From: Candidatus Vecturithrix granuli
GTDB taxonomy: Bacteria; Moduliflexota; Moduliflexia; Moduliflexales; Moduliflexaceae
Length of the DNA: 47,918 bases
Assembly (NCBI GenBank): GCA_000739535.1
Contig: DF820476.1
Location: 33,964 to 81,881 of the forward strand
Reading direction: 5' to 3'
In this document: in pieces, positions 1 through 47,918 of the stretch
Layout: each line of letters starts with the position of its first letter
How positions within the stretch are numbered: position 1 is the first letter of the stretch
Position numbers and translations under genes: made by a program
The notes under the pieces: generated by a model
Databases searched by the model: none
What the model saw: the letters and a program-made list of their open reading frames with translations, nothing else
Told to the model about the DNA's origin: nothing

Positions 1-13
1 CTGTAATGACACA

Positions 14-105
14 GAAGGTTATGGACACGCTCTCCGGAGTGCGCAAGCTCTGCTTGCGCGGCCAAAGCAGAGCTTTGGCACTCCGAAAAATGTCCATAAC
101 CTTAC
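14..105. repeat. Composite palindromic repeat (GGAGTGC family)
   Basis: An outer stem (AAGGTTATGGACA at 16-28 against TGTCCATAACCTT at 91-103) encloses an inner pair CGGAGTGC / GCACTCCG and two small hairpins (41-59 and about 60-79). Elements with the same GGAGTG...CACTCC ends lie at 12525-12553, 24883-25056 and 29626-29654, and a copy with the same two-hairpin layout begins near 47880 and is cut by the window end. The right edge abuts the stop codon of the small ORF at 102-395. Probably a non-autonomous mobile or REP-like element; the mechanism is not visible. Confidence 0.7.
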
Positions 106-395
106 ATGTCAATACAGGTAGCCACTACCAAAACTTGTTCACTTGGAATTTTATATGCTAAAAATAGATATGCTGACTTTGCAATCCCTCGCATAAAGAA
201 ACGACCGCCTATAGTATTTTCATATTCAGCAAAACCTTCCTGTTCTTGTCTATTGGGAATTTCCAATTCTTGAATTAGAATGCCATACTTTTGTTTTATA
301 CTCTCCTTCTTTTTCTCGAAAATCTTTCTCAATTCACTACTTGAATGGGCTATTATGTCTAAAACGAATAAATTACCTTCTATATACTCGTTCAC
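102..395 (-). CDS. Hypothetical protein, 97 aa, coupled to the HNH ORF
   Basis: I do not recognise this protein. It starts at a GTG (393-395) that overlaps the TGA stop of the preceding HNH-type ORF (GTGA), so the two are probably translationally coupled. The sequence is soluble and mixed-charge, with a lysine/glutamate-rich helix near residues 22-36 and no obvious signal peptide. The last residues (VATCIDM) are encoded by the reverse complement of a GGTAGTGGCTACCTG-type repeat end also found at 33916, 35389 and 47829, so the true C-terminus may have been altered by repeat insertion. A role as partner or immunity protein of the nuclease ORF is possible from position only. Confidence 0.45.
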   Translation of the reverse strand: MNEYIEGNLFVLDIIAHSSSELRKIFEKKKESIKQKYGILIQELEIPNRQEQEGFAEYENTIGGRFFMRGIAKSAYLFLAYKIPSEQVLVVATCIDM

Positions 396-699
396 TTCAG
401 GATGTTCAAGTTAGCAACTTTGCGTACCAACAGAAATATCTCTATTTCCTTCAACTTGTTTTGCTCGAAAAGGTTTATTTTTTTTCTTGTCATCACGTTA
501 ATGTTAAGAAGTGTAGCAATTGGGTGCAACTGTCTAGTTATAGCAACATCGATTGGGTATACTTTTTTCGAGTGACACTCCTTACAAAGTGGCACTTCAA
601 GCTTCCCCCTATTGCTTGAGGGATGAGATGATCAAGAGTTGATGGGTTCTCTTTCGTAAATTCCTTGGTACATCCAAAACAACGTTCAATTTTAGACAT
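392..699 (-). pseudogene. HNH endonuclease, single-base frameshift
   Basis: The ATG at 697-699 opens a frame containing a CxxC pair (CFGC) and then DHLIPQAIGG, the first half of an HNH fold. The second half (PLCKECHSKK) follows in another frame that runs to the TGA at 392-394. The break falls in a run of five C on the plus strand (605-609); six would restore one protein of about 102 residues reading GGKLEVPLCKECH. The C..C, DH, and C..CH pattern is that of the HNH/McrA zinc-finger nuclease superfamily. It lies 28 bases downstream of the PEP-synthase-like gene in the same direction. The shift is either real inactivation or a homopolymer sequencing or assembly error; the short coding length and intact second half leave both open. 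Confidence 0.6.
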
Positions 700-727
700 G
701 GATAAATCTCCCTCCATTAATTTCTTA

Positions 728-3700
728 TCACTTGTAAATGACGGAGATGCCTTTGCGGCCGAACATTTTGACGATAAAGGGCATATCGCGGCGCACGTGA
801 ACAAAGTAGTTCGTGGTATGGTGAATAGGCAGGGATTTCAGCCAGTTCCAATCAATAAAATTGGCATCGGTTTTATACGGCACGGTGAAGTAGCCAGCGT
901 TCATGGAGACCAGATTGTGGAAAAAGTGCGAGCCTTGCGAGGATTCGATCACAAAATTGTCCAGGCTGGTTTCGACAATAACTTTCGCTTTATGAATATC
1001 AGTCCAGCGCACGGGCACGCCTAACGAGTGGTCGCGCGAACCCCAACGCCCGGGGCCGATCAGGATATATTCGCGATCCTCGATCAGCATTTGTTCGTTG
1101 ATCTGCTGAATTTCAGATTTCATTTGCAGGGTTTGGGCATGATCAAATTTTTGTGGATCAAGGTAGATCAGATCGCGAATATGCGAGATGACGCCGTTGC
1201 CCATGCCTTCCTCAGTATAAAGCAGCAAATGTTCGCGAGTGAGTTCGCTTTCATCGAACAAGAGTTCCTCCGAATGAATAAACAAAGGGCGGATTTGCAG
1301 GATATAGAATGTAGGCAGGATTTTTTCGTCTAAGCTTTTTTGGAGATTCACGGCGAATTCGATTTCAACGGGTGCGCCGAGAGCTTTTTCGCCAATATCC
1401 AGAATTTCTGTGAGAATCTCTGCCAGCGGAAAGCGTTTGTATTTTAAGATATTCGCAAAGGTGAGCACGCGCGGCCCATCGTAATAGAGACCGTCGCGCA
1501 GACGTTGCGTGCCCTCATCCCACACTGACGCGACATGCCACAATACGCCATCTCCTTCGGCTGCTCCAAGATCTAAGGTAGCAAGCGTGGCGCTGGCTCC
1601 CTCGGTCAAATCAATATTCTGTTGACGCAAATTCAAGGCAAAAAACGCCGTTTGACTGTTCTTCGCCAGTTCTTCAGGGGAGAGCACACGCAATTGCGGG
1701 TGTTGAGGGCAGAATTGGTAGGTGGGCTGCCCATCTACCACCCATTGTCCCAGGCCCAGCGCAATAGACGCGAATCCGTCGCTATGGCTCATGAACGGGG
1801 TCGGGTAATAATTGTAGGATTGCGCCACCCCAGAAATATGCGGGTAAAAATAGTCGCCATGACGGCTGCCCACGATTTCTTGAAGAATCACTGTCATTTT
1901 TTCTTCTTCTATCCGGTATTTAATACGTTCGATATAATTCCTGGCGTCATGCAGAAAGGCTGAGGCATACACCATTTTGACGGCGTCTTCGAGATGTTGT
2001 TGGCGCACATCCTGGTTAGGATGGTTGTTGGGAAGCATAAAAGTTTGATAAATGCCGGCAAAGGGTTGCGCCTGAGAGCCTTCGAGCAGTCCGGAAGATC
2101 TGATCGCAAGGGGATGGGTGACATGCTCTAAATAGACGGACAGTTTCTCCAGGAGAGAAGCGGATAACGACGCTTCTAAAAAGGCACGTTTGATAAATTC
2201 GTCGTCGGCCTCAACAATTTTTTCTTGCAGTTTATTGTCTTTGAGAAATGTGTCGAATTCAGCGGTACCGATAAATGCGGTTCGCGGAATTTTGATTTTC
2301 ACCGGCTGGAATTTTTCTTCCAACTCCATGGTCACGAAGAGCGCGTTTAAAAAGGCGATTCCTCGCCCCTTGCCTCCAAGCGACCCTTCACTTAAGCGTA
2401 CAATTTCATTTTCTCCGCCAGGATTTGCGGCGTCAAAGCTGATAATATTGCCTCTGGATTTGCGCGCGCGTACTTCTCGGAAGATCCCGATGAGAAATTC
2501 GCGTTCCAAATCGAAACTCCCGCCGAAATCTTCGACATGAAAGGGACGGATGTATCTGGCGACCTCGATTTCGCCGCGCGCGATCAGCCAGGCGGAAAAA
2601 TGGTTCCGGCGTGAGTGGTACGACAGGGTTTCATCGGGAATTTCTTGCAAGCGCTGTTCAAATTCTCCGATCGTCGAAGCGCGGGCGATTTCATTGCCCG
2701 CATAATCACGAAAGATAAAATCTCCAAAGCCTAAATTCGAGTAAATGAACTCGCTTAAATCGTTTAACAGAGATTTCGAATGTTTCTCTAAAAAGCTGAC
2801 ATTCAATTCGCGCGCCTTTTGCTTCAGAGTGGTTTCTGAGGATTGCAGCAGAATCGGAATATCGTAATTTTGTGATTTGAGATAATGAATGAGCTGAATG
2901 CCAGCTTCCGGGTCAAGCTGCCCCCGATTCAGAAAACGAATATCCGAAATTACACTCAACAGGTATTCTTTATATTTTTCACAGATTTGAATCGCATCTT
3001 CAAGCGTATGAGCCATGAGCACTTTGGGTCTGGTATGCCTGCGATAATTTTTCTGCATATCCGTCAATTCTTCAGAAATGAGGCGTTGGGTTTGCAGCAT
3101 GATTTCTTTATACAAAATCGGCAGAAAACGGGAATAATAATAGATAGAATCTTCGACCAGCAAGACCACGCGCACCAGCCCTTTCGCAGTATCGTGCTCG
3201 ACATTCATTAAATCTTCAACATATTTCACCATTGCCAGAAACACCTGCGGATCGCCGTTCCACAAAAACACATTATCAACATAACGCCGTTCTTTCGTGG
3301 TTCTTTCAATCAGGGGAATGTCAGCTTGACCAGTCAGCAGCAAGAGCACCGGTAAATTCGGGCGTTTCTGTTTGATTTTGCGGCTTAATTCAAAAGGCGT
3401 CATTTCACCGGTGCGCATCATGGTAATCACCAGATCAAATTCGATCTTGCCTTCATCAATTTTGCGTAAGGCTTCTTCGCCAGTCGGCACGCTGATAATT
3501 CGGGGCGGATAGGTGAGATTTAACTGGTGAAATTCACCGAAAATGCGTTCGGATAAGCGGCCATCCTGTTCAAAGATATAGGCGTCGTAAAAGGTCGAAA
3601 CTAACAGAATTTCTCTGATCCGCTTTTGCATCAGGGTATGAAAAATCTCTTCCCCATACTTGAGCTTATTGTAATAGATATTTAATTCTTGAACGTCCAT
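728..3700 (-). CDS. Dual receiver-like / PEP-synthase-like nucleotide-binding protein
   Basis: A 990-residue cytoplasmic protein. Residues about 28-160 look like a receiver fold lacking the usual phospho-acceptor (VITMMR where an Asp is expected). Residues about 175-320 form a second receiver with an acidic pair (E183, D184) and a candidate acceptor Asp in VISDIRF (about D253). The C-terminal two thirds matches the pyruvate/PEP-binding ATP-grasp domain of PEP synthase and pyruvate phosphate dikinase: GGKGRG near 442-447, RSSGLLEG near 534-541 followed by QPFAGIYQTF, and a C-terminal block GPGRWGSRD at about 882. I see no phosphohistidine swivelling domain and no PEP/pyruvate TIM barrel, so a full PEP-synthase reaction is unlikely. 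It may be a regulated phosphotransferase or a signalling output domain. Start supported by AGGAAC about 9 bases upstream. It follows the ABC-kinase fusion gene on the same strand with a repeat between them. Confidence 0.75.
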   Translation of the reverse strand: MDVQELNIYYNKLKYGEEIFHTLMQKRIREILLVSTFYDAYIFEQDGRLSERIFGEFHQLNLTYPPRIISVPTGEEALRKIDEGKIEFDLVITMMRTGEMTPFELSRKIKQKRPNLPVLLLLTGQADIPLIERTTKERRYVDNVFLWNGDPQVFLAMVKYVEDLMNVEHDTAKGLVRVVLLVEDSIYYYSRFLPILYKEIMLQTQRLISEELTDMQKNYRRHTRPKVLMAHTLEDAIQICEKYKEYLLSVISDIRFLNRGQLDPEAGIQLIHYLKSQNYDIPILLQSSETTLKQKARELNVSFLEKHSKSLLNDLSEFIYSNLGFGDFIFRDYAGNEIARASTIGEFEQRLQEIPDETLSYHSRRNHFSAWLIARGEIEVARYIRPFHVEDFGGSFDLEREFLIGIFREVRARKSRGNIISFDAANPGGENEIVRLSEGSLGGKGRGIAFLNALFVTMELEEKFQPVKIKIPRTAFIGTAEFDTFLKDNKLQEKIVEADDEFIKRAFLEASLSASLLEKLSVYLEHVTHPLAIRSSGLLEGSQAQPFAGIYQTFMLPNNHPNQDVRQQHLEDAVKMVYASAFLHDARNYIERIKYRIEEEKMTVILQEIVGSRHGDYFYPHISGVAQSYNYYPTPFMSHSDGFASIALGLGQWVVDGQPTYQFCPQHPQLRVLSPEELAKNSQTAFFALNLRQQNIDLTEGASATLATLDLGAAEGDGVLWHVASVWDEGTQRLRDGLYYDGPRVLTFANILKYKRFPLAEILTEILDIGEKALGAPVEIEFAVNLQKSLDEKILPTFYILQIRPLFIHSEELLFDESELTREHLLLYTEEGMGNGVISHIRDLIYLDPQKFDHAQTLQMKSEIQQINEQMLIEDREYILIGPGRWGSRDHSLGVPVRWTDIHKAKVIVETSLDNFVIESSQGSHFFHNLVSMNAGYFTVPYKTDANFIDWNWLKSLPIHHTTNYFVHVRRDMPFIVKMFGRKGISVIYK

Positions 3701-3779
3701 ACAGTTTGTTCCTATCAGAATTTTTTCAAAAACAAGAAAACATGCTTCTATACGATAATGTGATTTGTGACTGGTGATT

Positions 3780-3876
3780 TGTCAAGGTGCAGTGATTGAC
3801 GGGTTCGTAGTTCGCGCTTTAGCGCGTAATTTAATATGGGAAAAACTATACGAATCTGTCAACTACAATTTGACAG
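3780..3876. repeat. Intergenic TACGAACCC-family element
   Basis: About 95 bases with inverted ends TTGTCAAGGTGCAGTGATTG on the left and TCAACTACAATTTGACAG on the right, then GGGTTCGTAGT and a CGCGCTTTAGCGCG hairpin. The same ends and the GGGTTCGTAGT core recur at 29536-29611 (reverse) and 47585-47676, with a degraded core at 15535-15583. Lies between the receiver/PEP-synthase-like gene and the ABC-kinase fusion. Probably a short non-autonomous repeat. Confidence 0.65.
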
Positions 3877-3882
3877 TGATCC

Positions 3883-5703
3883 TCACGTATTCCCGCTCAC
3901 CGGCAAGCGAACGTGAAAGGTAGTTTTTTCACGACTTTCACAGGTGATAATTCCCTGGTGCGACTCAATAATATGCTGGCAAATCGAGAGTCCTAATCCT
4001 GAGTTGTGTTTCCCGACTTTGGTGGTAAAAAAGGGAGCAAAGATATGCTTCACGGTGTCTTCGGGGATGCCGTAGCCGTTATCGGTCACAGTGACTTCAA
4101 TATATTTTTCATCCGAGGAAAGGGATAACGCGAGTTCGATCTCCCCATCGTACATAACAGCTTCGATGCTATTGACAATCAGATTGATGAATACCTGTTT
4201 CAGTTTGTTCTCATCGCCAAAAATCCAGGTCTCCTGTTCCTGATGGTTCCAGGTCAGGTGTAGGTGTTTTTCTTTGATTTTGTGACTGAGCAGCAGAACC
4301 ACCTCATCGAGCAGCGTGACCAGATTGAGACGTTTCAAGGGCAGCTTTTTGAGCTTTGAAAAAGAAAGTAAACCGCCGATAATTTCCACAATGCGGCGCA
4401 GTTCGTTTTCCACTTTGCTCAACTTTTCGAGGCTGTCCTCATCACGATTTCTGCGCTTCAAGAGCGTGACATAATTCTGAATAATCCCCAGAGGGTTATT
4501 AATCTCATGTGCGACTCCGGCAGCCAGTTCCGCCACTGATGCGATTTTCTCGGTACGTAAAAAATATTCCTGGAAATAACGTTCTTTGGAAACATCTTCG
4601 ATCAGGAGAATTGTGCCGAGAAATTTATAATCTTCATCTTTGAAGGGGAAAATGTGCAGTTTCAGAATTTTTTCCTGCCGATATTCGAGTTCATCCCATG
4701 ACCATTCTTCTCTCTTCCGGATTCTGAATAAAATGTCCTCAGCATTGTGAAGCGCTTGCGGGGTAAACACCGTGTCAATGCGTTGGTTGCTCAGGTCAAG
4801 ATCTTCGATCTCAAGAATCCGGATCGCAGCATAATTGATAATATACACGCGATTATCGGGGTCGAGGATGATCACCCCTTCCGGCAGGTTTTTGATAATA
4901 TTTTCGTTATATTTTTTCAGCAGATAGAGTTCGCGATTGTCGCTTTCCAATTCTTCACGACTCATGACATACGAGTAGGTCAGCTTGATGAGTTTGATTT
5001 TATCGAGGTCCCGCACTTCCTCTGTGCCTCGCCGGTAGCCGTTTTTCAAGATTGTAACCCGATCGGCCACCTCAAAAATCTCATCCATATTGTGTGAAAT
5101 ATAAATCACGCTTTTCTGCTGGCGTTTGAATTCAGGCAGGAGTTTATACACATATTCCATCTCTTCCGGCGTGAGTTTGCTTGAAATTTCATCGAAAATG
5201 ATAATCTCAGGATCAAGGGACAGCACTTTCGCCAGTTCGACCATCTGCTGTTTATCTTGCGACAGGAATTCCAGCGGCACATCCAGGGGAATATCCACCT
5301 GCATGGCGGAAAAAATCTTTTCCGCTTTTTGGCGCATGGCCTTATACCTGATTCCCCCGAACCAGTTGATCATCGTCTGACCAGCAAAGATATTTTCAAC
5401 GGCATTCAGCGTCGGAATGACATTGATGCTCTGATACATCATGCCGATCTTCTGCTGCATGGCCGATTTCGGAGTAAAATGGTCTATTCGTTTGCCTTTG
5501 AACAGAATATCGCCTTTGTCTTTGACGACCGCTCCGCTTAACAACTTGACTAATGTGGATTTGCCGGCGCGATGCTCCCCGACCAGACCGTGAATTTCGC
5601 CCTGGAACACATCAAAGTCCACCCCTTGTAATGCCTTGCAGGCATCGTAGCTGACATGAATGTTGCGCATCTGAAGGATGGGAATCGGTTCTGAATTGGT
5701 CAT
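3883..5703 (-). CDS. Sugar-ABC ATPase / PAS / histidine kinase fusion
   Basis: About 606 residues. Residues 1-250 are the first nucleotide-binding half of an RbsA/MglA-type sugar-importer ATPase: Walker A GEHRAGKST (42-50), Q-loop in MMYQSINVIPT, signature LSQDKQQMVELAK (147-159), Walker B IIIFDE (167-172), H-loop ISHN (202-205). Walker A has HR where the family has NG, and the signature has Asp where Gly or Ala is usual, so ATP turnover may be weakened. Residues about 265-375 are a PAS domain. Residues about 390-606 are a HisKA/HATPase_c kinase core: GVAHEINNP with phospho-acceptor H399, N-box NLIVNSIEA, DNGYGIPE (541-548), SGLGLS. No transmembrane segment. The second ABC half of RbsA is thus replaced by a sensor kinase. 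The sigma-54 regulator lies immediately upstream. The reading frame stays open to an ATG at 5793, but those 30 extra residues are encoded by a mobile repeat, so I chose 5703; neither start has a good ribosome-binding site. The partner permease is unknown. Confidence 0.85.
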   Translation of the reverse strand: MTNSEPIPILQMRNIHVSYDACKALQGVDFDVFQGEIHGLVGEHRAGKSTLVKLLSGAVVKDKGDILFKGKRIDHFTPKSAMQQKIGMMYQSINVIPTLNAVENIFAGQTMINWFGGIRYKAMRQKAEKIFSAMQVDIPLDVPLEFLSQDKQQMVELAKVLSLDPEIIIFDEISSKLTPEEMEYVYKLLPEFKRQQKSVIYISHNMDEIFEVADRVTILKNGYRRGTEEVRDLDKIKLIKLTYSYVMSREELESDNRELYLLKKYNENIIKNLPEGVIILDPDNRVYIINYAAIRILEIEDLDLSNQRIDTVFTPQALHNAEDILFRIRKREEWSWDELEYRQEKILKLHIFPFKDEDYKFLGTILLIEDVSKERYFQEYFLRTEKIASVAELAAGVAHEINNPLGIIQNYVTLLKRRNRDEDSLEKLSKVENELRRIVEIIGGLLSFSKLKKLPLKRLNLVTLLDEVVLLLSHKIKEKHLHLTWNHQEQETWIFGDENKLKQVFINLIVNSIEAVMYDGEIELALSLSSDEKYIEVTVTDNGYGIPEDTVKHIFAPFFTTKVGKHNSGLGLSICQHIIESHQGIITCESREKTTFHVRLPVSGNT

Positions 5704-5718
5704 GAACAGTTTAAAAAT

Positions 5719-5881
5719 CGGGTTTTTGAACAATACTTCGGATAGTTTTGATTCTACCCCCCTCAATCCACCCGCAAGCGGGGGGAAGTGCATACGAGAG
5801 GTGTATGTCCAATTTCCCTCCGTTTACGGGGGGATAAAGGGGGGCACACGAAAACTGTCCGAACTATTGTTGAAAACCCCG
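5719..5881. mobile_element. MITE-like element with 32-bp terminal inverted repeats
   Basis: The left end (5719-5750) and the reverse complement of the right end (5850-5881) match at about 27 of 32 positions; both contain the core ACAATA-TTCGGA-AGTTTT. The interior holds two G/C hairpins (CCCCCC..CAAGCGGGGGG and CCCTCCGTTTACGGGGGG). No coding capacity. It sits exactly between the sigma-54 regulator and the ABC-kinase gene and supplies the spurious N-terminal extension of the latter, so it may alter the coupling of the pair. Confidence 0.7.
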
Positions 5882-5901
5882 GTTTTTCCCTGCAAATACA
5901 T

Positions 5902-7218
5902 CTATATTCCAAGCTTTTTCATGCGATTGTAGAGGGTTCTGCGGCTGATATTGAGAATATCCGCCGCTTTTTTCTTGACGCCATGACTTTTATCGAGGGC
6001 GTCGAGAATGATCTCGCGATTGAGGCTTTCAAAGGCTTCCTCATACGTGTTAACGGGCTGGTGTTCGATCAATTCGGCATATTGCGAGGCTAGTTCATTC
6101 ACCCCAATCTCATCCTGTTCGCAAAAAATGACGGCGCGTTCCAAGCAATTACGGAGTTCGCGCACATTGCCAGGCCATTCATGCTGTTGAAAAAACCAGC
6201 GCACGTCTTCACGCAGTCCGCTAATCCGTTTCTTATAGATTCGATTGAAGTGCTCGATAAAATAGTCCGCCAGCAGCAGAATATCATCTTTCCGTTCGCG
6301 CAGCGGCGGCAAATGAATGGTAATCACCGAGAGGCGATAATAGAGATCTTCACGAAATTTCTCTGCTGCCAGCAGTTTTTTCAGGTTTTTATTCGTGGCC
6401 GTAATAATGCGAATGTTGGTGTGGATGCTTTTCGTGCCCCCCAGCCGTTCGAACTCCTGCTCCTGAATAACGCGCAGAATTTTGGATTGGGTTTTCAGGC
6501 TCATGTCCCCAATTTCATCCAGAAAAATTGTGCCTGTGTTCGCTAACTCAAAGCGTCCTTTGCGTTCTTTGACCGCCCCGGTAAATGCGCCTTTTTCATG
6601 CCCGAACAGTTCACTCTCTAATAAATCGTCCGGTAAGGCCGCACAATTCACACGAATGAATGGCCTGTCCGCGCGCGGGCTGAGATGGTGCAGTGCATTC
6701 GCCGCGACTTCTTTGCCTGTGCCGCTTTCGCCGGTAATGAGCACAGGCGCCGCAGTTGGCGCAGCTTTCTCAATGGTTTTGAGGATTTTTTGCATCTCCG
6801 GGTTGCGGGTAATCAATTGGCAGGAAGGATCGGCAACGGCTGAACGATGTTGCAATCGAGCGGCGGCGAGTTCATGAATTTCGCGCAGTAATTCCGGTAA
6901 TTTGAGGGGTTTGGTATAAAAATTCAACGCCCCATATTTCATGGCCTGCACTGCATTCTCGACCGTCGGATAGCCGGTAATCATAATCACTGCAATCGAA
7001 GCGTCAGACTTTTTCACGGCCTTCAACAGATCAATCCCCCCGATTTCCGGCATTTTGACATCCATGAGGATCAGATCAATTTGTTCCTGGCGCAGGAGTG
7101 AAGACACATCGAGCGGATTCGTGGCATACAGCGTGGCATAGCCCTCATCGCGCAATAATTCCGCCAGCGAGAGGCACATTTCCAATTCGTCATCAACCAG
7201 GAGAATCGTATAAGGCAT
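5902..7218 (-). CDS. Sigma-54-dependent response regulator (NtrC/AtoC type)
   Basis: 438 residues with the classic three parts. The receiver (1-120) has DD at 9-10, phospho-acceptor D53 in ILMDVKMP and K103. The AAA+ sigma-54 activation domain (about 135-370) has Walker A GESGTGKE (163-170), the sigma-54 contact loop GAFTGA (210-215) and Walker B IFLDEIGD (231-238). The Fis-type helix-turn-helix ends the protein ([20 protein letters not shown]). It activates transcription from -24/-12 promoters when phosphorylated. The next gene on the same strand is the ABC-ATPase/histidine-kinase fusion, its probable cognate kinase. A strong sigma-54 promoter lies in front of the sugar importer at 15625-19349, a candidate target. 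Confidence 0.93.
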
Positions 7219-7298
7219 TTGTTCACTCGTTTACATTTTCATTCATAGACTTGAACCCAGGAACGAAATCGCTGAATTTTTGAATAACCTGATGTTTT

Positions 7299-7314
7299 TG
7301 CAAAGATATTTCCG
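7299..7314 (-). promoter_or_regulatory. Possible weak sigma-54 promoter before the response regulator
   Basis: On the minus strand the sequence TCGGAAATATCTTTGC has GG and GC separated by 10 bases, as in -24/-12 promoters, with TTTGC at -12 but without the usual CA after GG. It lies about 80 bases before the regulator start, which would suit autoregulation. It also overlaps a TTTCCGACAAT motif that resembles a repeat end (compare 29434-29444), so chance or repeat origin is quite possible. Confidence 0.3.
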
Positions 7315-7325
7315 ACAATCTATAG

Positions 7326-7727
7326 TTAACTCCTCTTTGGCGGTTCAAAAGGCTCAATCCAATCGGCGTTTTCAGCCAGGAGCGCCGGAATGCTCAGGAC
7401 AAACATATCGTTCAAACCGAGAGAAAATTTCTTCTCCACGGTTTTAACCACGTTTTTCTGTCGGTCGAGTACTTCGATTTTAATGGAGTGCCACGGGCCA
7501 GCAACAACATCTTTGGCTGCTTTTCGTATTCCGGATTTCACTTCGACCGGTTCCTGGTCATTAATGATCACCTGCACCAGACGTTCGGCCTTGAGCTTCT
7601 GTCCATCTCGCTTGATCTCTTTATTATCGAGTAATAATGTATGGCCTTTGCCAATCCAGAAGAGAAATACAGCCAGAACAACAACAAATGCTAAAGCAAT
7701 CAAACGATACCATGTTCTTCGTGTCAT
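7326..7727 (-). CDS. Small membrane-anchored protein, unknown function
   Basis: About 133 residues from the ATG at 7727 (in-frame alternatives: ATG at 7742, GTG at 7751). A basic N-terminus (MTRRTWYR) and one hydrophobic helix (about residues 9-27) are followed by an exported domain of about 100 residues (IKIEVLDRQKNVVKTVEKKF and a C-terminal PALLAENADWI). It resembles a family of short single-pass proteins found beside sugar transporters and signalling genes in spirochaetes and relatives, possibly DUF6672, but that name is from memory and uncertain. It lies about 110 bases upstream of the response regulator, same strand. It could be the exported sensing or adaptor part of the two-component system. 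Confidence 0.6.
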   Translation of the reverse strand: MTRRTWYRLIALAFVVVLAVFLFWIGKGHTLLLDNKEIKRDGQKLKAERLVQVIINDQEPVEVKSGIRKAAKDVVAGPWHSIKIEVLDRQKNVVKTVEKKFSLGLNDMFVLSIPALLAENADWIEPFEPPKRS

Positions 7728-7872
7728 AGGTCTTTCTTTCATGTAAATCACGCGTTTGTAATAGCCACTTTAGCGTTGTATAAAGCCTTTCAAACGGGGC
7801 TACTACGAACCTGATTTTCATCTTGTACGAGTGTTCTTTTTACAAAAAGTTCATGTAAAATTCTGCTTGATG

Positions 7873-8898
7873 CTACTTCACCTCTACTAACCAGCCTTTA
7901 GGGGCTTTGTGTTCGCCGCGCTGAATGGCTGTCAGCGTATCGTGCAATCCCTTCACAACGGGGCCGACTTCTTTGCCCTCGCCATAGAAGGTATGCAGCT
8001 TATTGTCATAAAAAATTCCACCAATCGGAGTAATGATCGCGGCTGTCCCACAGGCACCGGCTTCAACAAAGTTATCAAGTTCATCAATCCGCACCGCACG
8101 TTCTTCCACCTTCATCCCCAGATATTGCTCGGCGATTTCCATGAGCGAGCGACGGGTGATGCTGGGCAGAATTGACGAAGATTTGGGGGTGACAAAGGTG
8201 TTGTCTCTGGTGATACCGAAAAAGTTCGCTGCCCCGACTTCTTCAATATAGATGCGGGTAGCCGGATCAAGATAGATGCAATCCGCATATCCGGCGGCAT
8301 TTGCCAGTTTTTTCGGTTTCAAGCTGGCCGCGTAATTGCCGCCCACCTTAATACCGCCGGTGCCTCGCGGCGCGGCGCGGTCGTATTCAGAGACATTAAA
8401 AAAGACCGGCGTTAATCCGCCTTTGAAGTATGGCCCAACTGGAGAGCAAAAGATGCAGAAAATATATTCGGAAGCCGCCTTGACGCCTAAATTATCACCA
8501 TGTCCGAACAGGAATGGTCGAATATAGAGCGAAGCTCCAGTTCCGTAGGGCGGTACCCAGCGCAGGTTGGCCTTCACCAGTTGAATACAGGCCTTGACAA
8601 ATTTTTCTTCCGGCACTTCAGCCATCAAAATCCCTCTGGCACTGTCCTGCATCCGTTTGGCATTTTGATCAGGCCGAAATAAGAGCACGCGCCCATCTTT
8701 GGCTGTCTGCGCCTTGAGCCCTTCAAAACATTCCTGTCCGTAGTGCAAGGCCGTGGAGCCAATGCTGATCGTGACCGTATTTTCGGTGATCAGCTTGCCA
8801 TCATCCCATTGTCCGTCTTTCCAATAAGAAATGTAGTTATAGTCTGTTCTGATGTATCCATAGCCGATATTGCCCCAATCCAGATCAACTTTTTCCAT
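7873..8898 (-). CDS. ilvE: Branched-chain amino acid aminotransferase
   Basis: 341 residues. Transfers the amino group between leucine, isoleucine or valine and 2-oxoglutarate using PLP. Fold-type IV aminotransferase of the larger BCAT subgroup: HYGQECFEGLKA near residue 52, the PLP lysine in GGIKVGGNYAASL (K184), and YIEEVGAANFFG. The ORF opens earlier (8925), but the ATG at 8898 is preceded by GGGGGAAAG at a good distance and gives MEKVDLDWGNIG. It is divergent from the YbaK-like gene, and a liv importer operon follows, so the area is plausibly devoted to branched-chain amino acids. Confidence 0.95.
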   Translation of the reverse strand: MEKVDLDWGNIGYGYIRTDYNYISYWKDGQWDDGKLITENTVTISIGSTALHYGQECFEGLKAQTAKDGRVLLFRPDQNAKRMQDSARGILMAEVPEEKFVKACIQLVKANLRWVPPYGTGASLYIRPFLFGHGDNLGVKAASEYIFCIFCSPVGPYFKGGLTPVFFNVSEYDRAAPRGTGGIKVGGNYAASLKPKKLANAAGYADCIYLDPATRIYIEEVGAANFFGITRDNTFVTPKSSSILPSITRRSLMEIAEQYLGMKVEERAVRIDELDNFVEAGACGTAAIITPIGGIFYDNKLHTFYGEGKEVGPVVKGLHDTLTAIQRGEHKAPKGWLVEVK

Positions 8899-9011
8899 AA
8901 ATCTTTCCCCCATATCAATTTTCAATAATCACTAATCAATGTTCAATTTTCAATTCTCAATTGCGCATTGTTTTGGTCAAGCAATATTTACTCCTCATAG
9001 CAGGAACATAG

Positions 9012-9046
9012 AAAAAAATCGAATTTTTTCAAAAAACTCGATTTTT
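9012..9046. repeat. Hairpin, AT-rich variant of the AAACCGGGTTTC family
   Basis: Arms AAAAAAATCGA and TCGATTTTT with a TTTTTTCAAAAAAC centre. Same length and layout as the AAACCGGGTTTC hairpins elsewhere in the window, but here it lies between divergent genes, where a terminator has no obvious job. Confidence 0.5.
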
Positions 9047-9126
9047 ATTTGACATGAGTCAGCCTCAGACTGCTAGGAGTCAAAAAAATACGTTACCAAC
9101 AGATTTGTAGAGAAAGGGAAGCAGAT

Positions 9127-9606
9127 ATGGCTGAAACATTAAGTTCAAGCGCGCAAAAGGTGCAAGATGCGTTACACGCCCTGGGGATGGCTTGCCAGGT
9201 GGTTGAACTGCCGGCGACAACTCGCAGCGCCAAAGAAGCGGCGCACGCGATTGGCTGCCAGGTCGGGCAAATTGTGAAATCCCTGGTGTTCCGGGGGCAG
9301 AACTCGAATACACCGATTTTAGCCCTGGTAAGCGGAGCAAATCGGGTGAATGAAAAAACACTCAGTACATTGGTTGCCGAACCGATCCAAAAAGCTGATG
9401 CTGATTTTGTACGCGAGAAAACCGGATTTGCAATTGGAGGTGTGCCTCCTGTCGGGCATCGAGAAACTTTTGTGACCTTTATAGATGAAAATTTATTCCA
9501 ATATCAGGAAATATGGGCTGCTGCCGGAACGCCTCATGCAGTCTTTAAACTGACTCCTGATGAACTCAAACAGATCACTGATGGTCAAATAATAACGGTA
9601 ACATAA
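9127..9606 (+). CDS. YbaK/ProX-type aminoacyl-tRNA deacylase
   Basis: 159 residues, one YbaK/aa-tRNA editing domain. Such proteins hydrolyse mischarged tRNA (Cys- or Ala-tRNA-Pro) in trans. Family marks: the conserved lysine in IVKSLVF, ANRVNEKTL, and GFAIGGVPPVGH around residues 100-111. AGGGAAG is placed just before the ATG. The length fits stand-alone family members. The exact substrate (YbaK, ProXp-ala or another subtype) cannot be told by eye. Confidence 0.88.
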   Translation: MAETLSSSAQKVQDALHALGMACQVVELPATTRSAKEAAHAIGCQVGQIVKSLVFRGQNSNTPILALVSGANRVNEKTLSTLVAEPIQKADADFVREKTGFAIGGVPPVGHRETFVTFIDENLFQYQEIWAAAGTPHAVFKLTPDELKQITDGQIITVT

Positions 9607-9638
9607 GCGGTATCTTTTTTGTCTGGAAACATACTGTG

Positions 9639-9676
9639 AAAATTGTCTTGACAATTTTTACACCCATCATTTTAGT
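9639..9676 (+). promoter_or_regulatory. Promoter and dyad before the liv operon
   Basis: A perfect dyad AAAATTGTC-TT-GACAATTTT (9639-9658) overlaps a consensus -35 TTGACA (9648-9653). After 17 bases comes TTTAGT (9671-9676), 4 of 6 to the -10 consensus. A second inverted repeat, CTCGCTCAAATA / TATTTGGGCGAG (9681-9708), follows. The arrangement suggests a repressor site over the liv promoter; regulator unknown. Confidence 0.5.
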
Positions 9677-9780
9677 AGAACTCGCTCAAATAGTTGTATT
9701 TGGGCGAGTAGATATTACTCAGTGTCGTAAAAGTTTCTAAATTTTTCAACTGTTAGACGGTCTTGAGGAGGAGATCATTT

Positions 9781-10953
9781 ATGAAAAAAACTCTTGCTAT
9801 CGTTGCAGTGCTTGCTTTGGGGTTGATGGTATCATCTGCCTTCGCTCTCGATGATGAATGGGGAGTCATTACGATTCCAAAAGGACAACCGATGCACCTC
9901 GGTTTTGCAGCGGCTCTGACCGGTGATTATGCAAACCTGGGTCTGGATGAACAGGATGGGGCAACATTAGCCGTCGAAGATAGGGGTGGAGAAGTTCTTG
10001 GGTTTAAAATTGAGATGTTAGTCGAAGATGATCAGTGTGAAGGTTCCCCGGCCATGGCCATTTCAGAGAAATTTTCGTCAGATCCTTTATTTATCGGCCT
10101 GATTGGACACATGTGCAGTCCGAGCAGTATCCCGGCATCTAAGACGTATGAAAAACATGGTTTCAGCATGATTTCGCCATCGTCAACCGCAGCGGAATAT
10201 ACGGCACGCGGCATGCAGAATGTATTCCGTACCTGCTTCAGCGATGAAGTGCAGGGCAAAGTTGGCGCGGAATATGCGTTTAATGTGTTGAAAGTCAAAA
10301 CCGCCGTTGCGTTACACGATAAAAGCTCGTATGGGCAACCGATCGCCGAGAACTTCAAGAATACATTTGAAGCCCTGGGAGGGAAAGTGTTGACGTTTGA
10401 AGGACTGACCCGCGGCGATAAAGATTTTCGTCCGGTCTTGACGAAAATTAAACCCATGAACCCCCAAATCGTATATTTTGGCGGGATGGCGGCTGAAGGC
10501 GCGCTCGTCCAACGGCAGATGCGCGATGTCGGGATTGATAAAGCATATTATATGAGCGATGATGGCTGCTACAGCGTGCCCGACTTTATTGAGGGTGCTG
10601 GCGATGCCTCTGATCAGGCATTCATAACCTTTGCCCAACCGAAAGGCGGAGATTATGCAGCCTGGGAAAAACGTTTTACCGAACGCTTTAAACACGAACC
10701 GATTACCTTTGCTCCCCAGACCTATGATGCCACAGTCGCCCTGCTCATGGCGATTGAACAAGTTGGCAAAGTCCAGGATGATGGCAGTTTAGTGATCGGC
10801 AAGAAAGCCCTGGCCGATGCGATCCGCGGTCTCGAATTTGAAGGCGTGACCGGGAAAGTCGGATTCACCGAAACCGGCGATTCCAAAAGCGGCGTTGTGG
10901 TCTATCAAGTTCAGGGGAAACAATTTGTGCTGGCTCCGGGGCAAGATTTATAA
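9781..10953 (+). CDS. livJ: HAAT-family substrate-binding protein (LivJ/LivK-like)
   Basis: 390 residues, exported. Signal peptide MKKTLAIVAVLALGL...SAFA, then the type I periplasmic-binding fold of Leu/Ile/Val binding proteins (GFAAALTGDYANLG, GHMCSPSSIPAS, PQIVYFGG). First gene of a livJHMGF-type operon. The ATG at 9781 is preceded by GAGGAGGAG at the right distance; an in-frame start 18 bases earlier lacks a site. The substrate is inferred as a branched-chain amino acid from family and the nearby ilvE, but the family also binds other amides and aromatic acids. A hairpin follows the stop, as is common where the binding protein is made in excess. Confidence 0.88.
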   Translation: MKKTLAIVAVLALGLMVSSAFALDDEWGVITIPKGQPMHLGFAAALTGDYANLGLDEQDGATLAVEDRGGEVLGFKIEMLVEDDQCEGSPAMAISEKFSSDPLFIGLIGHMCSPSSIPASKTYEKHGFSMISPSSTAAEYTARGMQNVFRTCFSDEVQGKVGAEYAFNVLKVKTAVALHDKSSYGQPIAENFKNTFEALGGKVLTFEGLTRGDKDFRPVLTKIKPMNPQIVYFGGMAAEGALVQRQMRDVGIDKAYYMSDDGCYSVPDFIEGAGDASDQAFITFAQPKGGDYAAWEKRFTERFKHEPITFAPQTYDATVALLMAIEQVGKVQDDGSLVIGKKALADAIRGLEFEGVTGKVGFTETGDSKSGVVVYQVQGKQFVLAPGQDL

Positions 10954-10981
10954 GTTTGAGCGAAATCACGCCGTTTGAACT

Positions 10982-11020
10982 CTAGAATGCGCGCCCCCAG
11001 GGACGCGCATTCTAGTTTTA
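10982..11020 (+). terminator. Strong hairpin after livJ
   Basis: A perfect 12-base stem CTAGAATGCGCG (10982-10993) / CGCGCATTCTAG (11004-11015) with a 10-base loop, followed by TTTT. Probably a partial terminator or mRNA-stabilising structure that lowers expression of the permease genes relative to the binding protein. Confidence 0.75.
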
Positions 11021-11139
11021 GAGACGGCGTCGGAAAAAACTACCAGAGAAGAATCCGTTAGAGAAACCGAGTTTTTGGCAAAGCTTTGATTTCTGACCCG
11101 CACGGATGAAACTTTTATTCTACATGGGAGAGAAATTGC

Positions 11140-12462
11140 GTGAAAATAGTTAAAATCGTCCTTGCCGTTCTATGTATTTTTGCGATTTTATTAGGGCTGC
11201 AATTGTTCTATCAAGCAAAGCAAACCTTCCGATTTATTTTTGATGAAGACGAAATAAAGAACACGCTGACTCAGCTTGGAGCACAGGACGTTGTCATCTC
11301 AACAGACAGTATCATTACGTTTACGGTCGCTCAGGGGACTTCGACCCTGCAAACCTTTCAAGGAAAATCGGCCTTGATTCCTGGCGTGCTATTAGATGAA
11401 ATGATCGAGGCTCCTGAAGGACAGGAACTGCAACCGACATTGAAACAGAGTGACAATGGGGTGTTTGTGTTTGTGTTTAGCAGCGGCGCACAGCAGATCT
11501 TGCGAACAAGCGAACAAGAACGTCTGTTCTCTCTCCACAATGCGTTGCGTCAGATCGTGCTGCAATTGATTAATGGTGTGACACTCGGCGGAGTCTATGC
11601 CATGATCGCTGTCGGTTATACGCTGGTCTATGGGATTCTGATGATGATTAATTTCGCGCACGGCGAAATTTTCATGTTTGGCTCGTACGGTGCGTTCTTT
11701 CTCTTTTCGGCGCTGCTTTCCTCGAAATCGCTCCCGATTCCCTGGATTCTGGCGTTATTAGCAGGTTTTATCATCGCGATGGCAACGTCAGCTTTATTAG
11801 CGGTCATTGTTGAACGCGCCGCCTATCGTCCGCTGCGACAGGCTCCCAGGCTCACATTACTTATCAGTGCAATCGGCGCGTCAATTTTTCTGCAAAATGT
11901 CATGATGTTGATCACCTCGGGCCGCATTAAATATTACCCTGAACAATTACTTGTGAAAGGATCGATTCCCCTTGTCGGTGGGATCGCGGTGCAAAAGATT
12001 GGGGTCACGATTATCGTGATTTCTATTCTCATGATGCTCGGCCTCTATACGATTATTCAAAAAACGAAAATAGGGAAGGCGATTCGCGCGGTAGCCGAAG
12101 ATAAAGCGACGGCCTCGTTAATGGGGATCAACGTGAACCAAATTGTGATCACCACCTTTTTGCTTGGCTCCTCAATGGCTGGAGCCGGCGGGTTGATGGT
12201 GGGACTGCGAGATACGCAAATTAACCACATGATGGGCTTTCTGCCTGGCATGAAAGCCTTTACCGCCGCAGTGCTCGGCGGAATCGGTAATATTCCGGGC
12301 GCCATGTTCGGCGGCTACTTTCTTGGGGTGGCGGAAGCGCTGGGAGCGCAATTTATGCCGGCAGAATATAAAGATGTGATTGGTTTTACGCTGCTTGTGA
12401 TCGTATTGATCTTCAGGCCAACCGGGATTATGGGAGAAGTGCTGGCCACCAAGAAAATGTAG
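11140..12462 (+). CDS. livH: LivH permease with extra N-terminal domain
   Basis: 440 residues, about 130 longer than usual LivH. Residues about 136-440 are a standard LivH permease (NGVTLGGVYAMIAVGYTLVYG, MINFAHGE, and the ATPase-coupling EDKATASLMGINV region). The first 135 residues are additional: one hydrophobic helix (about 5-24) followed by about 100 polar residues (FRFIFDEDEIKNTLTQLG ... SSGAQQILRTSEQERL) with no family I recognise. If the helix is inserted N-in, the added domain faces the outside, where it could meet the binding protein. GTG start with GGGAGAG about 9 bases upstream. There is no stop or frame break between the parts. Confidence 0.87.
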   Translation: MKIVKIVLAVLCIFAILLGLQLFYQAKQTFRFIFDEDEIKNTLTQLGAQDVVISTDSIITFTVAQGTSTLQTFQGKSALIPGVLLDEMIEAPEGQELQPTLKQSDNGVFVFVFSSGAQQILRTSEQERLFSLHNALRQIVLQLINGVTLGGVYAMIAVGYTLVYGILMMINFAHGEIFMFGSYGAFFLFSALLSSKSLPIPWILALLAGFIIAMATSALLAVIVERAAYRPLRQAPRLTLLISAIGASIFLQNVMMLITSGRIKYYPEQLLVKGSIPLVGGIAVQKIGVTIIVISILMMLGLYTIIQKTKIGKAIRAVAEDKATASLMGINVNQIVITTFLLGSSMAGAGGLMVGLRDTQINHMMGFLPGMKAFTAAVLGGIGNIPGAMFGGYFLGVAEALGAQFMPAEYKDVIGFTLLVIVLIFRPTGIMGEVLATKKM

Positions 12463-12524
12463 TCCACTCTCTGGAAAGCTTGTAGAAGTAGCAAGTTCCT
12501 TTTTGCTATCTGACGATAAACTCA

Positions 12525-12553
12525 GGAGTGGCAAAGCTCGTCTTTGCCACTCC
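12525..12553. repeat. GGAGTGGC palindrome
   Basis: Perfect 12-base stem GGAGTGGCAAAG / CTTTGCCACTCC with a 5-base loop, in the livH-livM gap and only about 15 bases before the livM ATG. Same family as 29626-29654 and the ends of 14-105. It could mask or modulate livM translation. Confidence 0.7.
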
Positions 12554-12567
12554 ACAACGTTGCTATT

Positions 12568-13578
12568 ATGACTGATTTGACGCAAAAGTTTGCAGATTTT
12601 CCGCTTGTTCAGGCGTATCATAAGCTCGACGGGCGCATTAAAGTTTTTGGGCTCCTGCTCTTTCTGGTAGCCCTGCCCTGGATGGTCGGATCTTATTGGA
12701 CCCAGGTGCTCTTTATCGTTGGCTTATACGTCATGATGGGCATCGGCTTAAACGTTGCGGTCGGGTTTGCCGGTTTGCTCGTGCTTGGCTACGCCGCTTT
12801 TTACGGCATTAGCGCCTATGCGTACGTGCTGCTGGTGCGCGCCTTTGTCCCCAATCCGGCCCAAAACTATACGCATGTGTTCTGGTTTCTGATTCCGGTG
12901 TGCATCTTTGTGGCCTTAATTGTCGGGGCCTTGCTGGGAATTCCGGTCTTGCGAACCCGCGGCGATTATCTGGCAATTGTGACCCTGGGGTTTGGCGAAA
13001 TCGTGCGCTTGGTATTAAATAACATGGATAACATCACGAAAGGTCCGCAGGGTTTGAGCGGCAAGGCTCCGGCCTTATTTTCGATTCAATTCAAAGACCC
13101 GATCCATTTTTATTATCTCATTCTGGCGGGCTGCGTCATCGCAATCTTCGTGGCCGACCGACTGAATAATTCCCGGCTTGGACGCGCCTGGATCGCTATG
13201 CGTGAAGATGAAGATGTGGCGCGGGCCATGGGCATTAATGTCAACAAATATAAACTGCTGGCGTTTGCTATCGGCGCGTCGTTTGCCGGCGCCGGCGGCG
13301 CGATTTTTGCAGCGCGGCAGGGGACGATCTTCCCCAGCGATTTTACGCTGCTTGTTTCGATTAACGTGCTCTGTTTGATTGTGATCGGCGGGATGGGGAG
13401 TATTCCGGGCATCGTGCTCGGGTCGGTGATTCTGATGGGCTTGCCGGAAGTGTTGCGCGAAGTGCAGCAGTACCGCTTGTTGGCCTATGGGTTTTTACTT
13501 ATTATCATGATGCGTTTCCGTCCTGAGGGATTTATTCCGTCAGCGCGGCGTAAATTGGAGTTTGAACGAGGAGACTGA
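12568..13578 (+). CDS. livM: LivM-type permease
   Basis: 336 residues, multi-spanning inner-membrane subunit of the HAAT importer. Family marks: GLNVAVGFAGLLVLGYAAFYGISAY is typical of LivM (residues about 53-77), then TRGDYLAIVTLGFGEI and the coupling segment REDEDVARAMGINV, with GAGGAIFAARQG near the end. The ATG at 12568 is used rather than an upstream TTG inside the palindrome. No clear Shine-Dalgarno, so it may depend on coupling or on the hairpin. Confidence 0.93.
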   Translation: MTDLTQKFADFPLVQAYHKLDGRIKVFGLLLFLVALPWMVGSYWTQVLFIVGLYVMMGIGLNVAVGFAGLLVLGYAAFYGISAYAYVLLVRAFVPNPAQNYTHVFWFLIPVCIFVALIVGALLGIPVLRTRGDYLAIVTLGFGEIVRLVLNNMDNITKGPQGLSGKAPALFSIQFKDPIHFYYLILAGCVIAIFVADRLNNSRLGRAWIAMREDEDVARAMGINVNKYKLLAFAIGASFAGAGGAIFAARQGTIFPSDFTLLVSINVLCLIVIGGMGSIPGIVLGSVILMGLPEVLREVQQYRLLAYGFLLIIMMRFRPEGFIPSARRKLEFERGD

Positions 13579-13585
13579 GAATCGC

Positions 13586-14356
13586 ATGGAATTGCTGAAA
13601 GCGCAAGATATCACCATGGAATTTGGCGGCCTGGTTGCCCTGGAGCAACTCAATTTCTCGGTAGAACGAGGCCGCATTTTCAGCTTAATCGGCCCGAACG
13701 GAGCCGGAAAAACCACGTTTTTTAATGTGATCACCGGGTTTTATCCCCCCTCAAACGGCAGTATTCAGTTTGACGGAGTCGAGCTGGTGGGAGTGAAACC
13801 GGAGCAGATTACCAGTTTCGGCATTGCGCGTACATTTCAGAATATTCGCCTGTTTGCCAATATGACCGCCCTTGAAAACGTGATGGTTGGCCAGCATTGC
13901 CGCATGAACGCCGGGGTGTGGGGCGCGCTCAGCCGTAACAAAAAAACCATGATCGAGGAAAAGCACGTGCACCGACGCGCTTATGATCTGCTGAAACAAG
14001 TCAACTTACACAAGCAGGAAGACGTGCTTGCGAAAAATTTGCCCTATGGTGAACAGCGGCGGCTGGAAATTGCTAGAGCGTTGGGAACTGAACCGAAACT
14101 CCTGCTCTTAGACGAACCCTCGGCCGGCATGAACCCGCATGAAACTCTGGAACTGATTAAACTCATCGGACGTTTGAATCGAGAATTAGAGATCACGATC
14201 CTCTTAATTGAACATGATATGCGCGTGGTGATGAATATCTCAGATAAAGTGATCGTGTTAGATTACGGCAAAAAAATCGCAGAGGGCACTCCCGAAGAAG
14301 TGCAGAGCAACGAAAGAGTTATTGAAGCCTATCTGGGCAAAAAACGGAATAGATGA
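13586..14356 (+). CDS. livG: LivG-type ABC ATPase
   Basis: 256 residues. Walker A GPNGAGKTT, Q-loop in ARTFQNIRLF, signature variant LPYGEQRRLEIARAL, Walker B LLLLDEPSAGMNP, H-loop LLIEHDMRVVM. Energises the LivHM permease. It starts 7 bases after the livM stop; an in-frame start at 13562 would overlap livM, and the GAGGAG at 13567-13572 fits the ATG at 13586 only with long spacing, so the start is slightly uncertain. Confidence 0.94.
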   Translation: MELLKAQDITMEFGGLVALEQLNFSVERGRIFSLIGPNGAGKTTFFNVITGFYPPSNGSIQFDGVELVGVKPEQITSFGIARTFQNIRLFANMTALENVMVGQHCRMNAGVWGALSRNKKTMIEEKHVHRRAYDLLKQVNLHKQEDVLAKNLPYGEQRRLEIARALGTEPKLLLLDEPSAGMNPHETLELIKLIGRLNRELEITILLIEHDMRVVMNISDKVIVLDYGKKIAEGTPEEVQSNERVIEAYLGKKRNR

Positions 14357-14365
14357 GAGAATATT

Positions 14366-15088
14366 ATGGCAAAATTAGAAGTCAATAACATTCATACATT
14401 TTACGGCAATATCGAAGCCCTGAAGGGCGTGTCGCTCTCGGTCGATGAAGGAGAAATTGTCACGCTGATCGGCAGCAATGGAGCTGGCAAGAGCACCACC
14501 TTGAACACGATTTCCGGCTTATACAAACCGCGACAGGGAGAAGTATCGCTGGAAGGGGAACGTATTGATCAGCTTCCGGCGCACACGATCGTCGCTAAAG
14601 GCATTTCTCAGGCTCCCGAAGGACGCAAGATCTTTGCGCGCTTGACAGTCAAAGAAAATCTGGAAATGGGCGCGTTTATCCGTACAGATGGCCCAGAGGC
14701 GATCAAACGCGATATAGAGCATGTGTATGCCCTGTTTCCCCGTTTGCGCGAGCGCGAATGGCAGATTGCCGGAACCCTGTCTGGAGGCGAACAGCAGATG
14801 CTCGCCATCGGACGCGCTTTGATGTCTAAACCGCGCATTCTCTTATTGGATGAACCCTCGATGGGTCTGGCGCCGCTGCTGGTTGATACGATTTTCGACA
14901 TTATTGAAGAAATCAACAAACAAGGCATGACGATTTTATTAGTCGAACAGAACGCCCAGGTCGCCCTTTCTATTGCGCACCGCGGCTACGTCATGCAAGC
15001 CGGAGAAATTGTTCTGCACGATACCGCCAAAAACTTGAGAGAAAATGAAATGGTCCGTCGCCTGTATTTAGGAGAAGAAGGATTATAA
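14366..15088 (+). CDS. livF: LivF-type ABC ATPase
   Basis: 240 residues, second ATPase of the importer. Walker A GSNGAGKSTT, Q-loop SQAPEGRKIFARLTV, signature LSGGEQQMLAIGRAL, Walker B LLLLDEPSMGLAP, H-loop LLVEQNAQ. Nine bases after livG. Last gene of the operon, followed by a good terminator. Confidence 0.95.
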   Translation: MAKLEVNNIHTFYGNIEALKGVSLSVDEGEIVTLIGSNGAGKSTTLNTISGLYKPRQGEVSLEGERIDQLPAHTIVAKGISQAPEGRKIFARLTVKENLEMGAFIRTDGPEAIKRDIEHVYALFPRLREREWQIAGTLSGGEQQMLAIGRALMSKPRILLLDEPSMGLAPLLVDTIFDIIEEINKQGMTILLVEQNAQVALSIAHRGYVMQAGEIVLHDTAKNLRENEMVRRLYLGEEGL

Positions 15089-15100
15089 CTCGATCCCAGT

Positions 15101-15138
15101 GTTTCGGGAATGAAGACACGCCATTCCCGAAACGTTTT
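15101..15138 (+). terminator. Rho-independent terminator of the liv operon
   Basis: Stem GTTTCGGGAATG (15101-15112) / CATTCCCGAAAC (15122-15133), 9-base loop, followed by GTTTTC. It lies 12 bases after the livF stop. Confidence 0.85.
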
Positions 15139-15286
15139 CATACCTCAAACAATCCACTTCGTTTCATCCCTGCAACAATTCGAATGGACCAAATCGTGAT
15201 TCCCAAAACATATTTGAAAAGCGAGAAGAATTTTTCCCACCTGACTCCATGATGAGAAAATGGTTGCACACATTCTTATCCTCCCC

Positions 15287-15346
15287 CCTGCCCAAAGAGC
15301 AGGCTTTCATCAACACTGATGCTTGAATGCCCGACATAGCAGGCAA
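15287..15346 (+). promoter_or_regulatory. Cluster of dyads upstream of the sigma-54 promoter
   Basis: Three short inverted repeats lie 30-105 bases before the -24 element at 15377: CCTGC..GCAGG (15287-15303), CATCA-ACAC-TGATG (15308-15321) and TGCC..GGCA (15329-15346). This is the usual position of enhancer sites for NtrC-family activators. Which of them, if any, binds the regulator at 5902-7218 is not known. The rest of the gap between 15139 and 15286 shows nothing I can name. Confidence 0.35.
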
Positions 15347-15376
15347 CGTATCAGCTCAGAACTTTTAGTGCTATTC

Positions 15377-15392
15377 TGGCATAAGAATTGCT
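15377..15392 (+). promoter_or_regulatory. Sigma-54 (-24/-12) promoter of the sugar importer
   Basis: TGGCATAAGAATTGCT fits the sigma-54 consensus TGGCAC-N5-TTGCW with only the sixth base different. The invariant GG (15378-15379) and GC (15390-15391) are 10 bases apart, as required. It points toward the rbsA-type gene at 15625, giving a leader of about 220 bases that contains two repeat elements. It implies that the importer is switched on by an enhancer-binding activator such as the one at 5902-7218. Confidence 0.75.
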
Positions 15393-15454
15393 GTAGAGTA
15401 TAGGCAGCGAACTGCTATCAATCTGTAAGTAAGTGACCATAAATTTTCAGGGCC

Positions 15455-15488
15455 AAAAACCAGGTTTCTTCGAAGAACCCTGCTTTTT
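15455..15488. repeat. AAACCGGGTTTC-family hairpin (degenerate copy)
   Basis: AAAAACCAGGTTTCTTCG and its near complement GAAGAACCCTGCTTTTT. It lies in the leader between the sigma-54 promoter and rbsA, so it might act as an attenuator-like structure. Confidence 0.55.
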
Positions 15489-15534
15489 AAATACCCGAAA
15501 ACTTTTGAATCAGTCCTTAATTGATACGTTTGTC

Positions 15535-15583
15535 ATTCTCGCATTCGCAAGTTCTTCGCCTGAAAGCGGGACGAAGAACCTCC
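15535..15583. repeat. TACGAACCC-family core (degenerate copy)
   Basis: ATTCTCGC...GCAAGTTCTTCGCCTGAA aligns with the core at 29536-29592 (GTTCTCGC...GCGAGTTCTTCCGCCTGAA); the arms are partly eroded. It lies 42 bases before the rbsA-type start. Confidence 0.5.
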
Positions 15584-15624
15584 ATTGACAATGCACCGGA
15601 AGGTTTTGATGCTGAGGAAAGGGC

Positions 15625-17202
15625 ATGAATCACGACAATAAGCCGACGCAATCCGTTCCGATTGTACGGATGAAGCATATTTGCAAAAGTTTCGGACGAG
15701 TACAGGTCTTGAAGGATGTTGAATTGGAAATCTTTCCGGGCGAAGTACACATTCTGGCGGGCGAGAATGGCGCCGGTAAAAGTACGCTGATTAAAATTTT
15801 AGCCGGCGCCTATCCGGATTTTGAGGGAACCATAGAGATTGATGGGAAATCTGTCTGTCCGCGTTCGCCGCAAGAAGCCACTGCCTTAGGCATTGCCGTG
15901 ATCCACCAGGAATTGTCGCTTGTGCCCTCAATGACCGTGGCGGATAATATCTTTCTGGGACGCTCAATGACCCGTCATGGTTTCGTGCAGGATACCTTGC
16001 AGAAAACGGAAGCCAGACGAGTTTTAGGTCTATTAGGATTAGACCTTGATGTTGACCTGCCCTTAGAAACCTACCCGATTGCCATTCAACAACTGGTGGA
16101 AGTGGCAAAAGCGATGAGTATTCAGGCTAAAGTGATCATTATGGATGAGCCGACCAGCGCCCTGAATGCCACGGAAGTGCAGAAGCTGTTTCATTTGATT
16201 GCCGAACTCAAAGCCAAAGGCTATGGCATTGTTTATATTACCCACCGCATGGAAGAGATCGAAGAAATCGCCGATCGTATTTCCGTGCTGCGCGATGGGC
16301 AATATATTGGCTCTGCGCCTGCCTCAGAACTCCCCATGCCAAAATTGATTCAGTGGATGGTCGGGCGTGCAATGGAACAGCATTTCCCTCGCCATCTGCC
16401 GCATATCGGAGAGGATCGCTTGCGTGTTGAAGAGTTCAGCCTTGATCTGGATCAGCATCGAGGTAAACCGGTGGTCAATAAGGTGTCGTTTTCTGTCCGA
16501 TCCGGTGAAATTCTGGGAATTGGCGGTCTGCGCGGATCGGGCGCGAGTGAGTTGTTGATGGGCCTGTTTGGCGCGTATGGTCATGCTGCTCAGGGAACGG
16601 TCAAATTGAACGGACAGGCCTTGCAAATCTATACTCCGCGCCAGGCGATTGATCGTGGGATCGCCTTGTTAACCAATGATCGCAAAGCAACCGGATTGGT
16701 ACCTTCCATGTCGGTCATTGCGAATGTGACGTTGGCTGATCTGAATCGGCTGTCGCCGAGTGGATGGCGACGACCTGAACATGAACGGCAGGTAACGCAG
16801 GAACTCGGGCAGGCGATCAATATTCGCGCCGCGTCGTTAGAGATGGAAGTCAATGAACTGTCCGGCGGGAATCAACAGAAAGTCGTGCTCGCCAAATGGC
16901 TTCAAACCAATCCGCAATTGCTCTTATTGGATGAGCCGACGCGCGGCGTGGATGTGGGGGCCAAATATGAAATTTACCAACTTATGAATGAATGGACGGC
17001 GCAGGGGATTGCGATTGTGTTGATTACCTCTGAAATGCCGGAATTACTGGCAATGAGCGATCGGATTGTCGTGATGCATCGCGGACAGATTACGGCGGCC
17101 TTTACCCGCGAACAGGCGTCAGCAGAAGCGATCCTGGAAGCTGCTATGGGAAAAACCTATCACCTGAACGGAAATCATTTTGGAAAGGAGAGCAATGTAT
17201 GA
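15625..17202 (+). CDS. Sugar ABC importer dual ATPase (RbsA/MglA family)
   Basis: 525 residues with two nucleotide-binding halves. The first has Walker A GENGAGKST, AIQQLVEVAKAM in place of the signature, and Walker B IIMDEPTSALN. The second has the usual degenerate Walker A (GGLRGSGAS), signature LSGGNQQKVVLAKWL and Walker B LLLLDEPTRGVDVG. Energises uptake of a monosaccharide such as ribose, xylose or galactose. ATG 15625 with GAGGAAAGG before it. First gene of an ATPase-permease-binding protein operon behind a sigma-54 promoter. The N-terminal half of the ABC-kinase fusion at 3883-5703 is a paralogue of the first half of this protein. Confidence 0.95.
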   Translation: MNHDNKPTQSVPIVRMKHICKSFGRVQVLKDVELEIFPGEVHILAGENGAGKSTLIKILAGAYPDFEGTIEIDGKSVCPRSPQEATALGIAVIHQELSLVPSMTVADNIFLGRSMTRHGFVQDTLQKTEARRVLGLLGLDLDVDLPLETYPIAIQQLVEVAKAMSIQAKVIIMDEPTSALNATEVQKLFHLIAELKAKGYGIVYITHRMEEIEEIADRISVLRDGQYIGSAPASELPMPKLIQWMVGRAMEQHFPRHLPHIGEDRLRVEEFSLDLDQHRGKPVVNKVSFSVRSGEILGIGGLRGSGASELLMGLFGAYGHAAQGTVKLNGQALQIYTPRQAIDRGIALLTNDRKATGLVPSMSVIANVTLADLNRLSPSGWRRPEHERQVTQELGQAINIRAASLEMEVNELSGGNQQKVVLAKWLQTNPQLLLLDEPTRGVDVGAKYEIYQLMNEWTAQGIAIVLITSEMPELLAMSDRIVVMHRGQITAAFTREQASAEAILEAAMGKTYHLNGNHFGKESNV

Positions 17203-18218
17203 AGCCAGAGACAACTGCTGAAACGAAAAAACCTACTCGTCTGAATCAGATGCTCGCTAGTTCTGCGGGCCGAGCCTTTATCGCGCTTATTCTGGTGCTT
17301 GTATTAGGCATGGTTTTTAATGCGGATGGCGCGTTTTTGAAAACCGGAACCCACCGGGATACGCTGCGCCAGGCATCGGTGTACGGTATTCTGGCCTGCG
17401 GGATGACATTAGTAATTCTCACTGGCGGCATCGATCTCTCCGTCGGGAGCGTATTGGGATTTATCGCGGTCTGTTTTTCGTTGATGAGCATCCATTTTTC
17501 CTGGTCGGCCTGGATTTCCATTCCCTTGTGTCTGTTGATTGGCGCAGCCTGCGGATCAATTTCCGGCGTCTTAACGGCCTGGTTTAAAGTGCAGCCCTTC
17601 ATCGCCACACTCGCCATTATGTCGGTTGCGCGAGGAATGGCAAAATATGTGAGCGGCGGCAGGAAAATCGCGACAGCGGTGCAAAATCCTGACGGCACGT
17701 ACCGCTATGTCGATCTCCCCAGTATTTTTCGCATGATCGATTCCCGCATTCTGGGGGGTAATCTGGCGGTCGTGACGGTGATTTTTTTCATCTGTCTTGC
17801 GATCGTATGGCTGTTCGTTGCCCGTCATCGTTGGGGCCGCCAATTATTTGCGCTGGGCGGCAATGAGGAAGCGGCGCGTTTATCCGGCGTGCCTGTGAAT
17901 CGGGCGAAACTTATGGCATACTCTGCTTCAGGCTTGCTTTCCGCAGTGGCGGGAATCTGTCAGGCTGCTCAGGAGCAGCAAGGCGATCCTGAATCGGGTT
18001 TCACCTATGAGATGACGGCGATTGCGATGGTGGTCATCGGCGGCACGAATCTGGCCGGCGGGCGCGGCGGCATCGGCCTGACGTTGTTAGGGATTCTTAC
18101 GATTGGGTACCTGGAAAAAATCCTGAGTATTAATGCGGTTCCCGAAGCCGGGCGTCTGATAGCGACGGGCGTCATTATTATTCTGGCGGTGCTCACGCAA
18201 GGAAGACGACGGAAATAA
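17199..18218 (+). CDS. Sugar ABC importer permease (RbsC family)
   Basis: 339 residues, multi-spanning. The family marks are GILACGMTLVILTGGIDLSV near residue 65, ALGGNEEAARLSGVPV, and TAIAMVVIGGTNLAGGRGG. The ATG overlaps the TGA of the ATPase gene (ATGA), so it is translationally coupled. Substrate not determinable from sequence alone. A candidate docking partner for the ABC module of the histidine kinase. Confidence 0.94.
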   Translation: MKPETTAETKKPTRLNQMLASSAGRAFIALILVLVLGMVFNADGAFLKTGTHRDTLRQASVYGILACGMTLVILTGGIDLSVGSVLGFIAVCFSLMSIHFSWSAWISIPLCLLIGAACGSISGVLTAWFKVQPFIATLAIMSVARGMAKYVSGGRKIATAVQNPDGTYRYVDLPSIFRMIDSRILGGNLAVVTVIFFICLAIVWLFVARHRWGRQLFALGGNEEAARLSGVPVNRAKLMAYSASGLLSAVAGICQAAQEQQGDPESGFTYEMTAIAMVVIGGTNLAGGRGGIGLTLLGILTIGYLEKILSINAVPEAGRLIATGVIIILAVLTQGRRRK

Positions 18219-18425
18219 CTGCAAAACAGACGAGTTCTGAGGGGGTGATAGTTCGGTAGAAAAAAACCAAGTGTTTAAAAAATGCAGTGAAAATACCTGG
18301 ATGGGGTGTAACTCAGACCTGTCCGACAATGTTCGACAAGTCCTGATAGTAAGAACTTTTGTTCCAAAGTAGTAGATCGAGATATTCACAACAATTATTA
18401 TCGTTTTTAATGGAGGGTATCACGT

Positions 18426-19349
18426 ATGAAGAAGTTTTTGACAGTCATGATCGTCATATTGTTCGTATGCACGTTTGCATTCACGGCGCTGGCCAAAGAC
18501 AAATATATCATTGGCATGAGTCAGTGTAACCTGGGCGAACCCTGGCGTGTGCAGATGAACGCTGATGTCAAAGCCGCCGCAGATCAACATCCGAACCTGG
18601 AAGTCGTGTATAAAGACGCACAGAATGATACGCTGAAACAGCGTGCGCATGTCGAAGAGTTCGTCAGCGCCGGCGTTGATTTACTCATTATCAGCCCCAA
18701 AGAAGCGCAGCCGCTGACTGAACCTGTCGCCAAAGCCATGGATGCAGGCATTCCAGTCATCGTGTTAGACCGGCGGGTTGTCGGCGACAAATACACCTGT
18801 TTCATCGGCGCCGATAATAAGATCATCGGCAAAGCTGCTGGTGAGTGGATTGTCAAGACCCTGGGAGGCAAAGGAAAAGTGGTTGAGCTGAAAGGTTTGA
18901 TGACTTCAACCCCTGGGCAGGATCGTAACTCCGGATTCCGCGAAGGGATCAAAGGATCAGAGATCGAAGTGATTTTTGAAGCGGATATGAAATGGCTGGA
19001 ACCGGATGCCCGCAAGGAAATGGAATCGGCCCTGGCCCGTTTCGACAAAATTGATCTGGTGTACGCCCATAACGATCCCGGTGCGCACGGCGCGTATTTA
19101 GCTGCGAAAGCGGCCGGACGCGAAAAAGAAATGAAATTTGTCGGCATTGACGCCCTGCCACACGAAGGCATCATGTACGTCAAACAAGGCATTATGGATG
19201 CCACCTTCCAGTATCCGACCGGCGGCGCGGAATCCATTGACATCGCGCTGAAAATCCTCGCTGGCGAACAGGTACCGCATGAAATCACCCTCGGTTCCCG
19301 CGTCTTTACCGCCGAAAACGTGGATAGCGGCGGCGAAGCGATTGAATAA
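18426..19349 (+). CDS. Sugar-binding protein (RbsB family)
   Basis: 307 residues. Signal peptide MKKFLTVMIVILFVCTFAF...ALA, then a type I sugar-binding fold (YIIGMSQCNLGEPWRVQMN, VDLLIISPKEAQPLTEPV, DAGIPVIVLDRRV, YAHNDPGAHGAY). GGAGGG lies before the ATG. It is 207 bases after the permease gene, a gap with no clear promoter, so it is probably co-transcribed. Family members bind ribose, xylose, galactose or related sugars; the specificity is unknown. Confidence 0.93.
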   Translation: MKKFLTVMIVILFVCTFAFTALAKDKYIIGMSQCNLGEPWRVQMNADVKAAADQHPNLEVVYKDAQNDTLKQRAHVEEFVSAGVDLLIISPKEAQPLTEPVAKAMDAGIPVIVLDRRVVGDKYTCFIGADNKIIGKAAGEWIVKTLGGKGKVVELKGLMTSTPGQDRNSGFREGIKGSEIEVIFEADMKWLEPDARKEMESALARFDKIDLVYAHNDPGAHGAYLAAKAAGREKEMKFVGIDALPHEGIMYVKQGIMDATFQYPTGGAESIDIALKILAGEQVPHEITLGSRVFTAENVDSGGEAIE

Positions 19350-19361
19350 GTTGTCGTTTCT

Positions 19362-19397
19362 AAAAAAACCGGGTTTCTCCCAGAAACCCGGTTTTTT
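19362..19397 (+). terminator. AAACCGGGTTTC hairpin after the sugar importer
   Basis: ACCGGGTTTC-TCCC-AGAAACCCGGT stem flanked by A and T runs, 12 bases after the binding-protein stop. It has the shape of a rho-independent terminator and belongs to a repeated family (also 15455, 27890, 31341, 34004, 37928, 46196). Confidence 0.75.
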
Positions 19398-19494
19398 CTG
19401 ATTCGCATACAGAATCTCTATCGTTTCACCTGAACAACCCATTGAATCATTGATCTTAAAGTCATACAAACATAACAAAAAGGAGTTTAGTGAT

Positions 19495-20388
19495 ATGCCT
19501 AAAAAAGTATCAACGTTTTTCATCATTCTGCTCTGTCTGGTGTCATGGGGAAATCTTGCCCTTGCTGATGGGAAAATTATGGAAGGGCTTTCATTAAAAA
19601 GTGACATTTTAGCAAAGGATGTCGAATACGCCATTTATCTGCCAGAGGATTATGATACTTCTGTTAGAAAATATCCGGTGGTCTATCTGCTGCACGGCAT
19701 GGGCGGTGATGATACCGAATGGATTCAATTTGGCGAAATTCACCGGATTGTGGATAAAGCTATCGAAGATGGCGAAATTCCCCCGATGATTATTGTGATG
19801 CCGGACGCTGAGAAGAATAAATACTATTACATCAACGATTATCAGGGCAAGGCCCGCTGGGAAGACATGTTTAACAACGAGTTCATGCCCTTCATTGAAG
19901 CCGAGTACAGAATCAGAGCAGAAAAGACCTTTCGCGCCATTGCCGGGTTATCAATGGGAGGCTACGGCGCACTGCTCCATGCCATGAAATATCCGGATCT
20001 GTATTCAACCTGTGTGGCCCTGAGCGCAGGAATTCGGACAGATGAACAGATTTTAGCTCTTGATCGTGAAGCCTATAATATACGCTATGGTGGACCTTTC
20101 GGCATGGATCTGGAAGGACAGGCTCGTTTAAGCGACTATTATCGGCAATATGATATTCTGACGATGGTAGAGAAGATTCCGGCTGAGGAATTATCGAAAG
20201 TGCGTTACTGGCTTGATTGCGGCGATGATGATTTCTTTACCATCGGTGTTGCTCTCCTGCACGTGAAAATGAAACAACTGGGGATTCCGCACGAATATCG
20301 AGTACGCGATGGCAGCCATATCTGGCAATATTGGCGATCAGGCATAGTTGATGGCCTGAAATACATTGGCGATAAATTCCGCAATTAA
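19495..20388 (+). CDS. Secreted alpha/beta-hydrolase esterase (CE1/esterase D-like)
   Basis: 297 residues. Signal peptide MPKKVSTFFIILLCLVSWG...ALA. Esterase of the feruloyl/acetyl-xylan esterase and S-formylglutathione-hydrolase superfamily: YPVVYLLHGMGGDDTEW (oxyanion loop), nucleophile serine in AGLSMGGYGAL (about residue 158), a candidate acid in LDCGDDDFF, and histidine in DGSHIWQYW. AGGAG lies before the ATG. It may release acyl groups from plant polysaccharides to feed the sugar importers around it; that role is inferred. Confidence 0.85.
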   Translation: MPKKVSTFFIILLCLVSWGNLALADGKIMEGLSLKSDILAKDVEYAIYLPEDYDTSVRKYPVVYLLHGMGGDDTEWIQFGEIHRIVDKAIEDGEIPPMIIVMPDAEKNKYYYINDYQGKARWEDMFNNEFMPFIEAEYRIRAEKTFRAIAGLSMGGYGALLHAMKYPDLYSTCVALSAGIRTDEQILALDREAYNIRYGGPFGMDLEGQARLSDYYRQYDILTMVEKIPAEELSKVRYWLDCGDDDFFTIGVALLHVKMKQLGIPHEYRVRDGSHIWQYWRSGIVDGLKYIGDKFRN

Positions 20389-20417
20389 ACAGAATCCAGA
20401 CAGATCATTCCGCACTT

Positions 20418-20447
20418 ATCCCGGCTACTCGCTCGAGCAGTCGGGAT
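20418..20447. terminator. Hairpin after the esterase
   Basis: Imperfect 14-base arms ATCCCGGCTACTCG / CGAGCAGTCGGGAT, without a clear T tract. It may end the esterase transcript. The remaining 210 bases to the GGDEF gene contain nothing else that I can support. Confidence 0.4.
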
Positions 20448-20657
20448 TCATCTTTCAATTCAACACTCTCCAATCTTCCATGAATAAGCAGAAATCGCAA
20501 CAAACTGCGGCGATGTTGGAGCAACATTGCGCATTGTGACTCCTGCCCATTTTTTCGTTGACAAACTGGAGGAAGTGGTATCAGTTTGTTTTAGGATATC
20601 CCCTGTATCTGGTCAAGCACTTAAAAGATGAAACAATATACATAAGGGAAAAAAACA

Positions 20658-22121
20658 ATGGACAGGGAAGTTAGAAATACAACCATACCAGATCAGATCA
20701 TCAATCAATGGCAACGTCTCGTGGACGCCATTGCCGATTTACTCTCTGTACCGAGTGTCATGATTAATCGGCTGGAACCACCTGATTTGGAAGTATTTCG
20801 TTCGAATATCAGTCCCAAGAACCCTTTTCCTTCAGGGACGCGGATGCCAATGGCCGGGGTATATTGTGCAATGACCGCTCAAAAACGTCAAAAGCTTCAG
20901 GTCAACGATGCCAGAAAGAACCCTCAATGGGCTGATTCACCGACAGCGAAAGCCGGGATTTACGCCTACCTGGGCTATCCCCTTCTTTGGCCTGACGGTG
21001 AAGTGTTCGGGACCCTTTGTGTCGTTGATACCAAAGAAAATTCCTGGGGCAAACACTACGAAAGTCTGCTGTTTACATTCAAGGATGTGGTGGAGGACCA
21101 TCTGGCCCTCGTGAGTGCGTTAGAGCTGCTGGATAAAAAGAACCGGGAGCTTGAATGCGCCCTTCGCAAAAGCAAACAAATGGAGGAAGCCTTAGCCACC
21201 GAAAGACAGCGACTGGCTTACATACTCGAGGGCACCGACGTGGGTACCTGGGAGTATAATGTCCAGACCGGCGAAGCTATAGTCAATGAACGTTTGATGG
21301 AAATAAGCGGCTATACGCTGGCAGAATTTACGTCGATTTCTATTGATACCTTTATGAAAAATTTGCATCCGGATGATCTTGCGACATCGAGTGTTCTGCT
21401 TGAAAAGATTTTCAATAAAGAATTAATGTACATTGCTCACGAAGTACGTGTGCGTCACAAGGATGGCAGGTGGATCTGGGTGCTTGATAGAGGCAAGGTA
21501 GCGATCTGGACGGCTGACGGGAGACCCCTGGTTGTATGCGGCACTCGCCAGGACATCACCGAGCGTAAGCAGGCCGAGGAACAGATTCGCCACCTGGCGA
21601 ACCATGATGCGCTGACAGGACTCCCGAGTCTCCGATTAGCCAGAGATCGGCTCGCCATGGCCATGAGCCATGCGCATCGGTATAACACCACGGCGGCCGT
21701 GATGTTTATTGACCTGGACGGCTTCAAGACTGTTAACGATACCCTGGGCCATGACGCGGGAGATGAGGTTCTCAAGCACGTGGCTCAACGCCTGCTGGCC
21801 TGCGTCCGTGAAACCGATACGGTCGCGCGGATCGGTGGCGATGAGTTTCTGCTCATTGCCACCGGACTTCACACTTCTGAGAATGCCGCGCAGATTGCCG
21901 CAAAGGTTATCCAGATCGTATCCCAGCCGATCATTTTCAATGGGCGACAGGCAGTCGTGGGCGCAAGTATCGGGATCGCGCTTTTTCCCGACCACGGCGA
22001 AGATAAAGACCAGTTAATCAAGCAGGCGGATGAAGCCATGTATAAAATCAAAAACGCCGGCAAGAATGGATTCAATTTTGTAAATACTGTTCGCCTACGT
22101 CCATGTCTTCAGAAGGTATAA
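20658..22121 (+). CDS. GAF-PAS-GGDEF diguanylate cyclase
   Basis: 487 residues, soluble. GAF domain 1-150 (GYPLLWPDGEVFGTLCVVD), coiled coil about 150-190, PAS with PAC about 190-305 (ISGYTLAEF, RHKDGRWIWVLDRG, GTRQDITERKQAEE), GGDEF domain from about 315. Active-site motif GGDEF at 393-397 and an inhibitory I-site RETD at 384-387, five residues before it, so it is predicted to make cyclic di-GMP with feedback control. No EAL domain. AAGGG lies upstream of the ATG. Confidence 0.93.
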   Translation: MDREVRNTTIPDQIINQWQRLVDAIADLLSVPSVMINRLEPPDLEVFRSNISPKNPFPSGTRMPMAGVYCAMTAQKRQKLQVNDARKNPQWADSPTAKAGIYAYLGYPLLWPDGEVFGTLCVVDTKENSWGKHYESLLFTFKDVVEDHLALVSALELLDKKNRELECALRKSKQMEEALATERQRLAYILEGTDVGTWEYNVQTGEAIVNERLMEISGYTLAEFTSISIDTFMKNLHPDDLATSSVLLEKIFNKELMYIAHEVRVRHKDGRWIWVLDRGKVAIWTADGRPLVVCGTRQDITERKQAEEQIRHLANHDALTGLPSLRLARDRLAMAMSHAHRYNTTAAVMFIDLDGFKTVNDTLGHDAGDEVLKHVAQRLLACVRETDTVARIGGDEFLLIATGLHTSENAAQIAAKVIQIVSQPIIFNGRQAVVGASIGIALFPDHGEDKDQLIKQADEAMYKIKNAGKNGFNFVNTVRLRPCLQKV

Positions 22122-22231
22122 GCAGAAAGTGGAGGTAGGCAGTTGCGAAGGTTTTTCGCCATTTTCAGCCCATGCGCGTCACCTTTGCAAGGTTATCATT
22201 GAAACCAATCCCCTTGAGGTTCTTTAAACGC

Positions 22232-22624
22232 TTATTCCTTGCCATCTAACCAGGCTTCAGCTTCTTGGAGATTGGAGAAAAATTTCATTGTAAACCCGGC
22301 TTGACGAAAAATACGCTGCACCTGCATTTTTAAAATGACGCTTTCAGAAAGGACTTCGGCCGCTTTTGAGATGCCGGCCTCAATCAGTATTTGACGAGTT
22401 TTTTGGGCGGCTTCTGTCCATTCCTGCGACATCACACTGATCTGAGTGGCATCACTCAAGCCGGTAAATCCCTTTTTCAGGAGTTTTGCCGCTTTTTCAA
22501 AATCCTGGAGATAGGGGTCGCCTTTGACAGGACGTACCCATGATCCTTTAATCGTCTGATAGAGCCTGTTTTTAGGCAAATCAACCGCAATTGTATAAAA
22601 CTCTGTTTTCGCGATTTCTTGCAT
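22232..22624 (-). CDS. STAS/SpoIIAA-like protein, unknown role
   Basis: About 130 residues. An N-terminal pattern (IAVDLPKNRLYQTIKGSW), a middle FTGLSDATQISVMSQEW and the C-terminal FSNLQEAEAWL resemble SpoIIAA-like/STAS-fold proteins, but I cannot name a family. The ATG at 22624 is preceded by GGAGACAAAG; an ATG at 22639 is the alternative. Its own promoter region holds a palindrome (22659-22676). Not obviously linked to the DUF pair upstream. Confidence 0.6.
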   Translation of the reverse strand: MQEIAKTEFYTIAVDLPKNRLYQTIKGSWVRPVKGDPYLQDFEKAAKLLKKGFTGLSDATQISVMSQEWTEAAQKTRQILIEAGISKAAEVLSESVILKMQVQRIFRQAGFTMKFFSNLQEAEAWLDGKE

Positions 22625-22658
22625 ACGCTTTGTCTCCATACCTGAAATGTTATTATGT

Positions 22659-22676
22659 GCTTATAAGCTTATAAGC
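22659..22676 (-). promoter_or_regulatory. Palindromic operator-like site
   Basis: GCTTATAAGCTTATAAGC is a perfect 18-base palindrome made of two TTATAA units. It sits next to TTGACA (22678-22683, minus strand), so it may cover the core promoter of the STAS-like gene. Confidence 0.4.
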
Positions 22677-22679
22677 TTG

Positions 22680-22907
22680 TCAAGCAACCTTTCGGAATAA
22701 CTGTTTCTGATCAATATCCAAACTATATACCAAAATGGTCTGAAGGTCAAGCTTTTTCGAGGCTTCAAGAATTTCTATCCCCACAACTTTTCCATCATGT
22801 GTCAAATCCACATTGAGCCCATTAGACATTTCTGAAACTCCTTCAGGGTCTTCTTGCCCAAGTTGAATATACAATGCATCTACTTCATTATCATAAAAAA
22901 CTTTCAT
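22680..22907 (-). CDS. DUF2283 family protein
   Basis: 75 residues, MKVFYDNEVDALYIQLG...EGVSEMSNGLNVDLTHDGKVVGIEILEASK, the standard DUF2283 pattern (DALYI, VDLD-like, GIEIL). Paired with and overlapped by an upstream DUF4258 gene; such pairs occur widely and look like toxin-antitoxin-type modules, but activity is not established. GGTGG is suitably placed for the ATG at 22907; an ATG at 22910 and a GTG at 22916 are alternatives. Confidence 0.8.
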   Translation of the reverse strand: MKVFYDNEVDALYIQLGQEDPEGVSEMSNGLNVDLTHDGKVVGIEILEASKKLDLQTILVYSLDIDQKQLFRKVA

Positions 22908-23133
22908 CATTTCCACCTTTTTTTAACGGATATGCCGTGATCACTATAATTACATCATCGTAAACATCAAATACTGTTTTGAGCGGAAACGTAAACCCAG
23001 GTACCCTGTTTACAATTTCGTGATGACCTACAGGATACTCTTTTTCCTGGATGATGTCTATGATAATGGTCTCTGGAATGTGATACAGCTTGATTCGTCG
23101 TTTTGCATGACGTGAAAATTTAATTACTCGCAA
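22891..23133 (-). CDS. DUF4258 family protein
   Basis: 80 residues: SRHAKRRIKLYHIP near the N-terminus, PGFTFPLKTVFDVYDDVIIVITAYP near the C-terminus, which fits DUF4258 (RelE-like small proteins). The 3' end overlaps the start of the DUF2283 gene. The frame opens with TTG; no ATG is available in frame before it, so the start is uncertain. Confidence 0.72.
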   Translation of the reverse strand: MRVIKFSRHAKRRIKLYHIPETIIIDIIQEKEYPVGHHEIVNRVPGFTFPLKTVFDVYDDVIIVITAYPLKKGGNDESFL

Positions 23134-23151
23134 AACATTACTTTAACCCGC

Positions 23152-23212
23152 TGCTCAAAGTTTTTGAATAGCTATGAGTTCAAGGTAGATGGTTATTTAA
23201 AAACTTTGAGCA
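23152..23212. repeat. Inverted repeat between DUF4258 and xylulokinase genes
   Basis: Perfect 14-base arms TGCTCAAAGTTTTT (23152-23165) / AAAAACTTTGAGCA (23199-23212) with a 33-base spacer. It may end the kinase transcript or be another intergenic repeat (compare GTTCAAAAGTTTTTGAAC at 27861-27878). Confidence 0.5.
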
Positions 23213-23259
23213 TTGAGTATTATACTATTCTTCACCTTGTATGAAAAATTTGTATGTGT

Positions 23260-24762
23260 TTACATAGTCGAGTTTTTGAATGTCTGCTTTAAATTCTCAT
23301 ATAATGTCAGAAAAGTTGTATATCGCTTTTCATAGACCGCCGAGGCTTCAGGATAATGAATCTTTTGCGCGGGTTTTGCCAGGGTTGGCACGGTCTCAGC
23401 AGGGCCTTTAAGGGCTTGCTGACACAGAATCATATTCCCGATCAAGCCCGTATCCGGCATTTCAACCGTATAAATCGGCTTCCGCAAAATCTTGCCCACC
23501 GTGTTTAACCAGACCGGACTCTTCAAGCCGCCGCCGACCGCGCGAATTTCATCAATGGCGATTCCCAGGGATTCCACGGTTTCGACACAGTTCCGCAATG
23601 CAAAAGACACGCCTTCCATGATCGCTTTAATACAATGCCCTTTGGTGGTAAACAAATTGATGCCGAAAAAGACACCGCGGGCTGAGGCGTCCCAATAGGG
23701 CGTCCGTTCTCCGTTCAGATAGGGCAGAAAAATCAGCCCCTCAGAACCGTCAGGAATGTTTTGGATCGCCTGATTGTATTCATTGAAAATATCGCCGGAA
23801 CTGTGCTGTTCCTTGTCGGCATCAAAGGCATTTTTGAACCAGTGTAAGGACTGGCCGGCGGTTTGGGTAATGCCCAACGTGACCCACTTATTGCGCAAAC
23901 AATAGTGCCAGCATAAAGTTTGATACTGGGGATCAACGAGCGGTTTATCGGAACATACGGCGATCACGCCGGCCGTGCCAATGATGAGCGTCACCTGACC
24001 GGAATGAATCATGCCGGCCCCGAGCGCGGCGGACAAACAATCGGCACTGCCATTGGCAACCGGAGTGCCTGCTGTAATCCCTGTGAGCTGAGCGGCCTCT
24101 GCACTGACATGTCCCATGATGACATCTGAAGGCGCGAGTTCCGGAAAATATCCACGCGGAATGCCAAACAGTTCAAACATCTTATCAGACCAGGTTTCCT
24201 TCACAACATCAAACAGCAGGGTACCGCTCGCTTCGGCATAATCCATCATCATCTTCCCGGTCAACTTATACTTGAGGTAATCTTTGGCGACCAGAATATG
24301 TCTGACTTGCGACCAGATTTCAGGCTGGTTTTCCTGCACCCATTTCACCTGCGGCGCAGTATAGGTTGTGGTGGTAAAATTTTTGGTTTCCTGAAAGACC
24401 AGATCTCTCGATGATGGGTCTTGTTGAATGCGTTCAACAATGGAACTGCTGCGCTGGTCCATCCAGGTAATCGCCGGACGGAGGACACGATCGTTTTTGT
24501 CAAGATAGACCTGCGTGTGCATTTGTCCGCAAATACCGATCCCCAAAATTGCTGCAAATTCTTGCGGACAACGGGCTTTGAGGCTGTGACAGCCTTTAAT
24601 AAATCCCTGCCACCAGGCTTCGGGATCTTGTTCCGAATAGCCGGGTTGGGGGGAACTCATCGGATATTCAGTATAATCAGAGGCAATCATGTTGCCGGCT
24701 CCCTCAATCAGCGCCACCTTTAACCCTGTTGTGCCAACATCAATTGACAGATACATTTCCAT
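23260..24762 (-). CDS. xylB: Xylulokinase-type FGGY carbohydrate kinase
   Basis: About 500 residues. FGGY-family kinase: N-terminal phosphate loop SIDVGTTGLKVALIE, GICGQMHTQVYLD (xylulokinase GQMHG-like motif), ITWMDQRSS, GSADCLSAALGAG, FLPYLNGERTPYWD, and AVGGGLKSPVWL near the C-terminus. It probably phosphorylates xylulose or another ketose before the pentose phosphate pathway. The frame is open to 24852, but the ATG at 24762 begins the family's usual N-terminus. The substrate cannot be fixed without alignment; other FGGY sugars such as rhamnulose are possible given the rhamnose isomerase in the window. Confidence 0.85.
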   Translation of the reverse strand: MEMYLSIDVGTTGLKVALIEGAGNMIASDYTEYPMSSPQPGYSEQDPEAWWQGFIKGCHSLKARCPQEFAAILGIGICGQMHTQVYLDKNDRVLRPAITWMDQRSSSIVERIQQDPSSRDLVFQETKNFTTTTYTAPQVKWVQENQPEIWSQVRHILVAKDYLKYKLTGKMMMDYAEASGTLLFDVVKETWSDKMFELFGIPRGYFPELAPSDVIMGHVSAEAAQLTGITAGTPVANGSADCLSAALGAGMIHSGQVTLIIGTAGVIAVCSDKPLVDPQYQTLCWHYCLRNKWVTLGITQTAGQSLHWFKNAFDADKEQHSSGDIFNEYNQAIQNIPDGSEGLIFLPYLNGERTPYWDASARGVFFGINLFTTKGHCIKAIMEGVSFALRNCVETVESLGIAIDEIRAVGGGLKSPVWLNTVGKILRKPIYTVEMPDTGLIGNMILCQQALKGPAETVPTLAKPAQKIHYPEASAVYEKRYTTFLTLYENLKQTFKNSTM

Positions 24763-24850
24763 ATTCAAGAAAACGACCGGGATGAACAAGAAACAGTCTT
24801 TTTGCTCAATCACTGCCGTTTTTACAGAACTACAAAAATGAAGAATAAGC

Positions 24851-25088
24851 AAAAATTTTCTTCCTGTAAATAATTCTGTGCCCGGAGTGCGAACGTTCTC
24901 CTTTCGCGCGTGAGTAGGTGCCGGAAAGCTGACAGGCGAACGCAGAACATGCGTCTAGCGAGCGAGCACAGCATGATTGACCGCAACGAACATGTTGCGT
25001 TCGCAAGTGAGTGTGCTGACACACGGACACGCGCAAAAGGAGAACGTTTGCACTCCAGCACAGGATTATTTACAGCAACAAAATTTTT
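24851..25088. mobile_element. MITE-like element with about 60-bp terminal inverted repeats
   Basis: Left end 24851-24911 and the reverse complement of 25028-25088 match almost throughout; in the inner 29 bases (24883-24911 against 25028-25056) 27 agree. The ends include CTGTAAATAAT and GGAGTGC-AACGTTCTCC. The interior has a further stem (GCGAACGCAGAACATG with CATGTTGCGTTCGC). No coding capacity. It fills the gap between xylulokinase and the rhomboid gene. It is the longest member of the GGAGTGC family in the window and could fold as one long RNA hairpin. Confidence 0.75.
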
Positions 25089-25151
25089 AAAAGCGCATAT
25101 CAAACAAAATCTATGAAATCCTTGCTTATGAGAAATCAATGTTGCCTGAAC

Positions 25152-26342
25152 TTAATGCCGATACATGTCAATCTGGTTCAGAGCTTCTCGAGCGCGAGCG
25201 GCGGTTTCAGGACTGGGATCATAATCGAAGACATTCAACAGATATTGATACGCGGCGGTCGGCTGCCCCTGGCGCAGGCGCATTAATCCTAACATCAAAT
25301 ACACATCTGCCAGATTGTCTGCATGTTGGTGATTGGCTAAACAACTGCGCAGCAGACGAGTTGCAGCAATCGGATGTCCGGTATCTTCGAGCCAGTTCGC
25401 CAGGACAACACAGTCATTCGGCTCTAATTGGGCGACTTCACTCCGATCTATTCTGGCGAGGGCTTCGATCGCCTGATCGGGATCATTATGAGCGAGAGCA
25501 TTACGAATGTCTAGAAGCGGAGAGTGAGAAACCGGTTCTTCAGCTATGGGCTGTTTGGCTTTTGCACTCCCTAATCGCCAGAAGGAATCGGTCCAGGGCC
25601 AGCGCCAGGCAAAATGTTCGCCAACCCAGGCTACCGCTAATCCGGCAAAAAATCCACCGAGATGCGCGCCGAACGCCACATTCGATTGCGCGCCTGTTAA
25701 AAAAGGCAGTAAATTATCTACTACAATATAGATGCCAAGCACCAGACGGGCCGGGAGCAGAACGGTATTGAAAAAGAACGGAAATAAGGCGATAAATACT
25801 TTGACTTTATTGCGCGGAAACAGGAGAAAATAGAGTCCCAGCACGCCTGAAATGGCTCCTGAAGCCCCGACAAGAGGAGTCATTGACTTTCCGGCAAACA
25901 TGCCAAAAAACAAGGTCGCTGCAACCCCTGTCATCAGATACGTCAGCAAATAGCCGAGTCGGCCCAGGCGATGTTCCGCGTTATCGCCGTAAATCCAGAG
26001 AAACAACATGTTACCTGCCAGGTGTAAAAAACTTCCATGTAAAAACATGGAGAAAAAAAGATCGTTCAATTCAGGCGCAGCGGGTTTATAACCATGCACA
26101 AACACAAAGAGATCATACGTGCTGATTTGGGCAAGAACCTGCCTGAGTGCCAATATTGACGGTAAGGAAGGATACACGTAGCGCACGTATTCCTGGAGTA
26201 AAGGATCGTCAAAACTCACCCCGCGAGCAGCCAATGGCATGCTGATCAGTAAATAGATCGCCACATTCACGGCAATCAGAAACCAATTCACCCAGGGGGT
26301 GAAATTACGAGGGTTTGGGGTATCTCCAACCGGGATAAACAA
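25152..26342 (-). CDS. Rhomboid intramembrane serine protease with helical-repeat tail
   Basis: 396 residues. Six or more membrane helices in residues 15-245. Catalytic Ser in GASGAISG (S161), catalytic His in GAHLGG (H227), and HLAGN (H107, N111) for the oxyanion site, so it is predicted active. The GASG serine loop and the polar loop between helices 1 and 2 fit the PrsW-independent bacterial rhomboid type. Residues about 265-396 are soluble TPR-like repeats (AIEALARIDRSEV, NWLEDTGHPIAATRLLRSCL, LGLMRLRQGQPTAAYQYL) that may hold a substrate or partner. The zinc-ribbon gene lies 50 bases upstream in the same direction. Confidence 0.92.
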   Translation of the reverse strand: MFIPVGDTPNPRNFTPWVNWFLIAVNVAIYLLISMPLAARGVSFDDPLLQEYVRYVYPSLPSILALRQVLAQISTYDLFVFVHGYKPAAPELNDLFFSMFLHGSFLHLAGNMLFLWIYGDNAEHRLGRLGYLLTYLMTGVAATLFFGMFAGKSMTPLVGASGAISGVLGLYFLLFPRNKVKVFIALFPFFFNTVLLPARLVLGIYIVVDNLLPFLTGAQSNVAFGAHLGGFFAGLAVAWVGEHFAWRWPWTDSFWRLGSAKAKQPIAEEPVSHSPLLDIRNALAHNDPDQAIEALARIDRSEVAQLEPNDCVVLANWLEDTGHPIAATRLLRSCLANHQHADNLADVYLMLGLMRLRQGQPTAAYQYLLNVFDYDPSPETAARAREALNQIDMYRH

Positions 26343-26392
26343 TGGTAATTTCTCCTTATTGTCCGATAAAACTGAAGTTTCGTTGGACAGTT

Positions 26393-26806
26393 CTATGCTT
26401 TCATCTCTAAAATTTCGTACCCTTTGGTACTCAATTGCCGGCAGGTCAGCATAATTTTGGATTTGCTATCGCCAATCCTGGCGGCAATCACCTCAATTTT
26501 AGGCAATTCACCTTTATCAATCCAGACGCCTTTGCATTGCGGACAACGGTCAATTAATAGAGCCTCAACCGGAACAAATTTCATTTCTTGCAATTTCTGC
26601 TGGCTTCCGCAGCGCGGGCAAGCATATTCCGTCGTTCTGGCATCCTTTTCGACCTCGGAGATATTGGGAATATCTGTAGATAATTCTGTCGTGAACGCCA
26701 GTTCATCTTCGTCAAACCAGATGCCCTTACAGGCATCGCAAAAATCAACTACCACCCCTTCAAAGTGGATTTCGTGCATGATGTTATGACATTTTGGACA
26801 ATTCAT
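26393..26806 (-). CDS. Double TFIIB-like zinc-ribbon protein
   Basis: 137 residues with two zf-TFIIB domains. First: CPKCHNIM...CDACKGIWFDEDEL (residues 3-37). Second: CPRCGSQQ...CPQCKGVWIDKGEL (about 63-101). Each keeps four cysteines. The family is widespread and poorly understood; it is often beside membrane proteases or transporters. Probably in an operon with the rhomboid gene. Confidence 0.85.
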   Translation of the reverse strand: MNCPKCHNIMHEIHFEGVVVDFCDACKGIWFDEDELAFTTELSTDIPNISEVEKDARTTEYACPRCGSQQKLQEMKFVPVEALLIDRCPQCKGVWIDKGELPKIEVIAARIGDSKSKIMLTCRQLSTKGYEILEMKA

Positions 26807-27060
26807 ACCTTGCTCCCTTTTTGTTTGTTTGATGTCATCGCAGAATTTGCTATTCAGGAAATTGATGCTCGACCTGAACTATGAATAGAATGAACTCTAA
26901 GGCACATACTTGTCAATCGAATTCTTCAAAAATATTGGTTTTCACTTAATACATAAGCAAGATAGGATGTCGGACGGGGAATGCTTCTCAATTAGACCGA
27001 ACGCGTGACTCAGGAGACCGATCAGTAGATGGCAGTCAAGAAAAACATGAAATTATGCAA
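26807..27060. other. Intergenic stretch with no recognised feature
   Basis: AT-rich divergent gap between the zinc-ribbon and aldolase genes. I see no ORF, tRNA or repeat in this part; the promoter of the zinc-ribbon/rhomboid pair must lie here but I cannot place it. Confidence 0.5.
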
Positions 27061-27075
27061 AAGCGTATTATTTTC

Positions 27076-27103
27076 TTGCGAATATTTGAGGGTTTTATAT
27101 TAT
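27076..27103 (+). promoter_or_regulatory. Probable sigma-70 promoter of the aldolase gene
   Basis: TTGCGA (27076-27081) and TATTAT (27098-27103) separated by 16 bases, 80 bases before the ATG at 27185. Confidence 0.45.
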
Positions 27104-27184
27104 TATTCTTAATGATATTGTTATGATGAAAAGCGAGAGCATGTTATGAATATTGAGCATGATTGACAGGAGGATGAACTGGTT

Positions 27185-27853
27185 ATGAGCACATTATTTT
27201 TCAAAATGCTGCCGAAAATGGCAACCTTGCAGCGGATAGTCGAAAAAGGAATTGTAGCGGTGGTGCGCGCCGAAACTTCTGAAAAAGCGGAAAAAATTGC
27301 CAAGGCTTGTATGGACGGAGGGATCGATACGATTGAAATTACGTTCACCGTCCCCGGCGCGCATCAGGTGATCGAAGGTTTGAGTAAAAAATTTCGTCAG
27401 GATGAATTATTGATCGGGGCCGGAACCGTCCTGGATTCTGAAACCGCTCGCATGGCGATTCTCTCCGGATCAAATTATATCGTGAGCGCGGGTTTCGATT
27501 CGGAGACTGCTAAGCTGTGCAATCGTTACCAAATTCCGTACATGGCCGGGTGTATGACTCCAACCGAAATGATTAGAGCATTAGAAGCCGGAGTGGATGT
27601 CATTAAAGTGTTTCCGGGCAGCGTGTTTGGTCCCTCTTTTATTAAAGCCATCAAAGGCCCCTTGCCGCAGGCCCCACTTATGCCGACCGGCGGCGTCAGT
27701 CTGGAGAATGTTGATCAGTGGATTAAAAATGGCTGCATTGCCGTTGGAGTTGGCGGAGAACTTACCGCCGGGGCCAAAAGCGGCGATTATGGCAGCATCA
27801 CGGAAACCGCCAAAGAATTTATCCGTAAAATCAAGGCCGCAAGAGGGCAGTAA
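27185..27853 (+). CDS. eda: KDPG/KHG aldolase
   Basis: 222 residues, class I aldolase. Splits 2-keto-3-deoxy-6-phosphogluconate (or 4-hydroxy-2-oxoglutarate) to pyruvate and an aldehyde, in the Entner-Doudoroff or uronate pathways. Schiff-base lysine K141 in DVIKVFPG, catalytic E51 in IEITF, GAGTVLD and PTGGVSLEN phosphate-binding loops. AGGAGG precedes the ATG by about 10 bases. Monocistronic, ending at a convergent terminator. Confidence 0.93.
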   Translation: MSTLFFKMLPKMATLQRIVEKGIVAVVRAETSEKAEKIAKACMDGGIDTIEITFTVPGAHQVIEGLSKKFRQDELLIGAGTVLDSETARMAILSGSNYIVSAGFDSETAKLCNRYQIPYMAGCMTPTEMIRALEAGVDVIKVFPGSVFGPSFIKAIKGPLPQAPLMPTGGVSLENVDQWIKNGCIAVGVGGELTAGAKSGDYGSITETAKEFIRKIKAARGQ

Positions 27854-27889
27854 AAGGCCTGTTCAAAAGTTTTTGAACATTGAAGAATC

Positions 27890-27924
27890 AAAAAAACCGG
27901 GTTTCTTGAAGAAACCCGGTTTTT
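27890..27924. terminator. Bidirectional terminator between eda and glgC
   Basis: AAACCGGGTTTC-TTGA-GAAACCCGGTTT stem with A tract before and T tract after, between convergent genes. A copy of the repeated hairpin family. A second dyad, GTTCAAAA-GT-TTTTGAAC (27861-27878), precedes it. Confidence 0.8.
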
Positions 27925-27947
27925 GCAGCAATGTCTGCTCTCTCTCC

Positions 27948-29213
27948 CTAAATCACGGTTTCATCAGGAATGGCTGCGCTTTTCGGAACCACGATCAATC
28001 CATCCCTTGCTGCCCAGTTTTGATGGGTTTCATCAGGGCGGTCAGACAGATTGCGAATCTGCACCCGCTTGCCAATGCGGGCATTTTTATCAATTAACGC
28101 GCCCGCTATGACCGAACCTTCGCCAATCCCCACATCCGGACGGCCTAATTGCCGGTTTTTGGTGCGATCCTCCTCTGACTCGTAATAATCGGCCCCCATG
28201 ATCACAGAATCTTTGATCACCACCTTTGAGCCGATGATACTGCGCAGTCCGATGACTGCATTCGTAATCTCGGCATCATAAATCCGGCAACCATCAGTCA
28301 GCAGCACCTGATCGAGTTTTGCACCGTACACTTCACACGGAGGAAGGAACCGGGGATGCGTATAGATCGGACGCCGGGCGTTGTTCAGATCAAATGGTCG
28401 CGTCGGTGAAACCATCTCAAGATTGGCTTCATAAAAGCGACGAATCGTCCCGATGTCAGCCCAATAGCCGTCAAACACATACCCCATCACGCGTCGTTCG
28501 GATAAGACGCCCGTAATAATATCTTTTCCAAAATCATTGCCCGGTGAGGCCAGCAGTTCCGCTAACATTTCCATGCTAAACACATAAATCCCCATCGAGG
28601 CCATAAAGGGTTTGTCGGAATCCGGCATGCTCTCTAACTCATCTAACGCATCGAGATCAGGTTTCTCACAGAATTCAACAATCTGCCCATCTGAATTGCG
28701 TTTGACAATGCCCAGCCCTGCAGCCAGTTTTGCTTCAACCGGCTGCACTGCCAGCGTAATATCGGCCTCGGTTTCGATATGATACCGGACAAATTCACGG
28801 TAATCCATCTGATACAAGTGATCGCCTGCCAGAATGAGCACATATTTCGCGTTAGATCGTTGAATCTCCGTTAGTTGTTGTCGAACAGCATCGGCTGTCC
28901 CTTGATACCAGAGATTTCCCTGCAAGGTTTGTTGAGCTGCTAAAATTTCGACCCAGCCCTCGGTAAACATGTCACGCCGGTAGGTGCGATAAATATGACG
29001 ATGGAGCGATACGGAATTAAATTGCGTCAAAATAGCGATCTTTTCGATGCCGGCGTTCAAACAGTTACTAATCGGAATATCAATCAGACGATATTTCCCT
29101 GCCAGCGGAACCGCGGGTTTGGATCGCTTTTGAGTTAATGGATACAGGCGGGTTCCCTGCCCTCCTCCTAAGATGACCCCTAATACATCTTGCATCACAT
29201 CGGATGTTGTCAT
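27948..29213 (-). CDS. glgC: Glucose-1-phosphate adenylyltransferase
   Basis: 421 residues. Makes ADP-glucose from ATP and glucose-1-phosphate, the committed step of glycogen synthesis. Nucleotidyltransferase N-terminus GVILGGGQGTRLYPLT...KPAVP, substrate segment GTADAVRQ, LAGDHLYQMDY, FCEKP, then the C-terminal left-handed beta-helix (VIGLRSIIGSKVVIKDSVIMG). AAGGAGGG lies before the ATG. No other glg gene in the window. Confidence 0.96.
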   Translation of the reverse strand: MTTSDVMQDVLGVILGGGQGTRLYPLTQKRSKPAVPLAGKYRLIDIPISNCLNAGIEKIAILTQFNSVSLHRHIYRTYRRDMFTEGWVEILAAQQTLQGNLWYQGTADAVRQQLTEIQRSNAKYVLILAGDHLYQMDYREFVRYHIETEADITLAVQPVEAKLAAGLGIVKRNSDGQIVEFCEKPDLDALDELESMPDSDKPFMASMGIYVFSMEMLAELLASPGNDFGKDIITGVLSERRVMGYVFDGYWADIGTIRRFYEANLEMVSPTRPFDLNNARRPIYTHPRFLPPCEVYGAKLDQVLLTDGCRIYDAEITNAVIGLRSIIGSKVVIKDSVIMGADYYESEEDRTKNRQLGRPDVGIGEGSVIAGALIDKNARIGKRVQIRNLSDRPDETHQNWAARDGLIVVPKSAAIPDETVI

Positions 29214-29338
29214 TGGCTTTCCCTCCTTCTCGATTTGTTCGATGGCCTGATAAGAGTGATCATGGCATCACAACACTGTATCGCTGACATACTCAGAATT
29301 AGCAAGACAAAAATTCTTCCTCCTGAATTCTTTCAAGC

Positions 29339-29447
29339 GACATTATCGGAAATAACAAAATCAGCTCGTATTAAACGCTTCAGCGTCTCTGAAAACGCTT
29401 GAAACAACGCTAAAGCGTTCACTACAAAACTTATTTCCGACAATGTC
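29339..29447. mobile_element. MITE-like element with 17-bp terminal inverted repeats
   Basis: Ends GACATTATCGGAAATAA (29339-29355) and TTATTTCCGACAATGTC (29431-29447), 16 of 17 matching as inverted repeats. The interior has two AACGCT/AGCGTT hairpins. No coding capacity. A TTTCCGACAAT end also lies at 7309-7319. It sits in the 479-base gap between glgC and the AAA ATPase together with the repeats at 29536 and 29626. Confidence 0.65.
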
Positions 29448-29535
29448 TAAGGAAAACCTCGTAAATTCAAAATTAAAAGTTGACTTTTTGCTCTCCTTTT
29501 TGCAGAGTAAATAACAACTACCTGATTACTGTGAT

Positions 29536-29592
29536 CGGTTTGTTGTTCTCGCTTGAGCGAGTTCTTCCGCCTGAAGGCGGAACTACGAACCC
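29536..29592. repeat. TACGAACCC-family element
   Basis: Reverse copy of the core at 47601-47656: two stacked hairpins (CTCGCTTGAGCGAG and CCGCCTGAAGGCGG) and the end TACGAACCC, continuing to CACCTTGACAG at 29611 like the other copies. Confidence 0.65.
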
Positions 29593-29625
29593 ATCAGTTA
29601 CACCTTGACAGGATACGACATTCAA

Positions 29626-29654
29626 GGAGTGTGAAAGTCTGCCTTTGACACTCC
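29626..29654. repeat. GGAGTG palindrome
   Basis: GGAGTGTGAAAG / CTTTGACACTCC arms with one mismatch, 5-base loop, 38 bases before the AAA ATPase start. Same family as 12525-12553. Confidence 0.6.
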
Positions 29655-29692
29655 TGAAAACTGATAAAATAATAAGGTAAGAATCGGTACCT

Positions 29693-31315
29693 ATGGAAAA
29701 TGCGGGAATATCCAGATCATCGTTATCTGAAATGACGCAAGAGGTGAAATTACACATTCAAACTCGCTATCCATTGATCTATCTGGTATCCTGGGAAGAA
29801 GACCGGGTGATCCATGAAATCGAGAAAATTGCGATTGAAGAGGATCAACGCAAAAAAGTTTATATCTGGACAGAAACCGAGGGATTAAAGAATCTTGTGC
29901 TTGATGATACTGATAACACAGTGACTGATCCGCTGCAAGTTCTACACCATATCGTACAAGCTCAGGAACGGGCCCTGTATGTGTTACTGGATTTTCATGC
30001 GTTTTTGACCAATCATCAGGTGGTTCGCAAAGTTCGAGATGTCAGCAAAGCGTTGAAGAGCAGCAATAAAACCGTGTTATTCCTTTCGCCCAAATTGGTG
30101 CTGCCGGATGAACTTTCAAAAGAAATCGTGGTTTTTGATTTTGATCTGCCGACCCTTGATGAATTGGGAGTGGTGCTTGATGAATTCGTCGAACAAGCCA
30201 AGCAGGATCAACGCTTAAAGGGAGTACGGTTGAAAAAGGAGCAACGTGAACGCTTATTGAAAGCCTCGCAGGGCTTGACGATTGATGAGATGCGGAGCGC
30301 TCTGAGTAAATCAGTGGTGGCGCATCAAAAAATCGGTGAAATGACGATTCCGATGATGTTGGCTGAAAAAAAGCAGATCATTCGTAAGTCAGGGGTCTTA
30401 GAGTATTTTTCGCCAGAAGAAACCTTTGATGAAATTGGAGGGATCCCACTTTTGAAACGCTGGCTTTCCCAACGAGATAAGGCGTTTACGGAAGACGCCC
30501 GCAAATTCGGATTGCCTGTGCCTAAGGGCTTATTACTAGTCGGGGTACAGGGCTGTGGGAAATCCTTAACAGCTAAGGCGGTCGCATCGCAATGGAAACT
30601 CCCCCTTTTACGATTTGATATTGGCAAAGTGTTTAGCGGACTGGTCGGATCTTCCGAAGAGAATATCCGCAAAGCCATTAAGCTGGCGGAATCCATTGCC
30701 CCGTGCATTTTATGGATTGATGAAATTGAAAAAGGGTTTTCAGGGTTTTCAAGTTCGAATGTGAGTGATGCCGGCACTGCCGCCAGGGTATTTGGCACGT
30801 TTTTGACCTGGATGCAAGAAAAAGTCAAATCGGTGTTTGTGATTGCGACTGCGAATGATATTAGCCTCCTTCCTCCCGAACTCCTCCGGAAAGGACGGTT
30901 TGATGAAATCTTTTTTGTTGACTTGCCAGGCCCGTATGAACGTCAGGAAATTTTTCGTATTCACTTGAAAAAACGCCATCGCGCGCCGCATCAGTTTGAT
31001 CTGGAGTCGCTTTGCCGGCGTTCTGAAGGATTCAGCGGGGCCGAAATTGAGCAGGTGATTATTTCCGCTTTGTACGATGCGTTTGAACACAATCGCCCTC
31101 TTGCAACGGCTGATATTCTGAACAGTTTACAAGAAACCGTGCCCCTTTCTCAGACTATGGCCGAACATATTTCAGCGTTGGGGGCCTGGGCCGAAACACG
31201 GGCGCGACGTGCTTCGGGAACGGGACGTGACGCTAGCGATGTTCACACGATAGGAAAATCAGGGGATCCAGAAACTCACCTCGAAGTTGCTGACATGACT
31301 TTGAGATATACTTGA
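29693..31315 (+). CDS. Ycf46-like AAA ATPase
   Basis: 540 residues. An N-terminal domain of about 240 residues (TRYPLIYLVSWEEDRVIHEI, LDFHAFL) is followed by an AAA module: Walker A GVQGCGKS (284-291), Walker B ILWIDEIE (339-346), and arginine-finger block RKGRFDE (399-405). The domain order and N-terminal sequence match the Ycf46 family of cyanobacteria, plastids and many bacteria, whose role is poorly defined (carbon-related regulation has been reported in cyanobacteria). No protease domain. The receiver-PAS-GAF gene follows in the same direction. Confidence 0.87.
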   Translation: MENAGISRSSLSEMTQEVKLHIQTRYPLIYLVSWEEDRVIHEIEKIAIEEDQRKKVYIWTETEGLKNLVLDDTDNTVTDPLQVLHHIVQAQERALYVLLDFHAFLTNHQVVRKVRDVSKALKSSNKTVLFLSPKLVLPDELSKEIVVFDFDLPTLDELGVVLDEFVEQAKQDQRLKGVRLKKEQRERLLKASQGLTIDEMRSALSKSVVAHQKIGEMTIPMMLAEKKQIIRKSGVLEYFSPEETFDEIGGIPLLKRWLSQRDKAFTEDARKFGLPVPKGLLLVGVQGCGKSLTAKAVASQWKLPLLRFDIGKVFSGLVGSSEENIRKAIKLAESIAPCILWIDEIEKGFSGFSSSNVSDAGTAARVFGTFLTWMQEKVKSVFVIATANDISLLPPELLRKGRFDEIFFVDLPGPYERQEIFRIHLKKRHRAPHQFDLESLCRRSEGFSGAEIEQVIISALYDAFEHNRPLATADILNSLQETVPLSQTMAEHISALGAWAETRARRASGTGRDASDVHTIGKSGDPETHLEVADMTLRYT

Positions 31316-31340
31316 GGCCGGGTAAATTTGTGAAACCAAA

Positions 31341-31372
31341 GAAACCGGGTTTTTCGGAAAAAATCCGGTTTC
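31341..31372. repeat. AAACCGGGTTTC-family hairpin
   Basis: GAAACCGGGTTTTT / AAAAATCCGGTTTC arms, in the gap between the AAA ATPase and the receiver-PAS-GAF gene. Shape of a terminator, but no T tract beyond the stem. Confidence 0.6.
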
Positions 31373-31432
31373 TCGCCGTGCTCAAATTCACACATTTATG
31401 CGGTCTCAAGTATAGTTTTGGAGAATGCGTCC

Positions 31433-32749
31433 ATGAGAAAAGTTGCAATTATTGATAATGATCGAGTATCTGTTGAGGCTTTAGCGAATATCATGATCCA
31501 GGAAGGATATGCCGTGATTAAAGCCTATAATGGGCTTGAAGGATTTAGTATTATTCGGTCGCATGTCCCTGAGATTGTGGTGCTTGATCTGTTTATGCCC
31601 GGGATTGACGGCATTCGCTTACATCGGTATCTGAAAACCGAACCGCAATTTGAAACGATCAAAACGATTGTCTTATCGCCCTTGACGTTAGAGGAAACGC
31701 TGGCGATTATGGACACTAGTGCGGATTTTTATATTGCAAAAGGGTATATCATGGATGTCGCCGATAATGTCATGCGCAGTCTGCGTCTGTTCCAGGATGA
31801 GCAGCGAAAAATCTCTTCTGAAGATCGCACCATGGGTTTTGAAGGGCGTTCTCCGCGTGTCGTTGTCGAAGAATTATTGGCCGAACGTCGTCATTACGAA
31901 GCCATTATGCACAATGTTGGCGATGGTATCCTGGAAATCGATAGCGAAAATATTGTAACGTATATCAATCCTGCTGGAAAAGAAATCATTCGCAAACAGG
32001 AAATGAATATTGTCGGTCACCATGTGGCTGATGTGTTAGGAAAGCGATATGATGGACAATTTCAGGAAATTTTGCAGAAGTTGAAGACGGCGGCCTCGCA
32101 GATCAATATGGAAATTCCCTTAATGTATGGCAAAATGACGCTAGATTTCAGCTTTGCCAATATTCTGTCTGAGAACTCAACCTATATTGGATCGCTCTTG
32201 ATTTTTCAGGATGTCACGTATTTGACTGAGCGTATCCGTGAACTGACGCTGCTCAACGACGTCGGACGCTTGCTGACGTCCACCCTGGATTTTAACGAGG
32301 TTCTGCATATTCTGATGAGCCAGATCCAGCGGATTCTGGGGGTGGAAGCAATATCTTTGCTTTTAGTGGAAAAAGAAACCAAAGACCTGATTTTTGAAGT
32401 GGCTTTAGGCATGGCAGGAACGTCAATTAAAAATAAGCGATTAAGCTCTGGCAAGGGAATTGTCGGGTGGGTCGCCAAAACAGGGAAACCGTTATTGATT
32501 CCCGATGTGTATGCAGATCCTCGTTTTGATCGTTCCATTGACGAAAGTACAGGGTTCAAAACCCGGTCAATGATTTGTGTGCCCTTGAAAATTCGCAATG
32601 AAGTCATCGGCGTGATTCAGGTAATTAATCATGGCGATGACGATCCGTTTACCGAAGATAATATGTATCTGCTCTCCTCAATTTCAATGTACGCCTCGAT
32701 AGCGATTGAACATGCCAATCTCTATCAGGAACTTCACCGCGAAGATTGA
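31433..32749 (+). CDS. Receiver-PAS-GAF signalling protein
   Basis: 438 residues, soluble. The receiver domain (1-120) has acidic DND near residue 8 and phospho-acceptor D52 in VVLDLFMPG. PAS about 155-275 (GDGILEIDSENIVTYINPAG), GAF about 285-435 (LTSTLDFNEVLHIL, GKGIVGWVAKTGKPLLIPDV, SMICVPLKIRNEVIGVIQVIN). No kinase, cyclase or DNA-binding output, so it probably passes a signal to a partner. The ATG at 31433 has GGAG before it. It directly precedes the acetyltransferase-hydrolase fusion (6-base gap), suggesting an operon and a functional link. Confidence 0.88.
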   Translation: MRKVAIIDNDRVSVEALANIMIQEGYAVIKAYNGLEGFSIIRSHVPEIVVLDLFMPGIDGIRLHRYLKTEPQFETIKTIVLSPLTLEETLAIMDTSADFYIAKGYIMDVADNVMRSLRLFQDEQRKISSEDRTMGFEGRSPRVVVEELLAERRHYEAIMHNVGDGILEIDSENIVTYINPAGKEIIRKQEMNIVGHHVADVLGKRYDGQFQEILQKLKTAASQINMEIPLMYGKMTLDFSFANILSENSTYIGSLLIFQDVTYLTERIRELTLLNDVGRLLTSTLDFNEVLHILMSQIQRILGVEAISLLLVEKETKDLIFEVALGMAGTSIKNKRLSSGKGIVGWVAKTGKPLLIPDVYADPRFDRSIDESTGFKTRSMICVPLKIRNEVIGVIQVINHGDDDPFTEDNMYLLSSISMYASIAIEHANLYQELHRED

Positions 32750-32754
32750 ACAAG

Positions 32755-33972
32755 ATGCACGAGTTATTGAACAGATTTCCGCTCGAAACCGAGCGATTGC
32801 TGCTGCGAGTCGCGTCTCCTGACGATGCACAATTTCTCGTCCGCTACTATACAGAAAATAAGGAGTATTTAGCGCCGTGGGAACCTGTGCGCTCTGAGGA
32901 ATTTTACACGCTCTCCTTCTGGCAGACCATGTTGCAAGAAGCCCGCCAGGAATTTCTGAACGGCAAGAGTATGCGCTTAGTCTTTTCTTTAAAATCTTCC
33001 GCCCCGGATCCCGTTGTGGGCGTGGCGAATTTCAATAACATGATCCGCGGCGTGTTTCAAGCGTGTTATCTGGGCTATAGCATTGATCATCGCTATCAGG
33101 GGCAGGGGCTCATGTACGAAGCGTTACAATATGCCATCGCATTTGTGTTTGAGCATTTGCGTTTGCACCGCGTCATGGCGAATTACATGCCGCGCAATGA
33201 ACGCAGCGGCAATCTGCTGCGAAAATTAGGCTTTATTCCTGAAGGCTATGCCCGTAATTATCTGAAAATCGCCGGAAAATGGGAAGATCATATCCTGACT
33301 GCGCTGGTCAAACCTGAAGATGAAACCTTTTCTTCTACTTCTGGGAGGGATGGGAGGTGGGGAAAACCGTTGCAAGAAATTTCATTTCTTTTAAAAGCCC
33401 TTCAATTTGCCGCAGATAAACACCAACATCAACGCCGAAAAAACCAGGCGGCTTCGCCATATATTAATCATTTGATCGAAGTTGCCGAATTGCTGTGGGA
33501 AATTGGGAATGTGCGCGATCTTGACACCATTGTTGCTGGTATCCTGCACGATACGATTGAAGATACAGACACCTCGTCGGAAGAGCTTGAAAGCACGTTT
33601 GGGCCGAAGATTCGCCGCATTATTGAAGAAGTCACTGATGATAAACGCCTGCCGAAAGAAGTACGCAAGCAACTGCAAATTGAACGAGCGGGCGAAGCGT
33701 CGTGGGAAGCGCGTCAGATCAAACTCGCCGACAAAATCTGCAATGTGAACGATCTGCACGATGCGCCTCCGACAGACTGGTCGTTACAACGCCGAATAGA
33801 CTATGTTGATTGGGCTGAACATGTGGTGCGCGGATTGCGTGGTACCAACGCCTTGCTCGAACAGCAGTTTGATGAAGTGTGCAGACAAGTGAGACACCAT
33901 CTGCTTGAACAATTAGGTAGTGGTTACATGGGAAGTGATGCGTTCCCTGAGCGAAGTCGAAGGGAACGGTGA
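32755..33972 (+). CDS. RimJ/RimL acetyltransferase fused to MESH1-type HD hydrolase
   Basis: 405 residues. Residues 1-190 are a GNAT acetyltransferase of the RimJ/RimL type (ETERLLLRVASPDDAQFL, YSIDHRYQGQGLMYEAL, NERSGNLLRKLGFIPEGYARNY). After a short linker, residues about 205-385 match small MESH1/HDDC3-like ppGpp or NADPH hydrolases: RRKNQAASPYINHLIEVAELL (H239), ILHDTIEDTDT (H265, D266), EEVTDDKRLPK, KLADKICNV (D326). The metal ligands H, HD and D are all present, so it should be active. There is no synthetase or TGS domain. The last residues (GSGYMGSDAFPERSRRER) are encoded by an intergenic repeat that has replaced the original end. An upstream TTG overlapping the preceding stop is an alternative start. 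Confidence 0.9.
   Translation: MHELLNRFPLETERLLLRVASPDDAQFLVRYYTENKEYLAPWEPVRSEEFYTLSFWQTMLQEARQEFLNGKSMRLVFSLKSSAPDPVVGVANFNNMIRGVFQACYLGYSIDHRYQGQGLMYEALQYAIAFVFEHLRLHRVMANYMPRNERSGNLLRKLGFIPEGYARNYLKIAGKWEDHILTALVKPEDETFSSTSGRDGRWGKPLQEISFLLKALQFAADKHQHQRRKNQAASPYINHLIEVAELLWEIGNVRDLDTIVAGILHDTIEDTDTSSEELESTFGPKIRRIIEEVTDDKRLPKEVRKQLQIERAGEASWEARQIKLADKICNVNDLHDAPPTDWSLQRRIDYVDWAEHVVRGLRGTNALLEQQFDEVCRQVRHHLLEQLGSGYMGSDAFPERSRRER
33916..33972. repeat. GGTAGTGG-ended repeat reaching into the hydrolase gene
   Basis: GGTAGTGGTTACATGGGAAG is nearly identical to the sequence at 47829-47848, and the following hairpin GTTCCCT..AGGGAAC matches 35450-35477 in reverse. It encodes the last 18 residues and stop of the upstream gene. 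Confidence 0.65.
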
Positions 33973-34003
33973 ACGGCTCGTTTCGACTTCGTTCAATGTG
34001 TAA

Positions 34004-34034
34004 GAAACCGGGTTTTTTCGAAAAACCCGGTTTC
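34004..34034. terminator. Bidirectional hairpin between convergent genes
   Basis: GAAACCGGGTTTTTT-CG-AAAAACCCGGTTTC, a family copy placed between the acetyltransferase-hydrolase gene and dnaJ, both of which end here. Confidence 0.7.
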
Positions 34035-34046
34035 TGTGCCTGACTC

Positions 34047-35162
34047 CTAATGAAAGAGGGAGTTGAATAAGCCCTTTTTCTTTGCCGCTATGTTTTCCCC
34101 GCGTAATTCAGCGAATTGACGCAGAAGTTGTTCTTCTTCTTCGCTCAGGTCTGTAGGCGTGCGTACGACAACTTTCACGTATTCATCGCCGCGGCCAAAT
34201 CCCCTCAACGAGGGAATGCCAACGCCATCAAGCTTAAACACTTTGCCGGTTTGCGTTCCCTTTGGGATCGTCAATTTTTGAGATTCTTTCAAGCCCGGCA
34301 CTTCAATTTCCGCTCCCAGAGCCGCCTGGGTAAAGGAAATTTCTTCCTCGCAATAAATATCATCGCCGTCGCGTTGGAAGGTGGCGTCTGGCTCAACATC
34401 AATAAACACGTACAGATCGCCAGGCGGACCGCCTCGCAAACCGCCTTCGCCTTCGCCTTGCAAACGCAGCCGCGCGCCGGTATCAACTCCGGCCGGAATT
34501 TTGAGTGAGAGTTTTTTCTTGCGCCGGACTTTCCCTGCGCCATGGCATTCGCGGCAAGGCAGTTCGATGATGGTTCCCTGTCCGCGACAGCGGCTGCAGG
34601 TGGTACTGACGGTGAAAAAACCTTGTGTGCGATGCACCTGACCGCGGCCCTGGCAGGTCGGGCAGGTTGTACGCTGGGTGCCCGGCTCTGCTCCTTCTCC
34701 CTGGCAGATTGCACAGGTTTCCAGTTTTTCGATTTCAATCTCTTTCTCCACGCCGAACACGGCTTCTTGAAAAGTAATTCTCAGGTTATAGCGCAGATCA
34801 GATCCTGCCTGCGGACCTGTACGCCGCCGTCCCGTTCCCGCGCCGAACAGATCGCCAAAGCCAAACACATCCCCAAAAATGTCGCCAAAGCTGCTGAAAA
34901 TATCTTCAAAGCCTCGAAATCCGCTAAAACCTGTACTTCGCAGCCCTTCATGTCCAAATTGATCGTACAAATTGCGTTTTTCCGAATTTGAGAGCACTTC
35001 GTACGCCTCGGCGGCCTCCTTAAATTTTTCCTCAGCATCTTTATTACCAGGGTTCCGATCCGGGTGATATTGCAAGGCCAGCTTGCGATAGGCTTTTTTC
35101 AGTTCTTCATTTGTTGCGTCTCTGTGAACCCCTAAGATTTCGTAATAATCACGTTTTGTCAT
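34047..35162 (-). CDS. dnaJ: DnaJ co-chaperone
   Basis: 371 residues, type I DnaJ that stimulates DnaK. J-domain (about 1-68) with HPD in [11 protein letters not shown], Gly/Phe-rich region (about 75-115), four zinc-binding CxxCxGxG repeats ([32 protein letters not shown]) and the C-terminal substrate-binding domain. The ATG at 35162 has AGGTGA upstream; the ORF's earlier 17 codons are not typical of the family. No dnaK or grpE alongside. Confidence 0.96.
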
Positions 35163-35388
35163 TCTGTTTTTCACCTGAAACTCTTTTGGTATTACTCTTT
35201 GCAACCAGCACATTAATTACACATCGAACATTCAACGACATAAGCAAAAGAACAACAGCTTTTGTCAAATGAAAAGCGTTACAGAAAATAAAACTTTTTT
35301 GTACAAGGAACTTTTTGATGAACACAGGAGTCAATTTAAGAAGAGATTCTCATAAATGGGCAAAATCACCATTTCGATCTACATTTTC

Positions 35389-35503
35389 GGTAGTGGCTAC
35401 CTTGTACATGATGACCGGTCGTCGAGCGGAGTCGAGACGAGCACGCAGGCGTTCCCTTCGACTTCGCTCAGGGAACGTGCATCATGTACAGGATACCACT
35501 ACC
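35389..35503. mobile_element. GGTAGTGG-ended inverted-repeat element
   Basis: Left end GGTAGTGGCTACCTTGTACA (35389 on) and the reverse complement of the right end GGTAGTGGTATCCTGTACAT match over about 24 bases. The interior has two hairpins, one GTTCCCT..AGGGAAC (about 35450-35477). Partial ends recur at 102-129, 33916 and 47829. Lies in the promoter region of the VIT-VWA gene. Confidence 0.65.
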
Positions 35504-35565
35504 ACATTTTCAAAAGAGGTATCATGAGCCTCTGGATCACCCGGCACAATGAAAATGAGATGTAC

Positions 35566-35620
35566 CGCGAAACTCCAGTTTCGCGGCAGTCTCACTGGTG
35601 CGCGAAACTGGAGTTTCGCG
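35566..35620. repeat. Pair of CGCGAAACT palindromes
   Basis: CGCGAAACTCCAGTTTCGCG at 35566-35585 and its exact reverse complement at 35601-35620. Each is a 9-base stem with a 2-base centre; together they can also pair as one 20-base stem. They end only about 24 bases before the start of the VIT-VWA gene. Confidence 0.65.
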
Positions 35621-35643
35621 CTACGTTTTCACAGGAGACATTT

Positions 35644-37911
35644 ATGGAAAAAATATGGATAATGCTCTTTGTTATATTCGTGGTTATCATCTTCGCTTCT
35701 TCGCCAGCGCGGGCCGATGGCTTTATTATTCCCATCCCACCGCCAGATGTGGTGCGTGTGCCGCCTCTGGCCATCAAATACCATCGCGCTTCCGTTGAAA
35801 TTACTGACCAGATCGCTCGCACGACGGTTGATCAGGTATTTATCAATGAATTTCACCGCGACCTCGAAGGCACCTATATTTTCCCTCTGCCCAAAGACGC
35901 GAATATTACTGAGTTTGCCATGTATATGAATGGCGAACGGATTAGCGGCGAACTTCTGGAAAAGGAAAAAGCCAGAAAAATCTATGAGGATATTGTGAGG
36001 CAGATGAGAGATCCGGCCTTATTGGAATATCTTGATCGCAATCTGTTTAAAATCCGGGTGTATCCGATTCCGGCGCATGGGGAAAAACGGATTCAATTGG
36101 AATACTCTGAGGTGCTCAAAAATGACGCCGGGATGGTACGCTACCATTATCCCCTGGATACCGAACGGTTCTCTTCTCGTCCATTGCAAGACGTGCGCGT
36201 GGCGGTCACGCTTCGCGCTCAGGCTGGCTTGAAATCCATCTATTCTCCCTCGCATGATGTTGCAATTGACAGAAAAGACGCTCATTACGCCATTATCAGT
36301 TACGAAGATGCTCGGGTCGTTCCCGATAAAGATTTTATTCTGTATTACACCATGTCTGAAGACGCAGTAGGGATGAACGTGCTTACTTACAAACAGACCC
36401 AACAGGATGGTTATGTGATGGTCATGCTCTCCCCTGGCTATGACAACGCTCAGCGTGACATCATGCCGAAAGATATTGTGTTTGTGCTGGATACCTCGGG
36501 CAGCATGCGCCAGGACAACAAATTGCAGCAGGCGCAGGAAGCCTTAATCTATGGCTTAAAAGGGCTGCGTCCTGACGACCGGTTCGGCCTGGTGACATTC
36601 AGCACGACTGTCCACAGCTTTGACGATGTGTTGCACGCTGGTTCGAGTGAACAGATTGAGCAGGCATTACAGTTTGTCAAAGATTTGCGAGCGCGGGGCG
36701 GCACAGATATTTACGAAGCCTTAAAAACTGCATTGTCATTCTTCGGGGACGATGCCAGCCGTCCGCAACTCGTCGTCTTTCTGACCGATGGACGTCCGAC
36801 GGTCGGCCTCACCGAATATACGGATATTCTCAAACAGGTTCAGAAGCACGATTCAAAATCGTACCGCCTGTTTACCTTTGGCGTCGGCTATGACGTCAAC
36901 ACCCATTTACTCGATAGTCTGGCAGAACAAAGTAAAGCAGCGTCAGCGTATATTGAACCCTTTGAAGATTTAGAGGTGATTGTCTCCGCATTTTTCGATA
37001 AGATTGATGCGCCGGTACTTTCGCAATTGGCTTTCAGCATCTCCGGAGCAGGAATCTATGATATTTTTCCAAAAGAACTTCCGGATTTGTTTAAAGGTTC
37101 GCAGTTACTGCTGTTCGGCCGTTATCGCACATCCGGCGAGTTCCCACTCGTGCTTTCCGGGACGGTTGAGGGGCAGGAACAGCGTCATACCTATCAGATC
37201 GAATTGCCGCGCTCCGATCTTCGCCACGATTTCCTCCCGCGCATCTGGGCCAGCCGGAAGATCGGATATTTACTCGATCAGATTCGACTGCACGGAGAAG
37301 AGCCCGAACTCAAGGAAGAAGTGATTGCGCTGGCGAAAAAATTCGGCATTGTGACGCCTTACACATCGTATCTGGTGACAGAAGATGAAGAACTGGAAGC
37401 CAGACGTACCCCGGAACGCCGGCGTCCCTTGTTTTACGATCTTTCAGCCGCGCCTGCTTCAACCGGCAGGGCAGCGTCGCAATCTGCGGCGGATGGATTA
37501 TACCGCATGGACAAAGGCGCAGCGCCAGCTTTAGCTCCTGAATTTACCGAGACAAAAGAAGGAGAAGTGGCGGTCAGGGTCAGCAAAGATGTAAACAAGC
37601 TGAAACAGCAAACCGTGGTCGCGGAAACCGCTTCACAGGAAATTCGCTATGTGGAGACAAAAACCTTTTACCAGATTGAAGGCGTTTGGATTGATAGCGA
37701 GTACGTTGATGGACAGCCTGTCACGAATATTTTGTATGGAAGCGACGCATATTTCAAAGTGCTCGACACGCTTCCTGCGCTGGGAAAATACTTTGCACTA
37801 GGGGAAAAACTGATCGTTTGTATAGATGATCTCTGTTTGAAAATCGGTGAGACAGGCATTTCTGAAGCGAATGACCGTGAACTCTCCAGATTACTTCAAC
37901 AAATCAAATAA
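35644..37911 (+). CDS. Exported VIT and von Willebrand A domain protein
   Basis: 755 residues. Signal peptide (residues 1-24, ending SSPARA). VIT domain about 35-165 (VDQVFINEFHRDLEGTYIFP, FKIRVYPIPAHGEKRIQLEY). Von Willebrand A domain about 275-450 with an intact MIDAS motif DTSGSM (283-288) and later T and D residues (FSTTV, LTDGRP). C-terminal 250 residues of uncertain fold. The architecture is that of the inter-alpha-trypsin-inhibitor heavy-chain-like proteins of bacteria, thought to be surface adhesion or scaffold proteins. ACAGGAGAC precedes the ATG at 35644; the open frame reaches back to 35356 through repeats. No C-terminal membrane anchor seen. Confidence 0.88.
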   Translation: MEKIWIMLFVIFVVIIFASSPARADGFIIPIPPPDVVRVPPLAIKYHRASVEITDQIARTTVDQVFINEFHRDLEGTYIFPLPKDANITEFAMYMNGERISGELLEKEKARKIYEDIVRQMRDPALLEYLDRNLFKIRVYPIPAHGEKRIQLEYSEVLKNDAGMVRYHYPLDTERFSSRPLQDVRVAVTLRAQAGLKSIYSPSHDVAIDRKDAHYAIISYEDARVVPDKDFILYYTMSEDAVGMNVLTYKQTQQDGYVMVMLSPGYDNAQRDIMPKDIVFVLDTSGSMRQDNKLQQAQEALIYGLKGLRPDDRFGLVTFSTTVHSFDDVLHAGSSEQIEQALQFVKDLRARGGTDIYEALKTALSFFGDDASRPQLVVFLTDGRPTVGLTEYTDILKQVQKHDSKSYRLFTFGVGYDVNTHLLDSLAEQSKAASAYIEPFEDLEVIVSAFFDKIDAPVLSQLAFSISGAGIYDIFPKELPDLFKGSQLLLFGRYRTSGEFPLVLSGTVEGQEQRHTYQIELPRSDLRHDFLPRIWASRKIGYLLDQIRLHGEEPELKEEVIALAKKFGIVTPYTSYLVTEDEELEARRTPERRRPLFYDLSAAPASTGRAASQSAADGLYRMDKGAAPALAPEFTETKEGEVAVRVSKDVNKLKQQTVVAETASQEIRYVETKTFYQIEGVWIDSEYVDGQPVTNILYGSDAYFKVLDTLPALGKYFALGEKLIVCIDDLCLKIGETGISEANDRELSRLLQQIK

Positions 37912-37927
37912 TTGCGCCAGTTCAGGC

Positions 37928-37961
37928 AAAAAACCGGGTTTCTTGAAGAAACCCGGTTTTT
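37928..37961. terminator. Bidirectional terminator between the VIT-VWA gene and rimI
   Basis: AAACCGGGTTTC-TTGA-GAAACCCGGTTT stem with flanking A and T tracts, between convergent genes. Essentially identical to the copy at 27890-27924. Confidence 0.8.
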
Positions 37962-37982
37962 AGAATCCCTGAAAAATTTTCT

Positions 37983-38477
37983 TCACTCGCTTATCTGTAA
38001 TTTCATGACATAAGCGTCTTCTTTATTGTCAGAATAGTAGCGTTTTCTCAGACCAATGCGCTTAAAACCGAGTTTGGCATAAAGTTGTTGCGCGAGAAGA
38101 TTGGAAACCCGCACTTCCAGGAGAGCGCAGGTTGCGCCCCGTTCTTTTCCGAAATTGATAGCAAACTGCATCAGGCGCGTTCCCAGGCCATAGCCCTGGT
38201 ATTCAGGATCAACGGCGATATTGAGGATGTGGATTTCATCAGAGACCAGCCAAAAAAAGTGATACCCGATGATTTTCCCTGACTGCCCTGGTTTAGCGAC
38301 AAGGCGCGCGACATAGACATAAGAAAAAGATTCTCCCTCAATTTCCTCCAGCAGCACTTTTCGCGTCCAGGGAAAGGGATATGCCCGATGTTCAATGTCT
38401 TCGATCTCGTCGATGTCAGTTTTCCGCGCCAGCGTCAATTGGACGCGAAGATCTGGGGTCAGCACAATATCTCTCAT
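37983..38477 (-). CDS. rimI: Ribosomal-protein alanine acetyltransferase (RimI-like)
   Basis: 164 residues, GNAT fold: IEDIEHRAYPFPWT at the N-terminus, acetyl-CoA loop PEYQGYGLGTRLM, EVRVSNLLAQQLYAKLGFKRIGLRKRYYSDNKEDAYVMKL is the typical RimI C-terminal block (Asn and Tyr of the catalytic site included). Acetylates the N-terminus of ribosomal protein S18 in well-studied bacteria. The ATG at 38477 is preferred; a TTG at 38516 would add 13 residues. Confidence 0.9.
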   Translation of the reverse strand: MRDIVLTPDLRVQLTLARKTDIDEIEDIEHRAYPFPWTRKVLLEEIEGESFSYVYVARLVAKPGQSGKIIGYHFFWLVSDEIHILNIAVDPEYQGYGLGTRLMQFAINFGKERGATCALLEVRVSNLLAQQLYAKLGFKRIGLRKRYYSDNKEDAYVMKLQISE

Positions 38478-38747
38478 GTCTCCATCTGTGAAAGAGAGGA
38501 ACTGAAAATTTGTCAAGAGGATTCAGGTCTGGGAGTGGTATTACGGTAATTTTTATCTCGTCTTACTGGCAAGATATTTCTCAATCAAGTTAAATCTTGA
38601 CTTCTTTTCTGCTTCTCAAATATCTTTCCTGTAGTCTTTGTCGATTCTCCCGAAGCTGATTCACATAAACTTGACAGGTCAATGAATCACCTCCATTCTA
38701 GTTTTTGCTGTTACGCGCTTCAATTTTTTTGAGAGGAGCAAAATCCA

Positions 38748-40091
38748 GTGAAAACCCTCCATAAAATTATTCATGGCGATAGCAGACAAATGAATATGCT
38801 CTCTGATACCTCGATTCATTTGGTGATTACCTCGCCTCCGTATTGGCAGCTCAAAGATTATGGCATGAGCGAGCAAATTGGGTATCATGAAAGCTATGAA
38901 AGCTATATCAATAATTTGAACCTGGTGTGGAAAGAATGCTATCGAGTGTTATATCCCGGCTGCCGGTTGTGTATCAATATTGGCGACCAGTTTGCACGTT
39001 CTGTCTATTACGGGCGATATAAAGTCATCCCGATTCGAACGGAAATTATCAAATTTTGTGAAATTCTTGGATGTGATTATATGGGGGCCATTATCTGGCA
39101 AAAAATCACGACGACCAATACGACAGGCGGAGCCGCAATTATGGGAAGTTTCCCCTATCCTCGCAATGGCATCATCAAAATAGACTACGAATTTATTCTG
39201 ATCTTTAAAAAACCCGGCAATCCACCGAAACCGACACAGGAGCAAAAGGAATCTTCTCTGCTCTCCAGGGAAGAATGGAATACCTATTTTTCAGGACATT
39301 GGAATTTTGCCGGAGTCAAACAAGCTGGGCATGTCGCGATGTTTCCTGAAGAATTGCCGGCGCGATTAATCAAAATGTTTGCGTTTGTCGGCGACACCGT
39401 GCTAGACCCGTTTCTTGGGAGTGGCACAACCTCTCTTGCTGCGCGTAACTTACAACGTCATTCTGTTGGGTATGAAATCAACGAACAATTTATGTCTCTG
39501 ATACAACAGCGATTGGGAATAAATCAGATGGATATGGCGGGTACACGCTATGAATTTCTGCATGATACAATCAACATGAATGTCAACGAGGAGATTGAAA
39601 AACTCCCGTATATTTTTCATGATTCCCATAAATTCGACAAAAAGATCGACCCAAAAACACGTCAATTTGGCTCAAAGATTGATCAACACTGTCAACAAAG
39701 AGAAGTTTACTATTCCGTACAAGAGGTCATCAGTTCTGAATTACTCAGATTGAATAATGGGTTGGTTGTGCGCCTGCTCGGAGTCAAGGCAAGACAAGGG
39801 ATGAATGGTTTAGCAATTCAGTTTATTCGAGAAAAAACGAAAGGGCAACGGGTATTTTTGAGATTTGATCAGGAAAGGTATGATCAGAATAACAATTTAC
39901 TGGGGTATGTCTATTTAAAAAATAAAACCTTCCTGAATGCTCTTATGATTAAAGCAGGGCTTGTTGATGTTGATTGTGTAGTTGATTTTAAGTATAAAAA
40001 GCGGTTTCTTACGTTGAAAGAGCGCAATGGCAAAAGAATAGATTCTTCCCAGGGCCAGCAGACACAGCAATGTTCAACCCCTATGGGGTAA
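38748..40091 (+). CDS. DNA methyltransferase with SNase-like C-terminal domain
   Basis: 447 residues. Residues 1-265 are a beta-class amino-methyltransferase (catalytic motif first): motif IV TSPPYW (28-33), typical of N4-cytosine enzymes, and AdoMet motif I DPFLGSGTT (220-228). Residues about 325-430 look like a staphylococcal-nuclease fold: VVRLLGVKA, KGQRVFLRFDQERYDQNNNL, LGYVYLKNKTFLNALMIKAGL. The first nuclease arginine is kept, but the residues equal to D40, E43 and R87 of the staphylococcal enzyme appear lost, so it is probably a binding domain rather than a nuclease. GTG start with GAGAGGAG before it. No restriction gene nearby, so it is an orphan enzyme or regulator. Confidence 0.85.
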   Translation: MKTLHKIIHGDSRQMNMLSDTSIHLVITSPPYWQLKDYGMSEQIGYHESYESYINNLNLVWKECYRVLYPGCRLCINIGDQFARSVYYGRYKVIPIRTEIIKFCEILGCDYMGAIIWQKITTTNTTGGAAIMGSFPYPRNGIIKIDYEFILIFKKPGNPPKPTQEQKESSLLSREEWNTYFSGHWNFAGVKQAGHVAMFPEELPARLIKMFAFVGDTVLDPFLGSGTTSLAARNLQRHSVGYEINEQFMSLIQQRLGINQMDMAGTRYEFLHDTINMNVNEEIEKLPYIFHDSHKFDKKIDPKTRQFGSKIDQHCQQREVYYSVQEVISSELLRLNNGLVVRLLGVKARQGMNGLAIQFIREKTKGQRVFLRFDQERYDQNNNLLGYVYLKNKTFLNALMIKAGLVDVDCVVDFKYKKRFLTLKERNGKRIDSSQGQQTQQCSTPMG

Positions 40092-40357
40092 GCAACTTCG
40101 AAAACCGGAGTATCTTTCCTACAATACTTCAACCGCTGTGCGCTAAAAAACAGGACTGTGTAACAGGACTTCAAAGAAAAAACGGTGTTCACAACAGATT
40201 ACCTTGAAAATTGTTGTTTTTTGTCTTGACAATGGGGAATATCTCAGCCCCAATCTGTTTTCCGGAAGAACTGATGGACTTAAAAGCTCTCGGCAGTTCC
40301 AACGATTATCGGCGGGGCTGGAGTTTTGTAACAAACCTGATTCTAAAGGAGGTTAAC

Positions 40358-40747
40358 ATGAAACACATAATCAACGCTGATCCTCTTGGCAAAATCGCCC
40401 TCCAGGGCTACGATCCCGTAGCTTTTCACAGTATTGGCAAGGCCGTGAAAGGCAACCCATACATCGCGGCAGAATATGGCGGCTACAAGTATCTTTTTGC
40501 CTCTGAGGACAATAAAGCCATCTTTGCTAAGGATGCGAAAAAATACGTGCCTGCCTATGGAGGTTACTGTGCGTTCGGTGTTTCTCTGGGCGTATTCTTT
40601 CCGGTCGAGATTGAGACATGGGAGATCATTGATGGTCGCCTCGTGTTGCAGTACAACCTGGAGATTAAGCACAAGTTTGAGGAAAACAAAGAGGAGAATC
40701 TCCGCAAGGCCAATGAGAATTGGGCGAAAATAGAAGAGGGACAATAA
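40358..40747 (+). CDS. YHS domain protein
   Basis: 129 residues. A YHS-type domain is present: IALQGYDPVAFHSIGKAVKG, EYGGYKYLFASEDNKAIFAKD, KYVPAYGGYCAFGV. These domains bind metals in some proteins; function here is unknown. C-terminal charged helix (about 100-129). AAAGGAGG is placed 7-8 bases before the ATG. The upstream in-frame codons back to 40211 are not supported. Confidence 0.87.
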   Translation: MKHIINADPLGKIALQGYDPVAFHSIGKAVKGNPYIAAEYGGYKYLFASEDNKAIFAKDAKKYVPAYGGYCAFGVSLGVFFPVEIETWEIIDGRLVLQYNLEIKHKFEENKEENLRKANENWAKIEEGQ

Positions 40748-40769
40748 TCAGGTAATCAAGCGTCATAGG

Positions 40770-41000
40770 CCCCTGATGGTGTCAGGGGTCTATGATCTGT
40801 TTGTTCGAAGGGTTATCACATCTATTCCTGTGGGCCTTAAAAAGTGCGGCCTTATGGGAGGAGGTCAAAAACCGGCTCAAAGAAAACAGCAGGAACTATC
40901 TGGCGGGCAGCAGCGCCTGGGTATTGCGCGTGGCCTATTGCGTCGGCTTCGGAGATTCTGCTGATGGATTGTCGAGCAAGCATAAACCCGGGGGGGCCAT
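40770..41000 (+). pseudogene. Remnant of a PstB-like phosphate ABC ATPase
   Basis: Pieces of one ABC ATPase lie in three frames: SAALWEEVKNRLKENSR, then LSGGQQRLGIARGLLRR (the signature segment), then EILLMD (Walker B). The order and the SAALWEEVK..L wording are those of PstB. No Walker A half, no intact frame, so it is a decayed fragment. No other pst genes in the window. Confidence 0.55.
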
Positions 41001-41058
41001 CGTGAAAAGATCATGGCGATTTTTCGTTATATAGAAACAAGTCGAAGCATGGGGAAAG

Positions 41059-41173
41059 TTGCTATATATAGCGAATTGAAGAATGAGGAAAATCGATAGA
41101 TATAGCGAGTGAGATGATCGCTAGATCTAGCGATAAATCGCTAGATCTAGCGACTTTTCGCTAGATCTAGCGA
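41059..41173. promoter_or_regulatory. Array of 16-bp palindromes TCGCTAGATCTAGCGA
   Basis: Three perfect copies of TCGCTAGATCTAGCGA at 41118-41133, 41138-41153 and 41158-41173, spaced exactly 20 bases start to start. Two degenerate copies precede them: TCGATAGATATAGCGA (41093-41108) and TTGCTATATATAGCGA (41059-41074). Each perfect copy is its own reverse complement. The array ends 58 bases before the start of the secreted-protein ORF at 41232. It looks like a cooperative operator for a dimeric regulator, or a landing or replication-type iteron site; no matching regulator is evident here. Confidence 0.7.
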
Positions 41174-41231
41174 TGCGTTTTGGCAGCCTAATACCTGTTA
41201 GCCCCACATAATAACGTCAGGAGGAGAGATC

Positions 41232-41833
41232 ATGAAACAGATACAACATCAAGCAATAATCAGGATGATACTGTGGCTATTCATCTGGGATATCCTGATG
41301 TGTACGCGAGTCTATGGGCAAGTATCAACCTATCTTCTCCCCCTGTCAGGGCATGTGTGTCAACATGGTGTACATCCTCAACCGGATGGTGGACCGTTTC
41401 GATGTTTGTCTTTTGTGACGATGCGTTAGGGACGAATATTGGAGTGATTTTAACTGAACCGGGGGCTGGGCCAGGAACGATCCCACTCGGTGAACCCAAA
41501 ACCTGGACATGGCTGACCAACAATCGTTTTTGGCAAGACCCAGAATGGGCAACAGATGTTGTCAATGTTGCCTGGTCGCCGTCGAAAAAATATGTCTATG
41601 TGGCAACATCAAGCATCTATGGGGATGGAGGCGTGTTTCAACTCGACCTGATGCACCGCACATGGAAACGGGTTGTTCCTCCTGCGACATATACATACAG
41701 TGCTCAATTACAAGACGGATATTTGACACGGATTGAGGAAATGAAACTTGACGAGCACGTCCTCACCGTCAACGTATATCGTACTGACGCCACACAAACA
41801 TTGATCGCAACGGAGATGATTCCATATGAATGA
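41232..41833 (+). pseudogene. Secreted protein gene with single-base frameshift
   Basis: GGAGGAGAG lies before the ATG, and the N-terminus (MKQIQHQAIIRMILWLFIWD...VYGQ) is a plausible signal peptide. The first frame stops at 41427-41429; a second frame continues to the TGA at 41831-41833 with DDALGTNIGVILTEPGAGPG, NRFWQDPEWATDVVNVAWSP and YVYVATSSIYGDGGVFQLD, a beta-propeller-like string. One extra T in the run at 41397-41399 would join them as DGGPFSMFVFCDDALG, giving a single protein of about 200 residues. Family not recognised. Either a young pseudogene or a sequencing error. Confidence 0.6.
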
Positions 41834-41962
41834 CAATAGAAGAGAAGACGCGACACATGGGATAACGTCAATGTGACATGCCTGAATCATCCCGTATGGA
41901 ATAACACGTAAATGACGAAGTATAAATATGAGTATGGGGCTAACGATGAGCATGAACAGCGA

Positions 41963-42029
41963 CCAAGAAAGGCAGGCGGGAAAATTGGTTGCTGTCTCTT
42001 CAGGTTTCGGTATCGCCTGCCTTTCTTGG
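41963..42029. repeat. 16-bp perfect inverted repeat
   Basis: CCAAGAAAGGCAGGCG (41963-41978) and CGCCTGCCTTTCTTGG (42014-42029), 35-base loop, between the secreted-protein pseudogene and the transposase-like remnant. May mark an end of the old mobile element. Confidence 0.5.
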
Positions 42030-42718
42030 CGCGTTATGCGCGGCGTTATGTCAGTATCTTAAAGGCTACCAACAGGGCGAGATTGACCAATTGAAGACCC
42101 TCAACTTTTATCAGCCCACCAGCGAATTAGCCGCTGTCTCTTTCACCATCAACAAGAGATTGCCCGATGGTTTCGGGAGCATGCCACCGGACTCTCGGTC
42201 CCCGTCGTCTCGTCCTTGAACCGAGCGATGAAGTGAGTGGTTCAGACGCACGATGCGCGGACGGTGGCCCGACGACTGACGCACATCGTCACGCTTGATG
42301 GGGCGCAACAGGCGGATATCGATTCATGGATCACTCAGACCAAAGCTCGCCTGAGTCATCTCATCCCTGTTCTGCGACAGAATGCCTTTCCCCTGACCAC
42401 CAATGCGATTGAGCGGTTCTTCCGAGCCTTTCAGCGGTTGTATAAATCACGTGGGGATTTCACTCTGTCCACAGTGTGCAACGGGAACTCATGGTGTTTG
42501 TCGTGGTGTATGTCTTCACCATTCAGCCTGGAACGGGGACGGCGCCCATTGAACAGATTCTGCCGCAGGCCAAGCAGATGCCATTGTATACCTTACTCAA
42601 TGATCCGTTCAATCATGGGCTGCTGAACATCTGTCAAGCGAAACATGAGGTAGACTCCATGAATGGTAATTCAGCAGTCCCTTCCGTCACTGGAACGAAC
42701 ATGATAGGAGGAAAGTAA
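41989..42718 (+). pseudogene. Transposase-like remnant
   Basis: A protein is spread over frames: ALCQYLKGYQQGEIDQLKTL, then FHHQQEIARWFREHATGLSV, an in-frame TGA at 42234-42236, QTHDARTVARRLTHIV...FPLTTNAIERFFRAFQRLYKSR, then after a one-base loss in a G run near 42453-42456, GFHSVHSVQRELMVFVVVYV to PFNHGL. The TTNAIERFFRAFQRLYKSRGG block and the KRELMVFVVVYV-type tail look like a DDE transposase, but I cannot name the IS family. Several lesions make it non-functional. It follows the palindrome array and marks the region as an insertion hotspot. Confidence 0.5.
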
Positions 42719-42773
42719 GATGAACGCTCACAAATCGAACAGGTCTTCCTCATAAATTTTTTCTTGACAAAAT

Positions 42774-42802
42774 GCTCTTTGTTTCATTTTCTAAAATATC
42801 GT
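42774..42802 (+). promoter_or_regulatory. Probable promoter of the MalEFG-type operon
   Basis: A consensus TTGACA (42774-42779) and, after 17 bases, TATCGT (42797-42802, 4 of 6). 57 bases before the binding-protein ATG. Confidence 0.45.
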
Positions 42803-42858
42803 TTCGTATTGTGAAATAATAATAATCAAAGACTTCTTAACAAGAGGAGGTAAAAGAT

Positions 42859-44166
42859 ATGATCAAACGCAGTATCCTGTCAATACTCATTCTTGTCGTG
42901 TTGTTTGGACTTCTCGTAGTCGAAGGAGTTGAAGCCAAAACGAAAGTGACAATTTGGTCGGCGTTTCCGGAAATACACGAATATATCGTTGCGGTCGCCA
43001 ATCAGTATATGAAGGAAAATCCAAACATCGAAATCGAGGCCACACTCTATCCTCAGCGTGCGCAGGAAGAAAAGGTAGCTGTCGCTCTGCCGACAGGACA
43101 GGCTGCCGATCTGATCGAATTAGATAAGATGATGCTCTATCCCTATTATGTGGATGGGTATCTGGAACCCCTGACCGGCGATATGGAGACCTGGCTCAAA
43201 GAGAAATTTCCGGCCGATGGCGTTGAAGCTGTCAGAGCCGAAGACGGTAATATCTATTGTTTCCCCTGGTTTGTCAGTTTAAAAGTCATGTTTTATAACA
43301 AGACCTATTTTGAAGAAGCGGGTATCACGAAAACGCCTGACACAATTGATGAAATGATGGAAATGGCGCAGAAACTGGTGAAACGAGATGCGAATAATCA
43401 GGTTACGCGCGCCGGTATAGATTTGAGACTCTCCGGCGGCGGCTTTGGCACGGCCCAGAAGTTCTGGTGCCAGTCCATGATTCCCTATGGCGCGAAAGTG
43501 ATTGAGAAAGTCGGCGACAAATGGCGCGCCGGTTATGACAATGAAGCTGGTTTGAAAGCGATCCAGATGTACTTGAATGCGGTTTATCGCGACAATGTCG
43601 AGAGCTTTGATGTGAAAAGCGATGCCGAAGGATTTGGTTTGGGGCTATCGGCGATGTTCCAGCGCGAATCCTGGGTGGTTGGCTATATGACGCAAAATGC
43701 GCCGGATGTCAAATATGGCGCGTTCTTGATGCCCAAAGGTCCTGGCGGCGACTGGGGAACGGTCGGCAATACGATGGCCTTAGGCGTGAATAAGGCCAGT
43801 AAAAATAAGAAAGAGGCCTTAGATTTTGCGATGTACATGATGAACGATGATAATTCGCGCAAAATGATCGATGAAACCGGTTGGCAGCCTTTCCGTGCGC
43901 ATGTGGATTACAGCGACATCATCAAAAAACATCCGGTGCTGCAAACTTTTGTTGACGGCTTGAGCACCGAAGGCCATCGCGTGTATGACTACGAAAATAT
44001 CCCCCCAATCTCGGAAATCCACAATCGCTTTGCCGAACGCTTGATGCGTTCCTTTAAAATGAAAGAACTGTATGATGATCCGGATCAACTCAAAAAGTTC
44101 ATTCATGAAATGGCTGAAGAAACCAACGAAATTTTGGCTGAATACGATCTGTTAGCTGAAGAATAA
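42859..44166 (+). CDS. Carbohydrate-binding protein of a MalEFG-type importer
   Basis: 435 residues. Signal peptide with lipoprotein-free cleavage (residues 1-26, ending VEA), then a family 1 extracellular solute-binding fold (TKVTIWSAFPEIHEYIVAVANQYMKENPNIEIE, LPTGQAADLIELDKMMLYPY, CFPWFVSLKVMFYNKTYFEEAG, GNTMALGVNKASKNKKEAL). AGAGGAGG precedes the ATG. Such proteins bind oligosaccharides or glycerol-phosphate-like ligands. Given the L-rhamnose isomerase at the end of the operon, rhamnose or a rhamnoside is a reasonable guess, not proven. Confidence 0.93.
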   Translation: MIKRSILSILILVVLFGLLVVEGVEAKTKVTIWSAFPEIHEYIVAVANQYMKENPNIEIEATLYPQRAQEEKVAVALPTGQAADLIELDKMMLYPYYVDGYLEPLTGDMETWLKEKFPADGVEAVRAEDGNIYCFPWFVSLKVMFYNKTYFEEAGITKTPDTIDEMMEMAQKLVKRDANNQVTRAGIDLRLSGGGFGTAQKFWCQSMIPYGAKVIEKVGDKWRAGYDNEAGLKAIQMYLNAVYRDNVESFDVKSDAEGFGLGLSAMFQRESWVVGYMTQNAPDVKYGAFLMPKGPGGDWGTVGNTMALGVNKASKNKKEALDFAMYMMNDDNSRKMIDETGWQPFRAHVDYSDIIKKHPVLQTFVDGLSTEGHRVYDYENIPPISEIHNRFAERLMRSFKMKELYDDPDQLKKFIHEMAEETNEILAEYDLLAEE

Positions 44167-44173
44167 ACTCACC

Positions 44174-44202
44174 CTGGAGGCCGTCGCAGCGATGGCCTCC
44201 AG
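44174..44202 (+). promoter_or_regulatory. Intercistronic hairpin after the binding-protein gene
   Basis: Stem CTGGAGGCC / GGCCTCCAG with an 11-base loop and no T tract, between the binding protein and the first permease. As in other importer operons, it probably protects or partly terminates the message so that binding protein exceeds permease. Confidence 0.6.
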
Positions 44203-44238
44203 CAAATAGCCATATTTCTGAGAGGGTTGGTACTGGTG

Positions 44239-45198
44239 ATGAACGAGCTTGCTGTTCAGGAAACGAAACCCGGCGGCTTTACGTCGTTCTGGTATGGGGT
44301 TCGCGGGAGACCGGGCACTCTGATCCGCGAACAATTAAATTTTTTGTATGCGGTGTTTATTCCGACGATTTCGGCCTTTTTACTGATTCGTGTGATTCCG
44401 ATTGTCGTGATTCTCTTCATGTCATTCACCAATTACACGATCCGGCGGCCGATTTTTCAGTTTGTCTATTTTAAAAATTTTGCCCGCTTGTTTAAAGACC
44501 TGGAATTTATCGCTGCCTTTTGGAATTCCGTTGAATACGTGATTGTCGCCGTCCCGCTTGAGTTAGGGTTGGGATTGTTCTTTGCTCTTCTGCTCTGTCG
44601 TAAAGTCAAGTTTGAATCGCTCTACGAAACGTTTTATTTTATCCCTTACATCCTCCCGATGGTGCCGTCGGCGATTGTGTGGAAATGGTTTTTCAGCCCG
44701 GGAAGCGTTGGTCTGGCGAATTATCTGCTGAATCAGATGGGACTGCCAATGGTTGGCTGGATGAGCCGGCCGGCAATTACCTTGCTTGCCACGATCTGGA
44801 TCCATGTCTGGAAAAATATCGGATTTTTTGTGATCATTTTTCTGGTCGGGTTAAAAAACATTCCCCAGGACTTTCGCGATGCCGCGGCAGTGGATGGCGC
44901 GAACGTCTGGCAAAATATCTGGCATGTAGATTTGCCCTTGCTTAAACCGATTATCCTGTTTGCGACCGTTATGGCGACGATCTGGGCCTGGAGCGCGTTT
45001 ACCGAAGTTTATATTATGACCCAGGGCACCGATATTTCGACCGGAACAGAAATTCAGGTGCTCGTCTCTCGAATTTACCAGGAAGGATTCTTATATTTCA
45101 AAATGGGCTATGCGGCGGCCATTTCCTTTGTGCTGTTTGTCGTCTCATTGCTGTTTGTCGCCGTGCAGTTTATGCTGTTTCGAGAAGCACGCGAGTAA
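44239..45198 (+). CDS. MalF/UgpA-type sugar permease
   Basis: 319 residues. Six predicted membrane helices and the ATPase-contact EAA loop near the C-terminus (FRDAAAVDGANVWQNIWHVDLP). ATG at 44239; an in-frame TTG at 44227 and GTG at 44236 are alternatives, the upstream GAGAGGG being far from all of them. No ATPase gene accompanies it in this operon, so it presumably uses a shared MsmK/UgpC-type ATPase encoded elsewhere. Confidence 0.93.
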   Translation: MNELAVQETKPGGFTSFWYGVRGRPGTLIREQLNFLYAVFIPTISAFLLIRVIPIVVILFMSFTNYTIRRPIFQFVYFKNFARLFKDLEFIAAFWNSVEYVIVAVPLELGLGLFFALLLCRKVKFESLYETFYFIPYILPMVPSAIVWKWFFSPGSVGLANYLLNQMGLPMVGWMSRPAITLLATIWIHVWKNIGFFVIIFLVGLKNIPQDFRDAAAVDGANVWQNIWHVDLPLLKPIILFATVMATIWAWSAFTEVYIMTQGTDISTGTEIQVLVSRIYQEGFLYFKMGYAAAISFVLFVVSLLFVAVQFMLFREARE

Positions 45199-45269
45199 GT
45201 TTGTTTCGGAAATTTTCCCTCATTCCCGCAATAGCTCCAAAAATGAATATATTTTCTTGAGAATACGTT

Positions 45270-46109
45270 ATGAGCCGTTATCGAAAAAAACTGCGATTTT
45301 CGCGCATTGTGCTGCATCTGGTGCTGTTGTGTACCAGTTTATTCATGGTCAGCCCGTTTATCTGGATGTTTCTCACGTCGTTTAAGCCGGATGTGGAAAT
45401 CGTCACGGAAACTCCCAAATTTCTCCCAGATACCTGGGTCGTTGAGCATTACGCCAAACTTCCGCAAAAAGCCCCGTTTTTTCGGTTCTTTCTCAATGGA
45501 ATTCTGGTGTCGTCAGTATCAACGGTGTTTGTGCTGTTCGGCAGCGCCGCGGCCGGCTACATCTTTGCCAAGTATAAATTTCGATCCCTCTCGTTTTTCT
45601 TTTTTCTGATTATCGCCACCATTCTCATTCCGATCCAGACTTACATGATTCCACTCTATTTGTTCCTGAATTGGATGGGCTGGATTAATACCTATCAGGG
45701 TATGATCTTTCCGCTGATTATCATGAGTTCCGGGATTTTTTTTCTGCGCCAGCATATTCGCGGCAGCATCCCGAACGATTTCATTGACGCCGCCCGCATT
45801 GACGGCGCAACCGAGTTTCACATCTTCCGCACAATCATCCTGCCCCTGTCAATTTCTCCGCTGGCCGCGATTTCGATTGTGAACTGGATTTACACCTGGA
45901 GCCTGTTCATCTGGTATTTGATTGTGGCAAACAGCGAGGACATGTTTACGATGGAAGTCGGCCTGATGTATTTTCAACGCGCCTTCAGCGTTGATTACGG
46001 CGGTATTATGGCAGCCTGCATGGCGACGATTGTCCCGGTACTGGTGGTTTTTCTTCTGTTCCGTACTCAGATTATCGAAGGCGTCTCTTTTACCGGCGTG
46101 AAGTATTAA
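45270..46109 (+). CDS. MalG/UgpE-type sugar permease
   Basis: 279 residues, second permease. N-terminal helix LFMVSPFIWMFLTSFKP, EAA loop FIDAARIDGATEFHIFRTIILPL, C-terminal GVSFTGVKY typical of the MalG family. Starts 71 bases after the MalF-type gene. Confidence 0.94.
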   Translation: MSRYRKKLRFSRIVLHLVLLCTSLFMVSPFIWMFLTSFKPDVEIVTETPKFLPDTWVVEHYAKLPQKAPFFRFFLNGILVSSVSTVFVLFGSAAAGYIFAKYKFRSLSFFFFLIIATILIPIQTYMIPLYLFLNWMGWINTYQGMIFPLIIMSSGIFFLRQHIRGSIPNDFIDAARIDGATEFHIFRTIILPLSISPLAAISIVNWIYTWSLFIWYLIVANSEDMFTMEVGLMYFQRAFSVDYGGIMAACMATIVPVLVVFLLFRTQIIEGVSFTGVKY

Positions 46110-46195
46110 AAACCTTGGACAGAAACAAATCCGTTGACTTTTATAGCCTTCCTTCTGATGATGTTAAGAATCTGATCAAAAGTTGTTGAACCTTT

Positions 46196-46228
46196 AAAAA
46201 CCGGATTTCTTCAAGAAACTCGGTTTTT
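46196..46228. repeat. AAACCGGGTTTC-family hairpin
   Basis: AAAAACCGGATTTCTTC / AAGAAACTCGGTTTTT, in the gap between the MalG-type permease and rhaA. It could reduce read-through into rhaA. Confidence 0.6.
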
Positions 46229-46264
46229 CCTGAAAGTTCAGATCCCGTATATTCACCCTAATTT

Positions 46265-46286
46265 GAACGAAATCGTCATTTCGTTC
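46265..46286 (+). promoter_or_regulatory. Dyad before rhaA
   Basis: Perfect arms GAACGAAAT / ATTTCGTTC with a 4-base centre, 25 bases before the ATG and just before TTGACA. Candidate operator or translational hairpin for rhaA. Confidence 0.4.
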
Positions 46287-46311
46287 TTCGTTGACAAGGA
46301 GTGTGCAACCA

Positions 46312-47577
46312 ATGACGTCACAACAGATTGAAACCAGCTATAGCTTTGCAAAGGAACGGTACGCTGCCCTGGGCGTAGATACCGATGCTGTCCTCAAGAA
46401 TTTAGCGGTGATTCCAATTTCATTACACGCCTGGCAGGGCGATGATGTGTGTGGCTTTGAATCGCCGGACGCTCAGTTAACCGGCGGCGGTATTCAGGCG
46501 ATTGGCAATTATCCGGGCAAAGCTCGAACGGCGGCTGAAATGCGGATGGACCTCGATAAAGCCCTGAGTCTGATTCCTGGCTCCCATCGTGTCAATCTGC
46601 AAGCCATTCATGTTGATTCCGACGAAAAAGTCGAACGCAATAACTTCCAACCAAAACATTTTAGCCGTTGGATCGATTGGGCCAAAGAACGCAAATTAGG
46701 ACTTGATTTTAACCCTTCCTATTTTTCGCACCCAAAAGCAGACGCCGGTTTCACCTTGACCAGCACTGATGAAGGGATTCGCCAATTCTGGATTGAGCAT
46801 GGCATCGCTTGCCGCAAAATTGGCGAAGCTTTTGGCAAAGCGTTGGGAACCCCGTGTGTCACAAATATCTGGATTCCAGATGGCTACAAAGATATTCCGG
46901 TGGACCGCAAAGCGCCGCGTGAACGGCTGGTTAATGCACTGGATACTATTTTAGCCGAAAAAATTGATCCGCGATATAACCTGGATGCGGTCGAGAGCAA
47001 ATTATTCGGACTTGGACTGGAATCCTACACCGCCGGGTCCCATGAATTTTATATGGGATACGCTGTCAGCCGCAACCTTCTGCTCTGTTTCGATACCGGG
47101 CATTTTCACCCCACCGAAGTGATTTCCGATAAACTCTCGGCAGTGCTGATGTTTGTGGATCAGGTCTTGCTGCACGTGAGTCGCGGCGTGCGTTGGGATA
47201 GCGATCATGTGCTGATTCTGAGCGACGAACTCCAGGCGTTGGCGCAAGAAATTGTGCGCGGCGAATTTTTGAAGCGCGTGCATATCAGTCTGGACTTCTT
47301 TGACGCCAGCATTAATCGGGTTGCGGCCTGGGTGATCGGCGCGCGCAACATGAGCAAAGCCCTGCTGCTGGCGCTGTTAGAACCTACGGCACAATTACGG
47401 AAATTCGAATTGGACGGCGACTATACCAGCCGCCTGACCATGCTCGAAGAACTCAAAACCCTGCCCTGGGGCGCAGTCTGGGACTATTATTGCCTCACGC
47501 AAAACGTTCCGGCCGGGCATCTGTGGCTGGATGAAATCAAACACTATGAACGAGATGTCCTGTTCAAACGTACATAG
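46312..47577 (+). CDS. rhaA: L-rhamnose isomerase
   Basis: 421 residues, very close in length and wording to the enterobacterial RhaA. Converts L-rhamnose to L-rhamnulose. Family marks: [58 protein letters not shown] and the metal-binding [16 protein letters not shown] and [15 protein letters not shown] precedes the ATG at 46312. Last gene of the importer region. The rhamnulose kinase and aldolase are not beside it. Confidence 0.96.
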
Positions 47578-47584
47578 TGGTCTT

Positions 47585-47676
47585 TCAAGGTTCAACTAAC
47601 GGGTTCGTAGTCCCGCCTTCAGGCGGAAGAACTCGCTAAAGTGAGAACTGCAAACTCATCAACTATAACTTGACAG
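47585..47676. repeat. TACGAACCC-family element
   Basis: GGGTTCGTAGT, CCCGCCTTCAGGCGG and CTCGCTAAAGTGAG hairpins, then TCAACTATAACTTGACAG. The best full copy; compare 3780-3876 and 29536-29611. Confidence 0.7.
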
Positions 47677-47742
47677 ATCATAAGTGGTCTTCACGGAGAT
47701 TGAGAGTGATTTCTCAATAAATTCATAGTTCATAACATTAGA

Positions 47743-47788
47743 CTCTCAGAAGCTGTTTTAATGAAACTTTTAAAACAGCTTCTGAGAG
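47743..47788. repeat. Perfect 18-bp inverted repeat
   Basis: CTCTCAGAAGCTGTTTTA (47743-47760) / TAAAACAGCTTCTGAGAG (47771-47788) with a 10-base loop. No T tract follows, so a terminator is not obvious; it lies about 165 bases after rhaA. Confidence 0.6.
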
Positions 47789-47828
47789 ATATTCATCATT
47801 GACGCTCTGCCTCAACGTTTTATTGTTG

Positions 47829-47918
47829 GGTAGTGGTAAAATGGGAAGTGATGAATGTCGGAACAGTGTCCAGGACACAGGAGTGCGATGAGGTCATCGC
47901 ATCAGGGCAACGCCCTGA
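47829..47918. repeat. Composite repeat cut by the window end
   Basis: A GGTAGTGGTAAAATGGGAAG end (compare 33916) is followed by GGAGTGC and two hairpins, GCGATGAGGTCATCGC and CAGGGCAACGCCCTG, the layout seen at 14-105. The closing GCACTCC should lie outside the window. Confidence 0.6.

Follow-up and report, generated by a model that had tools for sequence, protein, structure and literature searches.

Escherichia coli MalK, the ATPase subunit of an importer, doubles as a regulator of its own operon by controlling MalT. Where nutrient uptake governs genes and a periplasmic sensor is lacking, the known cases use membrane kinases or whole transporters. The histidine kinase BceS, which acts with BceAB as a flux sensor, is devoted to an ABC transporter whose expression it controls (PMC8534201). 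In the CbrA/SLC5-STAC kinases and in KsAmt5, a transporter-derived part is fused to kinase domains; CbrA additionally contains PAS and has a response regulator as its partner (PMC7096432, PMC8534201). No description of a kinase carrying the ATPase half of an ABC importer was found in the open-access literature that we searched. Here, we describe a family of such kinases and propose, with moderate confidence in the model as a whole, that they are part of a unit specialised in controlling sugar ABC importers, in which the kinase reads the importer.

The window, i.e. the whole stretch of Candidatus Vecturithrix granuli DNA that was analyzed (47,918 nucleotides), contains the following features in the region of the kinase gene.

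3883..5793, minus strand: ABC-PAS-HisKA-HATPase fusion kinase, annotated with 636 aa; homologues start at the equivalent of Met31
3898..4218, minus strand: HATPase_c domain (domain search)
4351..4533, minus strand: HisKA domain with the H-box HEINNPL and the phospho-acceptor His429 in the 636-aa numbering (domain search)
4579..4905, minus strand: PAS domain, residues 297-405 (domain search)
4969..5682, minus strand: ABC domain of the RbsA NBD1 type, residues 38-275 (NCBIfam, tree, fold match)
5730..5870, no strand: palindromic dispersed repeat of ~140 bp, between the regulator and kinase genes
5902..7218, minus strand: NtrC/AtoC-type sigma-54 response regulator with REC (D53), AAA+ with GAFTGA, and Fis-type HTH

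The kinase gene (3883-5793, minus strand) is a single open frame of 636 codons; a frame break between the ABC and PAS parts was looked for and is absent. Pfam detects ABC_tran (residues 55-203, E = 2 × 10−23), PAS_9 (304-402), HisKA (421-481) and HATPase_c (526-632) in the product, and the H-box, N-box and G-boxes are all present. Residues 38-271 align to residues 3-236 of RbsA (NCBIfam), the best NCBIfam match of the kinase half is AtoS, under the curated cut-off, and no curated NCBIfam model spans the whole ABC-kinase fusion. The preliminary description of this DNA viewed the kinase as an RbsA/MglA-type ATPase in which only the N-terminal half is retained and other domains stand in for the second; NCBIfam and the trees agree, and place the replacement exactly at the NBD1/NBD2 border. 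The second NBD is missing from the fusion, with PAS-HisKA-HATPase in its place, and MVGR, present at the cut point in RbsA, is missing in the fusions. The motifs quoted in that description (GEHRAGKST, LSQDKQQ, FDE, ISH, GAFTGA and D53) were all found. In the regulator, Pfam identifies Response_reg, Sigma54_activat, an AAA lid and a Fis-type HTH; its best NCBIfam match is AtoC, again under the curated cut-off.

The annotated kinase start appears to be misplaced. The true start is probably Met31 (nucleotide 5703), yielding a protein of 606 aa, because the first ~22 annotated codons are supplied by the dispersed repeat, which has more than 10 other near-full copies in the genome (80-94% identity), and because homologues start at this position. 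In an AlphaFold2 model of the fusion kinase (mean pLDDT 75), the ABC part has a complete fold that matches LptB with Z 25.9 across 231 residues; it is followed by a helix (287-301) and then by the PAS and kinase domains, the relative placement of the domains being unreliable at a pTM of 0.41. The median maximum KD19 hydropathy of the fusion members is 1.39 (highest 2.11) vs. 2.9 for RbsC, and by this measure a strong transmembrane segment is absent from most fusions; neither an SLC5 transporter domain nor a STAC domain was detected in the fusion kinase by Pfam. Beside the kinase gene, 728-3700 (minus strand) encodes a protein of 990 aa that contains a region resembling a response-regulator receiver and PPDK_N (the ATP-binding domain of pyruvate phosphate dikinase).

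We collected 49 distinct ABC-kinase fusions, six from the source genome, three from a relative of the same family, and the rest mostly from Spirochaetota. The five further full-length fusions of the source genome show 31-69% identity, and a search of ~57 further relatives yielded no fusion at E 1e-60. Nine more fusions came from a scan of species genomes, mostly from Spirochaetales MAGs, with one from Sphaerochaeta and one from a MAG labelled Gynuella. At least one fusion is present in 17 of 393 Spirochaetota genomes. In the order of the Gynuella-labelled MAG, the fusion is sporadic, via transfer or mis-binning, because just 1 of 244 genomes, that MAG only, has it. The H-box HE[IV]N[NT]PL is present in 47 of the 49 proteins. 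Chance, a sequencing artefact or a frame break is ruled out as the origin of the fusion by these relatives in the source genome, the same-family relative and others. Two close fusion modules (L024 and L025; G000:C8:156000-179999) share a contig, and each has an rbsABC operon and a sigma-54 site of its own.

The 49 ABC parts form one clade both in a tree with the partner RbsA halves (support 0.988) and in a tree that includes ~70 RbsA-type proteins from other phyla and places the ABC parts among 116 RbsA NBD1s (support 0.999). This clade lies near NBD1, apart from NBD2 and outside the partner RbsAs. Because all ABC parts fall in one clade, the trees point to a single fusion event that every lineage has retained; that the two subfamilies arose by separate fusions is ruled out by the tree.

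The fusion gene is adjoined by the regulator gene on the same strand in 47 of 49 cases, and an RbsA-type gene is no more than 5 kb away in 43. Four of the six exceptions to the latter are at contig ends; the others are module L180 and the window. Nearly every fusion module encodes a complete RbsA. In the window, rbsABC starts 9.8 kb from the kinase, with a liv operon in between.

15377..15392, plus strand: sigma-54 −24/−12 promoter element TGGCATAAGAATTGCT, an exact match, 233 bp upstream of rbsA
15625..17202, plus strand: RbsA-type two-NBD sugar importer ATPase, 58-59% identity to the RbsA of modules L038 and L157
17199..18218, plus strand: RbsC-type permease, 64% identity to the RbsC of L038 and L157
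18426..19349, plus strand: RbsB-type periplasmic binding protein (Peripla_BP_4), 72% identity to the RbsB of L038 and L157

To the other modules, the window RbsA, RbsC and RbsB show at most 43, 34 and 38% identity, respectively. The window importer (15625-19349) is likely to be the controlled partner of the window fusion, because it is orthologous to the importers of L038 and L157, two spirochaete modules in which the importer directly adjoins the fusion; the permease singled out in the preliminary description thus remains the likely partner. No solved relative of this permease was found by sequence. In L180 (6662-15130), the fusion pair adjoins a LacI-type regulator with DNA-binding and Peripla_BP_4 domains and araB/araD/araA-like genes (the araB-like product is an FGGY kinase by Pfam, and the araD/araA-like genes were judged by eye), with no importer; no sigma-54 site was found in this module, and one stop is reported in its kinase match. 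In the Gynuella-labelled MAG (L041:14678-15451), the partner ATPase, 257 aa long, has a single NBD with a canonical LSGGQ.

The sigma-54 pattern TGGCAY-N5-TTGCW has 59 sites in the source genome vs. 9 for a reversed-pattern control. In this genome, 4 of the 6 fusion modules have a strict site ahead of the importer, and the other two a site with one mismatch, compared with a strict site in 1 of 41 unlinked rbs operons (p = 4 × 10−4, strict sites). When all modules were considered, an element with at most one mismatch was found before 39 of 46 importer operons, and an exact one before 23, whereas the shuffle expectation over these 46 operons is 1.1 and 0.03, respectively. Among control operons, 5 of 93 had an element with at most one mismatch (p = 8 × 10−22 compared to the 39 of 46), and 4 of 93 an exact one. 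The 7 misses among the 46 include the second fusion of L024, for which the wrong operon was scored; the operon that belongs to it carries an exact site at 17699. The association of the pair with sigma-54 control, which had been proposed from the window alone, is supported across the family. The regulators of L037, L042-L045, L157, L158 and others have GAFTDA or GAFTNA instead of GAFTGA, and sigma-54 sites are kept in most of the operons concerned.

In five modules of one subfamily (L026, L027, L028, L035 and L036), a TGTCAAG-NN-TTATTT-like element, possibly an IHF-like or regulator site, is located 64-67 bp upstream of the −24 box, and in a sixth module it is found 141 bp upstream of −24. Dyads of 6 bp with a 6-bp spacer are enriched (16 vs. 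3.4). Neither this element nor such a dyad was found before the window operon, and a shared regulator box was dropped as a candidate.

From linkage and promoters, the kinase-regulator pair very probably controls importer transcription. We infer that the cytosolic kinase phosphorylates the NtrC-type regulator and that the phosphorylated regulator would activate, rather than repress, the sigma-54 promoter before the rbsABC-type operon. The most likely input of the kinase would be the importer itself, because the kinase lacks both a membrane part and a periplasmic sugar-binding part and is always built on an importer ATPase half. The ABC domain, an RbsA-type NBD1 freed from NBD2, would bind ATP and either dock onto the permease or form a pair with the importer ATPase RbsA, and the occupied or transporting state of the importer would change the kinase via the following helix and the PAS domain. 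This part of the model is tentative: we give slightly less than even odds to the ABC domain reading the permease or the importer ATPase, with the L180 pair, which has no adjoining importer, and the distance between kinase and importer in the window counting against it. More doubtful still is the specific arrangement in which the two ATPase halves of the kinase dimer dock on the permease as a non-working motor and report its state, i.e. a flux sensor.

Conceivably, the ABC domain could instead serve the kinase as an ATP/ADP energy gauge, with no importer contact, the importer being merely the regulated target. We consider this unlikely, although several features fit it. The residues that contact the nucleotide are the best kept, with the Walker A Lys and the Walker B Asp found in 49 of 49 fusions, and the dimer and hydrolysis parts are eroded: the H-loop His is kept in 65% of the fusions and gone in about a third, the D-loop Pro is present in 2%, and the signature Gly is kept in 2 of 49. 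With residues classed by our own grouping, retention of the RbsA consensus is 1.0 for phosphate-binding residues, ~0.7 for the Q-loop and EN, and ~0.4 for the dimer and hydrolysis parts. However, the Q-loop Gln, which couples the nucleotide to the membrane part, is also found in 49 of 49 fusions, and the EN of the segment after it is kept in 78-90%; moreover, an energy gauge has no need to stay near RbsABC-type importers in nearly every genome. The retention pattern suggests that nucleotide binding and possibly contact with the membrane part are under selection, and that hydrolysis is not. The Walker A Asn position is occupied by His in 96% of the fusions vs. Asn in 99% of RbsA NBD1s, and a G to R replacement is often found in this motif as well. 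Because of these Walker A alterations and the loss of the H-loop His in about a third of the fusions, ATP turnover by the ABC part, and perhaps even ATP binding, is uncertain. The unusual signature, which the preliminary description pointed out, is ruled out as a kinase hallmark, given that only about a third of the partner RbsA NBD1s keep this Gly.

Co-variation was assessed by correlating distance matrices. Those of the ABC part, PAS, kinase and regulator are mutually correlated (r = 0.73-0.86; the ABC part vs. kinase and regulator, r = 0.78-0.79), as are those of RbsA, RbsB and RbsC (r = 0.82-0.86), compared to r = 0.14-0.26 between the control unit and the importer. For the ABC part and RbsC, r = 0.26 drops to 0.13 once the kinase signal is removed, i.e. 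there is no co-variation with the permease beyond that signal, as would be expected of an energy gauge. Fine co-evolution of the ABC part and the permease is not seen in these correlations. By this measure, the control unit behaves as a block that is combined with different importers, with importers swapped between modules, and probably requires neither a finely matched interface nor one particular sugar. The correlation between the two sets being weak, any contact between the ABC part and the importer would therefore have to rest on generic importer features.

Equally improbable, in our estimate, is a reading in which sensing of a cytosolic sugar or sugar phosphate falls to the PAS domain and the ABC domain, with little part in sensing, acts as a scaffold for dimerisation or localisation. 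PAS varies more than any other part (mean identity 25%), as expected of a ligand pocket that changes with the sugar, importers differ widely between modules (mean RbsB identity 24%), and CbrA signals even without its transporter domain (PMC7096432). However, PAS distances do not track those of the binding protein (r = 0.19), and a mere scaffold should not keep the Walker A Lys, Walker B Asp and Q-loop Gln invariant at such divergence.

In ABC dimers, a working ATP site is completed by the half with the canonical signature. In the partner RbsA, this signature is in NBD2 (LSGGNQQK in 45 and LSGGNMQK in 1 of 46), which was dropped from the fusion; the fusion is, therefore, left without the site-completing half. 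That the ABC domain is still an importer motor, with the kinase dimer giving the permease a real ATPase pair so that transport goes on, would agree with the complete NBD fold and the catalytic Glu in 45 of 49 fusions but is highly implausible given this loss of NBD2, a signature without Gly in 47 of 49, an H-loop His missing in about a third, and the complete RbsA already encoded in nearly every module.

If the importer-reading model is true, bacteria may use a spare part of the pump to read sugar uptake: half an importer motor, in an ancient family of single origin, would have become the input of a kinase and been put to use again with many different sugar importers. For transport-coupled signalling, the family offers a clean system that lends itself to testing, and it may provide a portable sugar-sensing part.

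By gene linkage and promoters, the fusion family belongs with the transporter-coupled sensor kinases, its complex with the importer and its response to flux being predicted. The fusion ABC domain aligns end to end with NBD1 of the RbsA/MglA/XylG-type (CUT2) ATPases but differs from them in the absence of NBD2, the Walker A N to H change, the fusion to a kinase and the placement in a clade of its own. Among the two-component systems AtoS-AtoC, ZraS-ZraR and NtrB-NtrC, the first of which provides the best NCBIfam matches of the pair, none has an ABC domain. MalK is a working ATPase that acts by protein binding in trans, whereas here the ATPase half is a covalent part of a histidine kinase. As with BceS, the kinase, regulator and transporter genes are linked, and here, too, the transporter is very probably the target; however, BceS is a kinase of the membrane that lacks an ABC domain and serves a peptide transporter, and Bce-type kinases have two transmembrane helices and no cytosolic sensor domain, whereas the fusion is soluble, has ABC and PAS domains and no strong transmembrane segment, and goes with sugar importers and sigma-54. 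In CbrA, the other SLC5-STAC kinases and KsAmt5, a whole membrane transporter is fused to the kinase, whereas the fusion family carries just the soluble ATPase half of an ABC importer.

Follow-up and report, generated by a model that had tools for sequence, protein, structure and literature searches.

A RimJ-type acetyltransferase and a MESH1-type HD hydrolase joined in one open reading frame of Candidatus Vecturithrix granuli

RimJ is an N-terminal acetyltransferase that associates with pre-30S particles and aids their assembly even without acetylation (PMC2440530). Ribosomal protein S5 is modified by RimJ only within pre-30S particles, and (p)ppGpp is an inhibitor of YjeQ and Era, two GTPases of ribosome assembly (PMC9032327). 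MESH1 and Mesh1-L proteins (PDB 3nr1, 5vxa and 3nqw) are small, single-domain HD hydrolases. A bacterial small alarmone hydrolase (SAH) hydrolyses (p)ppGpp and pppApp and requires Mn; judged by kcat/Km, it favours ppGpp over NADPH roughly a thousandfold (PMC9765508). For human MESH1, phosphatase activity is described on CoA (kcat/Km 3.3 per s per mM), on acetyl-CoA and on further acyl-CoAs, and the study suggests that bacterial SAHs may dephosphorylate CoA too (PMC13221220). Alarmones, NADPH and, by analogy with the human enzyme, CoA are candidate cell substrates of stand-alone bacterial MESH1. In Candidatus Vecturithrix granuli the two families meet in a single open reading frame, which links the MESH1 question to an acetyl-CoA-using factor acting on assembling 30S subunits and leads to two definite proposals: that alarmone is removed locally while ribosomes assemble, and that CoA serves as a substrate.

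The frame lies in the window, the whole stretch of 47,918 nucleotides that was analysed (contig DF820476.1 of assembly GCA_000739535.1), on its plus strand like every other window feature described here. It runs without internal stops from an ATG at 32755 to a stop codon ending at 33972, with a TTG at 32746 as a possible alternative start, and encodes 405 amino acids. Pfam finds Acetyltransf_3 at residues 14-160 (6.2e-21) and HD_4 at residues 215-342 (6e-19), and the product divides into a RimJ-type N-acetyltransferase half (residues 1-190, 32755..33324), a linker of 15 codons (33325..33369) and a MESH1-type HD hydrolase half (residues 206-392, 33370..33930). The last codons are a copy of a dispersed repeat (33945..33964), the 20-base motif CCCTGAGCGAAGTCGAAGGG, which is found at 178 places in the genome at no more than one mismatch (control 0). 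In frame, the codon score is 0.26 for the RimJ half and 0.17 for the MESH1 half, the 16 genes of the window spanning 0.03-0.27, and both halves score poorly in the other frames. The linker, with only 14 scored codons, scores -0.25, unlike coding sequence, and is probably a former intergenic spacer. That an acetyltransferase is fused to a MESH1-type HD hydrolase, as an earlier note on this DNA had claimed, is borne out by the frame itself and by Pfam, NCBIfam and PDB matches. A single-sequence structure model of the fusion has a mean pLDDT of 39.8, which makes it useless and silent on domain packing; a joint alignment of both halves had put hydrolase rows on the acetyltransferase half and was left out of the folding.

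Like RimJ (PRK10809.1; 3igr), the N-terminal half comprises the whole catalytic domain, scores above the curated cut-off and groups with RimJ in the tree. At a cut-off of 190 bits, the RimJ equivalog PRK10809.1 (NF008072, NCBIfam) matches residues 7-188 with 214.5 bits, which narrows the RimJ/RimL type originally proposed to RimJ, and the best solved relative by sequence in the PDB is RimJ 3igr (1.2e-39). For the tree, 103 foreign RimJ-matching loci gave 101 distinct rows without a stop (102 with the query), of which 36 (surplus Nostoc, Dyella and Luteibacter) were thinned before building to leave 66; the acetyltransferase half groups among 56 RimJ-side rows against 10 others with an SH-aLRT of 99. 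It has no resolved sister inside the RimJ side, and its nearest row is an Aminicenantes sequence (54%). The motif YQGQG in the fusion is presumably the acetyl-CoA loop as in RimJ. The free RimJ-side proteins compared, of approximately 183-199 amino acids, end at the domain, whereas the fusion continues into the hydrolase. Of C54 and C105, the two cysteines that were mutated in E. coli RimJ, the fusion keeps only a C105-like Cys104, judged by eye against an enterobacterial row (L092). The S5 gene is present in the genome, with a predicted start MSR.. from a TTG after AAGGAGG, so that Ser follows the initiator Met in the predicted protein. A phage origin of RimJ was considered and rejected: viral contigs gave 4 pattern matches and 0 relatives.

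The C-terminal half matches human MESH1 (3nr1) with E=1e-47 and fly MESH1 with 1.4e-46 in a PDB sequence search, in which the next kind of entry, Rel/SpoT, reaches only 8.7e-18; the resemblance to the small alarmone hydrolase type is thereby upheld. It was aligned with human and fly MESH1 and 13 other free MESH1 rows, of which L119 and L146 are partial; residue numbers of the human protein were obtained by counting along its chain. Residues H239, H265, D266, E269, D270 and D326 align to human H35, H61, D62, E65, D66 and D122, positions which we take to bind metal or to act in catalysis; the claim that all HD metal ligands are kept agrees with this alignment. Also kept, in human numbering, are R24, K25, K97, K101, Q104, N126, W138, R142 and Y146, the last three of which may be linked to the nicotinamide riboside recognition motif of metazoan-type MESH1, while K116 is Arg in the fusion as in two other rows. 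A search of viral contigs with this half gave 80 loci at 30-43% identity, which served for alignment only. The full HD domain, the metal and catalytic residues and the lack of a synthetase domain are common to MESH1/Mesh1-L and the fusion, which differs in having a RimJ domain at its N-terminus and a short C-terminal tail derived from a repeat. With long RSH proteins (Rel/SpoT) the fusion has the HD domain in common, but TIGR00691 scores 73.2 bits, far below its cut-off of 499.2, and Pfam gives no match to RelA_SpoT synthetase, TGS or ACT domains. With 405 amino acids and an acetyltransferase, the fusion falls outside the strict definition of a small alarmone hydrolase as a small, single-domain protein (Atkinson et al.).

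The gene is preceded by an AAA+ ATPase gene (29693..31315, Pfam AAA 5.2e-31), the first of a conserved group, and by a gene for a receiver-PAS-GAF protein (31418..32749, Pfam Response_reg, PAS_4 and GAF), for which ATG 31433 is the likelier start. The fusion starts 5 bases past the stop of the receiver gene, in keeping with the likely operon seen earlier, and its ATG at 32755 has no Shine-Dalgarno match; together these suggest translational coupling to the receiver gene. In the closest relative, G001, which alone represents the rest of the family among the genomes searched, the AAA+ gene (75% identity over 505 amino acids) and the receiver-PAS-GAF gene (67.6% over 435) are followed directly by a MESH1-like ORF of 147 codons (L129:8041-8484, minus strand), with no RimJ between. 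This ORF, which matches at 47% over 76 residues at its end, lacks the stretch bearing H35, H61, D62, E65, D66 and K97, an in-frame loss of the HD core, and is either a remnant or a repurposed mini-protein. In the MESH1 tree, from which the partial rows L119 and L146 were left out and in which almost all forks are weak, the row nearest to it by both path and identity is the fusion. At E<=0.001 only this remnant and a long, Rel-sized ORF match in G001, and no RimJ match was found there. Because the remnant stands at the same place without RimJ, MESH1 appears to be the resident and RimJ the newcomer. Judged from these two genomes, the order AAA+, receiver, MESH1 is likely the older one into which RimJ was inserted later, and in the sister lineage MESH1 would be undergoing decay or reduction. 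With its core lost in G001, the hydrolase is dispensable in the family. In the two remaining genomes of the order just the receiver gene was matched, and in part only, which does not bear on gene order. A reading as a defence system was also rejected, since the fusion has no PADLOC match; the product of the AAA+ gene does match IetA in PADLOC, but only over residues 267-495.

The idea of a conserved fusion family was dropped, as the genome of the window was the only one of those searched to match both halves together. There was no second such match among 59 genomes, among sets of 385, 39 and 5 genomes (matches at E<=1e-20) or among sets of 1, 7 and 195 genomes (matches at E<=1e-40), sets that overlap and together cover only part of known diversity. 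The 80 loci kept from 119 related stretches contain no second fusion, and in 176 plasmid records none is covered to more than 80% and no fusion is among the 30 matches listed. Across 153 loci, many of which extend only 1.5 kb past the match, 105 have a RimJ-like match and 34 a MESH1/RSH match, and both occur together only in the two loci that carry the gene of the window itself. The earlier note had looked to relatives with separate genes as the evidence to set against a fusion; this is borne out in part, in that genomes such as G412 and G421 encode RimJ and MESH1 on different contigs and G001 has its MESH1 remnant without RimJ. In the literature searched, which leaves many subscription papers outside it, there is no report of a RimJ-MESH1 fusion and no paper that brings together RimJ, acetyltransferase and HD domain. 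As far as searched, RimJ and MESH1 are a new domain pair, seen in one genome. With the join in one genome only there is no argument from conservation; it looks real and so far unique, and could be a single recent event instead of a conserved machine.

The reading preferred here, tentatively and at less than even confidence, is that of a genuine, lineage-specific two-enzyme protein, whose substrates and activities are predicted from its families. A rimJ gene would have been inserted behind the receiver-PAS-GAF gene and ahead of MESH1, the resident gene; as rimJ lacks an in-frame stop, ribosomes translating it would continue across the former spacer and on into MESH1. With acetyl-CoA, the N-terminal half would acetylate a protein N-terminus, the role that RimJ has for S5 in pre-30S particles. 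The C-terminal half would have Mn-dependent 3'-(pyro)phosphohydrolase activity, with (p)ppGpp and (p)ppApp as its most likely substrates. The tether might then bring alarmone removal to the assembling 30S subunit, where (p)ppGpp inhibits RsgA (YjeQ) and Era. The genome has a long Rel (contig C10) and two further RelA_SpoT-domain ORFs, so that the cell probably makes alarmone. Such a bifunctional protein, with a (p)ppGpp/(p)ppApp hydrolase coupled to a factor visiting 30S assembly, is thus put forward with some hesitation: the fusion is known from one genome, G001 has lost the MESH1 core, the linker is spacer-like and no acetyltransferase was noticed by eye beside 10 free MESH1 genes (13 loci tried), all of which tell against a functional tether. 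Against a role on S5 stands G001 again, which has the same type of S5 N-terminus yet no RimJ match. The joint control of acetylation and of alarmone or NADPH level that was first suggested for this protein is a possibility.

The linker also carries the signals on which the next explanation turns. A Shine-Dalgarno-like GGAGGTG (33353..33359), a match of 7 bases, stands upstream of an in-frame TTG (33370..33372) that coincides in the alignment with the N-termini of free MESH1 proteins. The genome was surveyed for such signals in 134 ORFs of at least 300 codons from 288 kb (the window and 12 other stretches): of 2199 in-frame start codons inside these ORFs, just 6 are preceded by a match of at least 7 bases, and at the other in-frame start codons within the fusion the match is at most 4 bases. 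Given the spacer-like codons of the linker and the Shine-Dalgarno match before the TTG, the gene may yield both the fusion and a free MESH1, the TTG at 33370 being a candidate internal start; under the preferred reading of a functional tether this start would supply free MESH1 in addition. The same signals fit an accidental join nearly as well: RimJ would have lost its stop and read harmlessly into MESH1, the internal TTG would make the working MESH1, and the tether would have no role. This explanation, in our estimate also somewhat short of even and almost as likely as the functional tether, draws on the spacer-like codons, on a strong ribosome-binding match just before MESH1 where the ATG at 32755 has none, on the confinement of the fusion to one genome among those searched and on the decay of MESH1 in G001. 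However, the TTG lies 12 bases after GGAGG, at the long end of the spacing range (seen in 2 of the 59 start-zone cases that have at least 5 matching bases), TTG is a minority start (6 of the 59), and in the absence of a stop every RimJ translated carries MESH1. If accidental, the locus is a clean snapshot of gene fusion by stop loss in which the old start signal is still visible in the linker.

An assembly error near residue 195 had been named as the other threat to the fusion. A gross artefact is unlikely, because the order of the AAA+, receiver and MESH1 genes matches that in G001, which rules out a gross misjoin of MESH1, and because both halves are codon-typical in frame; a single-base error near the end of RimJ is the part of this objection that stands, though as an improbable one. 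Two TGA triplets in the +2 frame (33315 and 33321, within 33315..33323) lie about where free RimJ proteins end, and a one-base indel near 33300-33315 could hide the true stop of RimJ, leaving two adjacent genes in reality, as a one-base shift upstream would end RimJ at these triplets. The MESH1 start signal in place and the separate genes of other genomes would suit such an error, but wrong-frame stops in so short a range are expected by chance, which is the likely origin of these, and the upstream AAA+ and receiver genes are full length when compared with G001.

Least likely, with a slim chance, is that the halves share CoA, the MESH1 half stripping the 3'-phosphate from the CoA or acetyl-CoA of RimJ to give dephospho-CoA and so limiting or metering acetylation: the 3'-phosphatase activity of human MESH1 on CoA and acetyl-CoA raises the idea that CoA could be common to both and the aligned catalytic positions of MESH1 are kept, but in the literature consulted no bacterial MESH1 is shown using CoA, the bacterial SAH acts far less well on NADPH, a cofactor, than on alarmones (PMC9765508), the turnover of RimJ would be too low to require bulk CoA removal, and free MESH1 genes have neither a RimJ match in the same locus, among the 153 loci above, nor, by eye, a GNAT neighbour (no acetyltransferase near 10 genes, 13 loci tried). 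Were it true after all, slight as that prospect is, the fusion would be an acetyltransferase with a built-in off switch and the first genetic hint of a bacterial MESH1 in CoA metabolism.

The two RelA_SpoT-domain ORFs of the window's genome lie in tandem on contig C14 (L237:11400-12482 and 13615-14694), each of approximately 360 amino acids with a long C-terminal extension. Among the free MESH1 genes, that at L255:3973-4656 (minus strand) lies, as judged by eye, between an alanyl-tRNA synthetase-like gene and a tRNA thiolation enzyme-like gene.
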